From positions 1 to 61,657 of the forward strand of contig DXAK01000034.1 of NCBI GenBank assembly GCA_019117065.1: 61,657 bases of DNA, written 5' to 3'. Below the pieces are notes generated by a model. That model did no database searches, was not told the DNA's origin, and saw only the letters and a list, made by a program, of their open reading frames with translations. This document shows positions 1-61,657 of the stretch, in pieces. Made by a program: the position numbers and the translations under genes. The stretch's first letter is position 1. Each line of letters starts with the position of its first letter. The stretch is from Candidatus Mediterraneibacter pullicola (GTDB lineage Bacteria > Bacillota > Clostridia > Lachnospirales > Lachnospiraceae).

Positions 1-1481
1 GTGAAAAAAGATGTTTTATACTGGAAAATAATTTGGAAAGCAATAAAAATTTGCAGCTTTTCCGCTCTGATTATACATTTATGGATGAATATGCCAGAAA
101 AGCGGTTACTACATGTATAGATCCTAACAAAGTCGAACAAATTGTTTCAAAATATTATAGTCATTTAGATGGTTTATATAATAATAAAAATATTTATAAT
201 AGTTTGACGGATACTGATAAAATATTACTTCTTTCTCGACTAGCGCAAAAACGTCAGGATAATCTTAAGATTAGCCAGATTCCTTATATAACAGAATTGA
301 TGAAACATTATTATAAGCAATTCATGTATCTGAATGTCATAAAGCAGGGTGAAAATCTTCTTGAAAGCCGAATTGTTAATATTGACCAATTAAATAAAAC
401 ATCTCATGAATTTTGGGTAGTATTTTTCAATGCTTTGTTAGCTGTAGGGGATTATGAGAAAATTCTCGGTTATAAAGGACAGTTTAGGGATGAAGATTTA
501 AATTTTAGTATTGCGGTAGCTTTATACAATTATGGGCAGCCAGCAGAGGCTTTGAATCTATTAGAAAGCGAATTGTGCGGAACTAAAAAGCATAAAGGTG
601 ATGTATATAATTTAACTGCTTCTATTTATGATTGGCTGGGCAATAATAAAAAATCTATGGATTCATTTAAAAAAGCGCTTTCCTATAGTGATAATGACGA
701 ATTAAAGTATCAACTTTGCAAAAAATATAGTATGTACATTGACTTTCGGATTCCAGAATGCAGAGAAAAAATGAACAGTGCCGTGGAATTTTATAAAACG
801 CGAAATCTGAAACAGTATGCCGAATGTTTACACAATTATGGGACTGGATCTGTAATGATAAAAGATTTTGAAGTGGCAGAAAAATATTTGGAATCGTCCA
901 TAAAAATATTAAATAAAATATGTTCCAATGAAATATATTATCCACTTAATTCTCTTGCAATATTATATTGCTATAATGGGAGGAAATATAAAGCAGCTAT
1001 TGATGTTTTAAAAAAAGCTTTAAAATGTGATATTGATGTTACATTTTGTGAATTAGTACTTCACAATAATCTATTCAATATTGGGATAAATATGGGGGAT
1101 ATAGATTTTGCAAAGGCTGAAAAAAATATTTTAGAAATATTGTTTAAAAAAGTATGCCCGGACTTACGCAGTCTTCCCAAGAACCGTCCCGATATTCAAC
1201 ATCCATTGCGTCAGTTTTATTATAATTGTGCTTTGTTATGTACGCTGGAAAATAATAATGAAGAAGCGCTGAGCTATTTCCTGAAAGCAAAGGAATGTAG
1301 CGATTATCATTCTGTCGTATTATATTCCATCAAAAAAAATGTGATGGATTTAGAAACTAAACTTGGGAAAAGCCGGTTTAGAGGAAGATTTAGAACAAAA
1401 AAAATTACGGCGCCTACACAACTAGAACAGTTTATATATGACAATAAATCTTATTTATGTGAAATTATGTTTTGGGGGTAA
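1..1481 (+). CDS. TPR-repeat protein, 5' end outside window
   Basis: The frame is open from the window edge to the TAA at 1479-1481, about 490 codons, with no ATG and no ribosome-binding site near its left end, so the gene probably starts upstream. The visible part is almost all helical and carries degenerate tetratricopeptide-like helix pairs in the second half, for example around 'YNYGQPAEALNLL', 'YDWLGNNKKSMDSFKKAL', 'DFEVAEKYLESSIKIL' and 'NNEEALSYFLKAKE'. TPR arrays bind peptides or form the sensor end of larger proteins; a STAND-type NTPase could lie in the missing N-terminus, but none of it is visible here. The gene overlaps the downstream reading frame and stops 2 bp before that gene's ATG, so the two are probably translated together. 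It is much more AT-rich than the housekeeping genes further right, which suggests transfer. Specific function is unknown. Confidence 0.75.
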   Translation, partial: EKRCFILENNLESNKNLQLFRSDYTFMDEYARKAVTTCIDPNKVEQIVSKYYSHLDGLYNNKNIYNSLTDTDKILLLSRLAQKRQDNLKISQIPYITELMKHYYKQFMYLNVIKQGENLLESRIVNIDQLNKTSHEFWVVFFNALLAVGDYEKILGYKGQFRDEDLNFSIAVALYNYGQPAEALNLLESELCGTKKHKGDVYNLTASIYDWLGNNKKSMDSFKKALSYSDNDELKYQLCKKYSMYIDFRIPECREKMNSAVEFYKTRNLKQYAECLHNYGTGSVMIKDFEVAEKYLESSIKILNKICSNEIYYPLNSLAILYCYNGRKYKAAIDVLKKALKCDIDVTFCELVLHNNLFNIGINMGDIDFAKAEKNILEILFKKVCPDLRSLPKNRPDIQHPLRQFYYNCALLCTLENNNEEALSYFLKAKECSDYHSVVLYSIKKNVMDLETKLGKSRFRGRFRTKKITAPTQLEQFIYDNKSYLCEIMFWG

Positions 1482-1483
1482 CT

Positions 1484-1951
1484 ATGATCGAGCAACCTTA
1501 TATAGATCTTGCGGCTGCAATAGTTTCTGTGATCGCTTTGATTATTTCATATTTTAGTTATAAAGAAAGTAAGAGGACCCGTGTAGAATTAGGGCGGGTC
1601 ACATTATCCATGGAGCTTATCCAAACCTCAGAAGGATTATATGTCTTGCTACATAATCTTGGCAATACATACGCATATGATGTAACCGTGTCAGTAACAC
1701 AAGATTTTGTGAATGGTTTTGAAAATCTAACAATTCTTCAACCATGTAGCAATTATCGCTTTTTACTGTTAAACAATCAAAATATTTCTGCATATCCTGA
1801 AAAAATTGTGTTTACGATAAAGTATCATGATTACTACTCTCCAAAATATTTTGTGACAAAAGAATTTCAATTCAAACTAATTGATTATTTGAAATATGAC
1901 ATTCATTATAATAAAGACTTTAACTGTTACGACATCAAAAAATCGTTTTAA
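1484..1951 (+). CDS. Small membrane-anchored protein of unknown function
   Basis: 155 aa. The start is the ATG at 1484, preceded by GGGGG at 1474-1478; an in-frame TTG at 1472 is less likely. Residues about 5-25 form one hydrophobic helix, followed by a basic stretch (KESKRTR) and a domain rich in beta strands. No catalytic motif is recognised. It follows the TPR gene by 2 bp and is closely coupled to it, so the two products may act together, with this one holding a complex at the membrane. That partnership is an inference from the gene arrangement only. The gene is AT-rich like its neighbours and ends just before a bidirectional terminator. Confidence 0.7.
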   Translation: MIEQPYIDLAAAIVSVIALIISYFSYKESKRTRVELGRVTLSMELIQTSEGLYVLLHNLGNTYAYDVTVSVTQDFVNGFENLTILQPCSNYRFLLLNNQNISAYPEKIVFTIKYHDYYSPKYFVTKEFQFKLIDYLKYDIHYNKDFNCYDIKKSF

Positions 1952-1955
1952 CTAA

Positions 1956-1996
1956 AAGAGAAGGCATCCATCCGATTTTCGGACACCTTCTCGTAT
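1956..1996. terminator. Bidirectional intrinsic terminator
   Basis: Arms GAGAAGG (1958-1964) and CCTTCTC (1986-1992) pair, with further pairing of TCCG and CGGA inside. It lies between two convergent genes, the membrane protein on + and the ATP-grasp ligase on -. The flanking A and T runs are short, so strength is uncertain. Confidence 0.6.
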
Positions 1997-1999
1997 CAT

Positions 2000-2977
2000 T
2001 TAGATGCCATAGCGCAGTCTGGCAGATTTTATAATTCGGCCAATAATCTGATGGTAGGTCAATCCCATAAGTTTGCCACATTGTTCAAATGAACAGTTTC
2101 TGCATAGAGAAGGCATAGCGTTTATTTCTAAAAAATATGGCTGTCCATCCTGAGAAATCCGAAAGTCCATTCGGGAATAGTCATGCAACCCAAAAAAATT
2201 ATGTATTTTGATACTATAGTCTATTATCTCTTTTTTAAGTTCATCTTCAAATTTAAAGGCCGTAGTATTTATTACATTATCTATTTGTTTTAAAGAATTA
2301 TCATACAAATTAATATCTGTGCCATCTTCATTTAAAATAGTAACAACACCTAATGCTTCTGCTTTTTCTCCATCTCCGATGATGGGAACAGTTATTTCGG
2401 TTCCTTTGATGTATTCTTCTGCCAAAAGTTCAAAAGAATATGTTTTAATTAGATAATTTGATTTTTGGATAAATTCTTCCATAGAGCCCACAAGATAAAG
2501 GCCCATGCTTCCCCCTTCATTATTTGGTTTTAAAACAAACGGGAACTTCAAAGCAGAAACTTTTTTGATTATTTCCTCTGTCAATGTATTAAAGCAAACC
2601 CCTTTTGGAGTTGGAATACCTATTGAACTCGCCAAAATTTTGGTGTGATGTTTATTTAAATTTATACTCATACCATATGTGTCTGATGCTGTATGAGGAA
2701 TTTTGTATAACTCAAGCAAGCTTGGTAAAAGCGCCTCTCGGTTTCTAGAACCAAATCCTTCTGCAATATTAAAAATCAGATCACAATTAAATGTATTTGT
2801 CATTAGTTGATTACGGAGTTTGTATACATTTCCAATATACTCTAACTCATATCCATTTTGTTCTATTGCTTTACCAATTTCAGAAACAGTATGTAGAGAA
2901 ACAAAATCCGTGTATTCCAGATTCTCTTCAGCATATCCATAATCACTTTTTGTATCATAGCAAAAACCTATTTTCAT
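2000..2977 (-). CDS. ATP-grasp ligase of the D-Ala-D-Ala ligase type
   Basis: 325 aa. It shows the features of the D-alanine-D-alanine ligase branch of the ATP-grasp superfamily: an N-terminal half with 'NIAEGFGSRNREALLPSLLE', the ATP-binding lysine region 'FPFVLKPNNEGGSMG', the hinge 'LLAEEYIKGTEITVPI', and the metal-binding end 'SRMDFRI' followed by 'FLEINAMPSL'. The family joins a carboxylate to an amine using ATP. True Ddl enzymes are usually 300-370 aa, but the divergent N-terminus and the lack of neighbouring cell-wall genes make another substrate, such as a peptide or amino-acid conjugate, just as likely. The start ATG at 2975-2977 is preceded on the minus strand by a GGAGG site. The gene is AT-rich and stands alone. 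Confidence 0.75.
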   Translation of the reverse strand: MKIGFCYDTKSDYGYAEENLEYTDFVSLHTVSEIGKAIEQNGYELEYIGNVYKLRNQLMTNTFNCDLIFNIAEGFGSRNREALLPSLLELYKIPHTASDTYGMSINLNKHHTKILASSIGIPTPKGVCFNTLTEEIIKKVSALKFPFVLKPNNEGGSMGLYLVGSMEEFIQKSNYLIKTYSFELLAEEYIKGTEITVPIIGDGEKAEALGVVTILNEDGTDINLYDNSLKQIDNVINTTAFKFEDELKKEIIDYSIKIHNFFGLHDYSRMDFRISQDGQPYFLEINAMPSLCRNCSFEQCGKLMGLTYHQIIGRIIKSARLRYGI

Positions 2978-3050
2978 AAGTATGTTTACCTCCGCTTTTC
3001 ATATTCAGATCAAAATCGTATCGCGTTAGAAACCTTTTATTATGGCTTAT

Positions 3051-3069
3051 AGATAATTCTCAATTATCT
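3051..3069. promoter_or_regulatory. Short perfect palindrome, possible operator
   Basis: AGATAATT at 3051-3058 and its exact inverse AATTATCT at 3062-3069 are separated by CTC. It lies between the divergent ATP-grasp and recombinase genes, where a repressor or recombinase binding site would be plausible. No protein can be assigned to it. Confidence 0.35.
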
Positions 3070-3132
3070 ACCACATTTCCCTCTTCCCCCTATTGTGCTA
3101 CACTACCTCTAAAAACCAAGGAGGACAGGCAC

Positions 3133-4044
3133 ATGGAACAAATGAAACAGGTAAAGAAGTATCTTGAATATTGTCAATTCAGAAAGGAGTTGGATCAAAA
3201 GACGTTAAAGGCATATAGAATCGATCTGAAGCAATTTTTTTTGTTTGTGCAGGAAAGTATCCCGGGGCGGGATGAAATTGAGGAGTATATCACAGATCTG
3301 CATAAAAAATACAAGCAGAAAACGGTCAAGAGGAAGCTGGCGTCTGTCAAGGCTTACTTTAATTATCTTGAAGATGAAGAAGTAATTCAGAAAAATCCTT
3401 TCGGAAGAATTAAGGTAAAATTTAAAGAAACATACACCCTTCCTAGGGTTATCCCGAGGAATGAGATAGAGAGTTTGCTGAACTATATGTATAAGCAGGA
3501 AGAAAAGGAGGGTGATGGGAACTGCAAGAATTGTCTGCGGGATATCGCGGTAATAGAGACTTTTTTTGCGGCTGGTGCCAGAGTGTATGAAATATCGAAT
3601 ATCAGGGCGGACGGAATTGATCTGGATACTGGGATTATCAGGATTATGGGAAAAGGTGGTAAGGAACGATATATACAGGTAGCGGTACCGGATATTTTGG
3701 ACATTTTAAGAAAGTATTATAAGGAAAATGAAAACGCTATCAGACAAAGCGGGTTTTTCTTTGTAAACGGACGAGGAGGAAGATTTACAGAGCAGTCCAT
3801 ACGGCTGATGCTGAAAAAATATACGAAAAGAGCGGGGATAGAAAGAAACATAACACCGCATATGTTCCGACATTCCTTTGCTACGTATCTTATTGAGGAT
3901 GGGGTGGATGTAAGTTGTGTGCAGCAGATATTGGGACATAGTTCTATAAAGACGACACAGATTTACATCCATATTGCGGCAAAAAAGCAGGCGGAGATAT
4001 TAAGAGAACGGCATCCGCGAAACAAGATGAATATTTCGTGTTAG
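3133..4044 (+). CDS. Xer-like tyrosine recombinase
   Basis: 303 aa, the usual size of XerC/XerD-type recombinases. The N-terminal 100 residues form a SAM-like core-binding domain ('QKTVKRKLASVKAYFNYL'). The catalytic domain keeps all key residues: Arg150 (AAGARVYE), Lys near 174-177 (MGKGGKER), His243 and Arg246 (HMFRHSF), His269 (LGHSS) and Tyr278 (TTQIYIHI). It cuts and rejoins DNA through a phosphotyrosine. The gene has a good site (AAGGAGGACA) before its ATG and stands alone, between accessory genes and a surface protease. It is not obviously the chromosomal dimer-resolution enzyme. It could belong to a small mobile element or act on a nearby DNA switch, though no convincing target inverted repeats were found. 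Confidence 0.85.
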   Translation: MEQMKQVKKYLEYCQFRKELDQKTLKAYRIDLKQFFLFVQESIPGRDEIEEYITDLHKKYKQKTVKRKLASVKAYFNYLEDEEVIQKNPFGRIKVKFKETYTLPRVIPRNEIESLLNYMYKQEEKEGDGNCKNCLRDIAVIETFFAAGARVYEISNIRADGIDLDTGIIRIMGKGGKERYIQVAVPDILDILRKYYKENENAIRQSGFFFVNGRGGRFTEQSIRLMLKKYTKRAGIERNITPHMFRHSFATYLIEDGVDVSCVQQILGHSSIKTTQIYIHIAAKKQAEILRERHPRNKMNISC

Positions 4045-4077
4045 CACTTGAATGTGGATGAAATTGAATCATTCGAG

Positions 4078-4163
4078 GATGCTATTCTCGGTGGCCCGTG
4101 ATTTATGGGGAGTGTATAGCAGGAGAAGATCCATTGAAAAATCTGCCAATTCATGATAGCATC
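4078..4163 (+). other. Possible structured RNA leader ahead of the protease
   Basis: An 8-bp closing stem, GATGCTAT at 4078-4085 with ATAGCATC at 4156-4163, encloses about 70 nt. Inside, TTCTC (4086-4090 region) can pair with GAGAA, CCCGT with ATGGG, and AGAT with ATCT. It is followed within 12 nt by a strong terminator and then the protease start. The order of structured domain, terminator and gene resembles a riboswitch or attenuator, but no known class is recognised and the pairing could be chance. Confidence 0.3.
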
Positions 4164-4174
4164 AATGTACGACA

Positions 4175-4212
4175 CCGCCGTGCGGCTGAACCCGTGCGGC
4201 GGGGAGTTTTTT
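4175..4212 (+). terminator. Intrinsic terminator just upstream of the protease start
   Basis: CCGCCG (4175-4180) pairs with CGGCGG (4197-4202); inside, CGG pairs with CCG around a CTGAAC loop. Six T residues follow at 4207-4212. It can end the recombinase transcript, or act as an attenuator for the protease, whose start codon is only 31 nt further on. Confidence 0.75.
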
Positions 4213-4243
4213 GGGGACAGGACCATTTGGATTGGAGGGAAAA

Positions 4244-7200
4244 GTGAAAGTACAAAAGAAATGGCTAGGACTTATTCTGACATTGCTTCTGTCGTTTCAT
4301 GCCGCTCTGCCTGCTATAGCAGTGGGAGCGGAAGGGACAGGGGATGCTTCTGCGCAGGCGGACGCTCAGTCAGAGACCGGGGAAACACAGGAAGAATATG
4401 CGGAGGGCCGGGCGATCATAAAGGTGTCCGGAGAGTTTTTCCAAAAGCGCGCGAAGCGCACGGCTTCTTCGTTTGTATATGAGACACTGATGGAGCTGGA
4501 TTCCGGCAGTGAGAACGGAACAAAATTCCGTTCAGCATCGCCGGCAGGTGACAGCATTGTTCTGGTGCAGTCGGACAGTATGTCTACAGAAGAACTGATA
4601 CAGATGCTGGAGGAACAGCCCGGGGTGGAGTATGCGGAGCCTGACTATGTGATTGGGGCGTACAGCGGTCAGTATGCTTCATCTGCCAATGAGCCCGGAG
4701 GTGTTTACTTTGGTTGGCAGTGGTATTTGCAGAGCCGTGAGGAAGCTGTCGGCAGCACTAACGTGCCCTATATATGGGATGAAAATTCCGGAAGTCCAGT
4801 CCATTCCACAGGGACAGGGAATGCCGTAGTGGCTGTGCTTGACAGTGGGATCGACTATACGAATCCCGACCTTGCGCCTAATATGTGGGATGACGGCAAC
4901 GGCTTCTGCGGTTATGATTTCAGCCTTTCGGCGGAAAGTCCGGAAGGGGATACGGATCCCATGGACGTATATGGTCACGGGACCCACGTGGCAGGTATCA
5001 TAGGTGCTTGCGGTCAGGGGGTCAGTGGAATGAATCCAAATATAAAGCTGGCTGCCTTAAAGGTGTTAGGGGATGATGGAAGCGGACTAATATCTGCAGG
5101 AATTAAGGCATATGATTACATTTGCCGGCATAAAGAGGCGGGTGTCAACATTGTGGCGGCAAATAACTCATGGGGAGGACATGGCCCCAGCAAAGCTCTG
5201 GAGGAAGCGGTTGACCATGCCGGGCAGCTTGGAATCATTTCTGTGATGGCATCAGGAAATGAGGGGCAGGATAATGACGCGTCGATACAGCCTCCTGAGT
5301 CGGGCAATCCGCTGGCGTCGCTGACAGTCAATGCATCCGATCGGGAAGGCATGGCTGCCCCATTCAGTAATTTTGGACAGATCAATACAGACTTGTATGC
5401 TCCGGGTGCGGATATTTTCTCTACATATCCTGTTGCGAAGGGGATTGCTTATCCGGTGTTTCCCTCAGGGGACGCTAACCCGGCTGTAGTTTATAACGCG
5501 GAAATGTCATCTGTAGAGGAAGGTTCAGTTGAGCCAGTTGAGGAAAGTGTCAGTGCACAGAGTGGCAGCGTCACTTTGTCTCTTCCGTCCGCGGAGGAGC
5601 CTGTCCTGCAGTGGGAAACAACAGCAGGGGCTGTAGGAGATACACTTGGCATCCAGTGGATGCTGGGAGATATGAGTGCGTTTAAGGATGGTGCAAATTA
5701 TCTGGGGCTTACTCTGGGAGTGACGGATGAGATTAACAGTGAGCGGGGAAGACTTATAAAGATACAAGTTCTGGTAAATGGTGAGAGCGGTCCTGTGTGG
5801 GCAGATGTAAGTACAGCCGATACTTCGGTGGAATATGGTACTCCCGGACCAGTGACGGTTTCTCTTATGGAACTGGAGGATTCTGTCATATGGGAGGATT
5901 TTCAGATACGGATTCTCCGGACTGCCACGCAGCTTGATTTGGAGCAGACGTTAGCCTTCCGTCTGGAGGGAATGCTTCTGGCAGAGGAGACGGTAGCCTA
6001 CCGGTTCCTGTCTGGTACCTCCATGGCGGCGCCCATGGTTACAGGCGCCATTGCCCTTTTAAGTGACGCTTATGGGGTGAGCAGTATTGAGGATCCGGAG
6101 GAACAGTCTCAGGCCATGTATGAGATACGGGCAAGGCTTGCAGGAGGAGTGACCCGCACAGAGGAGATGACAGATACCTGTGTGTCTGGAGGATATTTAG
6201 ATCTGGAAAAGGCGGTGACGTCTCCATACCCGGTGTTGGACGAACTGGTCCAAGAGGGAAGCCGGGGAGTACTAAAAGGGTACTTTTTCGGAGGTGAAGG
6301 GACGCTTACTATGGATGGGGAATATCTTGATGTATCGGAGTGGACTGATACGCAGATTACGTTTACCTTGCCGGCGGGAACCGCCGAGGGAATGCACGTA
6401 TTTTGCGTGACAGACACTGAAACAGCGGCGGATGGCAGCCAGTACGGACAGGATCATTTCCAGACAGAGGCTGTCTCCCCATCAGCGGGAGGAGAATTGT
6501 TTGAAAAACTTTCTTCACCTGACTTGACACAGCTTGGAGTGGAGCTTAGTTTTGAGCAGGTCAATCCTGTTTCCGTAGCGTCTGTAAACGGAAAGGTCCA
6601 TGTGGCTTCCGATGAGTTTAAATCTCTGTCCGATGCCGGAGAAATCAGAGTCCTGCTTGCCTATGACACTGCTTCAGGAATATGGAGCAAAGCGGAACTG
6701 CCCTTTATCGGCGCGGATAAGCTGATACAGATCGCTTCGGCAGGAGAGAAGCTTTATATTCTTGAAAATGCAGAAACAGGAGTTCTTGTGGTTCATTCTT
6801 ACGATCCCCTTTCAGGAGATACAGAAGTCCTGTCCGAGATCAATGCCGGAGAACCGTTCTATAATAGCGGCTTCATATGTGATGGAAGCAGCCTGTGGAT
6901 TGTGGGAGGGGCCCGGACAGTCGATGAGGAAACACAGGAACCCATTGCCCGTGTTTTTTCCGTGAATATAGAAAACGGAATGTACAGAGAACTTCCGTCT
7001 CTTAACGTGGCGCGGAGTAATCCTGCGCTGGGATTTGCGGAAGGAAAACTGATCGTTGCGGGAGGAGAAAATCCTGATGGTCAGTGGGAAAGTACGACAC
7101 AGATATGGGACGGTGCGGCATGGACGCAGGGATCATCCTTCCCGGAAGTTTATGACAATCAAGTGAATATGGCGGCGTCAGGAACCTTCGGCGGTAAGAT

Positions 7201-7651
7201 GATTGTTTCGGGTATGTTAAGCGACAGAGACCACACAGGCGATACGTGGGTGTATGATGCGCAAGGCGATGTATGGACTATGCAGCCACAGAAACTGGAC
7301 GACACAAAAGTGCTTTGGCCCGGAGGCATTGTAAGCGGAGATTATTTCTATGTATTTGGGCTTACGAATGTGGGAAACGATATTGAATATAAGTTTTACC
7401 GCCTGAAGGTACAGGAGACGACTCCCGGAGGCGGAGACACAGATCCGGAAACTCCGCCATCTGATACAGATGAGAAAACTCCTTCTTCTGATACAGATAA
7501 GAAAAACCCGCAGTCTGGGAAAGAAGAAAAAGCAGTCAAGACTGGAGATAGTGACAACGCAGTGGCTATACTCCTTCTGCTCTTAGCAGTCAGCGCTGCG
7601 GTGGCTGGCTCCGCGTTTGGGGCAATATTGTACAGAAAAGGGACTCGTTAG
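4244..7651 (+). CDS. Cell-wall anchored subtilisin-like serine protease (S8) with Kelch-like C-terminus
   Basis: 1135 aa. The GTG start at 4244 follows TTGGAGGG and gives a clean signal peptide (MKVQKKWLGLILTLLLS...). A propeptide-like region runs to about residue 140. The S8 triad is complete: Asp200 (VLDSGIDY), His245 (YGHGTHVAG) and Ser593 (LSGTSMAAP), with oxyanion Asn339 (ASGNEG). About 200 residues lie between the end of the Asn region and the Ser motif, far more than in plain subtilases, so an extra beta domain is inserted there. After the catalytic domain come an IPT-like segment (about 655-720), Kelch-like repeats (about 775-1055), a Pro/Asp/Thr-rich linker, and the sorting signal KTGD, a hydrophobic helix and basic end RKGTR. 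It is probably attached to peptidoglycan by a sortase and acts on external protein. Confidence 0.88.
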   Translation: MKVQKKWLGLILTLLLSFHAALPAIAVGAEGTGDASAQADAQSETGETQEEYAEGRAIIKVSGEFFQKRAKRTASSFVYETLMELDSGSENGTKFRSASPAGDSIVLVQSDSMSTEELIQMLEEQPGVEYAEPDYVIGAYSGQYASSANEPGGVYFGWQWYLQSREEAVGSTNVPYIWDENSGSPVHSTGTGNAVVAVLDSGIDYTNPDLAPNMWDDGNGFCGYDFSLSAESPEGDTDPMDVYGHGTHVAGIIGACGQGVSGMNPNIKLAALKVLGDDGSGLISAGIKAYDYICRHKEAGVNIVAANNSWGGHGPSKALEEAVDHAGQLGIISVMASGNEGQDNDASIQPPESGNPLASLTVNASDREGMAAPFSNFGQINTDLYAPGADIFSTYPVAKGIAYPVFPSGDANPAVVYNAEMSSVEEGSVEPVEESVSAQSGSVTLSLPSAEEPVLQWETTAGAVGDTLGIQWMLGDMSAFKDGANYLGLTLGVTDEINSERGRLIKIQVLVNGESGPVWADVSTADTSVEYGTPGPVTVSLMELEDSVIWEDFQIRILRTATQLDLEQTLAFRLEGMLLAEETVAYRFLSGTSMAAPMVTGAIALLSDAYGVSSIEDPEEQSQAMYEIRARLAGGVTRTEEMTDTCVSGGYLDLEKAVTSPYPVLDELVQEGSRGVLKGYFFGGEGTLTMDGEYLDVSEWTDTQITFTLPAGTAEGMHVFCVTDTETAADGSQYGQDHFQTEAVSPSAGGELFEKLSSPDLTQLGVELSFEQVNPVSVASVNGKVHVASDEFKSLSDAGEIRVLLAYDTASGIWSKAELPFIGADKLIQIASAGEKLYILENAETGVLVVHSYDPLSGDTEVLSEINAGEPFYNSGFICDGSSLWIVGGARTVDEETQEPIARVFSVNIENGMYRELPSLNVARSNPALGFAEGKLIVAGGENPDGQWESTTQIWDGAAWTQGSSFPEVYDNQVNMAASGTFGGKMIVSGMLSDRDHTGDTWVYDAQGDVWTMQPQKLDDTKVLWPGGIVSGDYFYVFGLTNVGNDIEYKFYRLKVQETTPGGGDTDPETPPSDTDEKTPSSDTDKKNPQSGKEEKAVKTGDSDNAVAILLLLLAVSAAVAGSAFGAILYRKGTR

Positions 7652-7728
7652 GCGCAAAACCTTTGTTCATTACAAGATAAAAAGGGGTTTGAGCATTTCT
7701 AAAGAATATGTTAATATAATTATACGGT

Positions 7729-7771
7729 GACAAATTTTCTCGGAGATACACGGGGAAATTTGTCTTTTTTT
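7729..7771 (+). terminator. Intrinsic terminator after the protease
   Basis: GACAAATTT (7729-7737) pairs with AAATTTGTC (7756-7764), followed by seven T residues from 7765. It ends the protease transcript and separates it from the promoter of the nitrilase operon. Confidence 0.85.
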
Positions 7772-7805
7772 ATATTATGTTGCCGAATAATTCCGAACAA
7801 TCGTG

Positions 7806-7834
7806 TTGAATAGTTCCAATGGGCATGGTATAAT
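7806..7834 (+). promoter_or_regulatory. Sigma-A promoter of the nitrilase operon
   Basis: TTGAAT (7806-7811), a 17-bp spacer and a perfect TATAAT (7829-7834). Transcription should start near 7841, with the ribosome-binding site and ATG at 7857 right after it. This excludes the longer in-frame start at 7803, which would lie upstream of the transcript. Confidence 0.85.
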
Positions 7835-7856
7835 GATCGCACAGAAGGGGGCACCT

Positions 7857-9272
7857 ATGATAAATCAGCTGGTATGGTATTTTGACCAGATGGCAGAAAT
7901 AATTAGGAGAATAGAAGAGGAGGAAGTATTTCGTGAAAAAGATTTTTCCAGTTTATTAGGTGATAAAAATAATCAGATTTATTTAGATTTAATTAGCCTT
8001 TTCCCCAAATTGATAAAAGATGACAGATCTTTCAGAAGCCTTACGATAAGTGATATAGATGAGACTTTTTCTTCGGCTGTATCTGTGGTGCTTGATGGCG
8101 GCAATGTTGCGATGTTGCACCTGCTTCTTTACTATATGGACAGGGGAATTGAAGACTGCTATATGCAGATGACTGGATTCGAAGATGATATCGAAAGTTG
8201 TGATGCTCTAAATATTAATATTCATGATACTCATATCATAATTTTGAAGAAGGCAAAATGTAAGTGGTCGATGCGGCAACCGGGGAATGGACTGAACGGA
8301 CTTCTTAAAAACTTTTATTACATAGACCAGAACAAGCTGGACGGTATGCAGATTAAAAACTATATACTAGATTATCGGGCTGTGCTGAAAACTGGGAACA
8401 CTAGCCTGAAAATTGCGGTTTCTCCCATAACTCGGGAAAAGACAGTCGAATTTAGTGCGCCTTATGATGGGATAAACGGAAAAACCGGGATTTCTCAAAA
8501 GGTATTCCGCGTGGAAAGGATTCTCAAGGAAGAATTGATTACAAATCAGGTGATTGAAAATATTCATATTGCTGGAGAGGAAGATGTTGATATCCTTGTA
8601 TTTCCTGAAATGCTCGGTACGCAAGACATGCTATGTAAGGTAATGGAAGCATTGGGCAGCAATTGGGAAACAGATGTCCCTGCTTTGATTGTTTTCCCGT
8701 CTGTTTGGGAGAAAACAGAAAACGATCTGACTAATACAAATAAAAGCTATATGATTTTGAATGGAGAAGAAGTTTTATTTGAGCAGCATAAACGCTGCGA
8801 CTATAAGTACGATACGGCGGATGGTCCGGTTTATGAGGACATCAACCGCGATAGGGACAAAAATAATATCTTGAACATAATACATGTGGAGGGACTGGGG
8901 CGGATATGTATAGTTATCTGCTATGATTATCTCGACGAAGAAAACCAAGAGAGGATCATGCAAAATATACGTCCGACACTTGTATGTACTCCTTCTTTTT
9001 CAACCGGGAGTTTCCATTTTGAAACTCTGGCAGAAGCATTTTTTAAGCAGAGCTGTAATTTAGTCTGGTGCAATACCTGTTCAGCGGCACATGAGACAAA
9101 AAAAGATAAAAATTTTGAGATCATAGGTCTGGTCACAACTTTAAGTAAGCAGTGCGATCCGCTGGATCCGGGATCATTCAAGCGGATTTTCAAAGGAAAA
9201 ACAAAATGTGGCAGAGAAAATTGTAAAAATTGTATTTATTATGCCGAGATTCCGTTGAAAAAGGCAACATAA
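7857..9272 (+). CDS. Nitrilase-fold hydrolase, first gene of an uncharacterised operon
   Basis: 471 aa. The C-terminal half (about 185-450) is a carbon-nitrogen hydrolase domain with the full catalytic triad in order: Glu251 (LVFPEM), Lys312 (FEQHKRC) and Cys355 (VICYDY). Such enzymes cut or form C-N bonds of nitriles, amides or related substrates. The first ~180 residues are helical, have no recognised domain, and are absent from ordinary 270-320-aa nitrilases. The end carries a small Cys cluster (KCGRENCKNC), possibly metal binding. The start is set by AGAAGGGGG before the ATG and by the promoter at 7806-7834. Nitrilase domains are known in some bacterial antiphage reverse-transcriptase systems, but there is no reverse transcriptase here. 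Role unknown; the operon context suggests an inducible or defence-like module. Confidence 0.8.
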   Translation: MINQLVWYFDQMAEIIRRIEEEEVFREKDFSSLLGDKNNQIYLDLISLFPKLIKDDRSFRSLTISDIDETFSSAVSVVLDGGNVAMLHLLLYYMDRGIEDCYMQMTGFEDDIESCDALNINIHDTHIIILKKAKCKWSMRQPGNGLNGLLKNFYYIDQNKLDGMQIKNYILDYRAVLKTGNTSLKIAVSPITREKTVEFSAPYDGINGKTGISQKVFRVERILKEELITNQVIENIHIAGEEDVDILVFPEMLGTQDMLCKVMEALGSNWETDVPALIVFPSVWEKTENDLTNTNKSYMILNGEEVLFEQHKRCDYKYDTADGPVYEDINRDRDKNNILNIIHVEGLGRICIVICYDYLDEENQERIMQNIRPTLVCTPSFSTGSFHFETLAEAFFKQSCNLVWCNTCSAAHETKKDKNFEIIGLVTTLSKQCDPLDPGSFKRIFKGKTKCGRENCKNCIYYAEIPLKKAT

Positions 9273-9285
9273 AGGTGGGAGGCTC

Positions 9286-10032
9286 ATGAAAGAAAAAAGA
9301 AATCTATTTATCGCAGAATTAGAAAAAAGTATAAAAGACAGCAATGCAGCAATCACCAGTGGCATGCAGGATACTTTTGAAAAGCTATTGGCAGAAAGTA
9401 CAAATACATATTTTCAGGCATATTTTGATCATGATTTTGGAGAGATAAACCGATTGCTTCAGGAACAACGTAGTTTGAGAAAAACATTGACGAATGAATT
9501 AAGAAATTATGCTGATCAATCTATTGTGTTATATACAAAACTAGTTCAAACATATAACATATTTAATAAACTCATCCAAAACGAAGAGCAAAAAAAGGAT
9601 TTTGCAGAAAATATATTATTGGTCGAAAAGCGATATGAAAAGGCGAGAGAAGTTTTGGTTTATCTGTATAGGCATGCACATGTCCAGCATAAAGAACTAA
9701 AAAATGATTTGGGAATTCCGCCGAGTACACTTAGTGATTTGCTCAATGTGCTAAGGGATATAGAGTGTGTTGAAAAAATAGAAAGTGGAAGGTGTTCTTT
9801 CTACAACCTGACAAACGATGGACGCAAATATTTGAGAGAAGTACATCCGGATATCGACGAAGAATGGGACATTGATCCAGACAGTTTCAGTATGGATGTC
9901 CGGGAGATTATACGGGGAAAAGAACAAGAAGGAGCTTTTGTTCCGTATTTGAATTATAAAGCGAGAATCAGTTTTGAGAGGCTAGATAATAAGTGGGCTG
10001 ATGAGGCTGAGGCTTATGTGAATGTTGGATGA
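9286..10032 (+). CDS. Coiled-coil protein with winged-helix domain
   Basis: 248 aa, 13 bp after the nitrilase gene with a GGTGGGAGG site. Residues about 5-115 are charged and helical and likely form coiled coils. Residues about 117-187 read as a winged helix of the MarR/ArsR sort: 'AREVLVYLYRHAHVQHKELKNDLG' as the first helices, 'PPSTLSDLLNVLRDIECVEKI' as the recognition helix, and 'GRCSFYNLTNDGRKYL' as the wing. The tail is acidic. It could regulate the operon or be a DNA- or RNA-sensing part of a complex with the nitrilase. The position in the middle of the operon and the long coiled coil favour a structural partner over a simple repressor, but this is inference. Confidence 0.75.
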   Translation: MKEKRNLFIAELEKSIKDSNAAITSGMQDTFEKLLAESTNTYFQAYFDHDFGEINRLLQEQRSLRKTLTNELRNYADQSIVLYTKLVQTYNIFNKLIQNEEQKKDFAENILLVEKRYEKAREVLVYLYRHAHVQHKELKNDLGIPPSTLSDLLNVLRDIECVEKIESGRCSFYNLTNDGRKYLREVHPDIDEEWDIDPDSFSMDVREIIRGKEQEGAFVPYLNYKARISFERLDNKWADEAEAYVNVG

Positions 10033-10048
10033 TATGGGGAGAGCATGT

Positions 10049-10663
10049 ATGAATTTGTTAATAGAAAAATTCGAACGGATAAAAGAAATCGATCATGATT
10101 GGGCTCAGACGGTGTATGAAGAGCGAAAGCAAAATACAACGCCTGAAAATAAAGAATTGGTTAATGCTTTTAATGAACTTTTTTCTACAGCGCGGGAAGC
10201 TTATAAGAAAGATGCAAAGAAGACGGAAAGTATCTTTAAAACATATATGACTGATGATGGCGCGTGGCTGCTTGAAGATGTCATAAGTTCGCTGGAAATT
10301 TTCTTTACGCTTTCAGAACTAAGAGAAATGCAAGCCAGTGATGAAGAAAAAGCAAAGAAAGTAATCGAGTATTTGTTCGATAATGCAATCGTGTATTTTG
10401 ACCGTCAATTTGCAAACGTCTATGATGAATTTGGATTTCAAACCTTAGATTCTTTTTATAATACAGCCCGGGTACTGGATGGCTTGACGGAATATTATGT
10501 AATGCAGCATTTATCGTCAGAAGCGATAAAGAGAGACTTGAAGTCAGAGACAGAATTTGGCGAAAATACGTGCGGCTATCTGGCACATAAGATCAGCGAG
10601 AATTATCATACTTTACAGATGAATATATTGATGGATATGATACGAGCTGATAAAGAGAAATAG
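10049..10663 (+). CDS. Helical protein of unknown function, third gene of the nitrilase operon
   Basis: 204 aa from the ATG at 10049, which has GGGGAGAG seven bases before it. An in-frame ATG at 10022 overlaps the previous gene by 11 bp but lacks a clear site. The protein is mostly helical and acidic, with no recognised domain, signal peptide or membrane segment. Coupling to the preceding gene suggests equal production and perhaps a complex. No homologous family is recognised. The next sequence is the promoter and T-box leader of metG, so the operon ends here. Confidence 0.65.
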   Translation: MNLLIEKFERIKEIDHDWAQTVYEERKQNTTPENKELVNAFNELFSTAREAYKKDAKKTESIFKTYMTDDGAWLLEDVISSLEIFFTLSELREMQASDEEKAKKVIEYLFDNAIVYFDRQFANVYDEFGFQTLDSFYNTARVLDGLTEYYVMQHLSSEAIKRDLKSETEFGENTCGYLAHKISENYHTLQMNILMDMIRADKEK

Positions 10664-10733
10664 TTGGAGAAAAGAGAAAGGGGATAATGGATAATTAGTG
10701 ATAATGAAAGTGCTTTTGCCTTGCTTCCCGCCC

Positions 10734-10762
10734 TTGACATCCTCTCGGCTATATGCTAACCT
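10734..10762 (+). promoter_or_regulatory. Promoter of metG leader
   Basis: TTGACA (10734-10739), a 17-bp spacer and TAACCT (10757-10762) precede the T-box leader by about 10-30 nt. Confidence 0.7.
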
Positions 10763-10789
10763 GTTTTACAGATTAAAAAGAATCAAGAA

Positions 10790-11126
10790 CAGTAAAAAGC
10801 GACGAGGAAGAGAGTACTCTGCCGGAAGTTTTACAGAGAAATCCCAGAGGACAGGAACGGTGGGCGCAATAAGGCGCACCACATAACTGCCCGGTGCTGA
10901 GAGGGATGGATGGAAAGCAGAGGAATATGGCTTCTGAGCGGCGCGGGTGAACCGGGGAGACGCATATGACGTGACGATTCCGGCAAACTCGTGAAGGGTC
11001 CGCCCTTTACAGCGGAGAGTGTAGATCAGGCACTCACAGAGGTCTCATTCCGCGAGGATGAGGCGAAGAGAAGTGGTAACACGGCGATATCCCGTCTTCT
11101 TGTTTTCAGGAAGACGGGATTTTTTG
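10790..11126 (+). promoter_or_regulatory. Methionine T-box leader of metG
   Basis: A long untranslated leader with T-box hallmarks. Stem I carries GAGGAAGAGAGTACTCT near 10803-10821. A specifier-like loop holds AUG at 10927-10929 (GGAATATGGC), which fits methionine. The T-box bulge region GTGGTAACACGG lies at 11073-11084. A competing terminator has arms ATCCCGTCTTC (11089-11099) and GAAGACGGGAT (11110-11120) followed by T residues. Uncharged tRNA-Met should bind the specifier and the bulge, block the terminator and switch on metG when methionine charging is low. Confidence 0.88.
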
Positions 11127-11211
11127 TTTCCCCAGTTCAGCCATAAAAGGCGCGTGCTGAATTGGAAACATCAATTATGTAACAGAAACAATTATACAAG
11201 GGAGGGGCATT

Positions 11212-13122
11212 ATGTCAGAGAAACAGAAATATTACATTACAACCGCTATAGCCTACACATCAGGCAAGCCGCATATCGGAAACACCTATGAGATCGTGCT
11301 GGCGGACGCGATCGCGCGCTACAAGAGAAGTCAGGGGTATGATGTGTTCTTCCAGACAGGAACGGATGAACACGGACAGAAGATTGAGCTTAAAGCGCAG
11401 GAAACAGGCATCACGCCCAAAGAGTTCGTAGACAATGTATCCACAGAGATCAAGAGGATCTGGGATCTGATGGATACATCTTACGACAAGTTCATCCGCA
11501 CTACGGATGAGGATCATGAGAGACAGGTGCAGAAGATCTTCAAAAAACTGTATGAGCAAGGAGATATTTACAAGGGATACTATGAGGGAATGTACTGTAC
11601 GCCGTGCGAGTCTTTCTTCACAGAGTCTCAGCTTGTGGACGGGAAATGTCCGGACTGCGGGCGCGAAGTGCAGCCAGCGAAGGAGGAGGCATATTTCTTT
11701 AAAATGAGCAAGTATGCGGACCGGCTGATCGAGCATATCAATACCCATCCCGAGTTTATTCAGCCGGTATCCAGAAAGAATGAGATGATGAACAACTTCC
11801 TCCTTCCGGGGCTTCAAGACTTGTGTGTGTCCAGAACCTCATTTAAATGGGGAATCCCTGTGGATTTTGATCCGAAGCACGTGATTTATGTGTGGCTGGA
11901 TGCGCTGACAAACTATATCACAGGGATTGGTTATGACGCGGATGGTGACAGCACGGGGCAGTTTGAGAAACTTTGGCCTGCTGACCTTCATCTGATCGGA
12001 AAGGATATTATCCGCTTCCATACGATTTACTGGCCCATTTTCCTGATGGCGTTGGGGCTGCCCCTTCCCAAGCAGGTGTTCGGGCATCCGTGGCTCCTTC
12101 AGGGAGACGGCAAGATGAGCAAGTCTAAGGGAAATGTGCTCTATGCGGACGAGCTGGTTGATTTCTTCGGGGTGGATGCGGTACGTTATTTCGTGCTCCA
12201 CGAGATGCCTTTTGAAAATGACGGCGTCATCACTTGGGAACTGATGGTGGAGCGTCTGAATTCTGACCTTGCGAATACCCTTGGGAATCTGGTGAACCGT
12301 ACAGTTTCTATGACGAATAAATATTTCGGCGGAACGGTGGCGGACAAAGGAACGCGGGAAGAAGTCGATGCTGACTTGGAAGCAGTTATAGAGAGCACGC
12401 CAAAGGCAGTGGATGAGAAGATGGATACATTGAGAGTTGCCGACGCGATCACAGAGATCTTTAATCTCTTCAAGCGCTGCAACAAGTACATTGATGAGAC
12501 AATGCCGTGGGCGCTGGCAAAGGATGAGGCGAAGAAAGACCGTCTCGAAACTGTGCTTTGGAATCTTATTCAGGGGATTTCTACAGGCGCAAAGCTTCTG
12601 GAATCCTTTATGCCGTCCGCCAGCAGGAAGATATTAGAGCAGCTTGGAGGCGGACATGTAACGGAGAAGCCGGAGATCCTGTTCCAGAGACTGGATCTTG
12701 AGGAAGTGATGAAAAAGGTGGAAGAGCTCCATCCTCCGATGGCTGATGCGGAAGCTCCATCTTCTGACGAGGCTGTGATTGATATAGAACCGAAGGATGA
12801 GATCACCTTTGAGCAGTTTGGGACAATGCAGTTTCAGGTGGGAGAGATCATTGCCTGCGAGGAAGTGAAAAAGTCTAAAAAGCTTCTCTGCTCCCAAGTG
12901 AAGATCGGAAGTCAGGTAAAGCAGATCGTCTCGGGGATTAAGGCTCATTATACCCCCGAAGAAATGGTCGGAAAGAAAGTTATGGTTCTTGTGAACTTAA
13001 AGCCGGCAAAACTGGCAGGAGTTCTCTCAGAAGGCATGCTGCTCTGTGCAGAGGATTCAGAAGGGAATCTATCGCTTATGGTGCCGGAAAAAGAGATGCC
13101 GGCAGGCGCGGAAATCTGTTAA
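11212..13122 (+). CDS. metG: Methionyl-tRNA synthetase with C-terminal tRNA-binding domain
   Basis: 636 aa. It charges tRNA-Met with methionine in the cytoplasm. The class I signatures are PHIGNTYE near the N-terminus and GKMSKSKGNV near residue 300. A zinc knuckle with two CxxC pairs (CTPC and CPDC) lies at about 130-150. The anticodon-binding helical domain follows. Residues about 535-636 form the EMAPII/Trbp111-like OB-fold that dimerises the enzyme and binds tRNA. Start ATG with AAGGGAGGGGC before it. Expression is controlled by the T-box leader upstream. The C-terminal domain is related to the orphan domain at 40178-40645 that belongs to the split lysS. Confidence 0.97.
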   Translation: MSEKQKYYITTAIAYTSGKPHIGNTYEIVLADAIARYKRSQGYDVFFQTGTDEHGQKIELKAQETGITPKEFVDNVSTEIKRIWDLMDTSYDKFIRTTDEDHERQVQKIFKKLYEQGDIYKGYYEGMYCTPCESFFTESQLVDGKCPDCGREVQPAKEEAYFFKMSKYADRLIEHINTHPEFIQPVSRKNEMMNNFLLPGLQDLCVSRTSFKWGIPVDFDPKHVIYVWLDALTNYITGIGYDADGDSTGQFEKLWPADLHLIGKDIIRFHTIYWPIFLMALGLPLPKQVFGHPWLLQGDGKMSKSKGNVLYADELVDFFGVDAVRYFVLHEMPFENDGVITWELMVERLNSDLANTLGNLVNRTVSMTNKYFGGTVADKGTREEVDADLEAVIESTPKAVDEKMDTLRVADAITEIFNLFKRCNKYIDETMPWALAKDEAKKDRLETVLWNLIQGISTGAKLLESFMPSASRKILEQLGGGHVTEKPEILFQRLDLEEVMKKVEELHPPMADAEAPSSDEAVIDIEPKDEITFEQFGTMQFQVGEIIACEEVKKSKKLLCSQVKIGSQVKQIVSGIKAHYTPEEMVGKKVMVLVNLKPAKLAGVLSEGMLLCAEDSEGNLSLMVPEKEMPAGAEIC

Positions 13123-13160
13123 ATATGTGAGTGACAGAAGGATGCGGAACTGCTGATCTA

Positions 13161-13196
13161 AAAAAGGAGAGCTGTTTTCAGACAGCTCTCCTTTTT
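13161..13196. terminator. Bidirectional terminator between metG and aminotransferase
   Basis: Perfect 15-base arms AAAAAGGAGAGCTGT (13161-13175) and ACAGCTCTCCTTTTT (13182-13196). The A and T runs make it work in both directions for the two convergent genes. Confidence 0.9.
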
Positions 13197-13230
13197 GGTA
13201 GGGCAAGACTCGGTTTTCTTTACAGATATT

Positions 13231-14337
13231 CTATTTTTGTAGAATTTCCAGCTTTTTCAAAGTTTCCAGTAGCTTTGAATTATCTTCCGGCAGCATAATA
13301 CAGAACCGTATGAATTCCCCATCCAGACATTGGAAGGAGGAACAGTCGCGGATCATAAGACCGTCTTTGATACAGAGTTCAAATGTATCTGAAGCGGTCA
13401 CTCCTTTTTTTAAAATCTTTACGAGGATGAAATTTGCATAAGGCTCGTAGGTTTTAAAAGCAGGCATTTTCTTTAACGCCTCATACATCCTGACACGTTC
13501 GCTCAATATAAGTTTCCGCGCCCGGCTGATATATTCTTTGTCACGGAAAAGAAGTTCCCCTGCAAAAACGCCGATGCTGTTTAGAGACCAAGGAATCTGC
13601 TTTTTTTTCATTTTCTCAAGAAGAGCGAAGTTCCTTGTCACCGCATATCCTAAGCGGAGGCCCGGCGCGGCAAAAAATTTGGATACCCCTCTTAAGACGC
13701 ATAAGTTGTCAAATATCTTCGTAAAGGAAACCGCGGTTACCGCTTCAATATCCGGCGCAAATTCCACATAGGTTTCGTCGATCATCACAAAGATGTCTTT
13801 GGAAGAACAGAAGGAGAGAAGGCGCTCCATGTCGTTTCTGAGGATGGCGGTAGATGTGGGATTGTTCGGATTGCATAGGATGAGAAAATCGTATTTTCCA
13901 TGGCCGAGAGTACGGCAAATATTGTCTATGTCCAGCACAAAATCCTGTTCTTCCCGCAGATGATAATTGTCTTGTGTGCTTCCGGAAAAAGACAGCTCTC
14001 TGGAATATTCCGAGTAAGTGGGACCGAGAACCAGCGCGCGTTTTGGCGCGCATGCCTCGATCAACAGTGCGATTAGTTCGCTGGAACCGTTTCCCGGGAG
14101 AATACAGTCGGCAGAGACGCCGCAGTATTTTGCAATCGTGCCGCGAAGCGAGGTATAGCCCCTGTCAGGATAGGAAGACAGGACTTCCAGATGCGAAGAG
14201 AGTGACTTTTTTACCGATTCGGAGAGACCGAGGGGATTTACATTTGCCCCGAAGTTAACGACAGTATTCTTATCCAAATGATAGTATGCGCAGATCTTTT
14301 CTATATCGCTTCCGTGAAAAAGCGGTGTTGTATTCAT
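13231..14337 (-). CDS. PLP-dependent aminotransferase, HisC/CobD-like
   Basis: 368 aa from the ATG at 14335-14337, which has an AAGGAGT site on the minus strand; the frame is open further upstream, but that part does not look like the family. It is a fold-type I PLP enzyme close to histidinol-phosphate aminotransferase and threonine-phosphate decarboxylase. Signatures are 'NVNPLG' near the N-terminus, 'CNPNNPT', the aspartate in 'VMIDETYVEF', the PLP lysine in 'RGVSKFFAAPGLRLGY', and a C-terminal substrate arginine region 'GEFIRFC'. No his or cob genes are nearby, so the exact substrate cannot be named. It is transcribed alone, from a leader that holds repeated promoter-like elements. Confidence 0.8.
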   Translation of the reverse strand: MNTTPLFHGSDIEKICAYYHLDKNTVVNFGANVNPLGLSESVKKSLSSHLEVLSSYPDRGYTSLRGTIAKYCGVSADCILPGNGSSELIALLIEACAPKRALVLGPTYSEYSRELSFSGSTQDNYHLREEQDFVLDIDNICRTLGHGKYDFLILCNPNNPTSTAILRNDMERLLSFCSSKDIFVMIDETYVEFAPDIEAVTAVSFTKIFDNLCVLRGVSKFFAAPGLRLGYAVTRNFALLEKMKKKQIPWSLNSIGVFAGELLFRDKEYISRARKLILSERVRMYEALKKMPAFKTYEPYANFILVKILKKGVTASDTFELCIKDGLMIRDCSSFQCLDGEFIRFCIMLPEDNSKLLETLKKLEILQK

Positions 14338-14365
14338 GGCGGTACTCCTTTTTCTGATTTTTATC

Positions 14366-14394
14366 ATTATACTACATGCGAAGGAAAGGAAGCG
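14366..14394. repeat. 29-bp imperfect direct repeat, copy 1
   Basis: ATTATACTACATGCGAAGG... through 14394; it matches 14494-14522 in 25 of 29 positions. On the minus strand it includes TAGTATAAT, a -10 like sequence pointing at the aminotransferase gene. Confidence 0.6.
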
Positions 14395-14448
14395 CCCGTG
14401 AGGGCATTTTCTTTTCAAGTAGTGGATAGCCGATATAATTCCCGCATG

Positions 14449-14504
14449 GCAGGGCGAACCGCGGGAGCGGTGTGAATTGCGCTGTGCGTAATTATTATAC
14501 CACA
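14449..14504 (-). promoter_or_regulatory. Promoter and leader module shared with pyrC
   Basis: On the minus strand it reads TGTGGTATAAT (extended -10), then CGCACAG, then CGCCCTGC followed by a small hairpin. The same three blocks in the same order stand upstream of pyrC at 60223-60268. It probably drives the aminotransferase gene; the purpose of the shared blocks is unknown. Confidence 0.5.
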
Positions 14505-14522
14505 AGCGTAGGAAAGGAAGCG
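14494..14522. repeat. 29-bp imperfect direct repeat, copy 2
   Basis: Second copy of the repeat at 14366-14394, 128 bp away, overlapping the extended -10 promoter of the shared module. The two copies suggest duplicated minus-strand promoters for the aminotransferase. Confidence 0.6.
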
Positions 14523-14596
14523 AGATTGATTTTGACCAAGTTGAGGCTCGCCTAATGGATGAAAATGCGCTAGAATAAAGACAGGAGGGATACAGA

Positions 14597-15280
14597 ATGC
14601 TGAAAACAGTCTTTATCGATTATACAGGGACCATCATCCGGGAGGACGGACCGGCTTCTATGGAGATGGTGAAGCGGTGCTATATGAACAGCGATGCGAA
14701 AAGCCCGCAGGAGGCTCTGTCGTATTGGTGGGAGAACTTAAAGAAATATGAGGAGGCGGCATATCTGGATGATTTTATTACGGAGGATGAGATTGTCGAC
14801 AAGCTGCTAGATCAGTTCGAGGGAGAATTGAACTTAAAAGACAATAAAGAAGAACTTCATGGGCTTTGCAATGAGCTGTGGTCGAAATCCCCGGTTTTTG
14901 ATGACGTCAAGGAATTTTTTGAAACATGTCCTCTGCCAATCTATGTAGTGACTAACAATGGCGCGGAGTATGTTCAGGTCGCTATGGATGAGAACGGGCT
15001 TGCTCCCGCGGGGATTGTCTGCGGGGATATGGCAAGGGTGTACAAGCCGCATAAAGAACTGTTCGAGAAAGCGCTGGAGATCAGCGGATGCACGGTGGGA
15101 GAAGTGATTCATGTGGGGGATTCTGTTTCTTCTGATGTGAAGGGCGCGCAGAATGCGGGAATACGTCCAATCCTGCTGGATCGGACAGGGGAGAAGGTCG
15201 TGCCGGGAGTGACTGTGATAAAGAGTCTTACAGAGCTGATTGAAATGATAGGAACAGGGGATATAACGGGAATGTTATGA
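14597..15280 (+). CDS. HAD-superfamily hydrolase with DxT nucleophile motif
   Basis: 227 aa. HAD motifs are clear: Asp8 in motif I (FIDYTGT), Thr in motif II (VVTNNG), Lys in motif III (YKPHKELF) and acidic motif IV (HVGDSVSSDVKGA). A helical cap lies between motifs I and II. The family usually removes phosphate from small metabolites. The residue two after the nucleophile is Thr10, not the Asp that serves as general acid in phosphatases; P-type ATPases also have Thr there. Activity may therefore be slow or different. It overlaps the MATE gene downstream by 4 bp and is likely co-transcribed with it. Start ATG follows CAGGAGGGA. Confidence 0.8.
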   Translation: MLKTVFIDYTGTIIREDGPASMEMVKRCYMNSDAKSPQEALSYWWENLKKYEEAAYLDDFITEDEIVDKLLDQFEGELNLKDNKEELHGLCNELWSKSPVFDDVKEFFETCPLPIYVVTNNGAEYVQVAMDENGLAPAGIVCGDMARVYKPHKELFEKALEISGCTVGEVIHVGDSVSSDVKGAQNAGIRPILLDRTGEKVVPGVTVIKSLTELIEMIGTGDITGML

Positions 15281-16611
15281 AGTATGATTTGACAAAAGGG
15301 AATGTGACGATAACAATGCTGCGTTTTGCGGTTCCCATGATACTGGGAAATGTATTACAGCAGTGCTATAATCTTGCGGATACATGGATCGTGGGAAGAT
15401 ATATAGGGTCAAGCGCTCTCGCGGCGGTGGGGAGCGCCTATACGCTGATGACATTTTTAAATTCCCTGATCATCGGTATGTGCATGGGAAGCGGAGCTCT
15501 TTTCTCCATCAGCTACGGGCGCAGAGATATCCGCAAGATGAGGGAATATATTGCGGCGTCATTTGTGTTTGTTCTAGGGATTACTGTTGTGATCACTGTG
15601 GCGTCCTTTCTCTTTCTCCATCCGATTCTGAAGGTAATGCAGATCCCGGCAGACGTATACGATATGATGTTTGCTTATGTGAAAATTATTTTGTACGGGC
15701 TGGTCTTTATTTTCCTGTATAATTATTTCTCTTTCTTGCTGCGCTCTACAGGGAATTCAGTTGTTCCCCTTGTTTTTCTCGGGATAAGCACGGTGTTGAA
15801 TATTGTGCTGGATTATATCTTTGTCGCGGTACTAGATCGCGGGGTGGAAGGGGCGGCGGAAGCGACCGTAATCGCTCAGATCATTTCTGGTATTGGGATC
15901 GGAGTGTACAGTTTTGTGAAAGAGCCTGTTCTCCAGAAGCATGGGGGAGACCTTACGCAGGCAGGCGGGCATATCCGTATCCGAGCTTCTGTTCTGGGTG
16001 AAATCTTTTCATACTCGGCAGCCACGGGCATCCAGCAGTCGGTGATGAATTTCGGTATCCTTATGGTACAGGGGCTGGTGAATAGTTTTGGCACCGCGGT
16101 TATGGCGGCGTTTGCCGCGGGTGTAAAGATTGATACGCTGGCCTATATGCCGGCGCAAGAGTTTGGAAACGCATATTCTATATTCATCTCACAGAATTAC
16201 GGGGCGGATGAAAAAGATAGGATTAAAAAAGGGACGAAAAGCGCGTTGGTTATGGTGCTTGTATTCTGCGCTGTTATTTCCGCGGGGGTATTCCTGTTGG
16301 CTCCCCGGCTGATGGAGATCTTTATCTCACCTGAGGAGACGCAGATTATCCGCATCGGCGCAGGGTATCTGCGGATCGAAGGGGCGTGCTACTGTGGGAT
16401 CGGTATCCTGTTTCTGCTGTACGGATATTTCCGGGCGGTGGAGCGGCCGAGGATATCCCTTTTACTCACGGTCATCTCCCTTGGGACAAGAGTTGTTCTA
16501 GCCTATGCTCTTGCCCCGTCATTTGGCGTGGATGCCATCTGGTGGGCGGTTCCGGTTGGCTGGGCGCTGGCAGATATAATGGGAGCGCTGTTGGTGAAAA
16601 AGCGGTTATGA
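15277..16611 (+). CDS. MATE family efflux transporter
   Basis: 444 aa with about twelve hydrophobic helices in two related halves, as in multidrug and toxin extrusion (MATE) proteins. The N-terminal 'FAVPMILGNVLQQCYNLADTWIVGRYIG' matches the family's helix 1 signature, and 'STVLNIVLDYIFV' and 'TGIQQSVMNFG' are typical of later helices. It exports organic cations or drugs using Na+ or H+; the substrate is unknown. It starts inside the stop of the HAD gene (ATGA overlap), so translation is coupled. It is convergent with the superoxide dismutase gene, and no clear terminator is seen between them. Confidence 0.9.
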   Translation: MKYDLTKGNVTITMLRFAVPMILGNVLQQCYNLADTWIVGRYIGSSALAAVGSAYTLMTFLNSLIIGMCMGSGALFSISYGRRDIRKMREYIAASFVFVLGITVVITVASFLFLHPILKVMQIPADVYDMMFAYVKIILYGLVFIFLYNYFSFLLRSTGNSVVPLVFLGISTVLNIVLDYIFVAVLDRGVEGAAEATVIAQIISGIGIGVYSFVKEPVLQKHGGDLTQAGGHIRIRASVLGEIFSYSAATGIQQSVMNFGILMVQGLVNSFGTAVMAAFAAGVKIDTLAYMPAQEFGNAYSIFISQNYGADEKDRIKKGTKSALVMVLVFCAVISAGVFLLAPRLMEIFISPEETQIIRIGAGYLRIEGACYCGIGILFLLYGYFRAVERPRISLLLTVISLGTRVVLAYALAPSFGVDAIWWAVPVGWALADIMGALLVKKRL

Positions 16612-16651
16612 CGGTGAAACAGGTTTTTGGCTGCTCTTGACAGTGCTGTAG

Positions 16652-17338
16652 TTAAAAATAGTTCCTGCGTTCAAACCGTTTTTGAACCGTTTTCCAGTTG
16701 ACCACATGGAACCAATCGTCGATATATGCGGAGCGGACGTTATAATGCTTCAGGTAATATGCGTGCTCCCAGACATCGATGTTCAGAAGAGGACGCTGGC
16801 TCATGGACAGGGGAGTGTCCTGATTTGCCGACGTGGTGATTATTAACCGTCGGTTTTCTGCGACGAGCCACGCGTAACCGGATCCGAATACGGATAGTGC
16901 GGCCTCTTTAAATTGCTTTAGAAATTGCTCGGGACAACCAAATTGTCGGGACATCTCCGCGAAGAAGAGAGACGCGCCGTCCTCGGGAGATGAGGTTTCT
17001 GATGGACATTTAGGACTCATGGAAGGACTAGGGAACGCTGGTTGAGGTCCCGCGGGGGTCATGCCTTCAAAATAGAAGCGGTGGTTAAAAACTCCGCCCG
17101 CGTTGTTTCGAATTGGTGTCTGGAGCGGTTTGGGGAGACGGCGCCAGTGGGTTAAAAGCTCTTCCAGAGAAAACCTTTGAAGCGGAGGATTTTGTTCCAG
17201 CAGCTGATTAAGGTTATCAATGTAGGTTTGGAGGTGCCTGTCGTGGTGGAGATGCATTGTCTTTTCATCAATGAACGGCTCAAGTGCGTCATATTCGTAA
17301 GGGAGAGGTGTGTTTACAAAAGGATAAAAATGATTCAT
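16652..17338 (-). CDS. Fe/Mn superoxide dismutase
   Basis: 228 aa. It converts superoxide to hydrogen peroxide and oxygen. The four metal ligands are in place: His in 'MHLHHDRHLQTY', His in 'NNAGGVFNHRFYF', and Asp and His in 'LNIDVWEHAYYLKH'. Whether iron or manganese is used cannot be told. The middle holds a longer Pro/Ser-rich stretch ('PAFPSPSMSPKCPSETSSPEDG') where most SODs are shorter. No signal peptide. It stands alone and may protect an anaerobe during air exposure, alongside the flavodiiron protein and hemerythrin in this window. Confidence 0.92.
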   Translation of the reverse strand: MNHFYPFVNTPLPYEYDALEPFIDEKTMHLHHDRHLQTYIDNLNQLLEQNPPLQRFSLEELLTHWRRLPKPLQTPIRNNAGGVFNHRFYFEGMTPAGPQPAFPSPSMSPKCPSETSSPEDGASLFFAEMSRQFGCPEQFLKQFKEAALSVFGSGYAWLVAENRRLIITTSANQDTPLSMSQRPLLNIDVWEHAYYLKHYNVRSAYIDDWFHVVNWKTVQKRFERRNYF

Positions 17339-17576
17339 GGATGTGCCTTATTGTTTTTTATAATCAATATATGAGAACGAACGTCCGGGGTGTTAAAAAA
17401 TCCGTATGCTTTTTTCTGAATTTGTGGTAGAATACCTTTATCAGGTTTCCTGTCTTGGGAGCCAGAGGGTATGTTATTTATTCTTTTATTTATGGCTGGT
17501 TCGGCCGGTATTCACAGAGTTGTTTGATTAACTGCAACGAGAGGAAGGGGTGGTTGAAGGAATCATTGATCTTTTC

Positions 17577-17605
17577 TTGTAAAGTAAGGCTAAAAATACT
17601 ATAAT
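17577..17605 (+). promoter_or_regulatory. Promoter of the broken Rpn-like gene, now upstream of mmcQ
   Basis: TTGTAA (17577-17582), a 17-bp spacer and TATAAT (17600-17605), followed by AAAGGAG and the ATG at 17617. It once drove the nuclease/transposase gene and may now drive mmcQ. Confidence 0.75.
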
Positions 17606-17616
17606 CAAAGGAGAAA

Positions 17617-17813
17617 ATGCTTATGGAAGAAAGATCATTTTAAACACGAGAGGGCGCAATGACGCAGAGACGGAACGGTCGCTGATCGATTTTCTTCACT
17701 ATGTTGAACGCAGCAGTGACGACAGTGTGCTGGAGGACTGCGATGAACGGCTCAAACGTCTGCATAGCAAGATTCATAAGATCAAATCCAGCGAGGAGAT
17801 GGGAGTGAGCTAT
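17617..17813 (+). pseudogene. Remnant of Rpn-type PD-(D/E)XK nuclease/transposase
   Basis: The ATG at 17617 with its own promoter and site encodes only MLMEERSF before a stop. The next ~55 codons, read in the frame of the following gene from about 17646, give 'NTRGRNDAETERSLIDFLHY', 'VERSSDDS' and 'KSSEEMGVSYMKMEE'. This is the typical C-terminal tail of Rpn-family recombination-promoting nucleases. The whole nuclease body between head and tail is missing, so a large internal deletion has left both ends. The tail runs in frame into mmcQ, so a fused product starting at GTG 17727 is possible. Confidence 0.7.
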
Positions 17814-18176
17814 ATGAAGATGGAAGAACGAGACAGGCTAATACGGAAGGAATTGATCCGATACTGTCTGACCTTTCCTGATGTGTTTGAAGACTATCCT
17901 TTTGATGATCCAAACTGGACGTGTATGCGCATCCGAACTAATCGTAAGATTTTTGCGTGGGTTTTTGAGAGGGAAGGGCACATATGGGTCAATGTAAAAT
18001 GCGATCCCGAGTGGCGGGATTTCTGGCGGGGAGCGTATGGCTCAGTTGTTCCCGCGTATCATATGAACAAGACCCACTGGAATTCTGTCATCTTGGACGG
18101 GACAATCCCGGATCAGGAGATCAGGCGGATGATCGGGGAGAGCTATGATCTGTGCGGAGGTTTATCTGTAAAATAA
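17814..18176 (+). CDS. MmcQ/YjbR family protein
   Basis: 120 aa from the ATG at 17814 (GGGAG before it), matching the usual ~115-120 aa length. Signatures are 'ELIRYCLTFPDVFEDYPFDD', 'NRKIFAWVFER', 'WVNVKCDPEWRDFWRG' and 'AYHMNKTHWNSVILDG'. The family has a double-stranded DNA-binding-like fold and is common in Firmicutes; its function is not established. The reading frame is open upstream to 17727 through the tail of a destroyed Rpn-type gene, so the true start is uncertain. It is followed 20 bp later by endoQ, suggesting one transcript. Confidence 0.85.
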   Translation: MKMEERDRLIRKELIRYCLTFPDVFEDYPFDDPNWTCMRIRTNRKIFAWVFEREGHIWVNVKCDPEWRDFWRGAYGSVVPAYHMNKTHWNSVILDGTIPDQEIRRMIGESYDLCGGLSVK

Positions 18177-18196
18177 ATATGTAAGAGGGCAGCACC

Positions 18197-19444
18197 ATGT
18201 ATATAGCAGATCTACACATACATTCAAAATATTCCCGGGCAACGAGCAAGCTGTGCACGCCGGAATATCTGGACTTGTGGGCGAGAAGAAAAGGTATCCA
18301 TATTGTGGGAACCGGGGATTTCACTCATCCCGCGTGGCGGGAAGAACTGGAAGAGAAGCTTATGCCTGCCGGGGATGGGCTGTATGTGCTTAAGAATGAA
18401 TACAGGATACAGGACAGCAGTGTGCCGGGGGATATGGTTCCCCGCTTTGTTGTCACCGGGGAGATCAGTTCTATTTACAAAAAAAATGGGAAGGTGCACA
18501 AAGTCCACAGTGTGATTATTCTTCCGGGGCTTACGGAAGCCCGGCAGATATCGGATAAACTGGAACGAATCGGGAATATACGTTCTGACGGGAGACCGAT
18601 CCTCGGGATGGACTGCCGGGATCTTCTTGAACTCACGCTGGAACTGTGCCCGGATGCAGTGTATGTACCAGCTCATATATGGACTCCCCACTTTTCCATG
18701 TTTGGGGCTTTTTCAGGTTTTGATACAGTTGAGGAGTGTTTTGAAGACTTGACGCCCTATGTTCATGCCGTGGAGACAGGGCTGTCTTCCGATCCGCCTA
18801 TGAATTGGAGAATATCCGCGCTGGACCGTTTTCAGCTCATCTCCAATTCAGATGCCCATTCTCCGGCAAAACTGGGGAGAGAGGCGACTCTGTTTGACAT
18901 TCCTTTGTCTTATTCAGGAATTGCCCGGGGGATACGGACAGGAGAAGGCCTGTACGGCACAATTGAGTTTTTCCCGGAGGAAGGGAAGTATCATATGGAT
19001 GGGCATCGGAAATGCAGTCTCTGTCTGTCACCGGAGGAAACAATGCGATATAACGGCATTTGTCCGGTATGTGGGCGGAAGATCACGATCGGGGTATCGC
19101 ACCGTGTGGAGGAACTGGCGGACCGGGAAGTGGGGTGTGTAAGAGAAGGGGCGAAAGCATACGAAAATCTTGTACCTCTTCCCGAGGTGATTGCGGCATC
19201 GCTAGGATACTCGGCTTCAAGTAAGAGAGTGGAGCGTGAATATATGCGCATGCTCTCAGAACTGGGAGCGGAGTTTGAAATTTTAAGAGATCTTCCGCTG
19301 GAGGACATCTGCAGGGTGTCAGGCGCGAGGATTGCGGAAGGTATCGAACGCCTTAGAAGCGGGCGGGTGGAGCTGGTTCCGGGGTTTGACGGAGAGTACG
19401 GGGCGATCCGTCTGTTCAGCGATGAGGAACTGAACCATGTTTAA
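18197..19444 (+). CDS. Endonuclease Q family protein (PHP domain)
   Basis: 415 aa. The N-terminus 'DLHIHSKYSRATS' starts a PHP metal-dependent hydrolase domain, continued by 'VGTGDFTHP', 'DAVYVPAHIWTPHF' and 'SNSDAHSP'. A zinc finger with two CxxC pairs (CSLC and CPVC) lies near 275-300, and a helix-hairpin-helix-like end follows ('VSGARIAEGIERLRSG'). This set matches EndoQ, which nicks DNA on the 5' side of deaminated bases such as uracil and hypoxanthine. EndoQ is best known from archaea and occurs in a minority of bacteria. It likely acts in DNA repair. Start ATG at 18197 follows AGAGGGCAG. Confidence 0.85.
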   Translation: MYIADLHIHSKYSRATSKLCTPEYLDLWARRKGIHIVGTGDFTHPAWREELEEKLMPAGDGLYVLKNEYRIQDSSVPGDMVPRFVVTGEISSIYKKNGKVHKVHSVIILPGLTEARQISDKLERIGNIRSDGRPILGMDCRDLLELTLELCPDAVYVPAHIWTPHFSMFGAFSGFDTVEECFEDLTPYVHAVETGLSSDPPMNWRISALDRFQLISNSDAHSPAKLGREATLFDIPLSYSGIARGIRTGEGLYGTIEFFPEEGKYHMDGHRKCSLCLSPEETMRYNGICPVCGRKITIGVSHRVEELADREVGCVREGAKAYENLVPLPEVIAASLGYSASSKRVEREYMRMLSELGAEFEILRDLPLEDICRVSGARIAEGIERLRSGRVELVPGFDGEYGAIRLFSDEELNHV

Positions 19445-19534
19445 GGACAGATGAGGCATTGACAATCTGCGGGTGATACTTTAGATTATAGTGAGATAAA
19501 AGTGACATTTAACCTGCAAAGGAGAGCAGATCAT

Positions 19535-20377
19535 ATGAAATTAGGAGAAAAACAGGTGTTGACCGTGGTGAAAAAAGTAGACTTCGGCGTATACCTTGGA
19601 AGCGATGAAGAGCGTGTCTTGCTTCCGAAGAAACAAGTTCCGGCAGGGATTGAAGCGGGGGATCCAGTGGAAGTATTTTTATACAAAGATTCTTCCGACC
19701 GGATGATTGCCACGACGAACGAGCCCAAGCTGATGCTGGGAGAACTGGCGGTGCTTGATGTGGTGGACGTGGGACGGATCGGCGCGTTCTTGGACTGGGG
19801 GCTTGAGAAGGATCTGCTCCTGCCTTTCAAGGAGCAGACAGTGAAGGTAGAAAAAGGCGACCGCTGTCTGGTGAGCTTATATGTTGACAAGAGCGGGCGT
19901 CTGTGTGCGACCATGAAAGTTTATCCGCTGCTGCGGACAGATTCCCCGTACAAAAAGGACGATATGGTGACGGGCACTGTCTATGATATCAGTAAGGATA
20001 TCGGCGTTTTCGTGGCAGTGGATAATCAGTATTCCGCCCTTATACCGAGAAGAGAGGTGTATGGCAGGATGCATATGGGGCAGCAGATCGATGCCCGTGT
20101 GACGGCGGTGAAAGCAGACGGAAAACTGGATTTGAGTGTGCGGGGGAAGATCCCGGAGCAGATGGATAAGGATGCAGATCTTATTATGGAACGGATCATG
20201 CGGAACGGGGGAGCGCTTTTGTTCACGGATAAAGCGGCTCCTGAGCGCATTAAGGCGGAGCTGGGGATGAGCAAGGCGGCGTTCAAAAGAGCAGTCGGAA
20301 GGCTGTTGAAGCAAGGGAAGATCACCATTGATGAAAAACAGGGAAAAATCTTGCAATCCAACAGAAATGGTTTATAA
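19535..20377 (+). CDS. cvfB: S1 RNA-binding protein CvfB
   Basis: 280 aa from the ATG at 19535, eight bases after GGAGAG. Three S1-like OB folds run from the N-terminus ('GEKQVLTVVKKVDFGVYLGS', 'LGELAVLDVVDVGRIGAFLDW', 'VTGTVYDISKDIGVFVAVDN'), followed by a winged helix ('ERIKAELGMSKAAFKRAVGRLLKQGKI'). This is the layout of CvfB (YitL), which binds RNA and affects virulence-gene expression in staphylococci. Its role here is unknown. A terminator-like hairpin at about 20438-20472 separates it from dnaE. Confidence 0.9.
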   Translation: MKLGEKQVLTVVKKVDFGVYLGSDEERVLLPKKQVPAGIEAGDPVEVFLYKDSSDRMIATTNEPKLMLGELAVLDVVDVGRIGAFLDWGLEKDLLLPFKEQTVKVEKGDRCLVSLYVDKSGRLCATMKVYPLLRTDSPYKKDDMVTGTVYDISKDIGVFVAVDNQYSALIPRREVYGRMHMGQQIDARVTAVKADGKLDLSVRGKIPEQMDKDADLIMERIMRNGGALLFTDKAAPERIKAELGMSKAAFKRAVGRLLKQGKITIDEKQGKILQSNRNGL

Positions 20378-20437
20378 TAAAACACATATGGAGGAAGAGT
20401 ATAAGTATCCTCATAGGAAATATGATAAACAAGACCG

Positions 20438-20472
20438 ACGAGGGCAGTTTCCGCAAGGGGCCGCCCTTTTAA
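20438..20472 (+). terminator. Probable terminator after cvfB
   Basis: AGGGC pairs with GCCCT, partly with inner pairs, and TTTT follows at 20467-20470. It lies just before the dnaE ribosome-binding site. Moderate strength. Confidence 0.5.
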
Positions 20473-20489
20473 TATTTCAGAGGTGAGAG

Positions 20490-23400
20490 ATGAGTTTTGT
20501 ACATTTACACGTCCATACAGAGTACAGTCTTTTGGACGGCTCTAACAAAATAAAAGAATATGTTTCCAGAGTAAAAGAACTTGGTATGAACAGCGCGGCG
20601 ATCACAGATCACGGCGTGATGTACGGTGTGATTGATTTTTACAGAGAAGCACGCCGCCAGGGGATCAATCCGATTCTCGGATGCGAGGTGTATGTGGCGC
20701 CCAATTCCCGGTTTGACAGGGAAGTGGCAGGCGGGGAAGACCGGTATTACCATCTTGTTTTGCTTGCGGAAAATAATGAAGGTTATGCGAACCTCATGAA
20801 AATCGTATCAAAAGGCTTTGTGGAGGGATACTATTATAAACCCCGGGTCGACAAGGAGCTTTTGAGAAAATATCATAAAGGCATTATTGCCTTAAGCGCG
20901 TGTCTGGCCGGAGAAGTGCAGCGGTATATTACGAAAGGACTTTATGACGAGGCGAAAAAAATAGCTCTGGAATACAGGGGGATTTTTGGAGCGGACAATT
21001 TTTTCCTTGAGCTTCAGGACCACGGTATCCCAGAACAATCTCTGGTGAACCAGCAGCTTCTCAAAATGTCTCAGGAGACAGGGATTGAACTGGTGGCGAC
21101 CAACGATGTTCATTATACTTTCGCTGAGGATGAAAAGCCGCATGATATTCTGCTGTGCATCCAGACGGGGAAAAAGCTTTCTGATGAGAACAGAATGCGC
21201 TATGAGGGCGGGCAGTATTATGTGAAATCCCCGGAGGAGATGGAGAAGCTTTTCCCATATGCCCTTCAGGCGCTGGATAATACTCAGAAGATTGCAGACC
21301 GCTGCTTGGTGGAGATCGAGTTCGGGGTGACAAAGCTGCCAAAATATGATGTGCCGGATGGATTTACTTCGTGGGAATATCTGCAGAAGCTCTGCTACGA
21401 AGGATTGAGTGAGCGCTATGGTGAACCGTCTCAGGAGCTGAAAGACAGGCTGGCTTATGAACTTGGCACCATACAGAATATGGGATATGTGGATTATTTT
21501 CTCATTGTATGGGACTTTATCAAATACGCAAAAGACCACGGGATCGCAGTGGGACCGGGCAGAGGGTCGGCGGCGGGAAGTATCGTTTCCTACTGTCTGG
21601 GCATTACGACCATCGATCCCATCCGATATCAGCTTCTCTTTGAGCGTTTCCTGAACCCTGAGCGTGTATCCATGCCTGATATTGACGTGGACTTTTGCTT
21701 TGAGCGCAGGCAGGAAGTGATCGATTATGTTGTGCGCAAGTATGGAGAAGACCGGGTGGTGCAGATCGTTACGTTCGGTACTTTGGCGGCGCGGGGAGTG
21801 ATCCGCGATGTGGGACGCGTGATGGATCTGCCGTATGCATTTGTGGACAGCATTGCAAAGATGGTTCCGCAGGAATTGAATATCACTATTGACCGCGCGC
21901 TGAAAGAGAATCCAGAGCTTAAGAGGACTTACGAAAATGATGAGCAGGTAAAGACGCTTATCGATATGGCAAAACGTCTGGAAGGCCTTCCAAGACACAG
22001 CTCTATGCATGCGGCGGGCGTGGTGATCAGCCAGAAATCCGTGGATGAATATGTCCCGCTTTCAAGGGCGGCGGACGGCTCTATCACCACCCAGTTTACA
22101 ATGACCACGCTGGAGGAACTGGGACTTCTCAAGATGGATTTCTTAGGCTTGCGTACCCTGACGGTAATACAAAACGCTGTCAGAATGGCAAGGAAGAAAA
22201 ATCCAGACGTCGATATGGAAAAGATTGATTATAATGATCCGAAGGTTCTGGATTATATCGGAACCGGAAAGACGGACGGCATTTTCCAGCTGGAAAGCGC
22301 GGGAATGAAAAGCTTCATGAAGGAGCTTAAACCCCACAGCCTTGAGGATATCATCGCAGGTATCTCGCTGTACCGTCCGGGACCCATGGACTTTATTCCT
22401 CAATATATCAGGGGAAAGAACGACGCTTCGTCCATCACATACGATTGTCCTCAGCTTGAACCGATTCTTGAGCCTACTTACGGGTGTATTGTATATCAGG
22501 AACAGGTTATGCAGATTGTGCGTGATCTTGCGGGATACACACTGGGGAGGAGCGACCTTCTGCGGCGCGCTATGTCGAAGAAAAAGGGAGACGTGATGCA
22601 AAAAGAGCGTCAGATCTTTGTGTACGGCGATGAAGAGACGAATGTCCCGGGATGTGTGAAGAACGGAATTGACGAGAAAACGGCGAACAAGATCTATGAC
22701 GAGATGATCGATTTTGCTAAGTACGCGTTCAACAAGTCCCATGCCGCCGCATATGCAGTGGTGGCGTATCAGACTGCATGGCTGAAGTACTATTATCCGG
22801 TAGAGTTCATGGCGGCGCTGATGACGTCCGTAATCGAGAATCCCTCTAAAGTGGCAGAGTATATTTATGCATGCCGTCAGATGAACATCAGAATCCTCCC
22901 CCCGGACATCAATAAAGGGGAGGCAGATTTTTCGGTTGACGGGGGGAATATCCGGTATGGACTTGCCGCCATCAAGAGTATCGGGCGTCCGGTCGTGCAG
23001 GCTGTGATAGAAGAGCGAAAGGCCTTTGGGCCATTCAAGAATCTGGAGGATTTCATCACACGGCTCTCGTCGAAGGAAGTTCTGAATAAGAGAACCATTG
23101 AGAATTTGATTAAAGCGGGCGCTCTGGACACACTGGGAGGTACGAGAAAGCAGTTTATGAGTATCTATATCCAGATTGTGGATCATGTCAATCAGGAGAA
23201 AAAGTATTCCATGTCCGGACAGATGAGCCTGTTTGACCTTGTGGGAGAGGAACAGAAATCAGAATTTCAGATTCAGATGCCGGAGGTGGGAGAGTACACG
23301 AAGGAGAATCTTCTCGCGTTTGAAAAAGAAGTACTGGGCATCTACATCAGCGGCCATCCTCTGGAAGAATATGAGGAGAAGTGGAAGAAAGTGATTTCTG

Positions 23401-23963
23401 CCACTACGATGGATTTCCAGCCGGATGAAGAGACCGGGAGGACAAAAGTGCATGACGGCGCAAAAGAGGTCATTGGAGGAATGATTACAGAGAAGACAGT
23501 GAAGTACACAAAGACAAATCAGATGATGGCATTTGTTACTGTGGAGGATCTGTTGGGGACTGTGGAAGTGGTGGTGTTTCCGAGGGATTATGAAGGAAAC
23601 AGAGAATTCCTTGAGGTGGATAATAAAGTGTTCATCCGGGGCAGAGTCTCTGAGGAAGAGGAGAAGGCCAGCAAGCTGATCTGTGAGAAGGTAATTCCTT
23701 TTGAGCGGACGAAGAAAGAACTATGGCTTCAGTTCCCGGACAAAGAAACATTCATAGAGGAAGAGCAGATTGTTTACGGCTATCTGGCGGATTCAGAGGG
23801 GGATGACGAAGTTGTCATATACTGTGCGAAAGAGCGGGCAGTCAAGAGACTTCCAAAGAATCGAAACATCAGGATTAACCCACAGGTTTTGGGCAGGCTG
23901 ATGAATCATTTTGGAGAAAGCCGGGTAAAAGTGGTGGAAAAAGCTATTGAAAACCACTTCTAA
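20490..23963 (+). CDS. dnaE: DNA polymerase III alpha subunit
   Basis: 1157 aa, the usual DnaE length. The N-terminal PHP domain begins 'FVHLHVHTEYSLLDG' and keeps metal-binding residues. The polymerase domain includes 'GPGRGSAAGSIV' and the catalytic 'PDIDVDFCFERRQEVIDYV', and later 'FNKSHAAAYAVVAYQTAWLK'. Tandem helix-hairpin-helix and OB domains form the C-terminal third ('MGYVDYFLIV' is polymerase; 'KTNQMMAFVTVEDLLGTVE' is OB). In Firmicutes that also have PolC, DnaE starts and extends primers on the lagging strand. The start ATG follows AGAGGTGAG. It is the first gene of a likely operon with pfkA and murI, an order common in Clostridia. Confidence 0.97.
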   Translation: MSFVHLHVHTEYSLLDGSNKIKEYVSRVKELGMNSAAITDHGVMYGVIDFYREARRQGINPILGCEVYVAPNSRFDREVAGGEDRYYHLVLLAENNEGYANLMKIVSKGFVEGYYYKPRVDKELLRKYHKGIIALSACLAGEVQRYITKGLYDEAKKIALEYRGIFGADNFFLELQDHGIPEQSLVNQQLLKMSQETGIELVATNDVHYTFAEDEKPHDILLCIQTGKKLSDENRMRYEGGQYYVKSPEEMEKLFPYALQALDNTQKIADRCLVEIEFGVTKLPKYDVPDGFTSWEYLQKLCYEGLSERYGEPSQELKDRLAYELGTIQNMGYVDYFLIVWDFIKYAKDHGIAVGPGRGSAAGSIVSYCLGITTIDPIRYQLLFERFLNPERVSMPDIDVDFCFERRQEVIDYVVRKYGEDRVVQIVTFGTLAARGVIRDVGRVMDLPYAFVDSIAKMVPQELNITIDRALKENPELKRTYENDEQVKTLIDMAKRLEGLPRHSSMHAAGVVISQKSVDEYVPLSRAADGSITTQFTMTTLEELGLLKMDFLGLRTLTVIQNAVRMARKKNPDVDMEKIDYNDPKVLDYIGTGKTDGIFQLESAGMKSFMKELKPHSLEDIIAGISLYRPGPMDFIPQYIRGKNDASSITYDCPQLEPILEPTYGCIVYQEQVMQIVRDLAGYTLGRSDLLRRAMSKKKGDVMQKERQIFVYGDEETNVPGCVKNGIDEKTANKIYDEMIDFAKYAFNKSHAAAYAVVAYQTAWLKYYYPVEFMAALMTSVIENPSKVAEYIYACRQMNIRILPPDINKGEADFSVDGGNIRYGLAAIKSIGRPVVQAVIEERKAFGPFKNLEDFITRLSSKEVLNKRTIENLIKAGALDTLGGTRKQFMSIYIQIVDHVNQEKKYSMSGQMSLFDLVGEEQKSEFQIQMPEVGEYTKENLLAFEKEVLGIYISGHPLEEYEEKWKKVISATTMDFQPDEETGRTKVHDGAKEVIGGMITEKTVKYTKTNQMMAFVTVEDLLGTVEVVVFPRDYEGNREFLEVDNKVFIRGRVSEEEEKASKLICEKVIPFERTKKELWLQFPDKETFIEEEQIVYGYLADSEGDDEVVIYCAKERAVKRLPKNRNIRINPQVLGRLMNHFGESRVKVVEKAIENHF

Positions 23964-24048
23964 ATAGGGTAGAATAATTTCGAAATTGTTAAGAAAATTT
24001 CAATGTATGGCGGGTCAGTATCTGCTTTTACAGAAAGGTGGAAAAATC

Positions 24049-25068
24049 ATGGCAGAGAATAAAGTAAATGAGAAAGAAAAATATTTAGATGAGATTGAAG
24101 ACAGTATCCGCACGATCGGGGTTCTTACAAGCGGAGGAGACGCTCCGGGTATGAACGCGGCAATCCGTGCTGTTGTCAGAAGAGCTCTCTCAAGAGGATT
24201 GAAAGTGCGCGGTATCCGCAGAGGATATCACGGCCTTCTGAGGGAGGAAATCATCGATCTGTCCGCTCGTGATGTATCAGATACGATTCAGCGGGGAGGA
24301 ACGATCCTTCAGACAGCACGCTGTAAGACCATGCGTACAGAGGAAGGACAGCAGAAAGCGGCTGCGATCTGTAAAAAATATGGAATCGACGGGCTTGTAG
24401 TCATCGGGGGAGACGGTTCCTTTGCGGGAGCTCAGAAACTGGCTAATCTCGGTGTCAACACAGTAGGAGTTCCGGGGACGATCGATCTGGATATCGGATG
24501 TACAGACTATACAATTGGTTTTGATACAGCGGTTAATACAGCTATGGAAGCGATCGATAAGGTGCGTGATACATCGACTTCCCATGAGAGATGCAGTATC
24601 ATTGAGGTTATGGGCCGCGACGCGGGTTACCTTGCGCTGTGGTGCGGTATCGCCAATGGTGCTGAGCGTATTCTGATGCCGGAGGAGCATGATTTCAACG
24701 AGCAGGAAATTATCGATGATATCATGGAAAACAAGAGACGCGGAAAGAAGAATTATATTATCATCAATGCCGAAGGTATCGGTGATTCCATCAATATGGC
24801 GAAGAGGATTGAGGAGGCAACAGGCATCGAGACAAGAGCGACGATCCTCGGTCACATGCAGCGCGGCGGAAGCCCGACATGTAAGGACAGGGTGTACGCG
24901 TCTATCATGGGCGCTATGGCAGTGGATCTTCTCTGCCAGGGAAAGACAAACCGTGTAGTTGGCTATAAAAATGGAGAATATGTTGATTTCGATATCGAGG
25001 AGGCGCTCTCCATGAAGAAAACAATTTCCGATTACCAGTATAACGTGGCAAAGACACTGGCGCTGTAA
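24049..25068 (+). CDS. pfkA: ATP-dependent 6-phosphofructokinase
   Basis: 339 aa from the ATG at 24049 (AGAAAGGTGG before it). It phosphorylates fructose 6-phosphate in glycolysis. Signatures are 'LTSGGDAPGMNAAIRAVVRR', 'VVIGGDGSFAGAQ' (Gly at the position that marks ATP use rather than pyrophosphate), 'GTIDLDI', 'YTIGFDTAVNTAMEAIDKV', 'EVMGRDAGYLAL' and 'LGHMQRGGSP'. The catalytic motif usually reads TIDND; here the middle Asn is Leu, with both Asp residues kept. An extra ~20 acidic residues precede the core, compared with the ~320-aa norm. It lies 85 bp after dnaE and 15 bp before murI. Confidence 0.96.
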   Translation: MAENKVNEKEKYLDEIEDSIRTIGVLTSGGDAPGMNAAIRAVVRRALSRGLKVRGIRRGYHGLLREEIIDLSARDVSDTIQRGGTILQTARCKTMRTEEGQQKAAAICKKYGIDGLVVIGGDGSFAGAQKLANLGVNTVGVPGTIDLDIGCTDYTIGFDTAVNTAMEAIDKVRDTSTSHERCSIIEVMGRDAGYLALWCGIANGAERILMPEEHDFNEQEIIDDIMENKRRGKKNYIIINAEGIGDSINMAKRIEEATGIETRATILGHMQRGGSPTCKDRVYASIMGAMAVDLLCQGKTNRVVGYKNGEYVDFDIEEALSMKKTISDYQYNVAKTLAL

Positions 25069-25083
25069 GGACGGGAGTTGATT

Positions 25084-25905
25084 ATGGAAAACAGGAAGAC
25101 AGCGCCTATCGGCGTGTTTGATTCCGGAGTGGGAGGGCTGACGGTGGCGAGGGAAATCTCCCGTCAGCTTCCTAATGAAAATATCGTATATTTTGGGGAT
25201 ACGGCGCGTGTTCCTTATGGAAGCAAGTCGCAGAACACGATTATTCGTTTTTCAGAGCAGATCATCCGCTTCCTCAAGACAAAACGGGTGAAGGCGATTG
25301 TGATAGCCTGCAATACCGCCAGTGCGCTGGCTCTGGATGCGGTGAGGGATGAGTTTGGGATTCCGATTATCGGAGTGGTCATCCCCGGTGCAAGAGCGGC
25401 GGTGGAGGCTACAAAAAAACGTAAAGTCGGCGTTGTGGGTACAGACGCCACAGTGCAGAGCGGGATGTATACGAAAATCATCCACAGTATGGCGCCGGAC
25501 ATTGATGTGATTGAGAAGGCGTGTCCGCTTTTTGTTCCTCTTGTGGAGGAAGGATTCAAGGAACATATTGTGACACAGGAAGTGATTGAGTATTATTTGG
25601 AGTCTATGCGCAGTACGGATATTGACGCAATGATACTAGGATGTACTCATTATCCCCTTCTTAGATCCAAGATCCGGGAGTATATGGGGGAAAAGATACA
25701 GATCGTCAACCCGGCATATGAAACGGCGATGGATCTAAGAAGAATTTTGCGGGAACAGGACATGGACAATGACGGCGTGACGGAAGAGCACAGTAAGTAT
25801 TCTTTCTATGTGAGTGATGCCGCGGAGAAATTCCGCAGATTTGCCAATACAGTCATGCCCTTTGACGTGCCAACGACAAATGTAGTAAACATTGAGGAAT
25901 ATTAA
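25084..25905 (+). CDS. murI: Glutamate racemase
   Basis: 273 aa from the ATG at 25084 (GGGAG site). It makes D-glutamate for peptidoglycan. The two catalytic cysteines stand in 'IACNTASALA' and 'LGCTHYPLL', and the N-terminus has 'IGVFDSGVGGLTV' and 'GDTARVPYG'. The product is cytoplasmic. It overlaps the DUF1934 gene by one base (TAATG) and is probably in one operon with pfkA. Confidence 0.96.
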   Translation: MENRKTAPIGVFDSGVGGLTVAREISRQLPNENIVYFGDTARVPYGSKSQNTIIRFSEQIIRFLKTKRVKAIVIACNTASALALDAVRDEFGIPIIGVVIPGARAAVEATKKRKVGVVGTDATVQSGMYTKIIHSMAPDIDVIEKACPLFVPLVEEGFKEHIVTQEVIEYYLESMRSTDIDAMILGCTHYPLLRSKIREYMGEKIQIVNPAYETAMDLRRILREQDMDNDGVTEEHSKYSFYVSDAAEKFRRFANTVMPFDVPTTNVVNIEEY

Positions 25906-26381
25906 TGACAAAGGATGTATTAGTCAGTATTTCAGGAAAGCATATTGACATTATGAATGGAATGGCGCAGGAATATGCAGGGGAAGACGACGGGATCGAG
26001 GTTGTGACTCCGGCAAGTTATTATCTGCGCAATGGCAAACACTATATCATCTACGATGAAGTGGTTGAGGGAATGGCGGGAGCGATACGCAACAAGATTA
26101 AGATCACAGGAACAGATGTGGTAGAGATTATGCGAAGCGGCTTGTCAAGCTCTCATATGGTATTTGAGAAAAATAAAAAGAATCTTACATATTACCGCAC
26201 GCCTTTCGGGCAGATGCTTGTGGGAGTGAATACAAGGAATATGGAGATCAACGTGGGAGAGAATAAGATTAACGTGCTTGTAGATTACGAACTTGATGTG
26301 AATCATGAACCCATGGCGGACTGTAAGATCAAGATGAATATTATGTCAAAAAATAACGGTGATTTTTCCGTTCTCAGTTAG
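25905..26381 (+). CDS. DUF1934 family beta-barrel protein
   Basis: 158 aa. Alternating strands such as 'HYIIYDEVVEGMAGAIRNKIKI', 'VVEIMRSGLSSSHMVFEKNKKNL' and 'NKINVLVDYELDVNH' match the DUF1934 family, a lipocalin-like fold found beside murI or argS in many Firmicutes. Function is unknown. The start overlaps the murI stop by one base. Its last codons form the left arm of the terminator. Confidence 0.8.
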   Translation: MTKDVLVSISGKHIDIMNGMAQEYAGEDDGIEVVTPASYYLRNGKHYIIYDEVVEGMAGAIRNKIKITGTDVVEIMRSGLSSSHMVFEKNKKNLTYYRTPFGQMLVGVNTRNMEINVGENKINVLVDYELDVNHEPMADCKIKMNIMSKNNGDFSVLS

Positions 26382-26405
26382 AGAGGGAAAAGATCACCGT
26401 TGTTT
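26355..26405. terminator. Bidirectional terminator overlapping the DUF1934 stop
   Basis: AACGGTGATTTTTCC (26355-26369) pairs with GGAAAAGATCACCGTT (26386-26401) apart from one bulged base. T-rich sequence follows on both strands. It serves the DUF1934 gene and the convergent small membrane protein. Confidence 0.8.
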
Positions 26406-26408
26406 TCA

Positions 26409-26843
26409 TTATCTGCGGAACAGGCCTTTTTTCTTCTTCTGCGGCGCTTCGATAGATCCGCCTCTTACGCTTTTGATCCCGGTTATGTAGAGACCGCTTA
26501 CAACTGCTTTGATCTCCTTTTTTACAGGGATGACATCAAATACCTTGTTCTCACACATAAGTGTCATGATCTTCGGTCCGACTTTTGCTTTTACGATCGG
26601 AACTTTTGTCCGCCTTAAATATTTCGGAGTGTTCTCAACCACTGTGGCTGGGAGCCCCGCTTCCTTTAGTTTCATTTTCTTTTTATCGATGACGAGCATG
26701 CTGATCGTCTGCGCCACAGCATCCATCTGTTCCTGCTGTTCCGCCTGCTTCTTTTCTGCCCGTTTCCCGAAAATATAAAGGGCGATGCACGCCGCGATCA
26801 GCAGCACGAGGATGACGATCAGTACAATAGTTAATGGACTCAC
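26409..26843 (-). CDS. Single-pass membrane protein of unknown function
   Basis: 144 aa. One N-terminal transmembrane helix (residues about 3-26, 'LTIVLIVILVLLIAACIALY') precedes a charged stretch and a soluble domain of about 90 residues with 'MLVIDKKKMKLKEAGLP' and 'KVFDVIPVKKEIKAVVSGLY'. The end is strongly basic (KKKKGLFRR). No catalytic motif is seen. It looks like a conserved Lachnospiraceae protein with a cytoplasmic C-terminus. The start ATG at 26841-26843 has an AGGAGG site on the minus strand. Confidence 0.7.
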   Translation of the reverse strand: MSPLTIVLIVILVLLIAACIALYIFGKRAEKKQAEQQEQMDAVAQTISMLVIDKKKMKLKEAGLPATVVENTPKYLRRTKVPIVKAKVGPKIMTLMCENKVFDVIPVKKEIKAVVSGLYITGIKSVRGGSIEAPQKKKKGLFRR

Positions 26844-26961
26844 GGTATAATCCTCCTAAATATTAAATTTCCGCTTTTGCGCAAGTAGTATTGTACCATT
26901 GTTTTTGGGTGAGTGCAAGCAATTCAGCATATTTGAAGGCTGATTTCAGTACATTTGGGGT

Positions 26962-26990
26962 TTGCTTTTTAGGGGTTAAACAGGTATACT
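26962..26990 (+). promoter_or_regulatory. Promoter of cls
   Basis: TTGCTT (26962-26967), a 17-bp spacer and TATACT (26985-26990), about 110 bp before the cls start. Confidence 0.6.
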
Positions 26991-27102
26991 GTTAGAAGTA
27001 ACGCCGGCGGAGATATATCATTTTGGTATATTGAAGGTGCAGTGAGGGCCGGTGTGTTGTTTTTAACATCGTTAAGATGTTGTTGCAAAAAGGAGTTTTA
27101 TC

Positions 27103-28578
27103 ATGGCAGAAATGATTTGGAACGGAGCGGTGACAGTCTATGATTTTATCATGGACAATATTGTCATCATAAATATCCTCTTTGCGCTTATTATCGTGTT
27201 CTTTCAGAGGAGATCTCCGCAGACAGTATGGACATGGCTGCTTCTGCTGTATTTTATACCAATATTAGGATTTATTCTCTATCTGGTAATCGGTCAGGAT
27301 TTTCACAAGAGCAGGATGTTTAAGGCAAAGGAGATAGAGGGTGAACTGAAATATGCTGTGCGCCGTCAGGAAGAGACGATCTACCGCAAGAGGCTCCGTC
27401 TGGCAAATCCGGAAATGGCGAGATTTAAGGATCTGATCCTGTATAACCTGGAAGCTGGGGAAGCGGTGCTTACAGATAATAACGATGTCAGGATTTATAC
27501 GGACGGGAAAGCAAAGTTCCGCGCTCTCATTGAGGAAATGAGACAAGCCAAACGCTATATTCATATGCAGTATTATATCATCCGCAATGATGAGCTGTGG
27601 GCGGAGATTGAGAAGGTGCTGATTGAGAAGGCGAGAGAGGGCGTGGAAGTGCGAGTCCTATTTGACAGTATGGGTTGCCGTACCATGAAAAACAGGGACT
27701 GGGAACGGTTGGAGAAAGAGGGAATACTTGTAGCGGAGTTCTTCCCCGCGCTTCTGGGCCAGCTTCAGCTCCGTGTGAACTACCGTAACCACAGGAAGAT
27801 CGTAGTCATAGACGGGAGGATCGGTTTTGTGGGCGGATTCAATGTGGGAAGAGAATATATTGGAAGAGATAAGAAGTTCGGCTATTGGAGAGATACCCAT
27901 CTGTGCATAGAAGGGGCGGCTGTGACTTCGCTGGCGGTCCGCTTTGTGCTGGACTGGAACTATGCGGCAAAGGAGAACTTATTCCTTGAGGACACGCTGT
28001 TTGAGATTCCACAGTATGTAAGGAACGGGCGGGACCCCATACAGATCATATCCAGCGGACCGGACTCACAGATAAAAACAATCCACGACAACTATCTGCG
28101 GTTAATTCACAGTGCGAAAGATCATGTCTATATTCAGACGCCGTATTTCATACCAGATGAATCTATACTGGACGCGCTGAAGATTGCCGCAAGATCGGGA
28201 ATCGATGTGCGCATTATGGTTCCCTGCAAGCCGGATCATCCGTTTGTCTACTGGGCGACTTATTCTTACATAGGCGATATGGTAGCTGCGGGGGCGAAGT
28301 GTTATGTGTATAATAACGGGTTCCTCCATGCAAAGACGCTGAGTGTGGATGGAATGGTAGCATGTGTGGGAACTGCGAATATGGATATCCGTAGTTTTGG
28401 ATTAAACTTTGAAGTCAATGCGGTCATTTACAGTGAGCGGACAGTGCAGCGTCTGGAACGGGCATTTGAGAATGACATGACACAGTCTACGCAGGTGACG
28501 AGAAAGGTATATGATGAGAGAAGCCTCATTATTAAGGGGAAAGAACAGTTTTCCCGGCTGTTATCCCCGCTTTTATAA
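27103..28578 (+). CDS. cls: Cardiolipin synthase
   Basis: 491 aa. Two N-terminal transmembrane helices ('IVIINILFALIIVFFQ' and 'LLLYFIPILGFILYLVIG') are followed by two phospholipase D domains with HKD motifs: 'HRKIVVIDGRIGFVGGFN' at about 225 and 'HAKTLSVDGMVACVGTANMD' at about 410. The enzyme condenses two phosphatidylglycerol molecules into cardiolipin at the membrane. Length matches Firmicute Cls. The start follows AAAAAGGAG. It may be co-transcribed with the lipoprotein gene 39 bp downstream. Confidence 0.95.
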   Translation: MAEMIWNGAVTVYDFIMDNIVIINILFALIIVFFQRRSPQTVWTWLLLLYFIPILGFILYLVIGQDFHKSRMFKAKEIEGELKYAVRRQEETIYRKRLRLANPEMARFKDLILYNLEAGEAVLTDNNDVRIYTDGKAKFRALIEEMRQAKRYIHMQYYIIRNDELWAEIEKVLIEKAREGVEVRVLFDSMGCRTMKNRDWERLEKEGILVAEFFPALLGQLQLRVNYRNHRKIVVIDGRIGFVGGFNVGREYIGRDKKFGYWRDTHLCIEGAAVTSLAVRFVLDWNYAAKENLFLEDTLFEIPQYVRNGRDPIQIISSGPDSQIKTIHDNYLRLIHSAKDHVYIQTPYFIPDESILDALKIAARSGIDVRIMVPCKPDHPFVYWATYSYIGDMVAAGAKCYVYNNGFLHAKTLSVDGMVACVGTANMDIRSFGLNFEVNAVIYSERTVQRLERAFENDMTQSTQVTRKVYDERSLIIKGKEQFSRLLSPLL

Positions 28579-28617
28579 ATACAGTAACTAATAAGACAGA
28601 TAAAGGAGAAGTAGAAA

Positions 28618-29682
28618 ATGAAAAAGAAAATTATAGTAGCGGCAGTTGCTGCTATGGCGGCAATTGCGCTTGTAGGATGTGGCAATGAGTTATCTAATGA
28701 ATATGTGGTTGTAGAAAAGTATAAAGGGCTTGAGATACCGAAGAGCGAAGCGGCTGAAGTGACGGAAGAGGAGGTCGAGCAGGCGATACAGGCAAACCTT
28801 CAGGGAACAGCGGAGTCAGTGCCAGTGACAGGCCGGGCAGCTCAGACTGGAGACTGGGTGAACATTGATTATACAGGATATGTAGACGGAGTAGCATTTG
28901 ACGGAGGAACTGCTCAGGGACAGAGCCTTCAGCTTGGCTCAGGGACATATATTGGCGCCAGCGGGGAGTATGAGGGATTTGAAGACCAGATCGAAGGACA
29001 TCAGACAGGAGATGAGTTTGATATCACCGTTCAATTCCCGGAAAATTATTCTGCCGACATGGCAGGAAAGGTAGCTGATTTCCACATTGTTCTCAATGAG
29101 ATTTATACGGAGAATATTCCGGAGCTGACTGATGAATGGGTTATGGCAAACAGTGAAGGCGCAAAGACGGTTGAGGAATACAGAGATGAGATCCGTGATC
29201 AGATTGAGGAAAATGCAGACATGACAGCAGAGTCTGAGATGGCACAGGCTGCCTGGGATGCGCTGATGGAAAACGTGGAGGTAAAGAAATACCCCCAAGA
29301 AAGTGTGGACAAGCAGATTGAGCAGGCGAAAGAGCAGTATGTCCAGCTTGCGGAGCTTTATGGTACGACACTGGAAGACTTGCTTGAAACACAATTTATG
29401 ACTACAGAAGAAGAATTTAATGAGATGCTTAAAGAGTCTGCACAGGAGTCTGCGGCATTCGATGAAGCGGTGAAGCTGATTGCGGATAAGGAAAACCTTA
29501 CGTTGTCCGATAAAGAGTATGAAGAAAAGATTGCTGAGTATGCCAAGGAGTACGGCATGGGCGTGGATGAGTATAAGGAGCAGATCGGGGAAGAACTGCT
29601 GAAAAATACGATTCTAAGAGAGACAGTGGTGGACTATTTAATAAAAGAGTGTGTTCAGGTAGAGCAGAGCGGCACGGAGTAA
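28618..29682 (+). CDS. Trigger-factor-like lipoprotein with FKBP domain
   Basis: 354 aa. A lipoprotein signal ends in the lipobox 'ALVGC' at residues about 18-22, so the protein should be anchored on the outer face of the membrane. An FKBP-type prolyl isomerase domain follows (about 65-165: 'GDWVNIDYTGYVDGVAFDGG', 'FEDQIEGHQTGDEFDI', 'FPENYSADMAGK'). The rest resembles the substrate-binding C-terminal domain of trigger factor ('YPQESVDKQIEQ', 'LKNTILRETVVDYLIKECV'). The N-terminal ribosome-binding domain of cytosolic trigger factor is absent. It probably helps fold secreted proteins, much as PrsA does in other Firmicutes. Start follows AAAGGAGAAG. Confidence 0.88.
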   Translation: MKKKIIVAAVAAMAAIALVGCGNELSNEYVVVEKYKGLEIPKSEAAEVTEEEVEQAIQANLQGTAESVPVTGRAAQTGDWVNIDYTGYVDGVAFDGGTAQGQSLQLGSGTYIGASGEYEGFEDQIEGHQTGDEFDITVQFPENYSADMAGKVADFHIVLNEIYTENIPELTDEWVMANSEGAKTVEEYRDEIRDQIEENADMTAESEMAQAAWDALMENVEVKKYPQESVDKQIEQAKEQYVQLAELYGTTLEDLLETQFMTTEEEFNEMLKESAQESAAFDEAVKLIADKENLTLSDKEYEEKIAEYAKEYGMGVDEYKEQIGEELLKNTILRETVVDYLIKECVQVEQSGTE

Positions 29683-29721
29683 GAGGTTGTATTGGCAAGA
29701 AATCAATTTTGAAGGAGGGAT

Positions 29722-30597
29722 ATGATGAAACTGGAAAATGAGAGGCTGTGTATCGCAATCTCGGAGCAGGGGGCGGAAGTGACGCGGATCTATGATAAGA
29801 AGAGAGGAATTGAACTTCTGTGGAATGCAGATCCGGCATATTGGAAGAGACATTCTCCAATCCTTTTCCCGAATGTGGGGAAGACCTACCGCAATACTGT
29901 AAGGATCAATGGAACGCAGTATCCTACGTCCCAGCATGGATTTGCAAGAGACAATATGTTTAAATGTATCAGTGTAAAAGAAAAGGAAGCCTCCTTTTTG
30001 TTTCTTTCAAATGAAGAGACGAAAGAAGTCTATCCCTTTGAGTTTGAGCTGGTGATTACCTATACGCTGGAAAAAAACATGCTTCATGTGAAGTGGGAAG
30101 TGAAAAATCCGGGGAATGAGACAATGTATTTTACAATTGGCGGCCACCCGGCATTTTGTTTCGCAAAAGACGGAGAAAAAAAGACAGATTATGTCTTGAG
30201 ATTTCCGGGACAAAAGTCTCTGGATTATATTCTGGTAAATTTGGACGAAGCCGCGGCGGATCCTGAAAAGGTGTATAAATTAGAACTTTCGGGGGAATGC
30301 TGTCCGTTATCTGAGGAGATGTTTGCGAGGGACGCGCTGATTTTTGACGGCGGGCAGATCGAAGAAGTGTGGATTTGCCACAAAGACGGAAGCCCATATG
30401 TGGGAATGAAGTGCGAAGGGTTCCCCAATTTCGGGATTTGGTCTGTGAAGGATGCTCCGTTTGTGTGTCTGGAGCCGTGGATGGGCCGCTGTGATGATGT
30501 GGGATTTGCGGATGAACTTTCCGAGAAACCAAATGTAAATAAGGTAGGCCCGGGAGAAGTGTTTGAACAGAGTTATACGATTGTGGTGGGCAAGTAG
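29722..30597 (+). CDS. Aldose 1-epimerase family protein (LacX-like)
   Basis: 291 aa. The galactose-mutarotase fold is indicated by 'LCIAISEQGAEVTRIYDK', 'LFPNVGKTYRNTVRING', 'QHGFARDNMF', 'FTIGGHPAFCF' and 'CLEPWMGRCDDV'. The two histidines in QHGFARD and GGHPAF fit catalytic positions. This LacX/YihR-type branch probably interconverts alpha and beta forms of hexoses. Two ATGs in tandem follow GGAGGGAT. It is 11 bp before dusB and likely in the same transcript. Confidence 0.88.
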   Translation: MMKLENERLCIAISEQGAEVTRIYDKKRGIELLWNADPAYWKRHSPILFPNVGKTYRNTVRINGTQYPTSQHGFARDNMFKCISVKEKEASFLFLSNEETKEVYPFEFELVITYTLEKNMLHVKWEVKNPGNETMYFTIGGHPAFCFAKDGEKKTDYVLRFPGQKSLDYILVNLDEAAADPEKVYKLELSGECCPLSEEMFARDALIFDGGQIEEVWICHKDGSPYVGMKCEGFPNFGIWSVKDAPFVCLEPWMGRCDDVGFADELSEKPNVNKVGPGEVFEQSYTIVVGK

Positions 30598-30608
30598 AAG
30601 AGGATCTT

Positions 30609-31568
30609 ATGAAAAAACTTAAGATAGGGAATGTAGAACTTGAAAACCGATATATACTCGGACCCATGGCAGGCGTAACAGACCTGCCATTTCGTCTGTT
30701 GTGTAAGGAGCAGGGCGCAGGGCTTTTATGTATGGAAATGGTCAGCGCTAAAGCTATTATGTATAAGAACAGGAATACGGAAAGCCTGCTTGCAATTCAT
30801 CCGGATGAACTCCCGGTTTCACTTCAGCTCTTCGGTTCAGACCCGAAGATCATGAGCGAAATGGCAAAGCAAATTGAGGAACGGCCCTTTGCTATATTGG
30901 ACGTCAACATGGGATGCCCCGTACCTAAAGTTGTGAGGAATGGAGAAGGCTCCGCGCTTATGAAAGAACCGAAACTGGTGTATGAAATTGTCAGCGCGCT
31001 GGTGAGAGCAGTTCAAAAACCGATTACAGTAAAGATACGAAAAGGATTTGACGATGAGCATGTGAATGCGGTGGAGATCGCGAAGATTATTGAGGAGGCA
31101 GGAGCGGCCGCAGTCGCGGTGCACGGCAGGACAAGAGAGCAGTACTACAGCGGCAAGGCTGATTGGGACATCATACGGAGAGTGAAAGAAGCGGTGTCCA
31201 TCCCTGTGATCGGGAACGGAGATGTGACCAGTCCCCAAAGAGCAGATGAACTGGTACGCTGTACAGGGTGCGACGGCGTTATGATTGCAAGGGGAGCACA
31301 GGGGAACCCGTGGATATTTTCCCAAATGTGTACATGGGAACAGTCGGGAGAAATTCCTACAAAACCGGATAAAGATGATGTATGCCGAATGATCTTGCGT
31401 CATGCGGAATTACAGTTAAAATATAAAGGTGAATATCTGGGGATTCGGGAGATGAGAAAGCACGTGGCATGGTACACGAAAGGAATTAAAGGAGCGTCCA
31501 GATTGCGGGAAAAAGTGAATTTGGTAGAGAGCTTTCAGGAGTTGGAAAATCTCTTGACATCACTATAG
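30609..31568 (+). CDS. dusB: tRNA-dihydrouridine synthase
   Basis: 319 aa. It reduces uridines in the tRNA D-loop using FMN and NADPH. TIM-barrel signatures are 'GPMAGVTDLPFR', 'NMGCPVPKVVRNGEGSALM' with the catalytic Cys, 'VKIRKGFDD', 'VHGRTREQYYSGKADW' and 'GNGDVTSPQRADEL'. Length and gene order, dusB-greA-lysS, are typical of Clostridia. The greA promoter overlaps its last codons. Confidence 0.95.
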   Translation: MKKLKIGNVELENRYILGPMAGVTDLPFRLLCKEQGAGLLCMEMVSAKAIMYKNRNTESLLAIHPDELPVSLQLFGSDPKIMSEMAKQIEERPFAILDVNMGCPVPKVVRNGEGSALMKEPKLVYEIVSALVRAVQKPITVKIRKGFDDEHVNAVEIAKIIEEAGAAAVAVHGRTREQYYSGKADWDIIRRVKEAVSIPVIGNGDVTSPQRADELVRCTGCDGVMIARGAQGNPWIFSQMCTWEQSGEIPTKPDKDDVCRMILRHAELQLKYKGEYLGIREMRKHVAWYTKGIKGASRLREKVNLVESFQELENLLTSL

Positions 31569-31582
31569 AGTTTAGTTATAAT
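31554..31582 (+). promoter_or_regulatory. Promoter of greA-lysS inside the end of dusB
   Basis: Consensus TTGACA (31554-31559), a 17-bp spacer and TATAAT (31577-31582). It should give strong constitutive transcription of greA and lysS. Confidence 0.9.
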
Positions 31583-31680
31583 ATTGAAATTGTGAAATAG
31601 ACTAGAATAAAAGTGTACAAGATATCCAAGTCTGTGCATGAAATATACAAAATGCAAAGAAACAGAAAGGAAGCATTACC

Positions 31681-32166
31681 ATGGCAGAGGCAAAAAAACG
31701 ATTACTTACTTATGCCGGATTGAAGGCGCTTGAGGATGAGCTTGAGAATCTCAAAGTCGTCAAGAGAAAGGAAGTCGCTGAGAAGATCAAAGAGGCGAGA
31801 GAGCAGGGAGACCTTTCCGAAAACGCAGAGTATGATGCGGCGAAGGATGAGCAGAGAGACATCGAGGCCCGTATCGAAGAATTGGAGAATATTTTAAAGA
31901 ATGCAGAAGTGGTTGTTGAGGATGAGGTCGATCTTGACAAGATCAACGTGGGATGTACGGTAAAGGTATTCGACGTCACATATGATGAGGGGATGGAGTT
32001 TAAGATCGTCGGTTCCACAGAGGCAAACAGCTTAGAGGGCAAGATCTCCAACGAATCCCCGGTGGGGCAGGCGCTGATGGGAAAGAAAGCGGGAGACACT
32101 GTTACAGTGGAGACACAGGCGGGAGATATCCAGTACAAGATCCTCGAGATCAGCCGTTCAAAGTAA
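31681..32166 (+). CDS. greA: Transcription elongation factor GreA
   Basis: 161 aa. It rescues backtracked RNA polymerase by stimulating transcript cleavage. The N-terminal coiled coil carries the conserved tip '[19 protein letters not shown]', and the C-terminal FKBP-like domain ends '[12 protein letters not shown]'. Start ATG follows AGAAAGGAAGC. lysS lies 68 bp downstream beyond an intercistronic hairpin. Confidence 0.97.
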
Positions 32167-32181
32167 ACACAGTTCATGATA

Positions 32182-32207
32182 CAGACCTCTTTTTTATAAG
32201 AGGTCTG
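32182..32207 (+). other. Hairpin between greA and lysS
   Basis: Perfect 9-bp stem CAGACCTCT (32182-32190) and AGAGGTCTG (32199-32207) with a T-rich loop. No T run follows, so it is more likely an RNA-processing or stabilising hairpin than a terminator. Confidence 0.55.
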
Positions 32208-32234
32208 AATTCGCTTGTAAGGAGGAAGTAAAAA

Positions 32235-33725
32235 GTGGCACAGGAGCAGAAAAACGTACAGGAACCGGATCTGAATCAGTTGAGAAAGGTGCGCCGTGAG
32301 AAACTCTCAGAGCTTCAGGAAAGCGGCAGAGATCCGTTTGTCATCACAAAATACGAGCAGACACACCACAGTCAGGAGATCAAGGATCACTTCGACGAGC
32401 TGGAAGGGAAAAAAGTATCCATAGCGGGACGCATGATGTCTAAGCGAGTGATGGGAAAGGCTTCCTTCTGCAATGTTCAGGATCTGAAAGGGAATATTCA
32501 ATCCTATGTGGCAAGAGACAGCGTAGGCGAGGAGAACTATAAAGAATTTAAGAAACTGGATGTGGGCGATGTGGTCGGAATCGAGGGCGAAGTGTTCCGC
32601 ACAAAGACAGGGGAGATGTCCATTCATGCGTCGCACGTGGAACTGCTCTCTAAGAGCCTTCAGATTCTTCCAGAGAAATTCCACGGCCTGACGAACACAG
32701 ATATCCGTTACCGTCAGAGATATGTGGATCTGATTATGAACCCGGAGGTGAAGGACACCTTCATCAAACGCTCGAAGATTTTGAGCGCGATCCGCAGATA
32801 TCTGGACGGGAAAGGTTTCATGGAAGTGGAGACACCCATGCTGGTGAGCAATGCAGGCGGCGCTGCGGCGAGACCGTTTGAGACGCATTTTAATGCCTTA
32901 GATGAGGACTTTAAACTCCGTATTTCTTTAGAGCTGTACTTAAAGAGGCTGATTGTAGGCGGTATGGAAAGAGTGTATGAGATCGGACGCGTGTTCCGAA
33001 ACGAAGGGCTTGACACAAGGCACAATCCGGAATTTACACTCATGGAGCTGTATCAGGCATACACGGATTATAACGGGATGATGGATCTGACGGAAAACCT
33101 GTACCGCCATGTGGCGCAGGAAGTACTCGGCACGACGAAGATCACCTACAATGGCGTGGAGATGGATCTCGGGAAGCCGTTCGAGCGTATCACCATGGTG
33201 GATGCAGTGAAGAAATACGCGGGTGTAGACTGGAATGAAGTGGAAACACTGGAGCAGGCGAGAGAACTTGCGAAAAAATACAATGTAGAGTTTGAGGAGC
33301 GCCACAAAAAGGGCGACATCCTCTCCCTCTTCTTTGAGGAGTACGCAGAGGAGCACCTGATCCAGCCCACATTTGTAACAGATCACCCGATTGAGATCTC
33401 TCCGCTCACAAAGAAAAAGCCGGAGAACCCGGATTATGTGGAGCGTTTTGAGTTTTTCATGAACGGCTGGGAGATGGCGAACGCATACTCTGAGCTCAAT
33501 GACCCCATTGACCAGAGAGCCAGATTCAAGGCTCAGGAAGAGCTTCTAGCGCAGGGCGACGAGGAAGCGAACACCACAGACGAGGACTTCCTAAATGCTC
33601 TTGAGATCGGTATGCCCCCGACGGGCGGTATCGGATTTGGTATCGACAGAATGTGCATGCTTATGACTGACAGTGCGGCGATCAGGGACGTACTCCTGTT
33701 CCCGACAATGAAGAGCAAGGAATAA
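32235..33725 (+). CDS. lysS: Lysyl-tRNA synthetase catalytic core, cut short by an integrated element
   Basis: 496 aa from GTG 32235 (AAGGAGGAAG before it). The N-terminal OB anticodon domain and the class II core are complete: '[20 protein letters not shown]', '[20 protein letters not shown]' and the final '[16 protein letters not shown]'. It charges tRNA-Lys. The 3' end is altered: the 19-bp repeat at 33699-33717 is the left end of an integrated element, and the last two codons (AAG GAA) and stop TAA come from the element. Without it, the frame would run on from 'LFPTMKS' into 'IGGKSS...' at 40178-40645 and make a 646-aa enzyme with a C-terminal tRNA-binding domain. The core alone matches the ~495-aa LysRS of other bacteria, so it is probably active. 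Confidence 0.95.
33699..33717. repeat. Left attachment repeat in lysS
   Basis: TTCCCGACAATGAAGAGCA, identical to 40169-40187. It encodes the FPTMKS part of lysS, at the border between the catalytic core and the appended domain. Confidence 0.92.
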
Positions 33726-33785
33726 AAAACAGCGTAAAATCAAAGGATTTTAAAGGTTTAAGCTCCTAAAAATGTATAAATAGCC

Positions 33786-33814
33786 TTGAAAGTGTAGTAA
33801 ATTCGTAGTATGCT
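33786..33814 (+). promoter_or_regulatory. Promoter of the integrase
   Basis: TTGAAA (33786-33791), a 17-bp spacer and TATGCT (33809-33814). GTAGTA-containing repeats around it (33794, 33806, 33832) may be integrase arm sites. Confidence 0.6.
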
Positions 33815-33865
33815 AATACTAGAAGATGTAGTAAAAGGCGATTTATACAGAAAGGAGCTTTTTTT

Positions 33866-35074
33866 ATGGCTGGACAAAAACGGACGAAAACACAGTATAA
33901 ATGTATATATTTCAACGAAGACACAAAAAAGTATGATGTTAAGTATAATTTTAGAGTATATGATCCGCTGACAAAGAAAAACAAGTCAAAATCAAAATGG
34001 ATATATAATCAGCGGACTATCGGCGAAGCAAAGAAAGCACTGGCAGACATGCAAACTGGAAAGGTTAAAGCTGATTCTAAAGAAATAACGCTGGCGGGAG
34101 CATTTGATCTTTGGAAGATAAAGGCACAAGGGCAGAATTACAGTCCTGTGACAATTAACAATACGGAACAGCAAATGCGGATGATCTATCAGTTTTTGCC
34201 AGAAGATACGAAAATAAAAGACATAACGGAAGATGTATATTACAAATTTGCATCAGACTGTAGAGAGCATGGGTATAGTGATGAGTCTCTGCACAGTATC
34301 AATGCCACATTTAGAAAACTAATCAATCTTGTCTATAAGAAAAAACTTATTTCTGAAAATATACTGCATACAGCGGACAATATTAAAACAAAGCAAAAAG
34401 AGGACTATCGGGTAATCAGCAAAGAGGAATTTGATAAGATTGACGAATACTTTGGAACAAATGAGTTCTGGCGGCTGGGTGTCAATAATTACCCTAAGTA
34501 CAGGCTGCTGTTTAATGTTCTGTATTATACAGGATTGAGGATCGGTGAAGCAATCGCCCTGACTTATAATGATTTTGAACATTTTAATTATTATAAGCAG
34601 GGAGAAGAGCCTATGCAGCTTTATATTCCCTCGTCAGAAAGGGCAAAAGAAGATCATTTGCGGGGAATGAGGATCAGAGTGACAAAAGCCTATGTATCTG
34701 ATCTGAAATTAACAAAAGATCCGAAAAATTTTAAAAAGAGAACGATTCCTCTTTATTCAAGTGTTGAAAGACTTTTTATTTATATCAGGAACAGACATCA
34801 AAGACAGGGGGGCAGTCTTGATGACAGGATTTTTGACTGGGGACATAGTGCATGTGCCGTAATGTTGAAAAAAGCCTGTGATAGTTTGGAACTGCCCAGG
34901 TACACATGTCATGAGTTCAGGCATACATTTATCAGCAATCTTATAAAAAGCGGTGTTCCTCTGCCTGTTATTGAAAAGGTATCGGGCGATACACAGGCAA
35001 CGATCCTGAAAAGATATAGTCATATGTTTGAGAGTGATGAGGTTATGGTTCTGAAAGCTCTCGATAATCTATAA
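33866..35074 (+). CDS. Tyrosine integrase of the element
   Basis: 402 aa, with the three-part layout of phage and Tn916-type integrases: an N-terminal arm-binding region (about 1-65), a core-binding SAM-like domain (about 75-175) and a catalytic domain. Catalytic residues are Arg225 (TGLRIGEA), His349 and Arg352 (HEFRHTF) and Tyr384 (LKRYSHMF). The second His-box usually reads GHTQ; here it is GDTQ, so Asp375 replaces His. It should insert the element at the lysS repeat. It lies 140 bp inside the left end and has its own promoter and the site AGAAAGGAGC. Confidence 0.93.
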   Translation: MAGQKRTKTQYKCIYFNEDTKKYDVKYNFRVYDPLTKKNKSKSKWIYNQRTIGEAKKALADMQTGKVKADSKEITLAGAFDLWKIKAQGQNYSPVTINNTEQQMRMIYQFLPEDTKIKDITEDVYYKFASDCREHGYSDESLHSINATFRKLINLVYKKKLISENILHTADNIKTKQKEDYRVISKEEFDKIDEYFGTNEFWRLGVNNYPKYRLLFNVLYYTGLRIGEAIALTYNDFEHFNYYKQGEEPMQLYIPSSERAKEDHLRGMRIRVTKAYVSDLKLTKDPKNFKKRTIPLYSSVERLFIYIRNRHQRQGGSLDDRIFDWGHSACAVMLKKACDSLELPRYTCHEFRHTFISNLIKSGVPLPVIEKVSGDTQATILKRYSHMFESDEVMVLKALDNL

Positions 35075-35076
35075 GT

Positions 35077-35105
35077 AAAAACTCGGCCGGAGAGGCCGAG
35101 TTTTT
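35077..35105 (+). terminator. Intrinsic terminator after the integrase
   Basis: AAAAACTCGGCC (35077-35088) pairs with GGCCGAGTTTTT (35094-35105) with a five-base loop. Confidence 0.9.
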
Positions 35106-35181
35106 ACATTTGTTTCGTAATACTTCCCCTTTTGAGTTATAAATAAAAATACTGCTGTCTAGTATGTATCACAATAAAGAA

Positions 35182-35340
35182 AGACTTCAATATAGAAGCC
35201 GTGGCAAGCCGATTGAAGTCTGGAGAAATATTTATAATACAGTATATGTTCTTCGCAAAAATGTATTCAAATAATAGGTATTATCTCCAGACTTTAAGGC
35301 AGTGTAGTTGGCATACAGTGTCTTTTTTTATTGAATACAT
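35182..35340. other. Candidate rolling-circle replication origin
   Basis: The 256-bp gap before rep contains three inverted repeats: AGACTTCAAT (35182-35191) with ATTGAAGTCT (35212-35221); GTCTGGAGA (35218-35226) with TCTCCAGAC (35284-35292); and ATGTATTCAA (35261-35270) with TTGAATACAT (35331-35340). They overlap, so the strand can adopt alternative folds. HUH-type Rep proteins nick in such hairpins next to their own gene. No specific nick site can be named. Confidence 0.55.
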
Positions 35341-35361
35341 CTACAAAAGGAGACAATACAA

Positions 35362-36537
35362 ATGAAATTGAAAAAATGCGAAATCATGCAACAGTGTAAA
35401 TATCTAACAGAGGAACAGATACAACAGGCAATAAAGGGCAGGAAATGTATCAAACAATGGGCGTATATCTGCCATGACAAGGACCTTGATGACAACGGAG
35501 AGCCCAAAGCTCCACACTGGCATATTATGCTTCAGTTTAACGACACACAGGACAGTAAGTATATCGCGAAATGGTTTGGTATAGAGGAACAGTATGTAAA
35601 CCGTAGCAGCAGTAAACGTTTTGAGCCAATGCTGGCATATCTTATACATGCCAACGCCACAGACAAATATCAGTATGACGCAGCTCTGGTAAAAGCAAAC
35701 TTTGACTATATAGCGTTTATACAACAGGATGCAAAAAATATCAGAAGAAGCGAAATACTGGACTTGATTGATAAAGGCATTATTACTGAGTTTAATTACA
35801 CTGAACATCTTAACATCAGCGAATATACAAAATACAGAAAACTTATAGAGGATGCTTTCAGATATAAAAGAGAATCTCGGTTTACAGGAAGCAGAGAGTT
35901 AGAAGTTATCTATATCTCTGGTGATTCGGGATGTGGTAAAACCAGCTATGCAAAATGGCTTTCCAAGAAAAAAGGGTATTCCTTTTTTATAACTGGCAGT
36001 GGTGAAGATATTTTAGACGGGTATAGAGGTCAGGAGTGCATTATCCTTGACGATATACGCAGTAGTACACTAAAATTCAGTGATTTTATCAAGATGCTGG
36101 ATAACAATACGGATTCGCCTGTCAAAAGCCGATTCCATAATAAAATGCTGACAGGCTGTCAACTGCTTATTATTACTACAATATATGACATGGATAATTT
36201 CTATAAACTCTTTGAAGAAAATGACGAACCTCTTATACAATTTCAAAGACGTTGCAAAATTAAACTTGATATGGATGAGAACACGATACAGGCATATCAA
36301 TTTGACAGGGAGAACAAGAAATTTGAGTATATGGCCTGTTATGACAATCCTGTCAAAGACTTAATACATAAAAGTATTGAAGAACAGCGAACGGTCAAGG
36401 AGTTAGACGATTTCCTTGGAATGGAATCCATGCCAGAGAATACGGATACTGCTGACATAGACACAACGGACAGTGAGATAACGCTTGACACTGAAGACAC
36501 TGAAAATTATAGCGGGTTTCCTGAAGGACTGGACTAG
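35362..36537 (+). CDS. rep: CRESS-like replication protein: HUH endonuclease plus superfamily 3 helicase
   Basis: 391 aa. The N-terminal Rep domain has 'AYICHDKDLDDNGEPKAPHW' leading into the HUH motif at His52-Trp-His54, followed by hydrophobic residues, and the probable nicking Tyr93 in 'MLAYLIHAN'. After about residue 180 comes a superfamily 3 helicase: Walker A 'GDSGCGKTS' (187-195) and Walker B 'CIILDD' (226-231). The acidic tail is probably disordered. This pairing is the plan of CRESS-DNA virus Rep proteins and of related bacterial plasmids. The protein should nick one strand at the origin, stay covalently bound and unwind for rolling-circle replication. Start follows AAAAGGAGACAA. Confidence 0.88.
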   Translation: MKLKKCEIMQQCKYLTEEQIQQAIKGRKCIKQWAYICHDKDLDDNGEPKAPHWHIMLQFNDTQDSKYIAKWFGIEEQYVNRSSSKRFEPMLAYLIHANATDKYQYDAALVKANFDYIAFIQQDAKNIRRSEILDLIDKGIITEFNYTEHLNISEYTKYRKLIEDAFRYKRESRFTGSRELEVIYISGDSGCGKTSYAKWLSKKKGYSFFITGSGEDILDGYRGQECIILDDIRSSTLKFSDFIKMLDNNTDSPVKSRFHNKMLTGCQLLIITTIYDMDNFYKLFEENDEPLIQFQRRCKIKLDMDENTIQAYQFDRENKKFEYMACYDNPVKDLIHKSIEEQRTVKELDDFLGMESMPENTDTADIDTTDSEITLDTEDTENYSGFPEGLD

Positions 36538-36625
36538 AAACTAAGACAGCCATACAGTACGAAAAAGGTGGAAACGTGGTATTGACTTTCATTGACAGGC
36601 AAAAAACCCTGTAAATCCAACACAT

Positions 36626-36660
36626 GGAGAGGGGGAGACGGGCTTGTCCTCCCCCTCTCC
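36626..36660. other. Strong hairpin 1 after rep
   Basis: Perfect 12-bp stem GGAGAGGGGGAG (36626-36637) with CTCCCCCTCTCC (36649-36660), 11-base loop. No T run follows. Together with the next hairpin it could be a single-strand origin for lagging-strand synthesis. Confidence 0.6.
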
Positions 36661-36663
36661 AAA

Positions 36664-36700
36664 CGTGGAAAACGTGGAAGTTTCTTCCATGTTTTCCATG
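36664..36700. other. Strong hairpin 2 after rep
   Basis: A 16-bp stem with two G-T pairs, CGTGGAAAACGTGGAA (36664-36679) with TTCCATGTTTTCCATG (36685-36700), and a five-base loop. It starts four bases after hairpin 1. Confidence 0.6.
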
Positions 36701-36802
36701 TCGGAACAGGTTGGAATCCTGCCAGAAATAAGAATGTACGTTCTGTGCTCCCTTTTTTGCCAAAGTGCGCTAGAATGAGGGCAAAGAAAGGGGGTGGGAT
36801 TC

Positions 36803-37102
36803 GTGCAAAAACTGCCGTGGGAAGAAATGCTTGTCATGTGGCTGTCCGAGTTCAGGGAGAATAACATGACAGAATATCGGAAAACCTCACAAGAGTATAA
36901 CGAAAAGGTAAGAAAAGAAGAGGAACTTCACAAAAAAGTACAACAACTGAAACTCACCAGCGAGGAACGGCAACTGATTGATGAACTTCTGTCTGCACAG
37001 TCGGCAACGGAAGAAGCATACTCGTCAGCCAGCTATCTGTTTGGGATAGCCGACTGCATGAGATTTATCTCATTTTTTCAGTCGTTGTACAGGACAGGCT
37101 AA
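36803..37102 (+). CDS. Small helical protein, DUF6809-like
   Basis: 99 aa from GTG 36803, which has AAAGGGGG at 36788-36794 before it. The sequence is one long helical run: 'EYRKTSQEYNEKVRKEEELH', then 'LTSEERQLIDELLSAQSATE', then a hydrophobic end 'FGIADCMRFISFF'. This pattern resembles DUF6809 proteins that are common on Firmicute plasmids and conjugative elements. Function is unknown. It is followed by a small hairpin and a terminator. Confidence 0.6.
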   Translation: MQKLPWEEMLVMWLSEFRENNMTEYRKTSQEYNEKVRKEEELHKKVQQLKLTSEERQLIDELLSAQSATEEAYSSASYLFGIADCMRFISFFQSLYRTG

Positions 37103-37157
37103 AAGCCTGCACGGATGTTTTCATCTGGCTTGTTAGAGATATAACTGAAAACATAGG

Positions 37158-37202
37158 AAAAGTCAATGGTGCGAAGCACAACGCTTGCCATTGACTTTTT
37201 TT
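37158..37202 (+). terminator. Intrinsic terminator after the DUF6809-like gene
   Basis: AAAGTCAATGG (37159-37169) pairs with CCATTGACTTT (37188-37198), followed by more T residues; AAGC and GCTT pair in the loop. Confidence 0.8.
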
Positions 37203-37605
37203 ATGTTGAAGTATCCTTTTGAAAGCCAGAATGAAAAAAGAGCCTCGGTTAAAAGGCTCTGGACTATGACTGGAGTAAGGAACAAAAAATTTATAGTCAT
37301 TACATTATATTCATATCAATCAGATTCTATAATATGGTGTATTCATTTTTTATGTGTTTATCACAGACAGCGGCATCAGGGTGGTTTTATTCTGGTGTCC
37401 GAGGTTGTGTATAGCCGTATGCAGCCGCTAAGAATAAGGTATTGTTTACATTGGTGAATCTGTTGATTCAAAGAGAGAGCAGGGAAAGGAGAAAGGAAAC
37501 AGGGATAAGGAACAAGAAAAGGAACAACAGAATAGTCTTCACAACAGGGGTTCAATGCTTTGCGATTTAAGCAGAAAAGCCAGTTGTGCGGTAAACGAAG
37601 CGGAG

Positions 37606-37761
37606 CATACACGTTCCTCCCGGAACGTGTATGTGAAGCGGAGTTGTCGTGAAGTGAAAACACTTCATAATCTCCCGCAGGGGAGATTCGGACACTTGAC
37701 AGATTGCGCTGCATGTCCGCATGGTGGAAGCCCATGCACTTAAGCCACATTGTTGTGGCTT
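37606..37761. other. Cluster of six stem-loops in 156 bases
   Basis: This part of the gene-free stretch 37203-37885 packs six hairpins in a row: CATACACGTTCC/GGAACGTGTATG (37606-37633), GAAGTG/CACTTC (37651-37666), AATCTCCC/GGGAGATT (37669-37688), GGACA/TGTCC (37690-37718), GCATGG/CCATGC (37719-37737) and AAGCCACA/TGTGGCTT (37742-37761). GAAGCGGAG is repeated at 37597 and 37635. It may be a non-coding RNA, a transfer origin or a secondary replication origin. The rest of the stretch holds only one smaller hairpin (GAGCC/GGCTC near 37235-37258). Confidence 0.5.
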
Positions 37762-37807
37762 CGTATTAGCCTGAAAGATTTTTATTTTTGACCATTTTTA
37801 TATAGAA

Positions 37808-37856
37808 ATGCTGGCATAAACATGTTGACCTGCGGGAAACATGTCTATGCCAGCAT
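37808..37856. repeat. 49-bp lox-like inverted repeat before the second recombinase
   Basis: ATGCTGGCATA (37808-37818) and ACATGTT (37820-37826) are mirrored by AACATGT (37838-37844) and TATGCCAGCAT (37846-37856), with one mismatch pair and an 11-base centre. Arms and centre have the size of a tyrosine recombinase core site. It ends 29 bp before the recombinase start. Confidence 0.6.
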
Positions 37857-37885
37857 GACCGATACGCGAAAGAGGGTGAATCAGA

Positions 37886-38842
37886 ATGAGCGTAAGCCTG
37901 AAAAATCAAGTCTTACATGCAATAAGCCACAACAAAAATATGGGGGCGGACAAACACGCCGCAAAAGGAAAAGGACAAGCCTATGGTGGTAATAAGACAG
38001 GAAAAATATACAGCTACAGTACTTTAAATGCCCGCAAGGACGTGGCAAAGAATTTTTGCAACTATGTAAAGGAACACTATCCAGAGGTAAAGAAAGCCAG
38101 TCAGTTAAAGGCAGAGCACGCCCAAAGCTGGCTGAACTACTGCGCCACACAGGGAAACTGTAGTACCGACACACTGAAAAGCTATAAAAGCCAGTTAAAC
38201 GGGATTGAGAAAAATATTAACAGCACATTCCACGCCAGCGTCAATCTGTCAGAAGCAGAAACACCACAGGGGCAAACAAAGGCTGTCCGCTGCTCTCCGA
38301 TGCGTGCCGATCATCTTCAGGCGCTCAAATCCAGCTACAGACCGTTCAGCACAGGGGCAAATGCCCTGACACTGGCAGAAGCCTGTGGTGCGAGAAATGA
38401 AGAAATCTGCCATATCCAGAACAGGGATATTCATATCAATACAGACGGAACGGCTACCGTTCATATAGAAGACGGCAAAGGCGGCAGGAACAGGGATGTC
38501 CGTGTCCAGAACAGCGAACACGTCCAAAACCTGAAACAGTTGAAAGAGCATCTCGGCGCAAATCCGTATCAGAGACCATGCCCTGTACAAAAGGGAAGTC
38601 TGCTCAATAACCTTGAACGTCACATGAAAAGTACATACACAGAAACAGGCGTCAGCATCAAAAGTTATTATAAAAATCAAGAGTTTCACAGCATACGGAA
38701 GATGTTCGCTCAGGCTCAGTACGACTATTGCCGAACGAACGGCATGAGTAAGCCAGACAGTTTCAAGTATGTGACGGAGCAGTTAGGGCATAACAGGACT
38801 GATTCCGATCTGATGAACAGATATATAGCAAATCAGTGGTGA
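37886..38842 (+). CDS. Second tyrosine recombinase of the element
   Basis: 318 aa. It keeps the catalytic set in divergent form: Arg170 (GARNEE), Lys198 (DGKGGR), His268 and Arg271 (FHSIRKMF), His302 (LGHNRTD) and Tyr313 (NRYIAN). The N-terminus has a basic, glycine-rich start and a helical core-binding domain. It is unlike the 402-aa integrase at the left end and belongs to a group found on clostridial plasmids. The inverted repeat immediately upstream is a natural candidate for its target, so it may resolve plasmid multimers or invert DNA. Start ATG follows AAAGAGGGTG. A bidirectional terminator follows. Confidence 0.82.
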   Translation: MSVSLKNQVLHAISHNKNMGADKHAAKGKGQAYGGNKTGKIYSYSTLNARKDVAKNFCNYVKEHYPEVKKASQLKAEHAQSWLNYCATQGNCSTDTLKSYKSQLNGIEKNINSTFHASVNLSEAETPQGQTKAVRCSPMRADHLQALKSSYRPFSTGANALTLAEACGARNEEICHIQNRDIHINTDGTATVHIEDGKGGRNRDVRVQNSEHVQNLKQLKEHLGANPYQRPCPVQKGSLLNNLERHMKSTYTETGVSIKSYYKNQEFHSIRKMFAQAQYDYCRTNGMSKPDSFKYVTEQLGHNRTDSDLMNRYIANQW

Positions 38843-38845
38843 TAC

Positions 38846-38878
38846 AAAAACGGAGCGTTTCAAACACGCTCCGTTTTT
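38846..38878. terminator. Bidirectional terminator
   Basis: AAAAACGGAGCGT (38846-38858) and ACGCTCCGTTTTT (38866-38878) pair perfectly around a seven-base loop, between convergent genes. Confidence 0.9.
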
Positions 38879-38883
38879 GATAA

Positions 38884-39144
38884 CTATTCCTCTTTCTTCT
38901 TCAGATTGGGAATGTCGCTTGCCTTTGTTGACGGTTCAGAAGTATCCTGCCCTATATTCCTGAGAGCGTCAGCGGCTTTGCTGAACTGCCTGTTTTTGAT
39001 GTTCTCTCCTGTCCGTGTATGTGTCCCCAGCGCAATATCAGCGGCGGCTTTCGCCAGTCCGAGGGATGCGTGTGCATAAGCCTTACCCAATCCAGAAGCG
39101 ACCTTACCCGCCTTTTTCAGACGATTTTTGTTTTCCTCTTTCAT
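38884..39144 (-). CDS. Small basic protein of unknown function
   Basis: 86 aa from the ATG at 39142-39144, which has AAAGGAAAG on the minus strand; an earlier in-frame ATG at 39183 overlaps the upstream gene and lacks a site. The protein is helical, lysine-rich at both ends, with an alanine-rich centre ('YAHASLGLAKAAADIALG'). No domain is recognised. It is probably co-transcribed with the membrane protein gene just upstream, and belongs to the element. Confidence 0.6.
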   Translation of the reverse strand: MKEENKNRLKKAGKVASGLGKAYAHASLGLAKAAADIALGTHTRTGENIKNRQFSKAADALRNIGQDTSEPSTKASDIPNLKKKEE

Positions 39145-39169
39145 ATCAATTTTTCTTTCCTTTAAAACT

Positions 39170-39760
39170 TTATAACATTTCATCCCTGATTGCGTTAAGC
39201 TGATTCTGCATAGACTGTGCCTGTGCGGCTAAATCAGCCATAGCATGTTGCTGTTGAAGATTTCCCGAATAGATTAAAAACTGCTGTATCGCCTCGTTCA
39301 AGTCCTTTGCCGCCCCTGTCCGTATTACGTCCAGAAAATAGGAAACAGCAAAGGTACTTTGATACTGGTCGGGAATAAAATCAATCAAATCGCCGTCCTC
39401 TTTCAGACGTTTCTGGAAGCGTTCTTCATACTGAGTATACTTGTCTGCAAAGGCCTGCATTTCTTTCTGGTGCTTTTTACAGATCATGTTTGTGATAAAT
39501 GAGATTACTGCGATAATAGCGGCAAGCATAACCATATACTGGATAAAATCTGCAAGTCCTGCCCCCTGCATAATAACACTGATACAGAGCAGAACGCCTA
39601 TAACAATCGCAATATTACGGATTCTTCGGGGCTTTCGCTGCCTGTTTTGATGCTCATAAAATCCATTTTCACACTGTCCGCAGACTGCACTGATGTTCTC
39701 CAGTTCCTCAAGAAACGGATATGCGGTGGTCAGCCGTTGTATAAGTTCTTCCCTCTCCAT
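39170..39760 (-). CDS. Two-helix membrane protein of unknown function
   Basis: 196 aa. The first ~45 residues are soluble, with a CGQC pair ('SAVCGQCENGFYEH') that could bind metal. Two adjacent transmembrane helices follow ('IAIVIGVLLCISVIMQGAGL' and 'YMVMLAAIIAVISFITNMI'), then a charged helical region and a Gln-rich end. Function is unknown; similar small proteins occur on clostridial plasmids. The start ATG at 39758-39760 has GGAGAAG before it. It is divergent from the Cro-like regulator across a repeat-bearing operator region, which suggests that regulator controls it. Confidence 0.65.
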   Translation of the reverse strand: MEREELIQRLTTAYPFLEELENISAVCGQCENGFYEHQNRQRKPRRIRNIAIVIGVLLCISVIMQGAGLADFIQYMVMLAAIIAVISFITNMICKKHQKEMQAFADKYTQYEERFQKRLKEDGDLIDFIPDQYQSTFAVSYFLDVIRTGAAKDLNEAIQQFLIYSGNLQQQHAMADLAAQAQSMQNQLNAIRDEML

Positions 39761-39791
39761 GCTCTTCTCCTTTTCGCTTGTATAGTATTAG

Positions 39792-39834
39792 CCAGATATG
39801 GCTAATATGATTATAACCCAGATACGGCTAATAT
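39792..39834. promoter_or_regulatory. Two direct repeats, probable operator of the Cro-like regulator
   Basis: CCAGATATGGCTAATAT (39792-39808) and CCAGATACGGCTAATAT (39818-39834), 26 bp apart start to start. The first is also part of the palindrome TTAGCC-N6-GGCTAA. They lie between the divergent membrane protein and regulator genes. Confidence 0.7.
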
Positions 39835-39853
39835 TCAAGTAGAGGTATTTATA

Positions 39854-40063
39854 ATGATTACTTATACGCCCTTATGGGAAACAATGAAAGTAAAAGGAAT
39901 TAGCCAGTATAAACTGATAAAGGATTTCAATGTGAGCGCAGGGCAGTTAAGCCGACTTCGAGCAAATGCGTATGTGAATACGCACACTATAGAAATGCTC
40001 TGTGAAATACTAGACTGTGATGTACAGGATATTATGCGCTATGAAAAAATCCCGAATCGGTAG
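39854..40063 (+). CDS. Cro/C1-type helix-turn-helix regulator
   Basis: 69 aa, nearly all one DNA-binding domain: 'WETMKVKGISQYKLIKDFNV' and 'SAGQLSRLRANAYVNTHTIE' give the helix-turn-helix, with 'MLCEILDCDVQDIMRY' as the closing helices. This is the YozG-like type of single-domain XRE protein. The paired repeats upstream are its likely operator. It is the last gene before the right end of the element and may control the divergent operon or the lysogenic state. Confidence 0.85.
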   Translation: MITYTPLWETMKVKGISQYKLIKDFNVSAGQLSRLRANAYVNTHTIEMLCEILDCDVQDIMRYEKIPNR

Positions 40064-40163
40064 AACAGAACGTAGAAAAATGAGAAAATAAAAGTATAAA
40101 AAAGTATAAAACTTGTATTTGATATTAAAAAAATCCAATAAAATCAACAAAAAATTGAACTGT

Positions 40164-40169
40164 TATAAT
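40164..40169 (+). promoter_or_regulatory. TATAAT box at the right end of the element
   Basis: TATAAT at 40164-40169 touches the right repeat. A start near 40176 would give a nearly leaderless mRNA for the orphan lysS domain, whose ATG is at 40178. There is no good -35 (best AAATCA at 17 bp), so function is uncertain. Confidence 0.35.
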
Positions 40170-40187
40170 TCCCGACAATGAAGAGCA
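40169..40187. repeat. Right attachment repeat
   Basis: TTCCCGACAATGAAGAGCA, identical to 33699-33717. Its ATG becomes the first codon of the orphan lysS domain. Confidence 0.92.
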
Positions 40188-40645
40188 TTGGCGGAAAGAG
40201 CTCTGCGAAAGAAACAGGAAAGGCGGTTTCAGAGGCGGTAAAGACAGAGGAAAAACCGGATGAAAAAATTGATTTTTCCAATGTGAAAATTGAGCCGCTC
40301 TTTGAAGAAATGGTTGACTTTGACACTTTCAGCAAGTCAGATTTCCGTGCTGTGAAGATTTTGGCTTGTGAGGCAGTACCGAAGTCCAAGAAGCTTCTTA
40401 AGTTTACATTAGATGACGGTGAACGCAAAGACCGTGTAATTTTAAGCGGTATTCACGAGTATTACGAGCCGGAAGAACTGGTTGGAAAGACTTGTATTGC
40501 AATTGTAAATCTGCCGCCGAGAAAGATGATGGGAATAGACTCCGAAGGTATGCTGATTTCAGCAGTACATGAAGAAGATGGTCACGAAGGACTCAATCTT
40601 TTAATGGTTGACAATCACATTCCGGCAGGTGCAAAGCTCTATTAG
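40178..40645 (+). CDS. Orphaned C-terminal tRNA-binding domain of lysyl-tRNA synthetase
   Basis: 155 codons. After a charged linker (about 1-45), residues about 46-155 form an EMAPII/Trbp111-type OB fold: 'FSKSDFRAVKILACEAVPKS', 'KKLLKFTLDDG', 'VILSGIHEYYEPEELVGKT', 'IGIDSEGM'-like 'MGIDSEGMLISAV' and 'NHIPAGAKLY'. The metG C-terminus in this window has the same pattern. The first codons (MKS) lie in the right repeat and continue the lysS frame when the element is removed, so this is the severed end of lysS. There is no ribosome-binding site. It may be silent, or made from a leaderless transcript and act in trans. Confidence 0.88.
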   Translation: MKSIGGKSSAKETGKAVSEAVKTEEKPDEKIDFSNVKIEPLFEEMVDFDTFSKSDFRAVKILACEAVPKSKKLLKFTLDDGERKDRVILSGIHEYYEPEELVGKTCIAIVNLPPRKMMGIDSEGMLISAVHEEDGHEGLNLLMVDNHIPAGAKLY

Positions 40646-40747
40646 GATGTACCATTTCGCCCGGCAAACGAGATGTACTTCATTTGATGCAGAAAACGGA
40701 GCATAATCGCATGGAAAGGCCATGTGAAATAATCTATGTATAAAAGC

Positions 40748-40780
40748 AGTGAGGCAGGGAGGGCACTTCCTGCCTCACTC
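40748..40780. terminator. Hairpin after the lysS fragment
   Basis: AGTGAGGCAGGGA pairs with TTCCTGCCTCACT (one mismatch). No T run follows on +, so it is a weak or factor-dependent terminator. The remaining bases between 40646 and 40839 show nothing else. Confidence 0.45.
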
Positions 40781-40839
40781 TTGAAAAAGCAACTATATGG
40801 ATATAATATGTTAGAAATGTATTCTCGTAGGGGGCGATA

Positions 40840-41958
40840 ATGTTGAAAAAGGCACGAAGTTTTAATTCGCGCTTTCTGAAAGTTGTGAAATGGATAGGAG
40901 TAGTTGTAGTTGGGCTGATAATGGCCTTGATTATGGTTATTGGAATTGCACGAATTAGTACATATACTTCCAATCGTATAAATACTGCGAACGGTGTAGA
41001 TGAAGGTGTTTATGTAACATTGGGCGGTCAGGAACAGTATTTACTTATACGGGGAAAAGACATTGACAATCCAGTGATTATTTGGCTTCACGGTGGTCCG
41101 GCAGGGCCAGATGCATATACGAACTATGTCTTTCAGCAGCAGCTTATCGATTCATACACAGTTGTGAATTGGGATCAACGAGGCTGTGGCAGGACATATT
41201 TTCGGAATATTGATCGTGATCCCAATAATGAAACAGCTACCTTTGAACAAACACAGATAGATCTTGATGATTTAGTAAATTATTTATGTGAGCATTTTAA
41301 AAAGGATAAAGTGATCATCATAGGTCATTCTTACGGCACAGCCGTTGGCAGCCAGTATGCAATAACGCATCCTGATCAAGTGGCTGCCTATATAGGTGTT
41401 GGTCAGCTTGTTTCTTTTGACAGTGAGGTTTACAGCTACGAGGATGCACTTCAAAAGGCTATTGCAAGTGGTGACGATACCTCTGCTATGGAGTTTGCAT
41501 ATCAAGAATTCCTTGATGATAAAACCCTAATGAATATGCTAAAACTGCGTGGTCAAGTCAGTGAGTATCATATTTCTGAGAAATCTGATAATAATAATAC
41601 ACCGTGGTTTGCTATTAAATCTCCATACATGGGAATAGACGATATTCGCTGGTTTTTGAAGCAAGTCGAAAGTACAGAAGATTTCATATCCTTGAATAAA
41701 AACCTCTTTGACTATATTATGGGGATAGATGTGCGTGAATACGGAATGAATTATCAAGTTCCAGTAGGGTTCATTTCTGGTTCAGATGATTGGACAACGC
41801 CGGTTAAGTATACATCGGATTACTATGATTTGATTACGGCGCCTGAAAAACAGATGCAGCTTATCGATGGTTGCGGACACTACCCGCAATATGAAGATCC
41901 TGAAAGCTTTTGTGAAACATTGGAAACAATGTTAAACTCCTTAGTGGAATATTATTGA
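40840..41958 (+). CDS. Membrane-anchored alpha/beta hydrolase
   Basis: 372 aa. One N-terminal transmembrane helix (about 18-38, 'WIGVVVVGLIMALIMVIGIA') precedes an alpha/beta hydrolase domain like that of prolyl aminopeptidases: oxyanion motif 'LHGGPAGP', 'NWDQRGCGRT', nucleophile Ser in 'GHSYGTA', acid Asp in 'SGSDDWTTP' and catalytic His in 'GCGHYPQYEDP'. The domain should sit outside the cell. Substrate is unknown; a peptidase or esterase role is likely. Start ATG follows GTAGGGGG. A weak terminator hairpin (ACCGTCGC with GCGGCGGT, 41968-42000) follows. Confidence 0.85.
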   Translation: MLKKARSFNSRFLKVVKWIGVVVVGLIMALIMVIGIARISTYTSNRINTANGVDEGVYVTLGGQEQYLLIRGKDIDNPVIIWLHGGPAGPDAYTNYVFQQQLIDSYTVVNWDQRGCGRTYFRNIDRDPNNETATFEQTQIDLDDLVNYLCEHFKKDKVIIIGHSYGTAVGSQYAITHPDQVAAYIGVGQLVSFDSEVYSYEDALQKAIASGDDTSAMEFAYQEFLDDKTLMNMLKLRGQVSEYHISEKSDNNNTPWFAIKSPYMGIDDIRWFLKQVESTEDFISLNKNLFDYIMGIDVREYGMNYQVPVGFISGSDDWTTPVKYTSDYYDLITAPEKQMQLIDGCGHYPQYEDPESFCETLETMLNSLVEYY

Positions 41959-42334
41959 GCTTATGTAGCACCGTCGCATGGGTAACACCATAGCGGCGGT
42001 TTACTATGTCTGTGGACTGTCTTTGTTAAAGGATTTTTATCCAGTTTTTCAGCGATTAGCTACAAAGGTCTTTCTCATAGCTACAGACTTGTTGGGAAAA
42101 GGGCTTTGAGTAAACAGAACCTTGTGTTTTGTAAAATCTGCATAAAAAATAAAGAGGAAATTGTATAAAACAGAGAAGATGATATTTTATTCCTCAAACA
42201 CGGCACATTATCTGTTTTGCGCGCGGATTCTATTATATATTATGTTCATGGCGATAATCGAAAATATTATTCCATTGGGAGATACCCCTCGTTGGGAAGA
42301 GATATTACCATCAGAAATCGGAGGCGGACATGGT
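41959..42334. other. Intergenic region without a clear gene
   Basis: 376 bp. It holds the weak hairpin at 41968-42000 and otherwise AT-rich sequence. A frame open from 42161 runs into the MFS pseudogene but has no site at its start and does not resemble a protein family. No promoter stands out. Confidence 0.5.
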
Positions 42335-43577
42335 ATGAATAGAAAAAAAGATATTTTACTGAACCAGTGTCTGTATGCGGCAATTCATGCTATGCTATGG
42401 GGCGGGCATGCGGTTATCATTGGATTCTGCAGTAATTTTTTAAAACTTGCGGGATTTCAGGACAGCCATGTCAGTATTGTTCTTGGAATTGCGAGTGGTT
42501 TGTCTATTATTGCTCAGATTGGACTAACGGAATTGGTTGGAAAAATAAAAAAACTTGATCTTGCACTGGTTATGGAAGGTCAGGCTCTGGTGATGGCGGC
42601 AGCAGGAGTTTTGATGACACAGTATGCAAGTAGTCCTGTGATGGCGGCATTTGGGATAGGTTTGGGATGTACTGCGCTTCAGACATTTCTACCTTTTGCA
42701 AATTCGATCGCGACAGCAGCGAATCAGGGCGGTGCCCAGATACATTTTCCAACTGCGCGGGGAATGGGTCGATCGCTTACAGCACCGTTTCACTAGCAAC
42801 AGGATATTTAATTGGAGTGGCAGGAGCTGGTGTAACGGCTGTGCTTACAATCATTATTGGTATTGGCCTTTTTTGGTATCATTTGGATTTCGGGCTGCGC
42901 TAGGCGACAGGATTCGGTGTACAGATGACTCAGATGGGATAAGCACAGAGGATGAAAATAAACAGGAAAAGAGCAGGAAGCAAAATGGCAGTATTATGTC
43001 ATTTTGCCGGGAGCATTTCTTTTTTGCAATATTTCTGGCAGGAAGTATCTTTATGTATGTCAACCATAGTTTAATCTGTTCGTTTATGCAGCAGATTATT
43101 TCAGCAAAGGGTGGAGGAGCCGGAGAGCAGGGGACTGCGGTTGCTATAGCTGGCATTATGGAGCTTCCTGTTATGTTCGGGTTCGGTTATCTGCTGAAAA
43201 AGGCAAAAGGAGACATATGGGTGATCGTTTCAGGAGTATTTTTCCTGATGAAAGCGGTACTGACTCTGATTGCACCTGATTACCACTGGATTTATGCGAC
43301 ACAGGTGTTTCAAATGGGCGGATTTGCCCTCTATACAGTAGCCTCTGTGGAATACGTTTCGAATGTGTTCAAGGGGGAAAATGCCGTGCGTGCGCAGTCT
43401 TATCTGGCTTCAACAATAACGATGGGAAGTCTCATCGCTTCAGCAACAGGAGGAGTGATCTGCCAATATTTGGGAGTAGAAATCATGCTTGTCACAGCGT
43501 CTGTTCTGGCAGCTGTGGGTTGCCTCCTTGTATGCCGCTCAATTAGAATGAATAATAAAAATTTTAGTCAAGCATAA
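42335..43577 (+). pseudogene. Frameshifted MFS transporter
   Basis: Starts at ATG 42335 with GGAGG before it. The first frame ('NRKKDILLNQCLYAAIHAML', 'WGGHAVIIGFCSNFLKLAGF') ends early at 42796. The protein then continues in another frame ('GSIAYSTVSLATGYLIGVAG') up to a stop near 42903, and finally in the third frame ('FFFAIFLAGSIFMYVNHSLI' and 'YLASTITMGSLIASATGGVI') to 43577. Two shifts are therefore needed, near 42767 in a G run and near 42880-42903. In total it would be a ~410-aa, 12-helix transporter of the LacY-like MFS branch. It is probably inactive unless the shifts are sequencing errors. Confidence 0.8.
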
Positions 43578-43657
43578 CTTTTTCTAAGAGTGGCCTTCGC
43601 GGGCATAAAGGTGGATTCCCGGAGCAACTATTCTGCAATATCGCCATCAGGTAAAAG

Positions 43658-45082
43658 TTAGAGTTTCCGAAGAACTACAATATGTTCCATGGTCATTGTA
43701 GCCACTTTCTTTCCTGCCTCATTAGACGGTGAGTTTGAGAGAGGCATTACCTTATTTGGAATGTTGCGTCCAACTGTGTGAACCGTGACAAGCCCATAGT
43801 TTCTTGCAATTTCAGAAATTATAATATGGGTTTGCATCAGCACGTTTTTGACGGTTCTGTTTCCGACGACCCAGAACTGGTATCCGCCGGATTTTGTCTT
43901 CTGGGCGACGTTTTTTATTGCCAGATCGAGGTCCTCATAAAAACTGTATACATCGCCTGCGCGTTTTATGTCTTCCTTTTCGATTTTAGCCAAAGCTTCC
44001 TGTAAAGTAGCGCTTGGCAGATCAAATTCAAAGCCATCTCTATATTTTTTCCCTCCCATTAACGTCTTATCAAGTCTCATGATTTCCCGATCGGCTAAGT
44101 TGGAGGGATTGATCCACTGCAGGGAAAGACGGCTGTATTCGCCATAGGCTACCGTTGTTCTGCTGTCCCCGTAAGGAGGGGAGGTTATGATAAGGTCGTA
44201 GGTATTCTCAGGGATGCTCTCAAGTGAGGAAACATTATTATTGTGGATTGAAACATGGGAATGAATTGTGTTCTTCTCCAATGCACGGTTAAAGTCTGCC
44301 ATCTTTTGTATATTTCTCAGCAGAATGTTACTGAACTCAGCGTATACGTCAGGGTGAAATTCCAACACCTTCTTTACGGGCATCCGGAACATTTTAAATT
44401 CTCCGTTTCGCCGGTTTGAGACTAATCGGATACTTTCGCTCATCGCCACAAAAATAAAATCCCGGATATCTTTATCAGCTATCTTCTCAATCTCAGATTT
44501 TATAACAGCGAGTTCCAATATAACTCTGGGGCGGAACCAATAGCCGATATTTTTAAATTCAGGAACCGGCAGATTTAAACGGTGCTCGGAGACATAGGGA
44601 TTAAGGTATTTGGGAGCCTCCTCTCCCCAGCCCTTTTTGTCCGACAGATCTAAGCCGAGAATATCGCTCATATAGGAATCTACATTTTCTAAGGCCTCAA
44701 TTATTTCGTCTCTGCGGATACGGATATTCTCTAGTAATTCCGCGCAGGTAGTTTGCAACAGGGCGTCATTTACTGGTGTTGTTTTTACTTTGGTCAGTAA
44801 AAGAGCCAGTGGGTTTATGTCATTACCGGTTATTGTTGGAATCCCACTAAGCATGCCCTCGACAAGAACCGTCCCTGATCCTGCAAATGGATCAAGCAAG
44901 GCGGTGACAGGTTGGATGGACCGCACAATTTTAATGATGTTTCTGCTGATGGGGCAGACCATCATAGCGGGGTAATTATGCAGGCCATGGGTATATTCTT
45001 TTGTATCTTCTTCAGTAAAATCCCAGTAATCGGAAGGAAGTTTATTCAATTCTGAAATTAGCTTTATATCCTCGGATGTCAT
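43658..45082 (-). CDS. Solitary DNA methyltransferase (TSPPY type)
   Basis: 474 aa. SAM-binding motif I 'LLDPFAGSGTVLVEG' lies at about 62-76 and catalytic motif IV 'ITSPPYGDSR' at about 299-308. A TSPPY motif is typical of N4-cytosine enzymes, though adenine use is not excluded. About 225 residues between the two motifs probably hold target recognition. There is no restriction nuclease next to it. It lies 26 bp after the WYL regulator on the same strand, so the two form an operon. Start ATG has AAGGAG on the minus strand. It may be an epigenetic regulator or part of a reduced defence module. Confidence 0.85.
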   Translation of the reverse strand: MTSEDIKLISELNKLPSDYWDFTEEDTKEYTHGLHNYPAMMVCPISRNIIKIVRSIQPVTALLDPFAGSGTVLVEGMLSGIPTITGNDINPLALLLTKVKTTPVNDALLQTTCAELLENIRIRRDEIIEALENVDSYMSDILGLDLSDKKGWGEEAPKYLNPYVSEHRLNLPVPEFKNIGYWFRPRVILELAVIKSEIEKIADKDIRDFIFVAMSESIRLVSNRRNGEFKMFRMPVKKVLEFHPDVYAEFSNILLRNIQKMADFNRALEKNTIHSHVSIHNNNVSSLESIPENTYDLIITSPPYGDSRTTVAYGEYSRLSLQWINPSNLADREIMRLDKTLMGGKKYRDGFEFDLPSATLQEALAKIEKEDIKRAGDVYSFYEDLDLAIKNVAQKTKSGGYQFWVVGNRTVKNVLMQTHIIISEIARNYGLVTVHTVGRNIPNKVMPLSNSPSNEAGKKVATMTMEHIVVLRKL

Positions 45083-45108
45083 TTTCTTTAGCTCCTTATT
45101 TTTTATTC

Positions 45109-46098
45109 TTACAGATATTGTTCTGCCAGCCTCCGGCTCTCCATTCTCATCATTTCTACCACGCTCTTGGGGCCGGCGATGCGGATATCTGTGCCAAGGC
45201 TAAACACCCAGCCGAGAAACTGCGGACTTACAGTGACGTCCACATAGGCGGTAAACATGCCGTTATTTCCCGGGATTATGCGGATGTCCTGACCGAAGCG
45301 GTCAATCAGGATACCTGCAGTGTGGTCTTTTGCTTCCAGAGCAACCCGGACTTCCTCACCGCCGAACATGCCGAACATTTTCCGGGAGTATGCGGCGATA
45401 TCCAGAGATTTGAACAGATGCTTTCCCTCGCGCCTTTTGTCTGTAGCGCTGATCCGCAGCATCTTATCCACGCGGTAATGCCTTATCTGCTGGACAACAG
45501 TATCATAGCCGATCATATAGTAGTTTTCGTTGTCCCAGACTAGAGCCCACGGGCTGACGTTATACCATGCCCCGTCATGTCGGAGCACCATTTCCCTTTT
45601 CACATTCCACTGATAATACTGAAATTTGATACCAGAATCTGCATTGATGGCAGAGTGTATCTTGTCCACATTATAGTAGATGCTTTCGTTCATTGTTTTG
45701 ATGCGCCCGGAAATAAGTACCTGACGGTGGAGTTGTTTTGCTTCGTGGCGGCTTACAAGGCTTTCTAACTTCTTGATAAGAGACTGGGATTTCTTTTCAG
45801 TAATGAACTTTGCGGACTGAACGGAATCTACAAGAAGTTTCAGTTCCGCCAGTTCAAAGTCCCGTTCTCCTACATGATAGATCCAGTCATTACCCTCATG
45901 CTCCGTGATAATGTCGATGCCAAATGCGCGTAATTCTTCAAAATCTGCGTAGAGAGTCTTCCTGCCCGCAGTCACCCCGTATGAATTTAGTTTTGCAATA
46001 ATCTCCTGCCGGGTAAGACCGTGTGCGTCGTCAGTTTCTTCCATAAATATTTTTAAGAGATATAAAAGTTTCAGTTTTTGATTCTGTTCTCTTGCCAT
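45109..46098 (-). CDS. WYL-domain transcriptional regulator
   Basis: 329 aa. An N-terminal winged helix (about 8-75, 'LTRQEIIAKLNSYGVTAGRK' and 'TLYADFEELRAFGIDI') is followed by a WYL domain (about 140-225) with 'KFQYYQWNVKREMVLRHDGA', 'YNVSPWALVWDNENYYMIGY' and 'RHYRVDKM', and by the C-terminal extension usual for the family. WYL domains bind nucleotides or single-stranded nucleic acid and control DNA-damage or defence genes. It is upstream of the methyltransferase and probably regulates that operon. Confidence 0.88.
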   Translation of the reverse strand: MAREQNQKLKLLYLLKIFMEETDDAHGLTRQEIIAKLNSYGVTAGRKTLYADFEELRAFGIDIITEHEGNDWIYHVGERDFELAELKLLVDSVQSAKFITEKKSQSLIKKLESLVSRHEAKQLHRQVLISGRIKTMNESIYYNVDKIHSAINADSGIKFQYYQWNVKREMVLRHDGAWYNVSPWALVWDNENYYMIGYDTVVQQIRHYRVDKMLRISATDKRREGKHLFKSLDIAAYSRKMFGMFGGEEVRVALEAKDHTAGILIDRFGQDIRIIPGNNGMFTAYVDVTVSPQFLGWVFSLGTDIRIAGPKSVVEMMRMESRRLAEQYL

Positions 46099-46299
46099 AA
46101 ATAGCCGCCTTTCGATTTTCTGCCGGTCATCTCCGCGTGGGGACGGAGATCATTTTGGGTTGTATTCGGCACTGCATTTCCATCATAACAGAAAAATGCG
46201 GGAAAGAAAAGCGGAGGTGGGAAGTTTTTTGGACATCCATCCGAGTAAAATAATGACTATAGAAACTAACAGAAAGCAGATTAAAAAAGGAGGAATATC

Positions 46300-46422
46300 A
46301 TGAAAGGATATTTAGTAAGCGATGGTTACATGGGATATGTGGATGGAAAGTACATGCTTTTTGCCAGTGAAGGCGATTACCGGGAATACATATCTGTTCG
46401 GTCTGAAGCTGCATTATTTTAG
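46300..46422 (+). CDS. 40-aa conserved-looking small protein
   Basis: Encodes MKGYLVSDGYMGYVDGKYML followed by FASEGDYREYISVRSEAALF. It has a strong site (AAAAAGGAGG, 46284-46293) and a promoter-like TTGGAC / TAATGA pair about 45 bp upstream. Pairs of Tyr, Gly and Asp residues repeat ('DGYMGYVDGKYM'). Small proteins of this pattern recur in Lachnospiraceae genomes as recalled, but their function is unknown. The last few residues are less like the pattern, so a late frameshift could have altered the C-terminus. Confidence 0.6.
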   Translation: MKGYLVSDGYMGYVDGKYMLFASEGDYREYISVRSEAALF

Positions 46423-46548
46423 TATGGTTTCTGAACAATTTTTTGTTTTTAAATATTTTGAGAGAAAAAATAACTTCTTATAGATCTGTACATTCCTTTG
46501 CGGGTTGTGATATACTAAGCAACTGAACTGTAAAGGAGTGAGATACAT

Positions 46549-47928
46549 ATGAGCAATGAGATAGCACATGCAGATAAGACCAATGATATGACGGTGGGGA
46601 ACCCGGCAAAGCTGATTATCCGCTTTATGATTCCCATGTGTCTTGGCAATATATTTCAGCAGTTTTACAACATCGCGGATTCGATTGTGGCGGGGCAGTT
46701 CATTGGAGTGGACGCATTGGCGGCGATCGGAAGTACGGGATCCTTGATGTTCTTTGTAACGGGATGGCTGAACGGATTAAGCAGCGGCTTTGCCATTCTT
46801 GTATCCCAGTGGTTTGGGGCAAAGCAGTATGACAGGATGCGCCACTATGTCGCGATGTCTATCTATCTTTGCGTGGCGTTCGCTATCGCCATGACCGTGG
46901 GGTTTTTGATTGTGAATGAACCGATTTTGCGAATGATGAACTATTCGGAAAGTCTTCTGCCGGATGTGAAATCCTACATGGAGATCATATACGCAGGACT
47001 TATTGTGACGGCGGCATATAATGCGCTGGCAGCATTTTTGAGGGCTCTAGGAGATTCAAAATCCCCATTATATTTTCTGGTGATATCTGCGGGCATCAAT
47101 GTGGTGCTTGATATTGTGTTCATCGTCAGCTTTGGCATGGGCGTGGAGGGCTGTGCTTATGCGACAGTTATCGCACAGGGGATATCGGCTTTGTTCTGTT
47201 TTGTGTACATTATGAAGAAGTATCATATTTTGCACTTAAAGAAAGAAGATTTCAGTATTTCTTTCCGCAGTCTGGGACGGCTGGTGGCTTTGGGGATTCC
47301 CATGGGGCTGCAGTTTTCCATTACGGCCATCGGAACAATTATCGTTCAGGGAGCGGTAAATGTCTATGGCGAAGTGTATATGGCGGGCTTTTCCGCGGCG
47401 GGTAAGCTTCAGAATATCATAGTGACTGTATTTAGCTCGTTTGGAGCGACGATCGCAACTTATGTAGGACAGAACAGAGGGGCAGGAAAGTCAGACAGAG
47501 TGCGGCTGGGCGTGAAGTACACACAGATTATGATACTGGTCTGGAGTGTCCTTATGATGGTGCTGATGTACTTTTGCGGGAAATATATGACGTGGCTGTT
47601 TATTAGTCCGTCGGAGACAGAGGTGGTCGATGCGTCTGTCTTGTATTTCCGTACTGTGTTTTGGTGCTATCCCTTCCTTGGCAGTATCTTTCTCTACCGT
47701 AATACATTGCAGGGGATGGGATACGGCCTTATGCCCGTGCTGGGTGGAGTATTTGAACTGGTGGCAAGGACTCTTATTGTTATGCTGGTTGCAGGCCACA
47801 CCAGTTTTACGGGGGTGTGCCTCTCAGATCCGGTGGCATGGATTGCGGCTCTGATTCCTCTGGTGCCTTATTATATTCATATTATGAAAAAATGGGAGAA
47901 AGGACAAAGAGGTCAGGCGCGATGTTGA
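46549..47928 (+). CDS. MATE family efflux transporter
   Basis: 459 aa with twelve predicted helices. The N-terminus 'MIPMCLGNIFQQFYNIADSI' is the family signature; 'INVVLDIVFIVSF' and 'GLQFSITAIGTIIVQGAVNV' mark later helices. It is paralogous to the MATE protein at 15277-16611 but not close. It probably exports small organic compounds. Start follows AAAGGAGTGAG; TATACT at about 46512 may be its -10. It is followed by a hairpin (47958-47980). Confidence 0.9.
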   Translation: MSNEIAHADKTNDMTVGNPAKLIIRFMIPMCLGNIFQQFYNIADSIVAGQFIGVDALAAIGSTGSLMFFVTGWLNGLSSGFAILVSQWFGAKQYDRMRHYVAMSIYLCVAFAIAMTVGFLIVNEPILRMMNYSESLLPDVKSYMEIIYAGLIVTAAYNALAAFLRALGDSKSPLYFLVISAGINVVLDIVFIVSFGMGVEGCAYATVIAQGISALFCFVYIMKKYHILHLKKEDFSISFRSLGRLVALGIPMGLQFSITAIGTIIVQGAVNVYGEVYMAGFSAAGKLQNIIVTVFSSFGATIATYVGQNRGAGKSDRVRLGVKYTQIMILVWSVLMMVLMYFCGKYMTWLFISPSETEVVDASVLYFRTVFWCYPFLGSIFLYRNTLQGMGYGLMPVLGGVFELVARTLIVMLVAGHTSFTGVCLSDPVAWIAALIPLVPYYIHIMKKWEKGQRGQARC

Positions 47929-47957
47929 AAAACGCATCTTTCTTATACAAATAATAT

Positions 47958-47983
47958 GGGGCAGGCAGTAGGCCTGCCTCTTT
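47958..47983 (+). terminator. Probable terminator after MATE gene
   Basis: GGCAGGC (47960-47966) pairs with GCCTGCC (47972-47978), extended by weaker pairs, with a short T run. Confidence 0.55.
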
Positions 47984-48111
47984 GTGACTTTAATATATTT
48001 TTTTTGAATAACTAGTATTAGATTAGTTGCGACTAAGGCGCCTATTTGATATGATAAAGAGGACGCAATAAACAGATGATATACAGTATTAAAATAGAGA
48101 AAGGACAACAT

Positions 48112-48558
48112 ATGAAAATCGGAATTGGAAACGATCATTCTGCATTGGAAATGAAAGCAGAGATCATAGAATTTTTAAAGGAAAAAGGTCATGAGGTAGT
48201 AAACTATGGAACAGACTCTCCGGAAAGCTGCGACTATCCGGTATATGGAGAGACCGTCGCGCGCGCGGTTGCGTCAGGCGAGGTGGAACAGGGAATCCTG
48301 ATCTGCGGCACAGGTCTTGGGATCTCATTGGCGGCGAATAAGGTAAAAGGAATCCGCGCGGCAGTGTGCAGCGAGCCCTTTACAGCAAAGATGGCAAGGG
48401 CGCACAACAATTGCAATATTCTTTCTTTCGGGGCGAGAGTTGTAGGAGTGGAGTTGGCAAAGATGATTGTAGATACATGGCTGAATACAGAATTTGAGGG
48501 CGGCCGTCATCAAAGGCGTGTAGATCTGATCATGGCGATCGAGTCTGAGGAGAGATAA
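48112..48558 (+). CDS. rpiB: Ribose-5-phosphate isomerase B
   Basis: 148 aa from ATG 48112, which follows GAAAGGAC. It interconverts ribose 5-phosphate and ribulose 5-phosphate. Signatures are 'IGIGNDHSALEMKAEI', the catalytic Cys in 'ILICGTGLGISLAANK', and 'ARAHNNCNILSFGARV'. Length is typical of RpiB. LacA/LacB subunits look similar, but no lac genes are present. It overlaps the next gene by one base (TAATG). Confidence 0.93.
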   Translation: MKIGIGNDHSALEMKAEIIEFLKEKGHEVVNYGTDSPESCDYPVYGETVARAVASGEVEQGILICGTGLGISLAANKVKGIRAAVCSEPFTAKMARAHNNCNILSFGARVVGVELAKMIVDTWLNTEFEGGRHQRRVDLIMAIESEER

Positions 48559-49556
48559 TGCATCCTTATCATCTGACGCAATGGATTCTGTTTTTCTTTT
48601 TTTACAGTTTTGTCGGCTGGTTGTGGGAGAGCGGTTATGTTTCGGTGAGAAAGCGACAGTGGGTAAACCGAGGATTTATGTATGGCCCCATGCTGCCGCT
48701 TTACGGGTCAGGGGCTCTTACCGTGCTGATCAGCACGATGGGAGTACGGGAGAACATACTTCTGATTTTTCTGTTTGGAATGATGGCAGCGACGCTTTTA
48801 GAGTACGTGACTGGAGCCGTGATGGAGCGGATTTTCCGGGTGAGGTACTGGGATTACAGCAACCAGAAGTTCAATTTGAACGGATATATCTGTGTATCGT
48901 CATCACTGTGCTGGGGGGGCTTCTCCGTACTTCTGGTGCGGATTGTTCACGTGCCTGTTGAGACGGTTGTTTTAAAATTGCCCTTGATAGCGGCAGACGG
49001 AATTGCTTTTGGGCTGGTGGCGGTGGCGGCAGTGGATTTGACACAGTCCTTCAACGAGGCTATGGATATGAAGCGTATTCTGACGCAGCTTGAAGAGAGC
49101 AAGGAGCAGATACGGAAATTAGAGGAGAAGATCAGATCCGTGTCGGCGGAAGTTATGGCAGATTACAGACAGCGATACGAAACGGCAGCTGAAGAGTATC
49201 GAAAGCGCGCCGACGAGCGGAAGCAGGAAAAGTTATCCCGCAAAGAGGCATTTTTGGAGCGTATCAGCTTAAGACGGGATGAGCGCCGGGGACAGCTTCT
49301 GTGGCTGGGAGAAAAAGCAGAGCAGCTTATAAAAGAACAGCTGCCTTCTAAGATCAATGAAATGATCGGGAAGGAGCGTGCGAAAGAACTTGCGGAGATC
49401 AGGCAGAATATAACGCAGGAGCTACAGAAATTAAGTTCAAGAACGGATCGGAGTTATCTGCGTATTGCAAGGCATCTCAGAAGAAATCCTACAGCTGTGT
49501 CTGAGCGGTTTAAGGAGGCTCTTGAGGAACTCCGCAGATTTATGGATATGAAATAA
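48558..49556 (+). CDS. CmpB-type putative ABC permease/membrane protein with coiled-coil tail
   Basis: 332 aa. Four to five transmembrane helices (about 8-195) contain 'FFFYSFVGWLWESGYVSVRK', 'NRGFMYGPMLPLYGSGAL' and 'LEYVTGAVMERIFRVRYWDY', the pattern of the family annotated as putative ABC transporter permease (PF06541). Residues about 190-330 form a charged coiled coil rich in Glu, Arg and Lys, longer than in many homologues. Transport has not been shown for this family. Translation is coupled to rpiB by the TAATG overlap. Confidence 0.8.
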   Translation: MHPYHLTQWILFFFFYSFVGWLWESGYVSVRKRQWVNRGFMYGPMLPLYGSGALTVLISTMGVRENILLIFLFGMMAATLLEYVTGAVMERIFRVRYWDYSNQKFNLNGYICVSSSLCWGGFSVLLVRIVHVPVETVVLKLPLIAADGIAFGLVAVAAVDLTQSFNEAMDMKRILTQLEESKEQIRKLEEKIRSVSAEVMADYRQRYETAAEEYRKRADERKQEKLSRKEAFLERISLRRDERRGQLLWLGEKAEQLIKEQLPSKINEMIGKERAKELAEIRQNITQELQKLSSRTDRSYLRIARHLRRNPTAVSERFKEALEELRRFMDMK

Positions 49557-49603
49557 GTTATTACCATATATACTATGTAATGCAATAGAAAGGGGTCAGA
49601 CAA

Positions 49604-50242
49604 ATGACAAAGAAACAGCGTGCCTTGGAAGTGATTGAGCGGCTGAAAAGAGAATATCCCGACGCGGGATGTACTTTGGATTATGATCAGGCGTGGAAGC
49701 TTTTGGTCAGCGTCCGGCTGGCGGCACAGTGTACAGATGCCCGTGTCAATGTAGTCGTAGAGGGGCTTTATGAGAAATATCCAGATGTGAATGCCCTGGC
49801 GGCTGCAAATGTGGATGATATTGAAGAGATTGTCCGCCCATGCGGACTTGGACGTAGCAAAGCGCGGGATATCAGCGCTTGTATGAAGATTCTGCGCGAT
49901 GAGTACGGCGGAAAGGTTCCCGATGATTTTGACGCGCTTTTAAAGCTCCCGGGCGTGGGGCGTAAAAGTGCAAATCTGATTATGGGGGATGTGTTCGGGA
50001 AGCCGGCAATCGTGACAGATACCCATTGTATCCGGCTTACAAACAGGATTGGGCTGGTAGATAATATTAAAGAGCCGAAAAAGGTGGAGATGGCACTCTG
50101 GAAGATTATTCCTCCTAAGGAGGGAAGCGACTTCTGTCACAGGCTTGTATACCATGGGAGAGACGTGTGTACTGCCCGGACAAAGCCATATTGTGATAAA
50201 TGCTGTCTTTCGGATATCTGTAAAAAAAGTGGCGTAAAATAA
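49604..50242 (+). CDS. nth: Endonuclease III
   Basis: 212 aa. It removes oxidised pyrimidines and nicks DNA by beta elimination. The helix-hairpin-helix 'LKLPGVGRKSANLIMGDVFG' includes the catalytic Lys, and 'IVTDTHCIRLTNRIGL' the catalytic Asp. A C-terminal 4Fe-4S cluster is set by Cys residues in 'VCTARTKPYCDKCCLSDICK', with seven rather than the usual six residues between the first two. Start follows AAAGGGG. Confidence 0.95.
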   Translation: MTKKQRALEVIERLKREYPDAGCTLDYDQAWKLLVSVRLAAQCTDARVNVVVEGLYEKYPDVNALAAANVDDIEEIVRPCGLGRSKARDISACMKILRDEYGGKVPDDFDALLKLPGVGRKSANLIMGDVFGKPAIVTDTHCIRLTNRIGLVDNIKEPKKVEMALWKIIPPKEGSDFCHRLVYHGRDVCTARTKPYCDKCCLSDICKKSGVK

Positions 50243-50318
50243 CAGGCATAGATGCCAAAGGTGTGGAAGGGATTTGCCTGTGCGTCAGAATTTTCCCAAA
50301 AAAGAAAGGAGACTAGTT

Positions 50319-52853
50319 ATGAAAAGTATGAAATTAAGAGATGATTTTTACTGGACAGGCATCATTGACGAGAAGCTGAGAGTGTTCGATATTGTTATGT
50401 ATACAGAGTTTGGGACGACATACAATTCCTATGTCATGAAGGCGGGAAACAAGACGGTACTCTTTGAGACTGCGAAGGCAAAATTTTTCGACGAGTATCT
50501 GGAGAAATTAAAAGAGGTTATCGATGTGCACAAGATTGACTACCTTGTGGTAAGTCACACAGAGCCGGATCATGCGGGAAGCGTAGAAATGCTTCTTGGC
50601 TTAAGCCCGCAGATGAAAGTTATTGCTACAGGGTGTGCTCTTGGATTCCTCAAAGAGATCGTAAACCGGGATTTTGTAGGAATTGCGGCAAGAGATGGAG
50701 AAAAGATGACCATTGGAAATAAAACGCTCCGGTTTATGTTTGTGCCAAATCTGCACTGGCCGGATACGATGTATACGTTTATTGAGGAAGAGCAGATCCT
50801 TGTGACCTGTGACTCTTTTGGGGCTCATTACTGCCTGCCGGAAGTTCTGTCCACGCGGATCAAAAACGAGGCGGACTATCAGAGCGCGCTGAAATATTAC
50901 TATGACTGTATTATCGCACCGTTTAAGCCGTTTATGCTTAAGGCTCTGGACCGGGTAGAGAATATGGATATCACTATGATCTGTACTGGGCACGGCCCGG
51001 TGCTGGTAGGCGACCGTATCAAGGCTGTGATGAAGCAGTACAGAGTGTGGTCTACAGTAGTCAATCCGAATCCGAAAAAGACGGTTATCATCCCTTATGT
51101 GAGTGCATATGGGTACACAAAGACGCTGGCGGAGAAGATTGCGGAGGGAATAAAGGACAGCGGGGACGTGGATGTACGTTCCTATGATATGGTTGAGGCA
51201 GACGCTGCAAAAGTTAGTGAGGAATTACTTTTTGCGGACGGTATCCTGATGGGAACTCCTACGATCGTAGGTGAGGCGTTAAAACCGATCTGGGATCTGA
51301 CTCTCGACATGTTTCCAGGAACCCATGGCGGAAAATATGCCGGGGCATTCGGAAGCTATGGCTGGAGCGGTGAGGGTGTGCCACATATCACAGAGCGTTT
51401 AAGGCAGCTCAAGATGAAAGTGCCTGAGGGATTCCGGGTACGTTTTAAACCGTCTGAGGCGGATCTTGTCAGCGCATACGAGTATGGTTATCAGTTCGGA
51501 TGTATTGTTCAGAACAAAGAACCAGTGAAGCCGAAGAAAAAGGGCGCTAAGAGTCTGGTAAAATGCCTTGTTTGTGGTGAGATTTTTGATTCCTCCATGG
51601 AGATATGTCCGGTGTGCGGAGTCGGAAAAGAAAATTTTGTTTCAGTCGATGTAGAAGAGAGCGGATATGTCAATAATACACAGGAATACTATGTGATCCT
51701 CGGAAATGGAGCGGCAGGATTTAACGCGGCGAAGGCGATACGTGAGCGGGATAAAACAGGTGTTGTCACCATGATTTCTAACGAGCCATATCCGGCATAT
51801 AACCGTCCTATGCTGACGAAATCTATCGTGGCAGGACTGGGCCCGGAGCAGATTGCGATAGAGGGACCGGACTGGTACGAAGAGAACAAGGTGTGCCAGA
51901 TGCTTGGGAAACAGGTGAAGTCTGTCGATATGAAAGAAAAAGAAGTTCTGATGGAGACTGGGGAGAAGGTACATTTTACAAGGCTGATCTATGCGCTTGG
52001 AAGCGAATGTTTTATCCCGGCCATGGAAGGCAGCAGCCTTCCGGAAGTTGTGGCGATCCGAAGGATTTCCGATGTGGAGAAAGTAGAGCAATTGATGGAA
52101 GCGGCGTCGAGCGCGGTCGTGATCGGCGGAGGGGTGCTTGGGCTTGAGGCGGCGTGGGAACTGAAGAAGGCCGGGCTTTCCGTGCACGTGCTGGAGATGG
52201 CCCCTGTTCTTATGGGGCGGCAGCTTGACGCCGGATCGGCAGAGATTTTGAAGGAGACGGCGAAGAAAAACGGCGTGGAGATCCATACCGGAGTATCGGT
52301 GGAGGCCATCGAAGGCAGTGATCATGTGACGGGTGTGAGGCTGGCGGATGGAGCGGTGATTCCTGCCGAGATGGTTATCGTATCGGCAGGCGTGCGCGCG
52401 AACACGGAACTGGCACAGGAGATTGGCCTTGATATCGGACGAGGGGTAAAAGTCAGCGATAAAATGGAGACAAGCATACCCGGTGTCTATGCGTGCGGGG
52501 ACTGTGCAGAGTACGAAGGAATAAACTATGCTATCTGGCCGGAGGCTGTGGAGCAAGGCCGGATTGCCGGAGCAAATGCAGTGGGTGAGGAATTAGAGTA
52601 TGAGCCCGTGGCAGCTGCGCTTACATTCCACGGAATGAACACGGCGCTGTTTGCGGCGGGAGATAACGGGAAGAACCCGGATCTTCTGTATAAGACAGTG
52701 GAGTACAGGGATATGGGAAAAGGACAGTACAGGAAATATTACTTCCTTAACAATAGGCTTTCAGGAGTAATTCTTATTGGCGATCTGTCTGAGATGGCGA
52801 AGATGACTGAGGCGCTGGTAAAACATGCTTCATACAAGGAAGTAGTCAGCTAA
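50319..52853 (+). CDS. Four-domain flavodiiron protein with rubredoxin and NADH:rubredoxin reductase
   Basis: 844 aa from ATG 50319 (AAGAAAGGAGA before it). Domain order: a beta-lactamase-like diiron domain (1-~245; 'HTEPDHAG', 'NLHWPDT', 'CDSFGAH', 'TGHGP'), a flavodoxin (~250-395; 'IPYVSAYGYTKTLAEKIAEG', 'FGSYGWSGE'), a rubredoxin with two CxxC knuckles (~415-450; 'KCLVCGEIFD' and 'EICPVCGVG'), and an NAD(P)H:rubredoxin oxidoreductase (~455-844; 'VILGNGAAGFNAAKAI', 'VVIGGGVLGLEAAWELKKAG', 'VYACGDCAEY'). The whole electron path from NADH to O2 or NO is in one chain, as in class F flavodiiron proteins of Clostridia. It reduces oxygen to water without radicals. Confidence 0.93.
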   Translation: MKSMKLRDDFYWTGIIDEKLRVFDIVMYTEFGTTYNSYVMKAGNKTVLFETAKAKFFDEYLEKLKEVIDVHKIDYLVVSHTEPDHAGSVEMLLGLSPQMKVIATGCALGFLKEIVNRDFVGIAARDGEKMTIGNKTLRFMFVPNLHWPDTMYTFIEEEQILVTCDSFGAHYCLPEVLSTRIKNEADYQSALKYYYDCIIAPFKPFMLKALDRVENMDITMICTGHGPVLVGDRIKAVMKQYRVWSTVVNPNPKKTVIIPYVSAYGYTKTLAEKIAEGIKDSGDVDVRSYDMVEADAAKVSEELLFADGILMGTPTIVGEALKPIWDLTLDMFPGTHGGKYAGAFGSYGWSGEGVPHITERLRQLKMKVPEGFRVRFKPSEADLVSAYEYGYQFGCIVQNKEPVKPKKKGAKSLVKCLVCGEIFDSSMEICPVCGVGKENFVSVDVEESGYVNNTQEYYVILGNGAAGFNAAKAIRERDKTGVVTMISNEPYPAYNRPMLTKSIVAGLGPEQIAIEGPDWYEENKVCQMLGKQVKSVDMKEKEVLMETGEKVHFTRLIYALGSECFIPAMEGSSLPEVVAIRRISDVEKVEQLMEAASSAVVIGGGVLGLEAAWELKKAGLSVHVLEMAPVLMGRQLDAGSAEILKETAKKNGVEIHTGVSVEAIEGSDHVTGVRLADGAVIPAEMVIVSAGVRANTELAQEIGLDIGRGVKVSDKMETSIPGVYACGDCAEYEGINYAIWPEAVEQGRIAGANAVGEELEYEPVAAALTFHGMNTALFAAGDNGKNPDLLYKTVEYRDMGKGQYRKYYFLNNRLSGVILIGDLSEMAKMTEALVKHASYKEVVS

Positions 52854-52884
52854 GGTAGAACGAAGCAGCTTGTCAAAAAAATAG

Positions 52885-52913
52885 TTGCAATTCTCTCTGA
52901 CATGTGATAAGAT
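52885..52913 (+). promoter_or_regulatory. Promoter of tRNA-Gly
   Basis: TTGCAA (52885-52890), a 17-bp spacer and TAAGAT (52908-52913), 22 bp before the tRNA. Confidence 0.8.
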
Positions 52914-52934
52914 AACATCCGTGTCAGAGACGAT

Positions 52935-53005
52935 GCGGGTGTAGTTCAATGGTAGAACACCAGCCTTCCAAGCTGGATACGTGGGTTCGATTCCCATCAC
53001 CCGCT
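52935..53005 (+). tRNA. tRNA-Gly (anticodon TCC)
   Basis: 71 nt. The acceptor stem is GCGGGTG/CACCCGC, the D arm has TTCAATGGTAGAA, the anticodon stem is CCAGC/GCTGG with loop CTTCCAA (anticodon TCC), and the T arm has TGGG TTCGATT CCCA. The CCA end is not encoded. A T run (53006 onward) directly after it acts in termination. Confidence 0.96.
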
Positions 53006-53105
53006 TTTTTTGTTACATTTGTATCGATGCCGTCCGTATGCTATAGTGTAGGAAAAGTTATTTCTAGGAAAGGTATCAGGGACAAGAGGAGGCGGAAAGG
53101 CTGAC

Positions 53106-53759
53106 ATGAGATTTAATATCAATGATAATATTGTGGTACGTGCACTTGGCAAGATTTTTGATTTGATGTGCCTGAATATTCTCTGGCTTGTCTGCTCTAT
53201 ACCGGTCATCACGGTCGGGGCATCTACTACAGCGTTATATACAGTTGTCTTGAAAATGGTAAAGAACGAGGAAGGATATATACTTAAAGATTTTTTGAAA
53301 GCATTTAAGTCAAATTTCAAGCAGAGCACTATCGCATGGATTATGATTCTTATGATCGGTATCATATGCTGGGTTGATCAGCAGATTGTGTCTCAGATCG
53401 CGGAACCCATGGGCATGATGATGAATGTGGCTGTTTTTATCGTAGGCTTCATTGTTCTCGCGGTCACGATATATATATTTCCTCTTATTGCCCGGTATGA
53501 GAACACTTTGCGCGCGGCGCTGAAAAATGCCGTGCTGATCTCTATCGCTAGGCTTCCGTATACGCTGCTGATGATGACAGTGCTTGTCGCGGCAATTATT
53601 GTTTCAATGTGGAACGGGTATATTTTTATGATCGCCATTACGATATGGTGTTTTATAGGGGTATCTGCCGTTGCTTACATAAATTCCTGCATATTAAGAC
53701 GAGTATTTTTGATCTTCGAAACTAATGAGGATAAGACAGAAGAGGAGGGCGCGGAATGA
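53106..53759 (+). CDS. YesL/DUF624 family membrane protein
   Basis: 217 aa with five to six transmembrane helices: '[20 protein letters not shown]', '[15 protein letters not shown]', '[20 protein letters not shown]', '[16 protein letters not shown]' and '[16 protein letters not shown]'. The N-terminal part with '[20 protein letters not shown]' is the DUF624 signature. Many members lie beside sugar-utilisation genes, but the function is unknown. Here the gene overlaps xpt by 4 bp, an unusual partner. Confidence 0.85.
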
Positions 53760-54403
53760 ATTTTCTGGAAGAGCGCATTGTAAAAGACGGTGTGGTAAAA
53801 GAGGGAAATGTGCTCAAGGTAGATAGTTTTCTGAATCATCAGATGGATATTAAGCTGTTAGATCAGATGGGGGCAGAGTTTAAGAGAAGATTCGAAGGAA
53901 AGCCGGTCAATAAGATTCTCACGATTGAAGCTTCGGGAATCGGGATCGCATGTGTGGCGGCGCAGCATTTCGACGTGCCGGTCGTGTTTGCTAAGAAGTC
54001 TCAGAGCATCAATCTGGATGGGGATATGTATGTTGCTGAGGTAGAGTCTTTCACACACAAATGCAAAAACCATGTCATTGTAGCGCAGAAGTTCCTAACG
54101 CCGGACGATCATGTACTGATCATCGACGACTTTCTCGCAAATGGCTGCGCGCTTCAGGGTCTGATTCAGATTGTCCAGTCGTCGGGAGCTACAGTGGAAG
54201 GCATTGGTATCGCTATCGAGAAGGGATTCCAGTCTGGGGGAAGAATCATACGCAATCTTGGATTCCAACTTGAATCTCTGGCAATTGTGGATGGAATGGA
54301 CGCGGCCACAGGTGAGATCCAGTTCCGGAATCAGGAGAAGGATTCAAGAAGTGCGTCTGTTGCCGGAAATGCTGAGTTGTGCAGGAGCTGTACTCTAGAT
54401 TGA
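53756..54403 (+). CDS. xpt: Xanthine phosphoribosyltransferase
   Basis: 215 aa. It salvages xanthine to XMP with PRPP. Signatures are '[20 protein letters not shown]', '[15 protein letters not shown]', '[20 protein letters not shown]' and the PRPP loop '[17 protein letters not shown]'. The C-terminus is ~20 residues longer than in the 194-aa Bacillus enzyme. No purine riboswitch is visible upstream, where xpt often has one, because the gene is coupled to the DUF624 gene (ATGA overlap). Confidence 0.95.
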
Positions 54404-54441
54404 GAACTGTTTGGATGGTTTGACGAAGGGGTGTTTTGCTG

Positions 54442-54470
54442 TTGCAAACAGTGAGAAACTGTGATAGAAT
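54442..54470 (+). promoter_or_regulatory. Promoter of secG
   Basis: TTGCAA (54442-54447), a 17-bp spacer and TAGAAT (54465-54470), 30 bp before the secG start. Confidence 0.8.
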
Positions 54471-54500
54471 AGTCGTGGTTTATCCTTGGGAGGTATTAAA

Positions 54501-54743
54501 ATGGATATTTTGAAGACTGTTTTGACGATTATTTTTGTTATAGACTGCATTGCGTTAGCTGCCATTATTCTGCTTCAGGAGGGAAAATCCGCGGGGCTTG
54601 GCACGATCAGCGGCGCTGCGGACACATACTGGGGTCATAATAAGGGGCGTTCTATGGAAGGTACTCTCGTAAAGATTACAAGAGTTGTGGCGGTTCTGTT
54701 TATTGTACTGGCTCTTGTTTTGAATCTTGGTATCTTTAATTAG
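54501..54743 (+). CDS. secG: Preprotein translocase subunit SecG
   Basis: 80 aa from ATG 54501 (GGGAGG before it). Two transmembrane helices ('ILKTVLTIIFVIDCIALAAI' and 'VVAVLFIVLALVLNLGIF') flank the loop 'LLQEGKSAGLGTISGAADT', the SecG signature. It sits at the SecYEG channel and aids export. The order secG-rnr-smpB is conserved in Firmicutes. Confidence 0.95.
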   Translation: MDILKTVLTIIFVIDCIALAAIILLQEGKSAGLGTISGAADTYWGHNKGRSMEGTLVKITRVVAVLFIVLALVLNLGIFN

Positions 54744-54778
54744 TATGAAAAGCGTGATATCGAAAGATAATATGTAAC

Positions 54779-54817
54779 GTAAGCACTCTATGATATGATA
54801 GGGTGCTTACATTTTAT
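54779..54817 (+). terminator. Hairpin terminator after secG
   Basis: GTAAGCACTCTAT (54779-54791) pairs with ATAGGGTGCTTAC (54798-54810) around a six-base loop, followed by ATTTTATT. Some readthrough into rnr is likely. Confidence 0.7.
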
Positions 54818-54863
54818 TCCCGCAAAGTACAGGGGCGTGAGATATTTGACTGGGGAGAGAAAG

Positions 54864-56990
54864 ATGGACCAGACATTTGAGAAACGTAAGAAAGTTATAT
54901 TGGATTTTATGGGCGACGATCTGTATGTTCCTATGAAAATCAAGGAGATAGCGGCTGTTCTGCAGATACCGGGAGAACAGAGGGAAGAGTTGAGAAAGGT
55001 ACTTGATGCTCTCGTGGAGGAAGGGAAGATTTCCCTTTCCAAGCGCGGAAAGTACAGCCGTGGACAGGCGCGTCGTTTTAAGGGGGTCTTTCAGGCAAAT
55101 GCAAGAGGGTTTGGTTTTGTAACTCCGGAAGAGGGAGGGGAGGATATCTTCATTCCGGAGGAGAATTTTAACGGAGCTTTTCAGGGAGACACGGTAGAAT
55201 ACATCATTGCAGCGTCGCCTGCAGGGAGACGGAGAGAGGGAAAAATCGTATGTATCCTTTCGCACGGCGTTACCCGAATTGTGGGACTATATGAGAAAAC
55301 CAGAAGTTTTGGTTTTGTCCGCCCGGATAACCAGAGGTACTTAAAGGACATCTATATCCCTGAGGGACAAGAAGGCAATGCCATGACCGGGCATAAGGTG
55401 GTGGTAGAACTTACTTCTTACGGGGAACAACATATGAAGCCGGAGGGAAGGATCGTCGAAGTTATAGGGCACGTCAATGATCCGGGCACGGATATCTTAT
55501 CCATTGTATTGGACATGAATATTCGGACAGAATTCCCTGAAAAGGTGTTGAATCAGGCGGTGCGCGTCAGCAAAGATGTGAGCGAGGCAGACTGTGCGGG
55601 CAGGTTGGATCTGCGTGGATGGCAAATGGTGACGATTGACGGAGAGGACGCCAAAGATCTGGACGATGCGGTATCCCTGACAAAAGAGGGAGAGAACTAT
55701 CGCCTTGGCGTACACATTGCAGATGTGGCAAATTACGTTCAGGAGAGAAGCGCTCTTGATAAAGAAGCATTTGAAAGAGGAACCAGTGTTTATCTGGCGG
55801 ACCGTGTGATACCGATGCTGCCGCATAAACTGTCCAATGGGATCTGTTCCTTAAATGAGGGAGAGAACAGGCTGGCGCTTTCCTGTATTATGACACTGAA
55901 TCCGGCTGGAGAGATGGTGGATCACCAGATTGCTGAGACAGTAATCCGTGTGGATAAGCGGATGAGCTACACTGGGGTTGCAAGGATACTGGATGGTGAC
56001 CATACGGCATTGAGTGAGAACCGTGAATTCGTATCCATGATCCTGCTTATGAAAGAGCTGTCAGAGATCATACGGGGACGCCGGGGCAGAAGGGGATCCA
56101 TTGATTTTGACTTCCCGGAGACAAAGATCGTGCTGGATGAAGCTGGGAAGCCAATTGACGTCAGGCCATATGAACGGAATGCTGCGACGAAGATTATCGA
56201 AGATTTCATGCTTATGGCGAATGAGACAGTGGCGGAAGAGTATTTCTGGAGGGAACTCCCCTTTCTCTATCGGACGCACGACACGCCGGATGAGGAAAAA
56301 ATCCGGCAACTTTCCACTTTTGTCAATAATTTCGGCTATCATATCCATGTGCGAAATGAAGTACGGCCCAAAGAGATACAGAAGCTTTTGGATAAAGCGG
56401 AAGGCACGCCAGAGGAGGCGCTTATCAGCCGTCTTGCCCTGCGCTCTATGAAGCGGGCCAAATATGCCGTGGAGAACAGCGGACATTTTGGTCTGGCGGC
56501 GAAATATTATACTCATTTTACGTCTCCCATCCGTCGGTATCCTGATCTGCAGATCCACAGGATTATCAAGGACAACTTAAGAGGACGGCTTGGGGAGGAA
56601 CGGATCATCCATTACAGAGAGCTCCTTCCGAAAACCGCAGCTTGGTGCAGCGACAGGGAACGGGCTGCGGAAGAAGCGGAACGAGAAGTCGTGAAGCTGA
56701 AAAAGGCGGAATATATGAGAGATCGCATCGGAGAAGAATATGAAGGCGTCATCTCCGGTGTTACGAAATGGGGCCTCTATGTGGAACTTGAAAATACCGT
56801 GGAAGGGCTTGTGCATGTGGCGGATATGCAGGACGATCATTATGAGTTCGCGGAACAGAGCTATGAGCTGACCGGGGAACATACCGGTAAGAGTTATAAA
56901 CTGGGACAGCGGGTGAGAGTGCGCGTTACCGGTGCAGATAAGGTCTTAAGGACAGTGAATTTTGAGATCATCAGCGCCGCCGCAAGATAG
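54864..56990 (+). CDS. rnr: Ribonuclease R
   Basis: 708 aa from ATG 54864, which follows GGGGAGAG. It is a 3'-5' exoribonuclease that degrades structured RNA and works with SmpB/tmRNA. An N-terminal winged helix and two cold-shock domains ('GFGFVTPEEGGEDIFIPEEN', 'SFGFVRPDNQRYLKDIYIP') precede the RNB domain with the catalytic Asp cluster 'TIDGEDAKDLDDAVSL', and a C-terminal S1 domain ('YEGVISGVTKWGLYVELENT') ends the protein. Confidence 0.96.
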   Translation: MDQTFEKRKKVILDFMGDDLYVPMKIKEIAAVLQIPGEQREELRKVLDALVEEGKISLSKRGKYSRGQARRFKGVFQANARGFGFVTPEEGGEDIFIPEENFNGAFQGDTVEYIIAASPAGRRREGKIVCILSHGVTRIVGLYEKTRSFGFVRPDNQRYLKDIYIPEGQEGNAMTGHKVVVELTSYGEQHMKPEGRIVEVIGHVNDPGTDILSIVLDMNIRTEFPEKVLNQAVRVSKDVSEADCAGRLDLRGWQMVTIDGEDAKDLDDAVSLTKEGENYRLGVHIADVANYVQERSALDKEAFERGTSVYLADRVIPMLPHKLSNGICSLNEGENRLALSCIMTLNPAGEMVDHQIAETVIRVDKRMSYTGVARILDGDHTALSENREFVSMILLMKELSEIIRGRRGRRGSIDFDFPETKIVLDEAGKPIDVRPYERNAATKIIEDFMLMANETVAEEYFWRELPFLYRTHDTPDEEKIRQLSTFVNNFGYHIHVRNEVRPKEIQKLLDKAEGTPEEALISRLALRSMKRAKYAVENSGHFGLAAKYYTHFTSPIRRYPDLQIHRIIKDNLRGRLGEERIIHYRELLPKTAAWCSDRERAAEEAEREVVKLKKAEYMRDRIGEEYEGVISGVTKWGLYVELENTVEGLVHVADMQDDHYEFAEQSYELTGEHTGKSYKLGQRVRVRVTGADKVLRTVNFEIISAAAR

Positions 56991-57041
56991 CTGCCGCAGA
57001 TGCGGCTTTGCGGATGGAGCGCTGAGCGGAAGGAGACAGAT

Positions 57042-57506
57042 ATGGCAAAGACAGAGGTGAAACTGGTCGCCAATAATAAAAAAGCATATCATGACTATTT
57101 TATCCTTGAAAAGTATGAGGCAGGAATCGTACTGCACGGCACGGAGGTGAAGTCTCTGCGTATGGGAAAATGCAGTATCAAGGAAGCATTCATACGAGTG
57201 GAGAACGGAGAGATGTACATTTACGGTATGCATATCTCTCCGTATGAGAAGGGGAATATTTTTAACAAAGATCCTCTCCGTGTAAAGAAGTTGCTTCTTC
57301 ATAAAAATGAGATCAATAAGATATTCGGAAAAATGAAAGAGCAGGGGATTACAGTAGTTCCCCTTCAGGTGTATTTTAGCGGCAGCCTTGTGAAAGTGGA
57401 GATCGGTCTTGCGAAGGGAAAGAAGCTTTACGATAAGAGGGATGATATCGCAAAGAAAGACCAGAAGCGTGAGGCACAAAGAGAGTTCAAGATAAGGAAT
57501 CTTTAA
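57042..57506 (+). CDS. smpB: SsrA-binding protein
   Basis: 154 aa from ATG 57042 (GAAGGAGACAG before it). SmpB binds tmRNA and rescues stalled ribosomes. Signatures are '[20 protein letters not shown]', '[16 protein letters not shown]' and the basic C-terminal tail '[17 protein letters not shown]'. It lies 51 bp after rnr. The tmRNA gene is not found in the following 64 bp. Confidence 0.97.
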
Positions 57507-57570
57507 GGAGATATAACGGCGCTTCAGGGATTATTCAGGGACACAAATAAAGAACAGGAGTGAGATTGGC

Positions 57571-58407
57571 ATGATTCAGGACATACAGCCACATCATCTG
57601 TACAATGAATATGCTCCCGTCCCGCCGGATGAAGAGAGCTATGCACTGTGCTACGAGGAACACGCGGTGCTTTTAAAACGGACGGAAGCAGGTATCATAT
57701 TTCCCACATTTAAAGAGCTGGAACGGCTCAATGAGGAACTTTATGAAGATTACATATATCTGTTTTCTGTCGACGAGAAGCGTTACTATCTGGTGAGGGA
57801 AATTAACAGAGAGCCGCTCTTGGAGTTTACAATGGAGAACACGGAAATATTTCGTGTGGCTGATCCACAGTATCATTCATTTGCGGGAATCACAGGATAT
57901 CAGTTGTATAATTGGTACAGAAATCATAAATATTGCGGACGGTGCGGAAGGCTCATGGTACATGATGAAAAGGAACGGATGCTCAAATGCGATACCTGTC
58001 ACAATATGGAGTTTCCCAAAATATGTCCAGCAGTTATTGTCGGAGTGGTTGACGGAGACCGCATACTTATGTCAAAATATTCTGGAAGGACATATAAGAA
58101 GTATGCGCTTCTTGCCGGGTTTGCTGAAATTGGAGAGACAGTGGAAGAGACGGTGAGGAGAGAGGTCATGGAAGAGGTCGGGCTGAAAGTGAAAAATATC
58201 CGGTATTATAAGAGCCAGCCGTGGGCATTTAGCGATACGCTTTTACTGGGGTTCTATTGCGATCTTGATGGTGAGGACAAGATTACCTTAGACCGGGAGG
58301 AACTAGCCCTTGCAGAGTGGTTTAAGAGAGAAGATATTCCTGTACAACCATCCCGCGACAGCCTAACTAACGAGATGATCATGAAGTTCAAAAATGGAGA
58401 AATATAA
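57571..58407 (+). CDS. nudC: NAD+ diphosphatase (NudC family)
   Basis: 278 aa. It hydrolyses NADH or NAD+ and can decap NAD-capped RNA. A zinc ribbon with two CxxC pairs ('KYCGRCGRLM' and 'LKCDTCHNMEF') precedes the Nudix box 'GFAEIGETVEETVRREVMEE', and the NudC-specific 'SQPWAFSDTLLLGF' follows. Start follows AGGAGTGAG. It is 14 bp before the hemerythrin gene. Confidence 0.94.
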   Translation: MIQDIQPHHLYNEYAPVPPDEESYALCYEEHAVLLKRTEAGIIFPTFKELERLNEELYEDYIYLFSVDEKRYYLVREINREPLLEFTMENTEIFRVADPQYHSFAGITGYQLYNWYRNHKYCGRCGRLMVHDEKERMLKCDTCHNMEFPKICPAVIVGVVDGDRILMSKYSGRTYKKYALLAGFAEIGETVEETVRREVMEEVGLKVKNIRYYKSQPWAFSDTLLLGFYCDLDGEDKITLDREELALAEWFKREDIPVQPSRDSLTNEMIMKFKNGEI

Positions 58408-58421
58408 GGAGGAGATAACAG

Positions 58422-58844
58422 ATGAGAGCAGAATTTGATGAAAGCTTAGTAACAGGGAATGAGATGATCGACAGCCAGCATAAGGAGCTGATTGACAAGA
58501 TCAATAAGCTTCTGGACAGCTGTGAAACGAGCAAAGATAAGCTGGTTTCAGTAAAGACACTGGATTATCTTGCGGACTATACATACTTTCATTTTGGCGA
58601 GGAGGAAAAGCTTCAGGAGGAGATCAGCTATCCGGCCATTGCGGAACATAAAAAGGAACACGAGAAGCTTCGCGCCGTGGTGAAAGATCTTTATGATATG
58701 CTAGAAGAGGAAGAAGGACCATCTGCCACGTTTGTGGAGCAGGTAAATAAAAATGTGATTGAGTGGCTGTACAGACATATTAAGACATTTGACAGATCGG
58801 TGGCAGAGTACAAGTTCATGAATGACAGCAGTGAAAGACTGTAA
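58422..58844 (+). CDS. Bacteriohemerythrin
   Basis: 140 aa. A four-helix bundle that binds O2 at a diiron centre. Ligands are His in 'MIDSQHKELID', His and Glu in 'TYFHFGEEEKL', His in 'IAEHKKEHEKL', and His and Asp in 'WLYRHIKTFDRSVAEY'. In anaerobes it probably carries or senses oxygen, in line with the SOD and flavodiiron genes in this window. AAGGAGGAG precedes the ATG. Confidence 0.93.
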   Translation: MRAEFDESLVTGNEMIDSQHKELIDKINKLLDSCETSKDKLVSVKTLDYLADYTYFHFGEEEKLQEEISYPAIAEHKKEHEKLRAVVKDLYDMLEEEEGPSATFVEQVNKNVIEWLYRHIKTFDRSVAEYKFMNDSSERL

Positions 58845-58861
58845 AGCGCAGGCTTCGCACA

Positions 58862-58890
58862 TATACCCTCTCTTGATAAGAGAGGGTATA
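58862..58890 (+). terminator. Terminator after hemerythrin gene
   Basis: Perfect 13-bp stem TATACCCTCTCTT (58862-58874) and AAGAGAGGGTATA (58878-58890) with a three-base loop. Confidence 0.8.
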
Positions 58891-58892
58891 AT

Positions 58893-58925
58893 ATTACCGC
58901 AGCAAATTTAATTTGCTGCGGTAAT
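58893..58925 (-). terminator. Hairpin at the pyrC 3' end
   Basis: Perfect 15-bp stem ATTACCGCAGCAAAT (58893-58907) and ATTTGCTGCGGTAAT (58911-58925). The three-base loop TTA is the pyrC stop codon on the minus strand, so the last five codons form the stem. Confidence 0.75.
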
Positions 58926-60173
58926 TACTTGTCCATTACATATCGTCATTTTTATTTTTCCGTACAGATCCCATCCGGTGAATGGGGAATTGGACGACAT
59001 GGAGGCATACTCCGTGGGCGTCCATTTTTCTTCTGGGGCGAAAAGGATCAGATCTGCGGGAGCGCCTTCTTCAATGCATCCGGCAGGCAGATGGTACAGT
59101 TTTGCAGGGTTAACGGTCATTTTTTCAAGAAGCTGCATCATGGTCAAGTGTCCCGGACGGACAAGAGAAGTAATACCAAGAGCAAGCGAGGTTTCCAGAC
59201 CGATAATCCCGCTGGGAGCGGCTGTGATAGAGCGCTCTTTTTCTTCCTTGCTGTGCGGAGCATGATCTGAGGCAATAATATCGATTGTGCCGTCTAAAAG
59301 CCCATGGATGATGGCATCCCGGTCAGTTGCTGTGCGGAGCGGCGGGTTCATCTTTGCCAGTGTGCCGTATTTGAGAACCGCTTCATCTGTAAGAGTGAAG
59401 TGATGAGGGGTTGCCTCTGCGTGAAGATCTGCGCCAAGAGACTTAAAAATACGGACAAGCTCCACAGAATAACCGGAGCTGATATGCTGGATGACTACAC
59501 TGGCTCCAGAACGCAGGGCAAGCATGCAGTCTCTTGCGACAAGGGACTCCTCTGCGACAGACGGAGAACCGTAGATGCCAAGCTGATCGGACACAGGTCC
59601 GTGGTTGATACCATTATTCTTAATAAATGAAGGATCCTCTTCGTGCAGGCTGACCGGTACATCCAGCTCTTTTGCTTTTTTCATAGCGTCATAGAGAAAT
59701 GCCGCGTTTTTAAGAGGAATGCCGTCGTCCGTAAACCCGCACGCTCCAGCGGCCTTTAAAGACTCCATATCTGTCATCTCCTCTCCTTTCAAAGACCGTG
59801 AGATGGAAGCGGCCTGATAGATGTGGATCTTCTCAGATTGCGCGCGCTGCATAATGTCGTTCAGAACAGAGAGGCTGTCCACTACAGGAGAGGTGTTCGC
59901 CATGCAGATGACAGAAGTAAAACCGCCTTTTGCCGCGGCGAGAGATCCCGTGTGAAGCGTTTCTTTGTGCGTAAAGCCCGGATCACGGAAATGGACATGA
60001 GTGTCGATAAGCCCCGGAGACACTGTAAGCCCAGCGGAGTCAATAATTTCTTCACCCGGATCTGGCGTGATATCAGAACAGATCCTTTGAATTTTTCCAT
60101 CCTTGATCCGGATATCGCCTGCGTAAGAACGCTGCGAAGCAGGATCTATGATAAAACCATTTTTGATAAGCAT
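58908..60173 (-). CDS. pyrC: Dihydroorotase
   Basis: 421 aa, class I dihydroorotase of pyrimidine synthesis. Metal site 'PGLIDTHVHFRDPGFTHKET', then 'FTDDGIPL', 'HEEDPSFI', 'QHISSGYSV' and the catalytic Asp in 'IIASDHAPHSKEEK'. It is away from other pyr genes. The start ATG at 60171-60173 has AGGAGGT before it on the minus strand. The 90-nt leader carries the promoter/hairpin module also found at 14449-14504. No PyrR or UMP-type attenuator is evident. Confidence 0.95.
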   Translation of the reverse strand: MLIKNGFIIDPASQRSYAGDIRIKDGKIQRICSDITPDPGEEIIDSAGLTVSPGLIDTHVHFRDPGFTHKETLHTGSLAAAKGGFTSVICMANTSPVVDSLSVLNDIMQRAQSEKIHIYQAASISRSLKGEEMTDMESLKAAGACGFTDDGIPLKNAAFLYDAMKKAKELDVPVSLHEEDPSFIKNNGINHGPVSDQLGIYGSPSVAEESLVARDCMLALRSGASVVIQHISSGYSVELVRIFKSLGADLHAEATPHHFTLTDEAVLKYGTLAKMNPPLRTATDRDAIIHGLLDGTIDIIASDHAPHSKEEKERSITAAPSGIIGLETSLALGITSLVRPGHLTMMQLLEKMTVNPAKLYHLPAGCIEEGAPADLILFAPEEKWTPTEYASMSSNSPFTGWDLYGKIKMTICNGQVITAAN

Positions 60174-60222
60174 AAATACCTCCTAAATATTATAAAGAAA
60201 ATGCGGGGATACTCCCTGCGCA

Positions 60223-60268
60223 GCAGGGCGCTCCTAATGGCAATCTGTGCGATTAGTAGTATACCACA
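60223..60268 (-). promoter_or_regulatory. pyrC promoter and leader module
   Basis: On the minus strand: TGTGGTATACT (extended -10, TATACT at 60263-60258), then CGCACAG, then CGCCCTGC leading into the hairpin CCCTGC/GCAGGG. There is no clear -35. The same blocks occur before the aminotransferase gene. Confidence 0.6.
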
Positions 60269-60426
60269 GGTGTTTACAGAATAAAAGGGAGAGCGCCGTT
60301 AGTTTTACGCTGATAAGGAAGTATTCACAATAACTTATCACTAACGCTGACAGACAGGGTGCAAACAGAAACAGAGAGCTAATCACTTTCAATAGTGGTA
60401 GGCTCTCTGCTTTTCTATCTTCACTT

Positions 60427-60541
60427 TGTTACGCAATAGAACGTCATTTTTGAGAGTAGAAGTATAAAATATCGTCTAAACGCTTTACACGTTCTGCAAG
60501 CCGCATAAATCAAGCGTTATTTACCCTCTACTGCGTAACAT
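60427..60541. repeat. Inverted-repeat-bounded unit, copy 1
   Basis: 115 bp. Ends GTTACGCAATAGA (60428-60440) and TCTACTGCGTAAC (60527-60539) are inverse copies with one mismatch. Inner blocks such as AATCAAGCG are shared with copy 2. Confidence 0.65.
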
Positions 60542-60629
60542 ACCTATCCCCAAATCAGCAGTTTTATAAAGCGGGTGGATTAGACAGTTTTTGAATACTG
60601 CATAACTTCCGTTGTTGGATAATCCGATA

Positions 60630-60672
60630 TTGGATTTTCCGACATCGGGTTATCCGACATCGGAAAATCCAA
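60630..60672. other. Hairpin with repeated ATCCGA/ATCGG blocks
   Basis: TTGGATTTTCCGA (60630-60642) pairs with TCGGAAAATCCAA (60660-60672). The loop and the preceding bases repeat CCGACATCGG-like blocks. It lies between the two inverted-repeat units and may be a protein-binding site or origin. Confidence 0.5.
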
Positions 60673-60835
60673 CGCAATTATATAAATAACTAAAGAAATA
60701 CCAAATACGGATTGAATCAAATACCCATTCCCTTCCTATCCTTTCCCTAATCCCTCTCCTTTGGGGGCAAAGCGGCAGAGCCGCCGGAATGGAAAAGAAC
60801 GGAACGGAAACGGCAATATAAAAATATCGTTTGTT

Positions 60836-60953
60836 ATGTTACGCAGTAGAATCTCATTTTTAAGGGTGGGAGTGTAAAAACCCTTACCCCTGCCCTTATT
60901 TCCGCTGTAATGCCGCTTAAATCAAGCGAGAAGCACACTCTATCGCGTAACAT
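60836..60953. repeat. Inverted-repeat-bounded unit, copy 2
   Basis: 118 bp. Ends ATGTTACGCAGTAGA (60836-60850) and TCTATCGCGTAACAT (60939-60953) are inverse copies with two mismatches. The first ~45 bases and the AATCAAGCG block align with copy 1. Confidence 0.65.
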
Positions 60954-61028
60954 TCCATACTGGATAGAGAGCGTAAGCGGTTTATCCGATTGCGCTCTCT
61001 TGGCTGCCCAACAGCAAAGACAGGGAAA

Positions 61029-61073
61029 GCCGTCAAGGACGCGAAGCGTGCATTTTATCCTTGACGGCTTTTT
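61029..61073. terminator. Terminator-like hairpin next to the HTH gene
   Basis: GCCGTCAAGGA (61029-61039) pairs with TCCTTGACGGC (61058-61068), with five T residues on + after it. It lies just past the stop of the minus-strand HTH gene. Confidence 0.6.
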
Positions 61074-61085
61074 CTGGCTTTGCTA

Positions 61086-61289
61086 CTACCTGTCAAAACG
61101 GAATTGCAGGATAGCTTTGATAAGCTGTGCTTTCAGACGGTCTTGAATATCGTCGTTAATATGCCCGCGATAGGTAGACAGATATTTAATCCGCGCTGTG
61201 TAATGCCGCAGTACCGCGTCTATGGCTTCCGGTTCGCCGGCAACAGCTTTCTCAATGGTTTCAAAGGGTATCAGTTTCTTATTCCTCAT
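61086..61289 (-). CDS. Conjugative-transposon helix-turn-helix protein (HTH_16 type)
   Basis: 67 aa. The sequence 'LIPFETIEKAVAGEPEAIDA' followed by 'VLRHYTARIKYLSTYRGHIN' and 'DIQDRLKAQLIKAILQF' matches the small HTH proteins found in Tn1549/Tn916-type conjugative transposons. In those elements it follows a sigma-like gene and precedes excisionase and integrase genes. Here it overlaps the sigma-like gene by 11 bp, but no xis or int follows before pyrC. It is probably regulatory. Confidence 0.82.
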   Translation of the reverse strand: MRNKKLIPFETIEKAVAGEPEAIDAVLRHYTARIKYLSTYRGHINDDIQDRLKAQLIKAILQFRFDR

Positions 61290-61657
61290 GTTTTGTTTCC
61301 TCCAGTTCTTTTCTTAACTGCTTCAATGCCGCCAGTTTCCAGTAGTTGACTGTACTTCTGCTTCTTCCGTACTCATTCCCGATTTTTCCTTCACTGTAAC
61401 CGAAGAAGAAATTCATCAGCAGAACAGTATGCCTTTGTTCTGACAGGTTAGCTAATGCGTCGGCTAACCGTTTACTTATAACGACAACTTCTTTCCCTTG
61501 TACAACAAAAACAGTCGGCTTCTCATAAACATACTGCTCAAAATAGTTGTCGGTTGCAAACGGTTCAAAAGACGTTTCCGACATCAGATAGTCAAGTGAT
61601 ACTTCATGCTTCTGTTTCCGCCCAAAATCGCGGTACGCGCTGATTGCCGCGTTGCGG
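61279..61657 (-). CDS. Sigma-70-like regulator of a conjugative element, cut by window edge
   Basis: The frame is open to the window edge. An ATG at 61584 exists, but upstream codons ('AYRDFGRKQKHEVSLDYL') look coding, so the start lies outside. The visible ~125 residues end in a sigma region-4-like helix-turn-helix: 'LANLSEQRHTVLLMNFFFGY' followed by 'SEGKIGNEYGRSRSTVNYWK'. Such sigma-like proteins are standard in Tn1549-type elements, just upstream of the HTH_16 gene. It marks the border of a mobile element that continues past 61657. Confidence 0.82.
   Translation of the reverse strand, partial: RNAAISAYRDFGRKQKHEVSLDYLMSETSFEPFATDNYFEQYVYEKPTVFVVQGKEVVVISKRLADALANLSEQRHTVLLMNFFFGYSEGKIGNEYGRSRSTVNYWKLAALKQLRKELEETKHEE

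Follow-up and report, generated by a model that had tools for sequence, protein, structure and literature searches.

Integration of mobile elements at one point of lysS and the apparent removal or replacement of the last domain of lysyl-tRNA synthetase in gut Clostridia

Mobile elements usually insert at the ends of essential genes, which are thereby spared. In the DNA analysed here, a stretch of 61,657 nucleotides from Candidatus Mediterraneibacter pullicola (the window), lysS was found to be interrupted by an element of 6.47 kb that encodes a tyrosine integrase and is flanked by 19-bp repeats. This raises the question of what becomes of lysyl-tRNA synthetase (LysRS) and of the part of its gene that lies beyond the element. 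The splitting of lysS by an element, described in a first-pass annotation, was confirmed, and the locus comprised the following features (positions in the window).

32235..33725, + strand: lysS catalytic core, 496 aa (tRNA-synt_2 PF00152; lysS_bact TIGR00499; full-length alignment with 3a74)
33699..33717, + strand: attL core, 19-bp repeat within lysS (repeat identity)
33718..40168, no strand: integrated element, unit of 6,470 bp with one repeat copy (absent from lysS of genome G431)
33866..35074, + strand: tyrosine integrase, 402 aa, adjoining attL (PF00589; phrog_1 integrase)
35362..36537, + strand: Rep with origin-binding and helicase domains (PF01719 Rep_OBD, E 9.9e-14; PF00910 RNA_helicase, E 5.2e-12)
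36794..37102, + strand: small protein, 102 aa (phrog_21982, unknown function)
37886..38842, + strand: second tyrosine-recombinase-like protein, 318 aa (phrog_216 integrase, E 1.9e-5; PF00589 below cut-off)
38884..39183, - strand: 99-aa protein (open reading frame without family match)
39170..39760, - strand: 196-aa protein, weakly SLATT-like (NF033632, E 0.00098, below curated cut-off)
39854..40063, + strand: Cro/C1-type HTH regulator, 69 aa (PF13443, E 6.3e-15)
40169..40187, + strand: attR core, 19-bp repeat (repeat identity)
40178..40645, + strand: stranded LysRS tRNA-binding tail, 155 codons, in the frame of the core once joined (PF01588)

The two copies of the repeat (TTCCCGACAATGAAGAGCA, both starting with TTCCCGACAATGA) were identical and had a spacing of 6470. 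Left of the element, lysS begins with GTG, and its last two codons (K and E) and the stop codon are element DNA; the element contributes nothing else to the protein and carries no C-terminal part for a full-length enzyme. The site is not the 3' end of the gene, as the 155 codons of the stranded tail lie beyond it. Residues 57–153 of this tail matched Pfam tRNA_bind (E 2.9e-25; 88.6 bits against a cut-off of 27). The top NCBIfam model was metG_C_term, and phmmer searches matched the tail to MetRS beta subunits, to Trbp111 (1pyb) and to Entamoeba LysRS (4up7), which also possesses such a tail. When the flanks were joined at the repeat, an open frame of 646 codons resulted. Alignments of the window core with solved bacterial LysRS structures reached the ends of the latter; Geobacillus 3a74 (493 aa) aligned with residues 12–495 of the query, stopping where the window core stops, so that the cut falls just where the canonical enzyme without a tail ends. 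The annotation had described identical repeats, a core completed by two element codons, an in-frame EMAPII-type domain, a 646-aa product on removal of the element and an exact separation of the two domains that trims the second; each of these points was borne out.

The genome nearest to the window by core (G431, 98 % amino acid identity) had a joined lysS, in which the same place was occupied by an uninterrupted 26 nt, TTCCCGACAATGAAGAGCATTGGCGG, letter-for-letter equal to the right junction of the window. A joined frame of at least 614 codons was present in 41 of the 50 genomes of the genus with a match, one of the 41 having a TAG within the matched stretch. The uninterrupted gene of about 646 aa that the annotation had suggested seeking in related genomes therefore exists, and relatives that always combine a 496-aa LysRS with a separate, unrelated gene did not appear. 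The identical uninterrupted junction of G431, together with the re-use of the attachment core at lysS in many genomes, argues that the split is not due to chance. Tail-less forms also occur: the core of G148 (90 % amino acid identity to the window) ends with FPTMKPLDK and a stop codon, and no tail from this genome was among the matches listed. Elements that bring a short end and a stop codon were found, besides the window, in G262 and G104.

Separate tails numbered at least 44 among the matches listed. The attachment core formed the exact start of 38 of the 44 (36 genomes), with unrelated DNA upstream; in four the core was lost or frameshifted (L115, L134, L139 and L144) and two were cut by contig ends (L150 and L157). 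Among the matches listed in which the tail shared a contig with lysS, it lay downstream on the same strand in all cases (15/15). A Tn916-like integrase ended within 700 nt upstream of 25 of the 35 separate tails with enough upstream sequence, and none was found near the other 10. The two neighbouring integrases searched with Pfam (L111 and L128) both possessed PF02920, the Tn916 DNA-binding domain. Tn916 itself has low target specificity, unlike the elements described here, which use one site. Many other elements (e.g. those of G323, G296 and G145) had their own tail fused to the core, giving a full-length LysRS, and the host tail was pushed behind the element, mostly beside a Tn916-type integrase. 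In G145 there were four tails, with three elements arranged in tandem. Identical element ends preceded different displaced tails in different genera, and one such end was also found in another family (G609). Trimming is thus one of several outcomes, the first-pass annotation having overlooked the replacement tails that elements bring elsewhere.

At the attachment-core ATG, to which the check applied, a 4-nt Shine–Dalgarno-like match preceded 2 of the 38 stranded tails that start there and a 5-nt match preceded none (0/38); given this near-absence, a stranded tail is probably silent from that codon. If a tail has been gained, the short end of the native gene is expected behind the element; a pattern search for this in 33 genomes gave 48 matches, against nine for the reversed pattern. 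Such an end was seen in two genomes (G003 and G354), not on the contig carrying lysS; read across contigs, these look like tail-less enzymes that have gained a tail.

The integrase of the window element lacks PF02920 (Pfam), unlike the two Tn916-like neighbours. The Rep of the element combines the two domains expected of CRESS-type integrative plasmids (PF01719 and PF00910), and we take it to be of the CRESS type, with an HUH-type origin-binding and a superfamily-3-like helicase domain. Relaxase and type IV secretion families were absent from the seven element proteins scanned, and Rep could have a role in mobilization. Of 15 relatives of the window integrase in genome_contigs, seven lay directly behind a lysS core; four relatives (L050–L053, 55–60 % identity) had room upstream and no adjoining lysS; no relative was confirmed in viral_contigs. 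In the family sample, relatives were present in four of 397, the window's own included. A single integrase family behind all split genes was considered and rejected, the other three relatives (51–56 % identical) not being beside lysS in the fetched pieces.

The histories of core and tail were then compared. Across 44 fused genes, the correlation between core and tail identity was 0.13 (r), versus 0.65 when two parts of the core were compared with each other. Tails were at least 90 % identical in 18 of 946 pairs, in all 18 of which the cores were below 85 %. The correlation of core and tail was weak yet present (Mantel p 0.017), indicating that the history of the tail is partly vertical. In trees of a quick kind, with long-branch warnings and with the window sequence left out, the genus formed one clade for the core (SH-aLRT 99.9), whereas for the tail such a clade was rejected (p-AU 8e-11); 12 of 24 tails from the genus grouped together. 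Between genera, and in one case between families, tails 99.6–100 % identical were found on cores of only 72–73 % identity. G038 and G271 had identical tails over 471 nt (core 73 %), identity jumping inside the attachment core and then remaining at 98–100 % for 1.5 kb, and G391 and G514, which belong to two families, shared 99.6 % of the tail and 71.7 % of the core. In eight of 11 profiled pairs, similarity was back at background level before the end of the tail or shortly beyond it, and many fused genes with a foreign tail had a single attachment core (e.g. G232, G138, G027, G514, G611 and G191). In these genes and pairs the element may have been lost, its end may have diverged, or homologous recombination may have moved the tail.

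Taken together, the observations make it very probable that elements of gut Clostridia insert at one point of lysS, removing or replacing the last domain, and that the tail passes between species separately from the core. The boundary of core and tail, FPTMK(S/P), would serve as the attachment site for several families of tyrosine-integrase elements, each integrase recognizing a stretch of about TTCCCGACAATGAAG that is conserved where the catalytic core ends. We infer that the adjacent integrases catalyse integration. In bacteria without a tail this is where the gene itself ends, and in hosts with a Trbp111/EMAPII-type tail it lies mid-gene. After integration, the core would read into the left end of the element, acquiring either a short end and a stop codon or a complete tail domain, and the host's own 3' part would be displaced to the far end. 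The predicted outcome in the window is a canonical one-domain LysRS, presumably active, and a stranded tail that is probably untranslated; excision should restore the joined gene. Over time LysRS would become a chimera whose core follows the genus and whose tail travels with elements. A further proposition, offered tentatively and with the chances somewhat against it, is that the LysRS tail of Clostridia is a free-circulating module owned by mobile elements, which impose their own version or none, so that tRNA-Lys charging would be re-set at each integration. If so, an essential protein would inherit its core and its tail separately, and tail diversity could be selected for the benefit of the element.

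The most serious rival is that these are ordinary 3'-end integrations, the domain boundary being incidental, the tail dispensable and the pattern neutral. This is possible, if not what we would expect: the tail-less enzyme is the canonical form and occurs in close relatives (e.g. G148), the same integrase family is found at lysS where the host gene has a short end (L047 and L048), and elements that bring a stop codon are tolerated. Neutral cargo should decay, however, whereas many elements keep an intact, in-frame tail, and tails appear strongly constrained (pN/pS about 0.10–0.14, from uncorrected, non-independent pairs); both speak against neutrality. Ordinary homologous recombination that moves tails, with the elements as passengers, would explain why some pairs have the tail but not the flank in common and why linker and conserved part can differ in identity, as in G145 and G323 (77 % in the first 100 nt of the tail, then up to 97 %). 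We consider it improbable as a general account, because displaced tails lie behind element ends with attachment repeats, adjacent integrases and tandem arrays, and because identity jumps fall inside the attachment core.

The annotation had itself proposed that excision and insertion act as a genetic switch; the cell would then alternate, under regulation, between a LysRS of one domain and one of two. One genus does hold both forms, the frame is kept at the junction so that precise excision would restore the gene, and the element encodes an HTH regulator and two recombinase-like proteins, but between species different elements replace tails at the site, which is exchange rather than toggling; this part of the annotation was not supported, and a switch seems very unlikely. 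An assembly or binning artefact has next to no probability. Several genomes are fragmented drafts in which core and tail often fall on different contigs, but the single-contig genomes G271 and G391 are affected (tails 96 %, cores 72.5 % identical) in-frame fusions to very different cores occur, and the pattern recurs across genera.

Integration with exchange of a target's end has a precedent in icd of Escherichia coli, where prophage e14 and phage 21 supply a new C-terminal part to an enzyme that is essential or central. In that case the replaced end is short and the substitute near-identical, whereas here a whole domain is exchanged for diverged versions and often removed altogether; restoration of the target in the manner of e14 is not performed by the element of the window but is by those of G323, G296 and G145. 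Integration into lysS is already known, the site having been described as the 3' end of the gene. Integrative and conjugative elements (ICEs) of Streptococcus integrate there (PMC4701971) and, like the element of the window, combine a tyrosine integrase and a lysS target with short direct repeats (13 or 17 bp); the likeness is one of description, and the part of that report considered here describes no C-terminal domain or exchange of one. Genomic islands or ICEs of 112–143 kb with vanD occupy lysS in Enterococcus, a 'Clostridiales' origin having been proposed by the authors (PMC8301612, PMC10765050). Their 13-bp repeat, TTCCC[GAC]AC[AG]ATGA (PMC10765050), is the attachment core of the window element, which has direct repeats of this form and a tyrosine integrase (33866–35074) beside the site, as expected of lysS-specific elements. 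In Enterococcus lysS, 17 bp separate the repeat from the 3' end of the gene, whereas in the window it is mid-gene, and the portions of these reports consulted mention no tail domain, the likeness again being by description (PMC8301612, PMC10765050). Trbp111/EMAPII OB-fold fusions to synthetases, which share PF01588 with the window tail, are regarded as permanent components of the enzymes, not as mobile modules, in the part of PMC11286949 considered.

No report of domain exchange at lysS was found in the literature searched. In hosts with the longer gene, integration of this kind would swap an entire domain in an essential enzyme, a natural and repeated experiment on the importance of an appended tRNA-binding domain, and would account for the presence or absence of the LysRS tail among closely related gut bacteria. 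Parts of one housekeeping protein can thus differ in ancestry, and phylogenies of these bacteria cannot safely use lysS as a marker.

Tails were also sought in phage, plasmid and viral collections. In viral_contigs one contig was found, which carried an ordinary fused lysS. Matches were obtained in 30 phage and 271 plasmid records, of which 25 and 268, respectively, were below 60 % identity and, where annotated among the matches listed, were MetRS. LysRS-type tails were present in three unverified gut virome records, in one of which (MT839044) the tail was immediately preceded by the attachment core and a Tn916-like integrase.

The lysS gene of the window (32235–33725) was interrupted by a 6,470-bp unit lying between identical 19-bp repeats. 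The left part encoded the entire class II LysRS core, which ended FPTMKS and was closed by an element-derived K, E and stop, and the protein ended where solved tail-less bacterial LysRS end (comparison with 3a74). The right part comprised 155 codons with a Trbp111/EMAPII-type domain (the tail), and joining the flanks at the repeat gave a 646-codon frame. The first-pass annotation had placed an element inside lysS between two domains; this was borne out, and the split is real. No conjugation genes were found among the seven element proteins scanned, and the element carried the following features:

Tyrosine integrase, adjoining the left copy (attL) of the attachment core, the conserved sequence at the core/tail boundary
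Rep, with origin-binding and helicase domains
Second recombinase-like protein
Small proteins
HTH regulator

A second tRNA-binding domain of the same kind (12766–13116), 43 % identical to the stranded tail, closed a 653-codon frame that is probably a methionyl-tRNA synthetase. Downstream of lysS, overlapping frames of 211 and 293 aa (42161–43577) appeared on visual inspection to be a single membrane transporter disrupted by a frameshift.

Uninterrupted lysS genes of about 646 aa, which the annotation proposed seeking in related genomes, were found in the genus. Core matches were obtained in 50 of 58 genomes, and 41 of these 50 had an open lysS frame of at least 614 codons, including the closest genome, G431 (core 98 % aa), whose uninterrupted junction matched the window's right junction exactly across 26 nt. 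Among the 41, a TAG fell within the matched region of G456, and the frames of G414 and G425 ran off contig ends. The other nine included the window, genes cut by contig ends and G420, which had the same short LysRS end as the window, followed by DNA 71 % alike over 357 nt.

Fifteen relatives of the window integrase were located on named genome contigs. Seven (L041, L042 and L045–L049) directly followed a lysS core, one (L040) had the same attachment sequence but other DNA upstream, three (L043, L044 and L054) were at contig ends, and four with room upstream (L050–L053; 55–60 % identity) were without lysS. L050, 60 % identical and not beside lysS, came from a metagenome bin labelled Melainabacteria. 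At L047:15646, in a tail-less Blautia-like host, a displaced short end (FPTMRQLD-stop) was immediately followed by sequence resembling the left end of another element, which suggests that two elements lie in tandem.

In a sample of 397 genomes from the family, which we infer to be Lachnospiraceae, the core was matched in 347 (E 1e-100) and a LysRS-type tail in 144 (E 1e-28). Among the matches listed, at least 44 tails in at least 36 genomes were short frames apart from the core; all 44 were fetched, and 38 started at the attachment core with unrelated DNA before it, four had lost the attachment core or had a frameshift and two were cut by contig ends. A Tn916-like integrase ended within 700 nt of 25 of the 35 listed separate tails with more than 1.3 kb upstream; none was found within that distance of the other 10, one of which was the window, where the integrase lies at the opposite element end. 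Where lysS and a listed separate tail shared a contig, the tail was downstream on the same strand in 15 of 15 genomes, at 6 to 169 kb, and the same arrangement was seen in G178 and, from other families, in G497 and G773. Of 321 genomes sampled from the class, 55 contained the tail, and two further families had separate tails (G497, G773 and G725 in one, G609 in the other); the element end preceding the G609 tail matched that of G005 and G102. In G347, the fused lysS (L134, contig C33) had its tail out of frame past the linker, and a separate displaced tail was on another contig.

Many elements bring a tail of their own. A core in frame with one tail, with another tail behind an element, was found in G323, G296, G145, G005, G152, G263, G072 and others, and G145 had four tails and three elements in tandem. 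The first G145 element also encoded an elongation-factor-G-like protein (L107:3797–5716, 639 aa), by eye like ribosomal-protection resistance proteins. Judged by its tail matches, G005 is a case of two successive swaps, since its fused tail was 99.4 % identical to the G155 tail and its displaced tail and the fused tail of G027 showed no difference across 354 nt. In G262 (169 kb) and G104 (120 kb) the element, like that of the window, supplied a short end with its stop codon. In G003 and G354, lysS was tailed and a short native-like end, on a different contig, followed an element or DNA resembling one; this pattern suggests that the tail domain was gained.

Across 44 fused genes, tail and core identity were weakly correlated (r 0.13, Mantel p 0.017), and two parts of the core against each other gave 0.65. 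Tails were at least 90 % identical in 18 of 946 pairs, all with cores below 85 %. The tails of G038 and G271 did not differ across 471 nt, and their cores were 73 % identical; identity jumped inside the attachment core and then remained at 98–100 % for 1.5 kb. Similarity stopped within or shortly past the tail in eight of 11 pairs profiled, so that either one tail is carried by several different elements or the element has been lost. Nine genomes, each from a different genus and together spanning two families, had tails that were at least 94 % identical; G391 and G514, across the family line, had tails 99.6 % identical and cores 71.7 % identical. In trees of 94 genes, the 24 from the window's genus formed one clade by core (SH-aLRT 99.9) and required 14 changes by tail, where a single genus clade was rejected (p-AU 8e-11). 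One tail group was common to 12 of the 24, and vertical inheritance therefore occurs too. By these comparisons, the tail has an ancestry of its own.

The tails were constrained, with pN/pS 0.10 in the shared group; against their nearest fused tail, separate tails gave 0.10 and fused tails 0.14 (all uncorrected, from non-independent pairs). A 5-nt Shine–Dalgarno match preceded the attachment-core ATG in none of the 38 stranded tails, which are probably silent. The Trbp111/EMAPII fold binds the tRNA 3' end, and its fusions can raise aminoacylation (PMC11286949).

Integration at lysS is itself already known, being described as at the 3' end in Streptococcus (PMC4701971) and in the vanD islands of Enterococcus, whose 13-bp core is the same as the attachment core of the window lysS (PMC8301612, PMC10765050). 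In the open-access journal papers searched, no report was found of elements exchanging or removing a LysRS domain. The genetic switch between one-domain and two-domain LysRS proposed earlier was not supported. That site-specific elements exchange a domain of an essential enzyme is well supported by the genome comparisons, and such exchange is a variant of the known integration.

Two gut virome records also carried a LysRS-type tail. An unverified 'bacteriophage' record (L197, MT839044.1, 2586–4521) encoded a 411-aa integrase weakly like that of the window, with the attachment core and then a LysRS tail behind it; this stretch is the right end of an element of the kind found at lysS. In a virome record (L198, MT838375.1, 2881–3336), a LysRS-type tail without the attachment core was joined to a different, unrelated N-terminus (151 aa).
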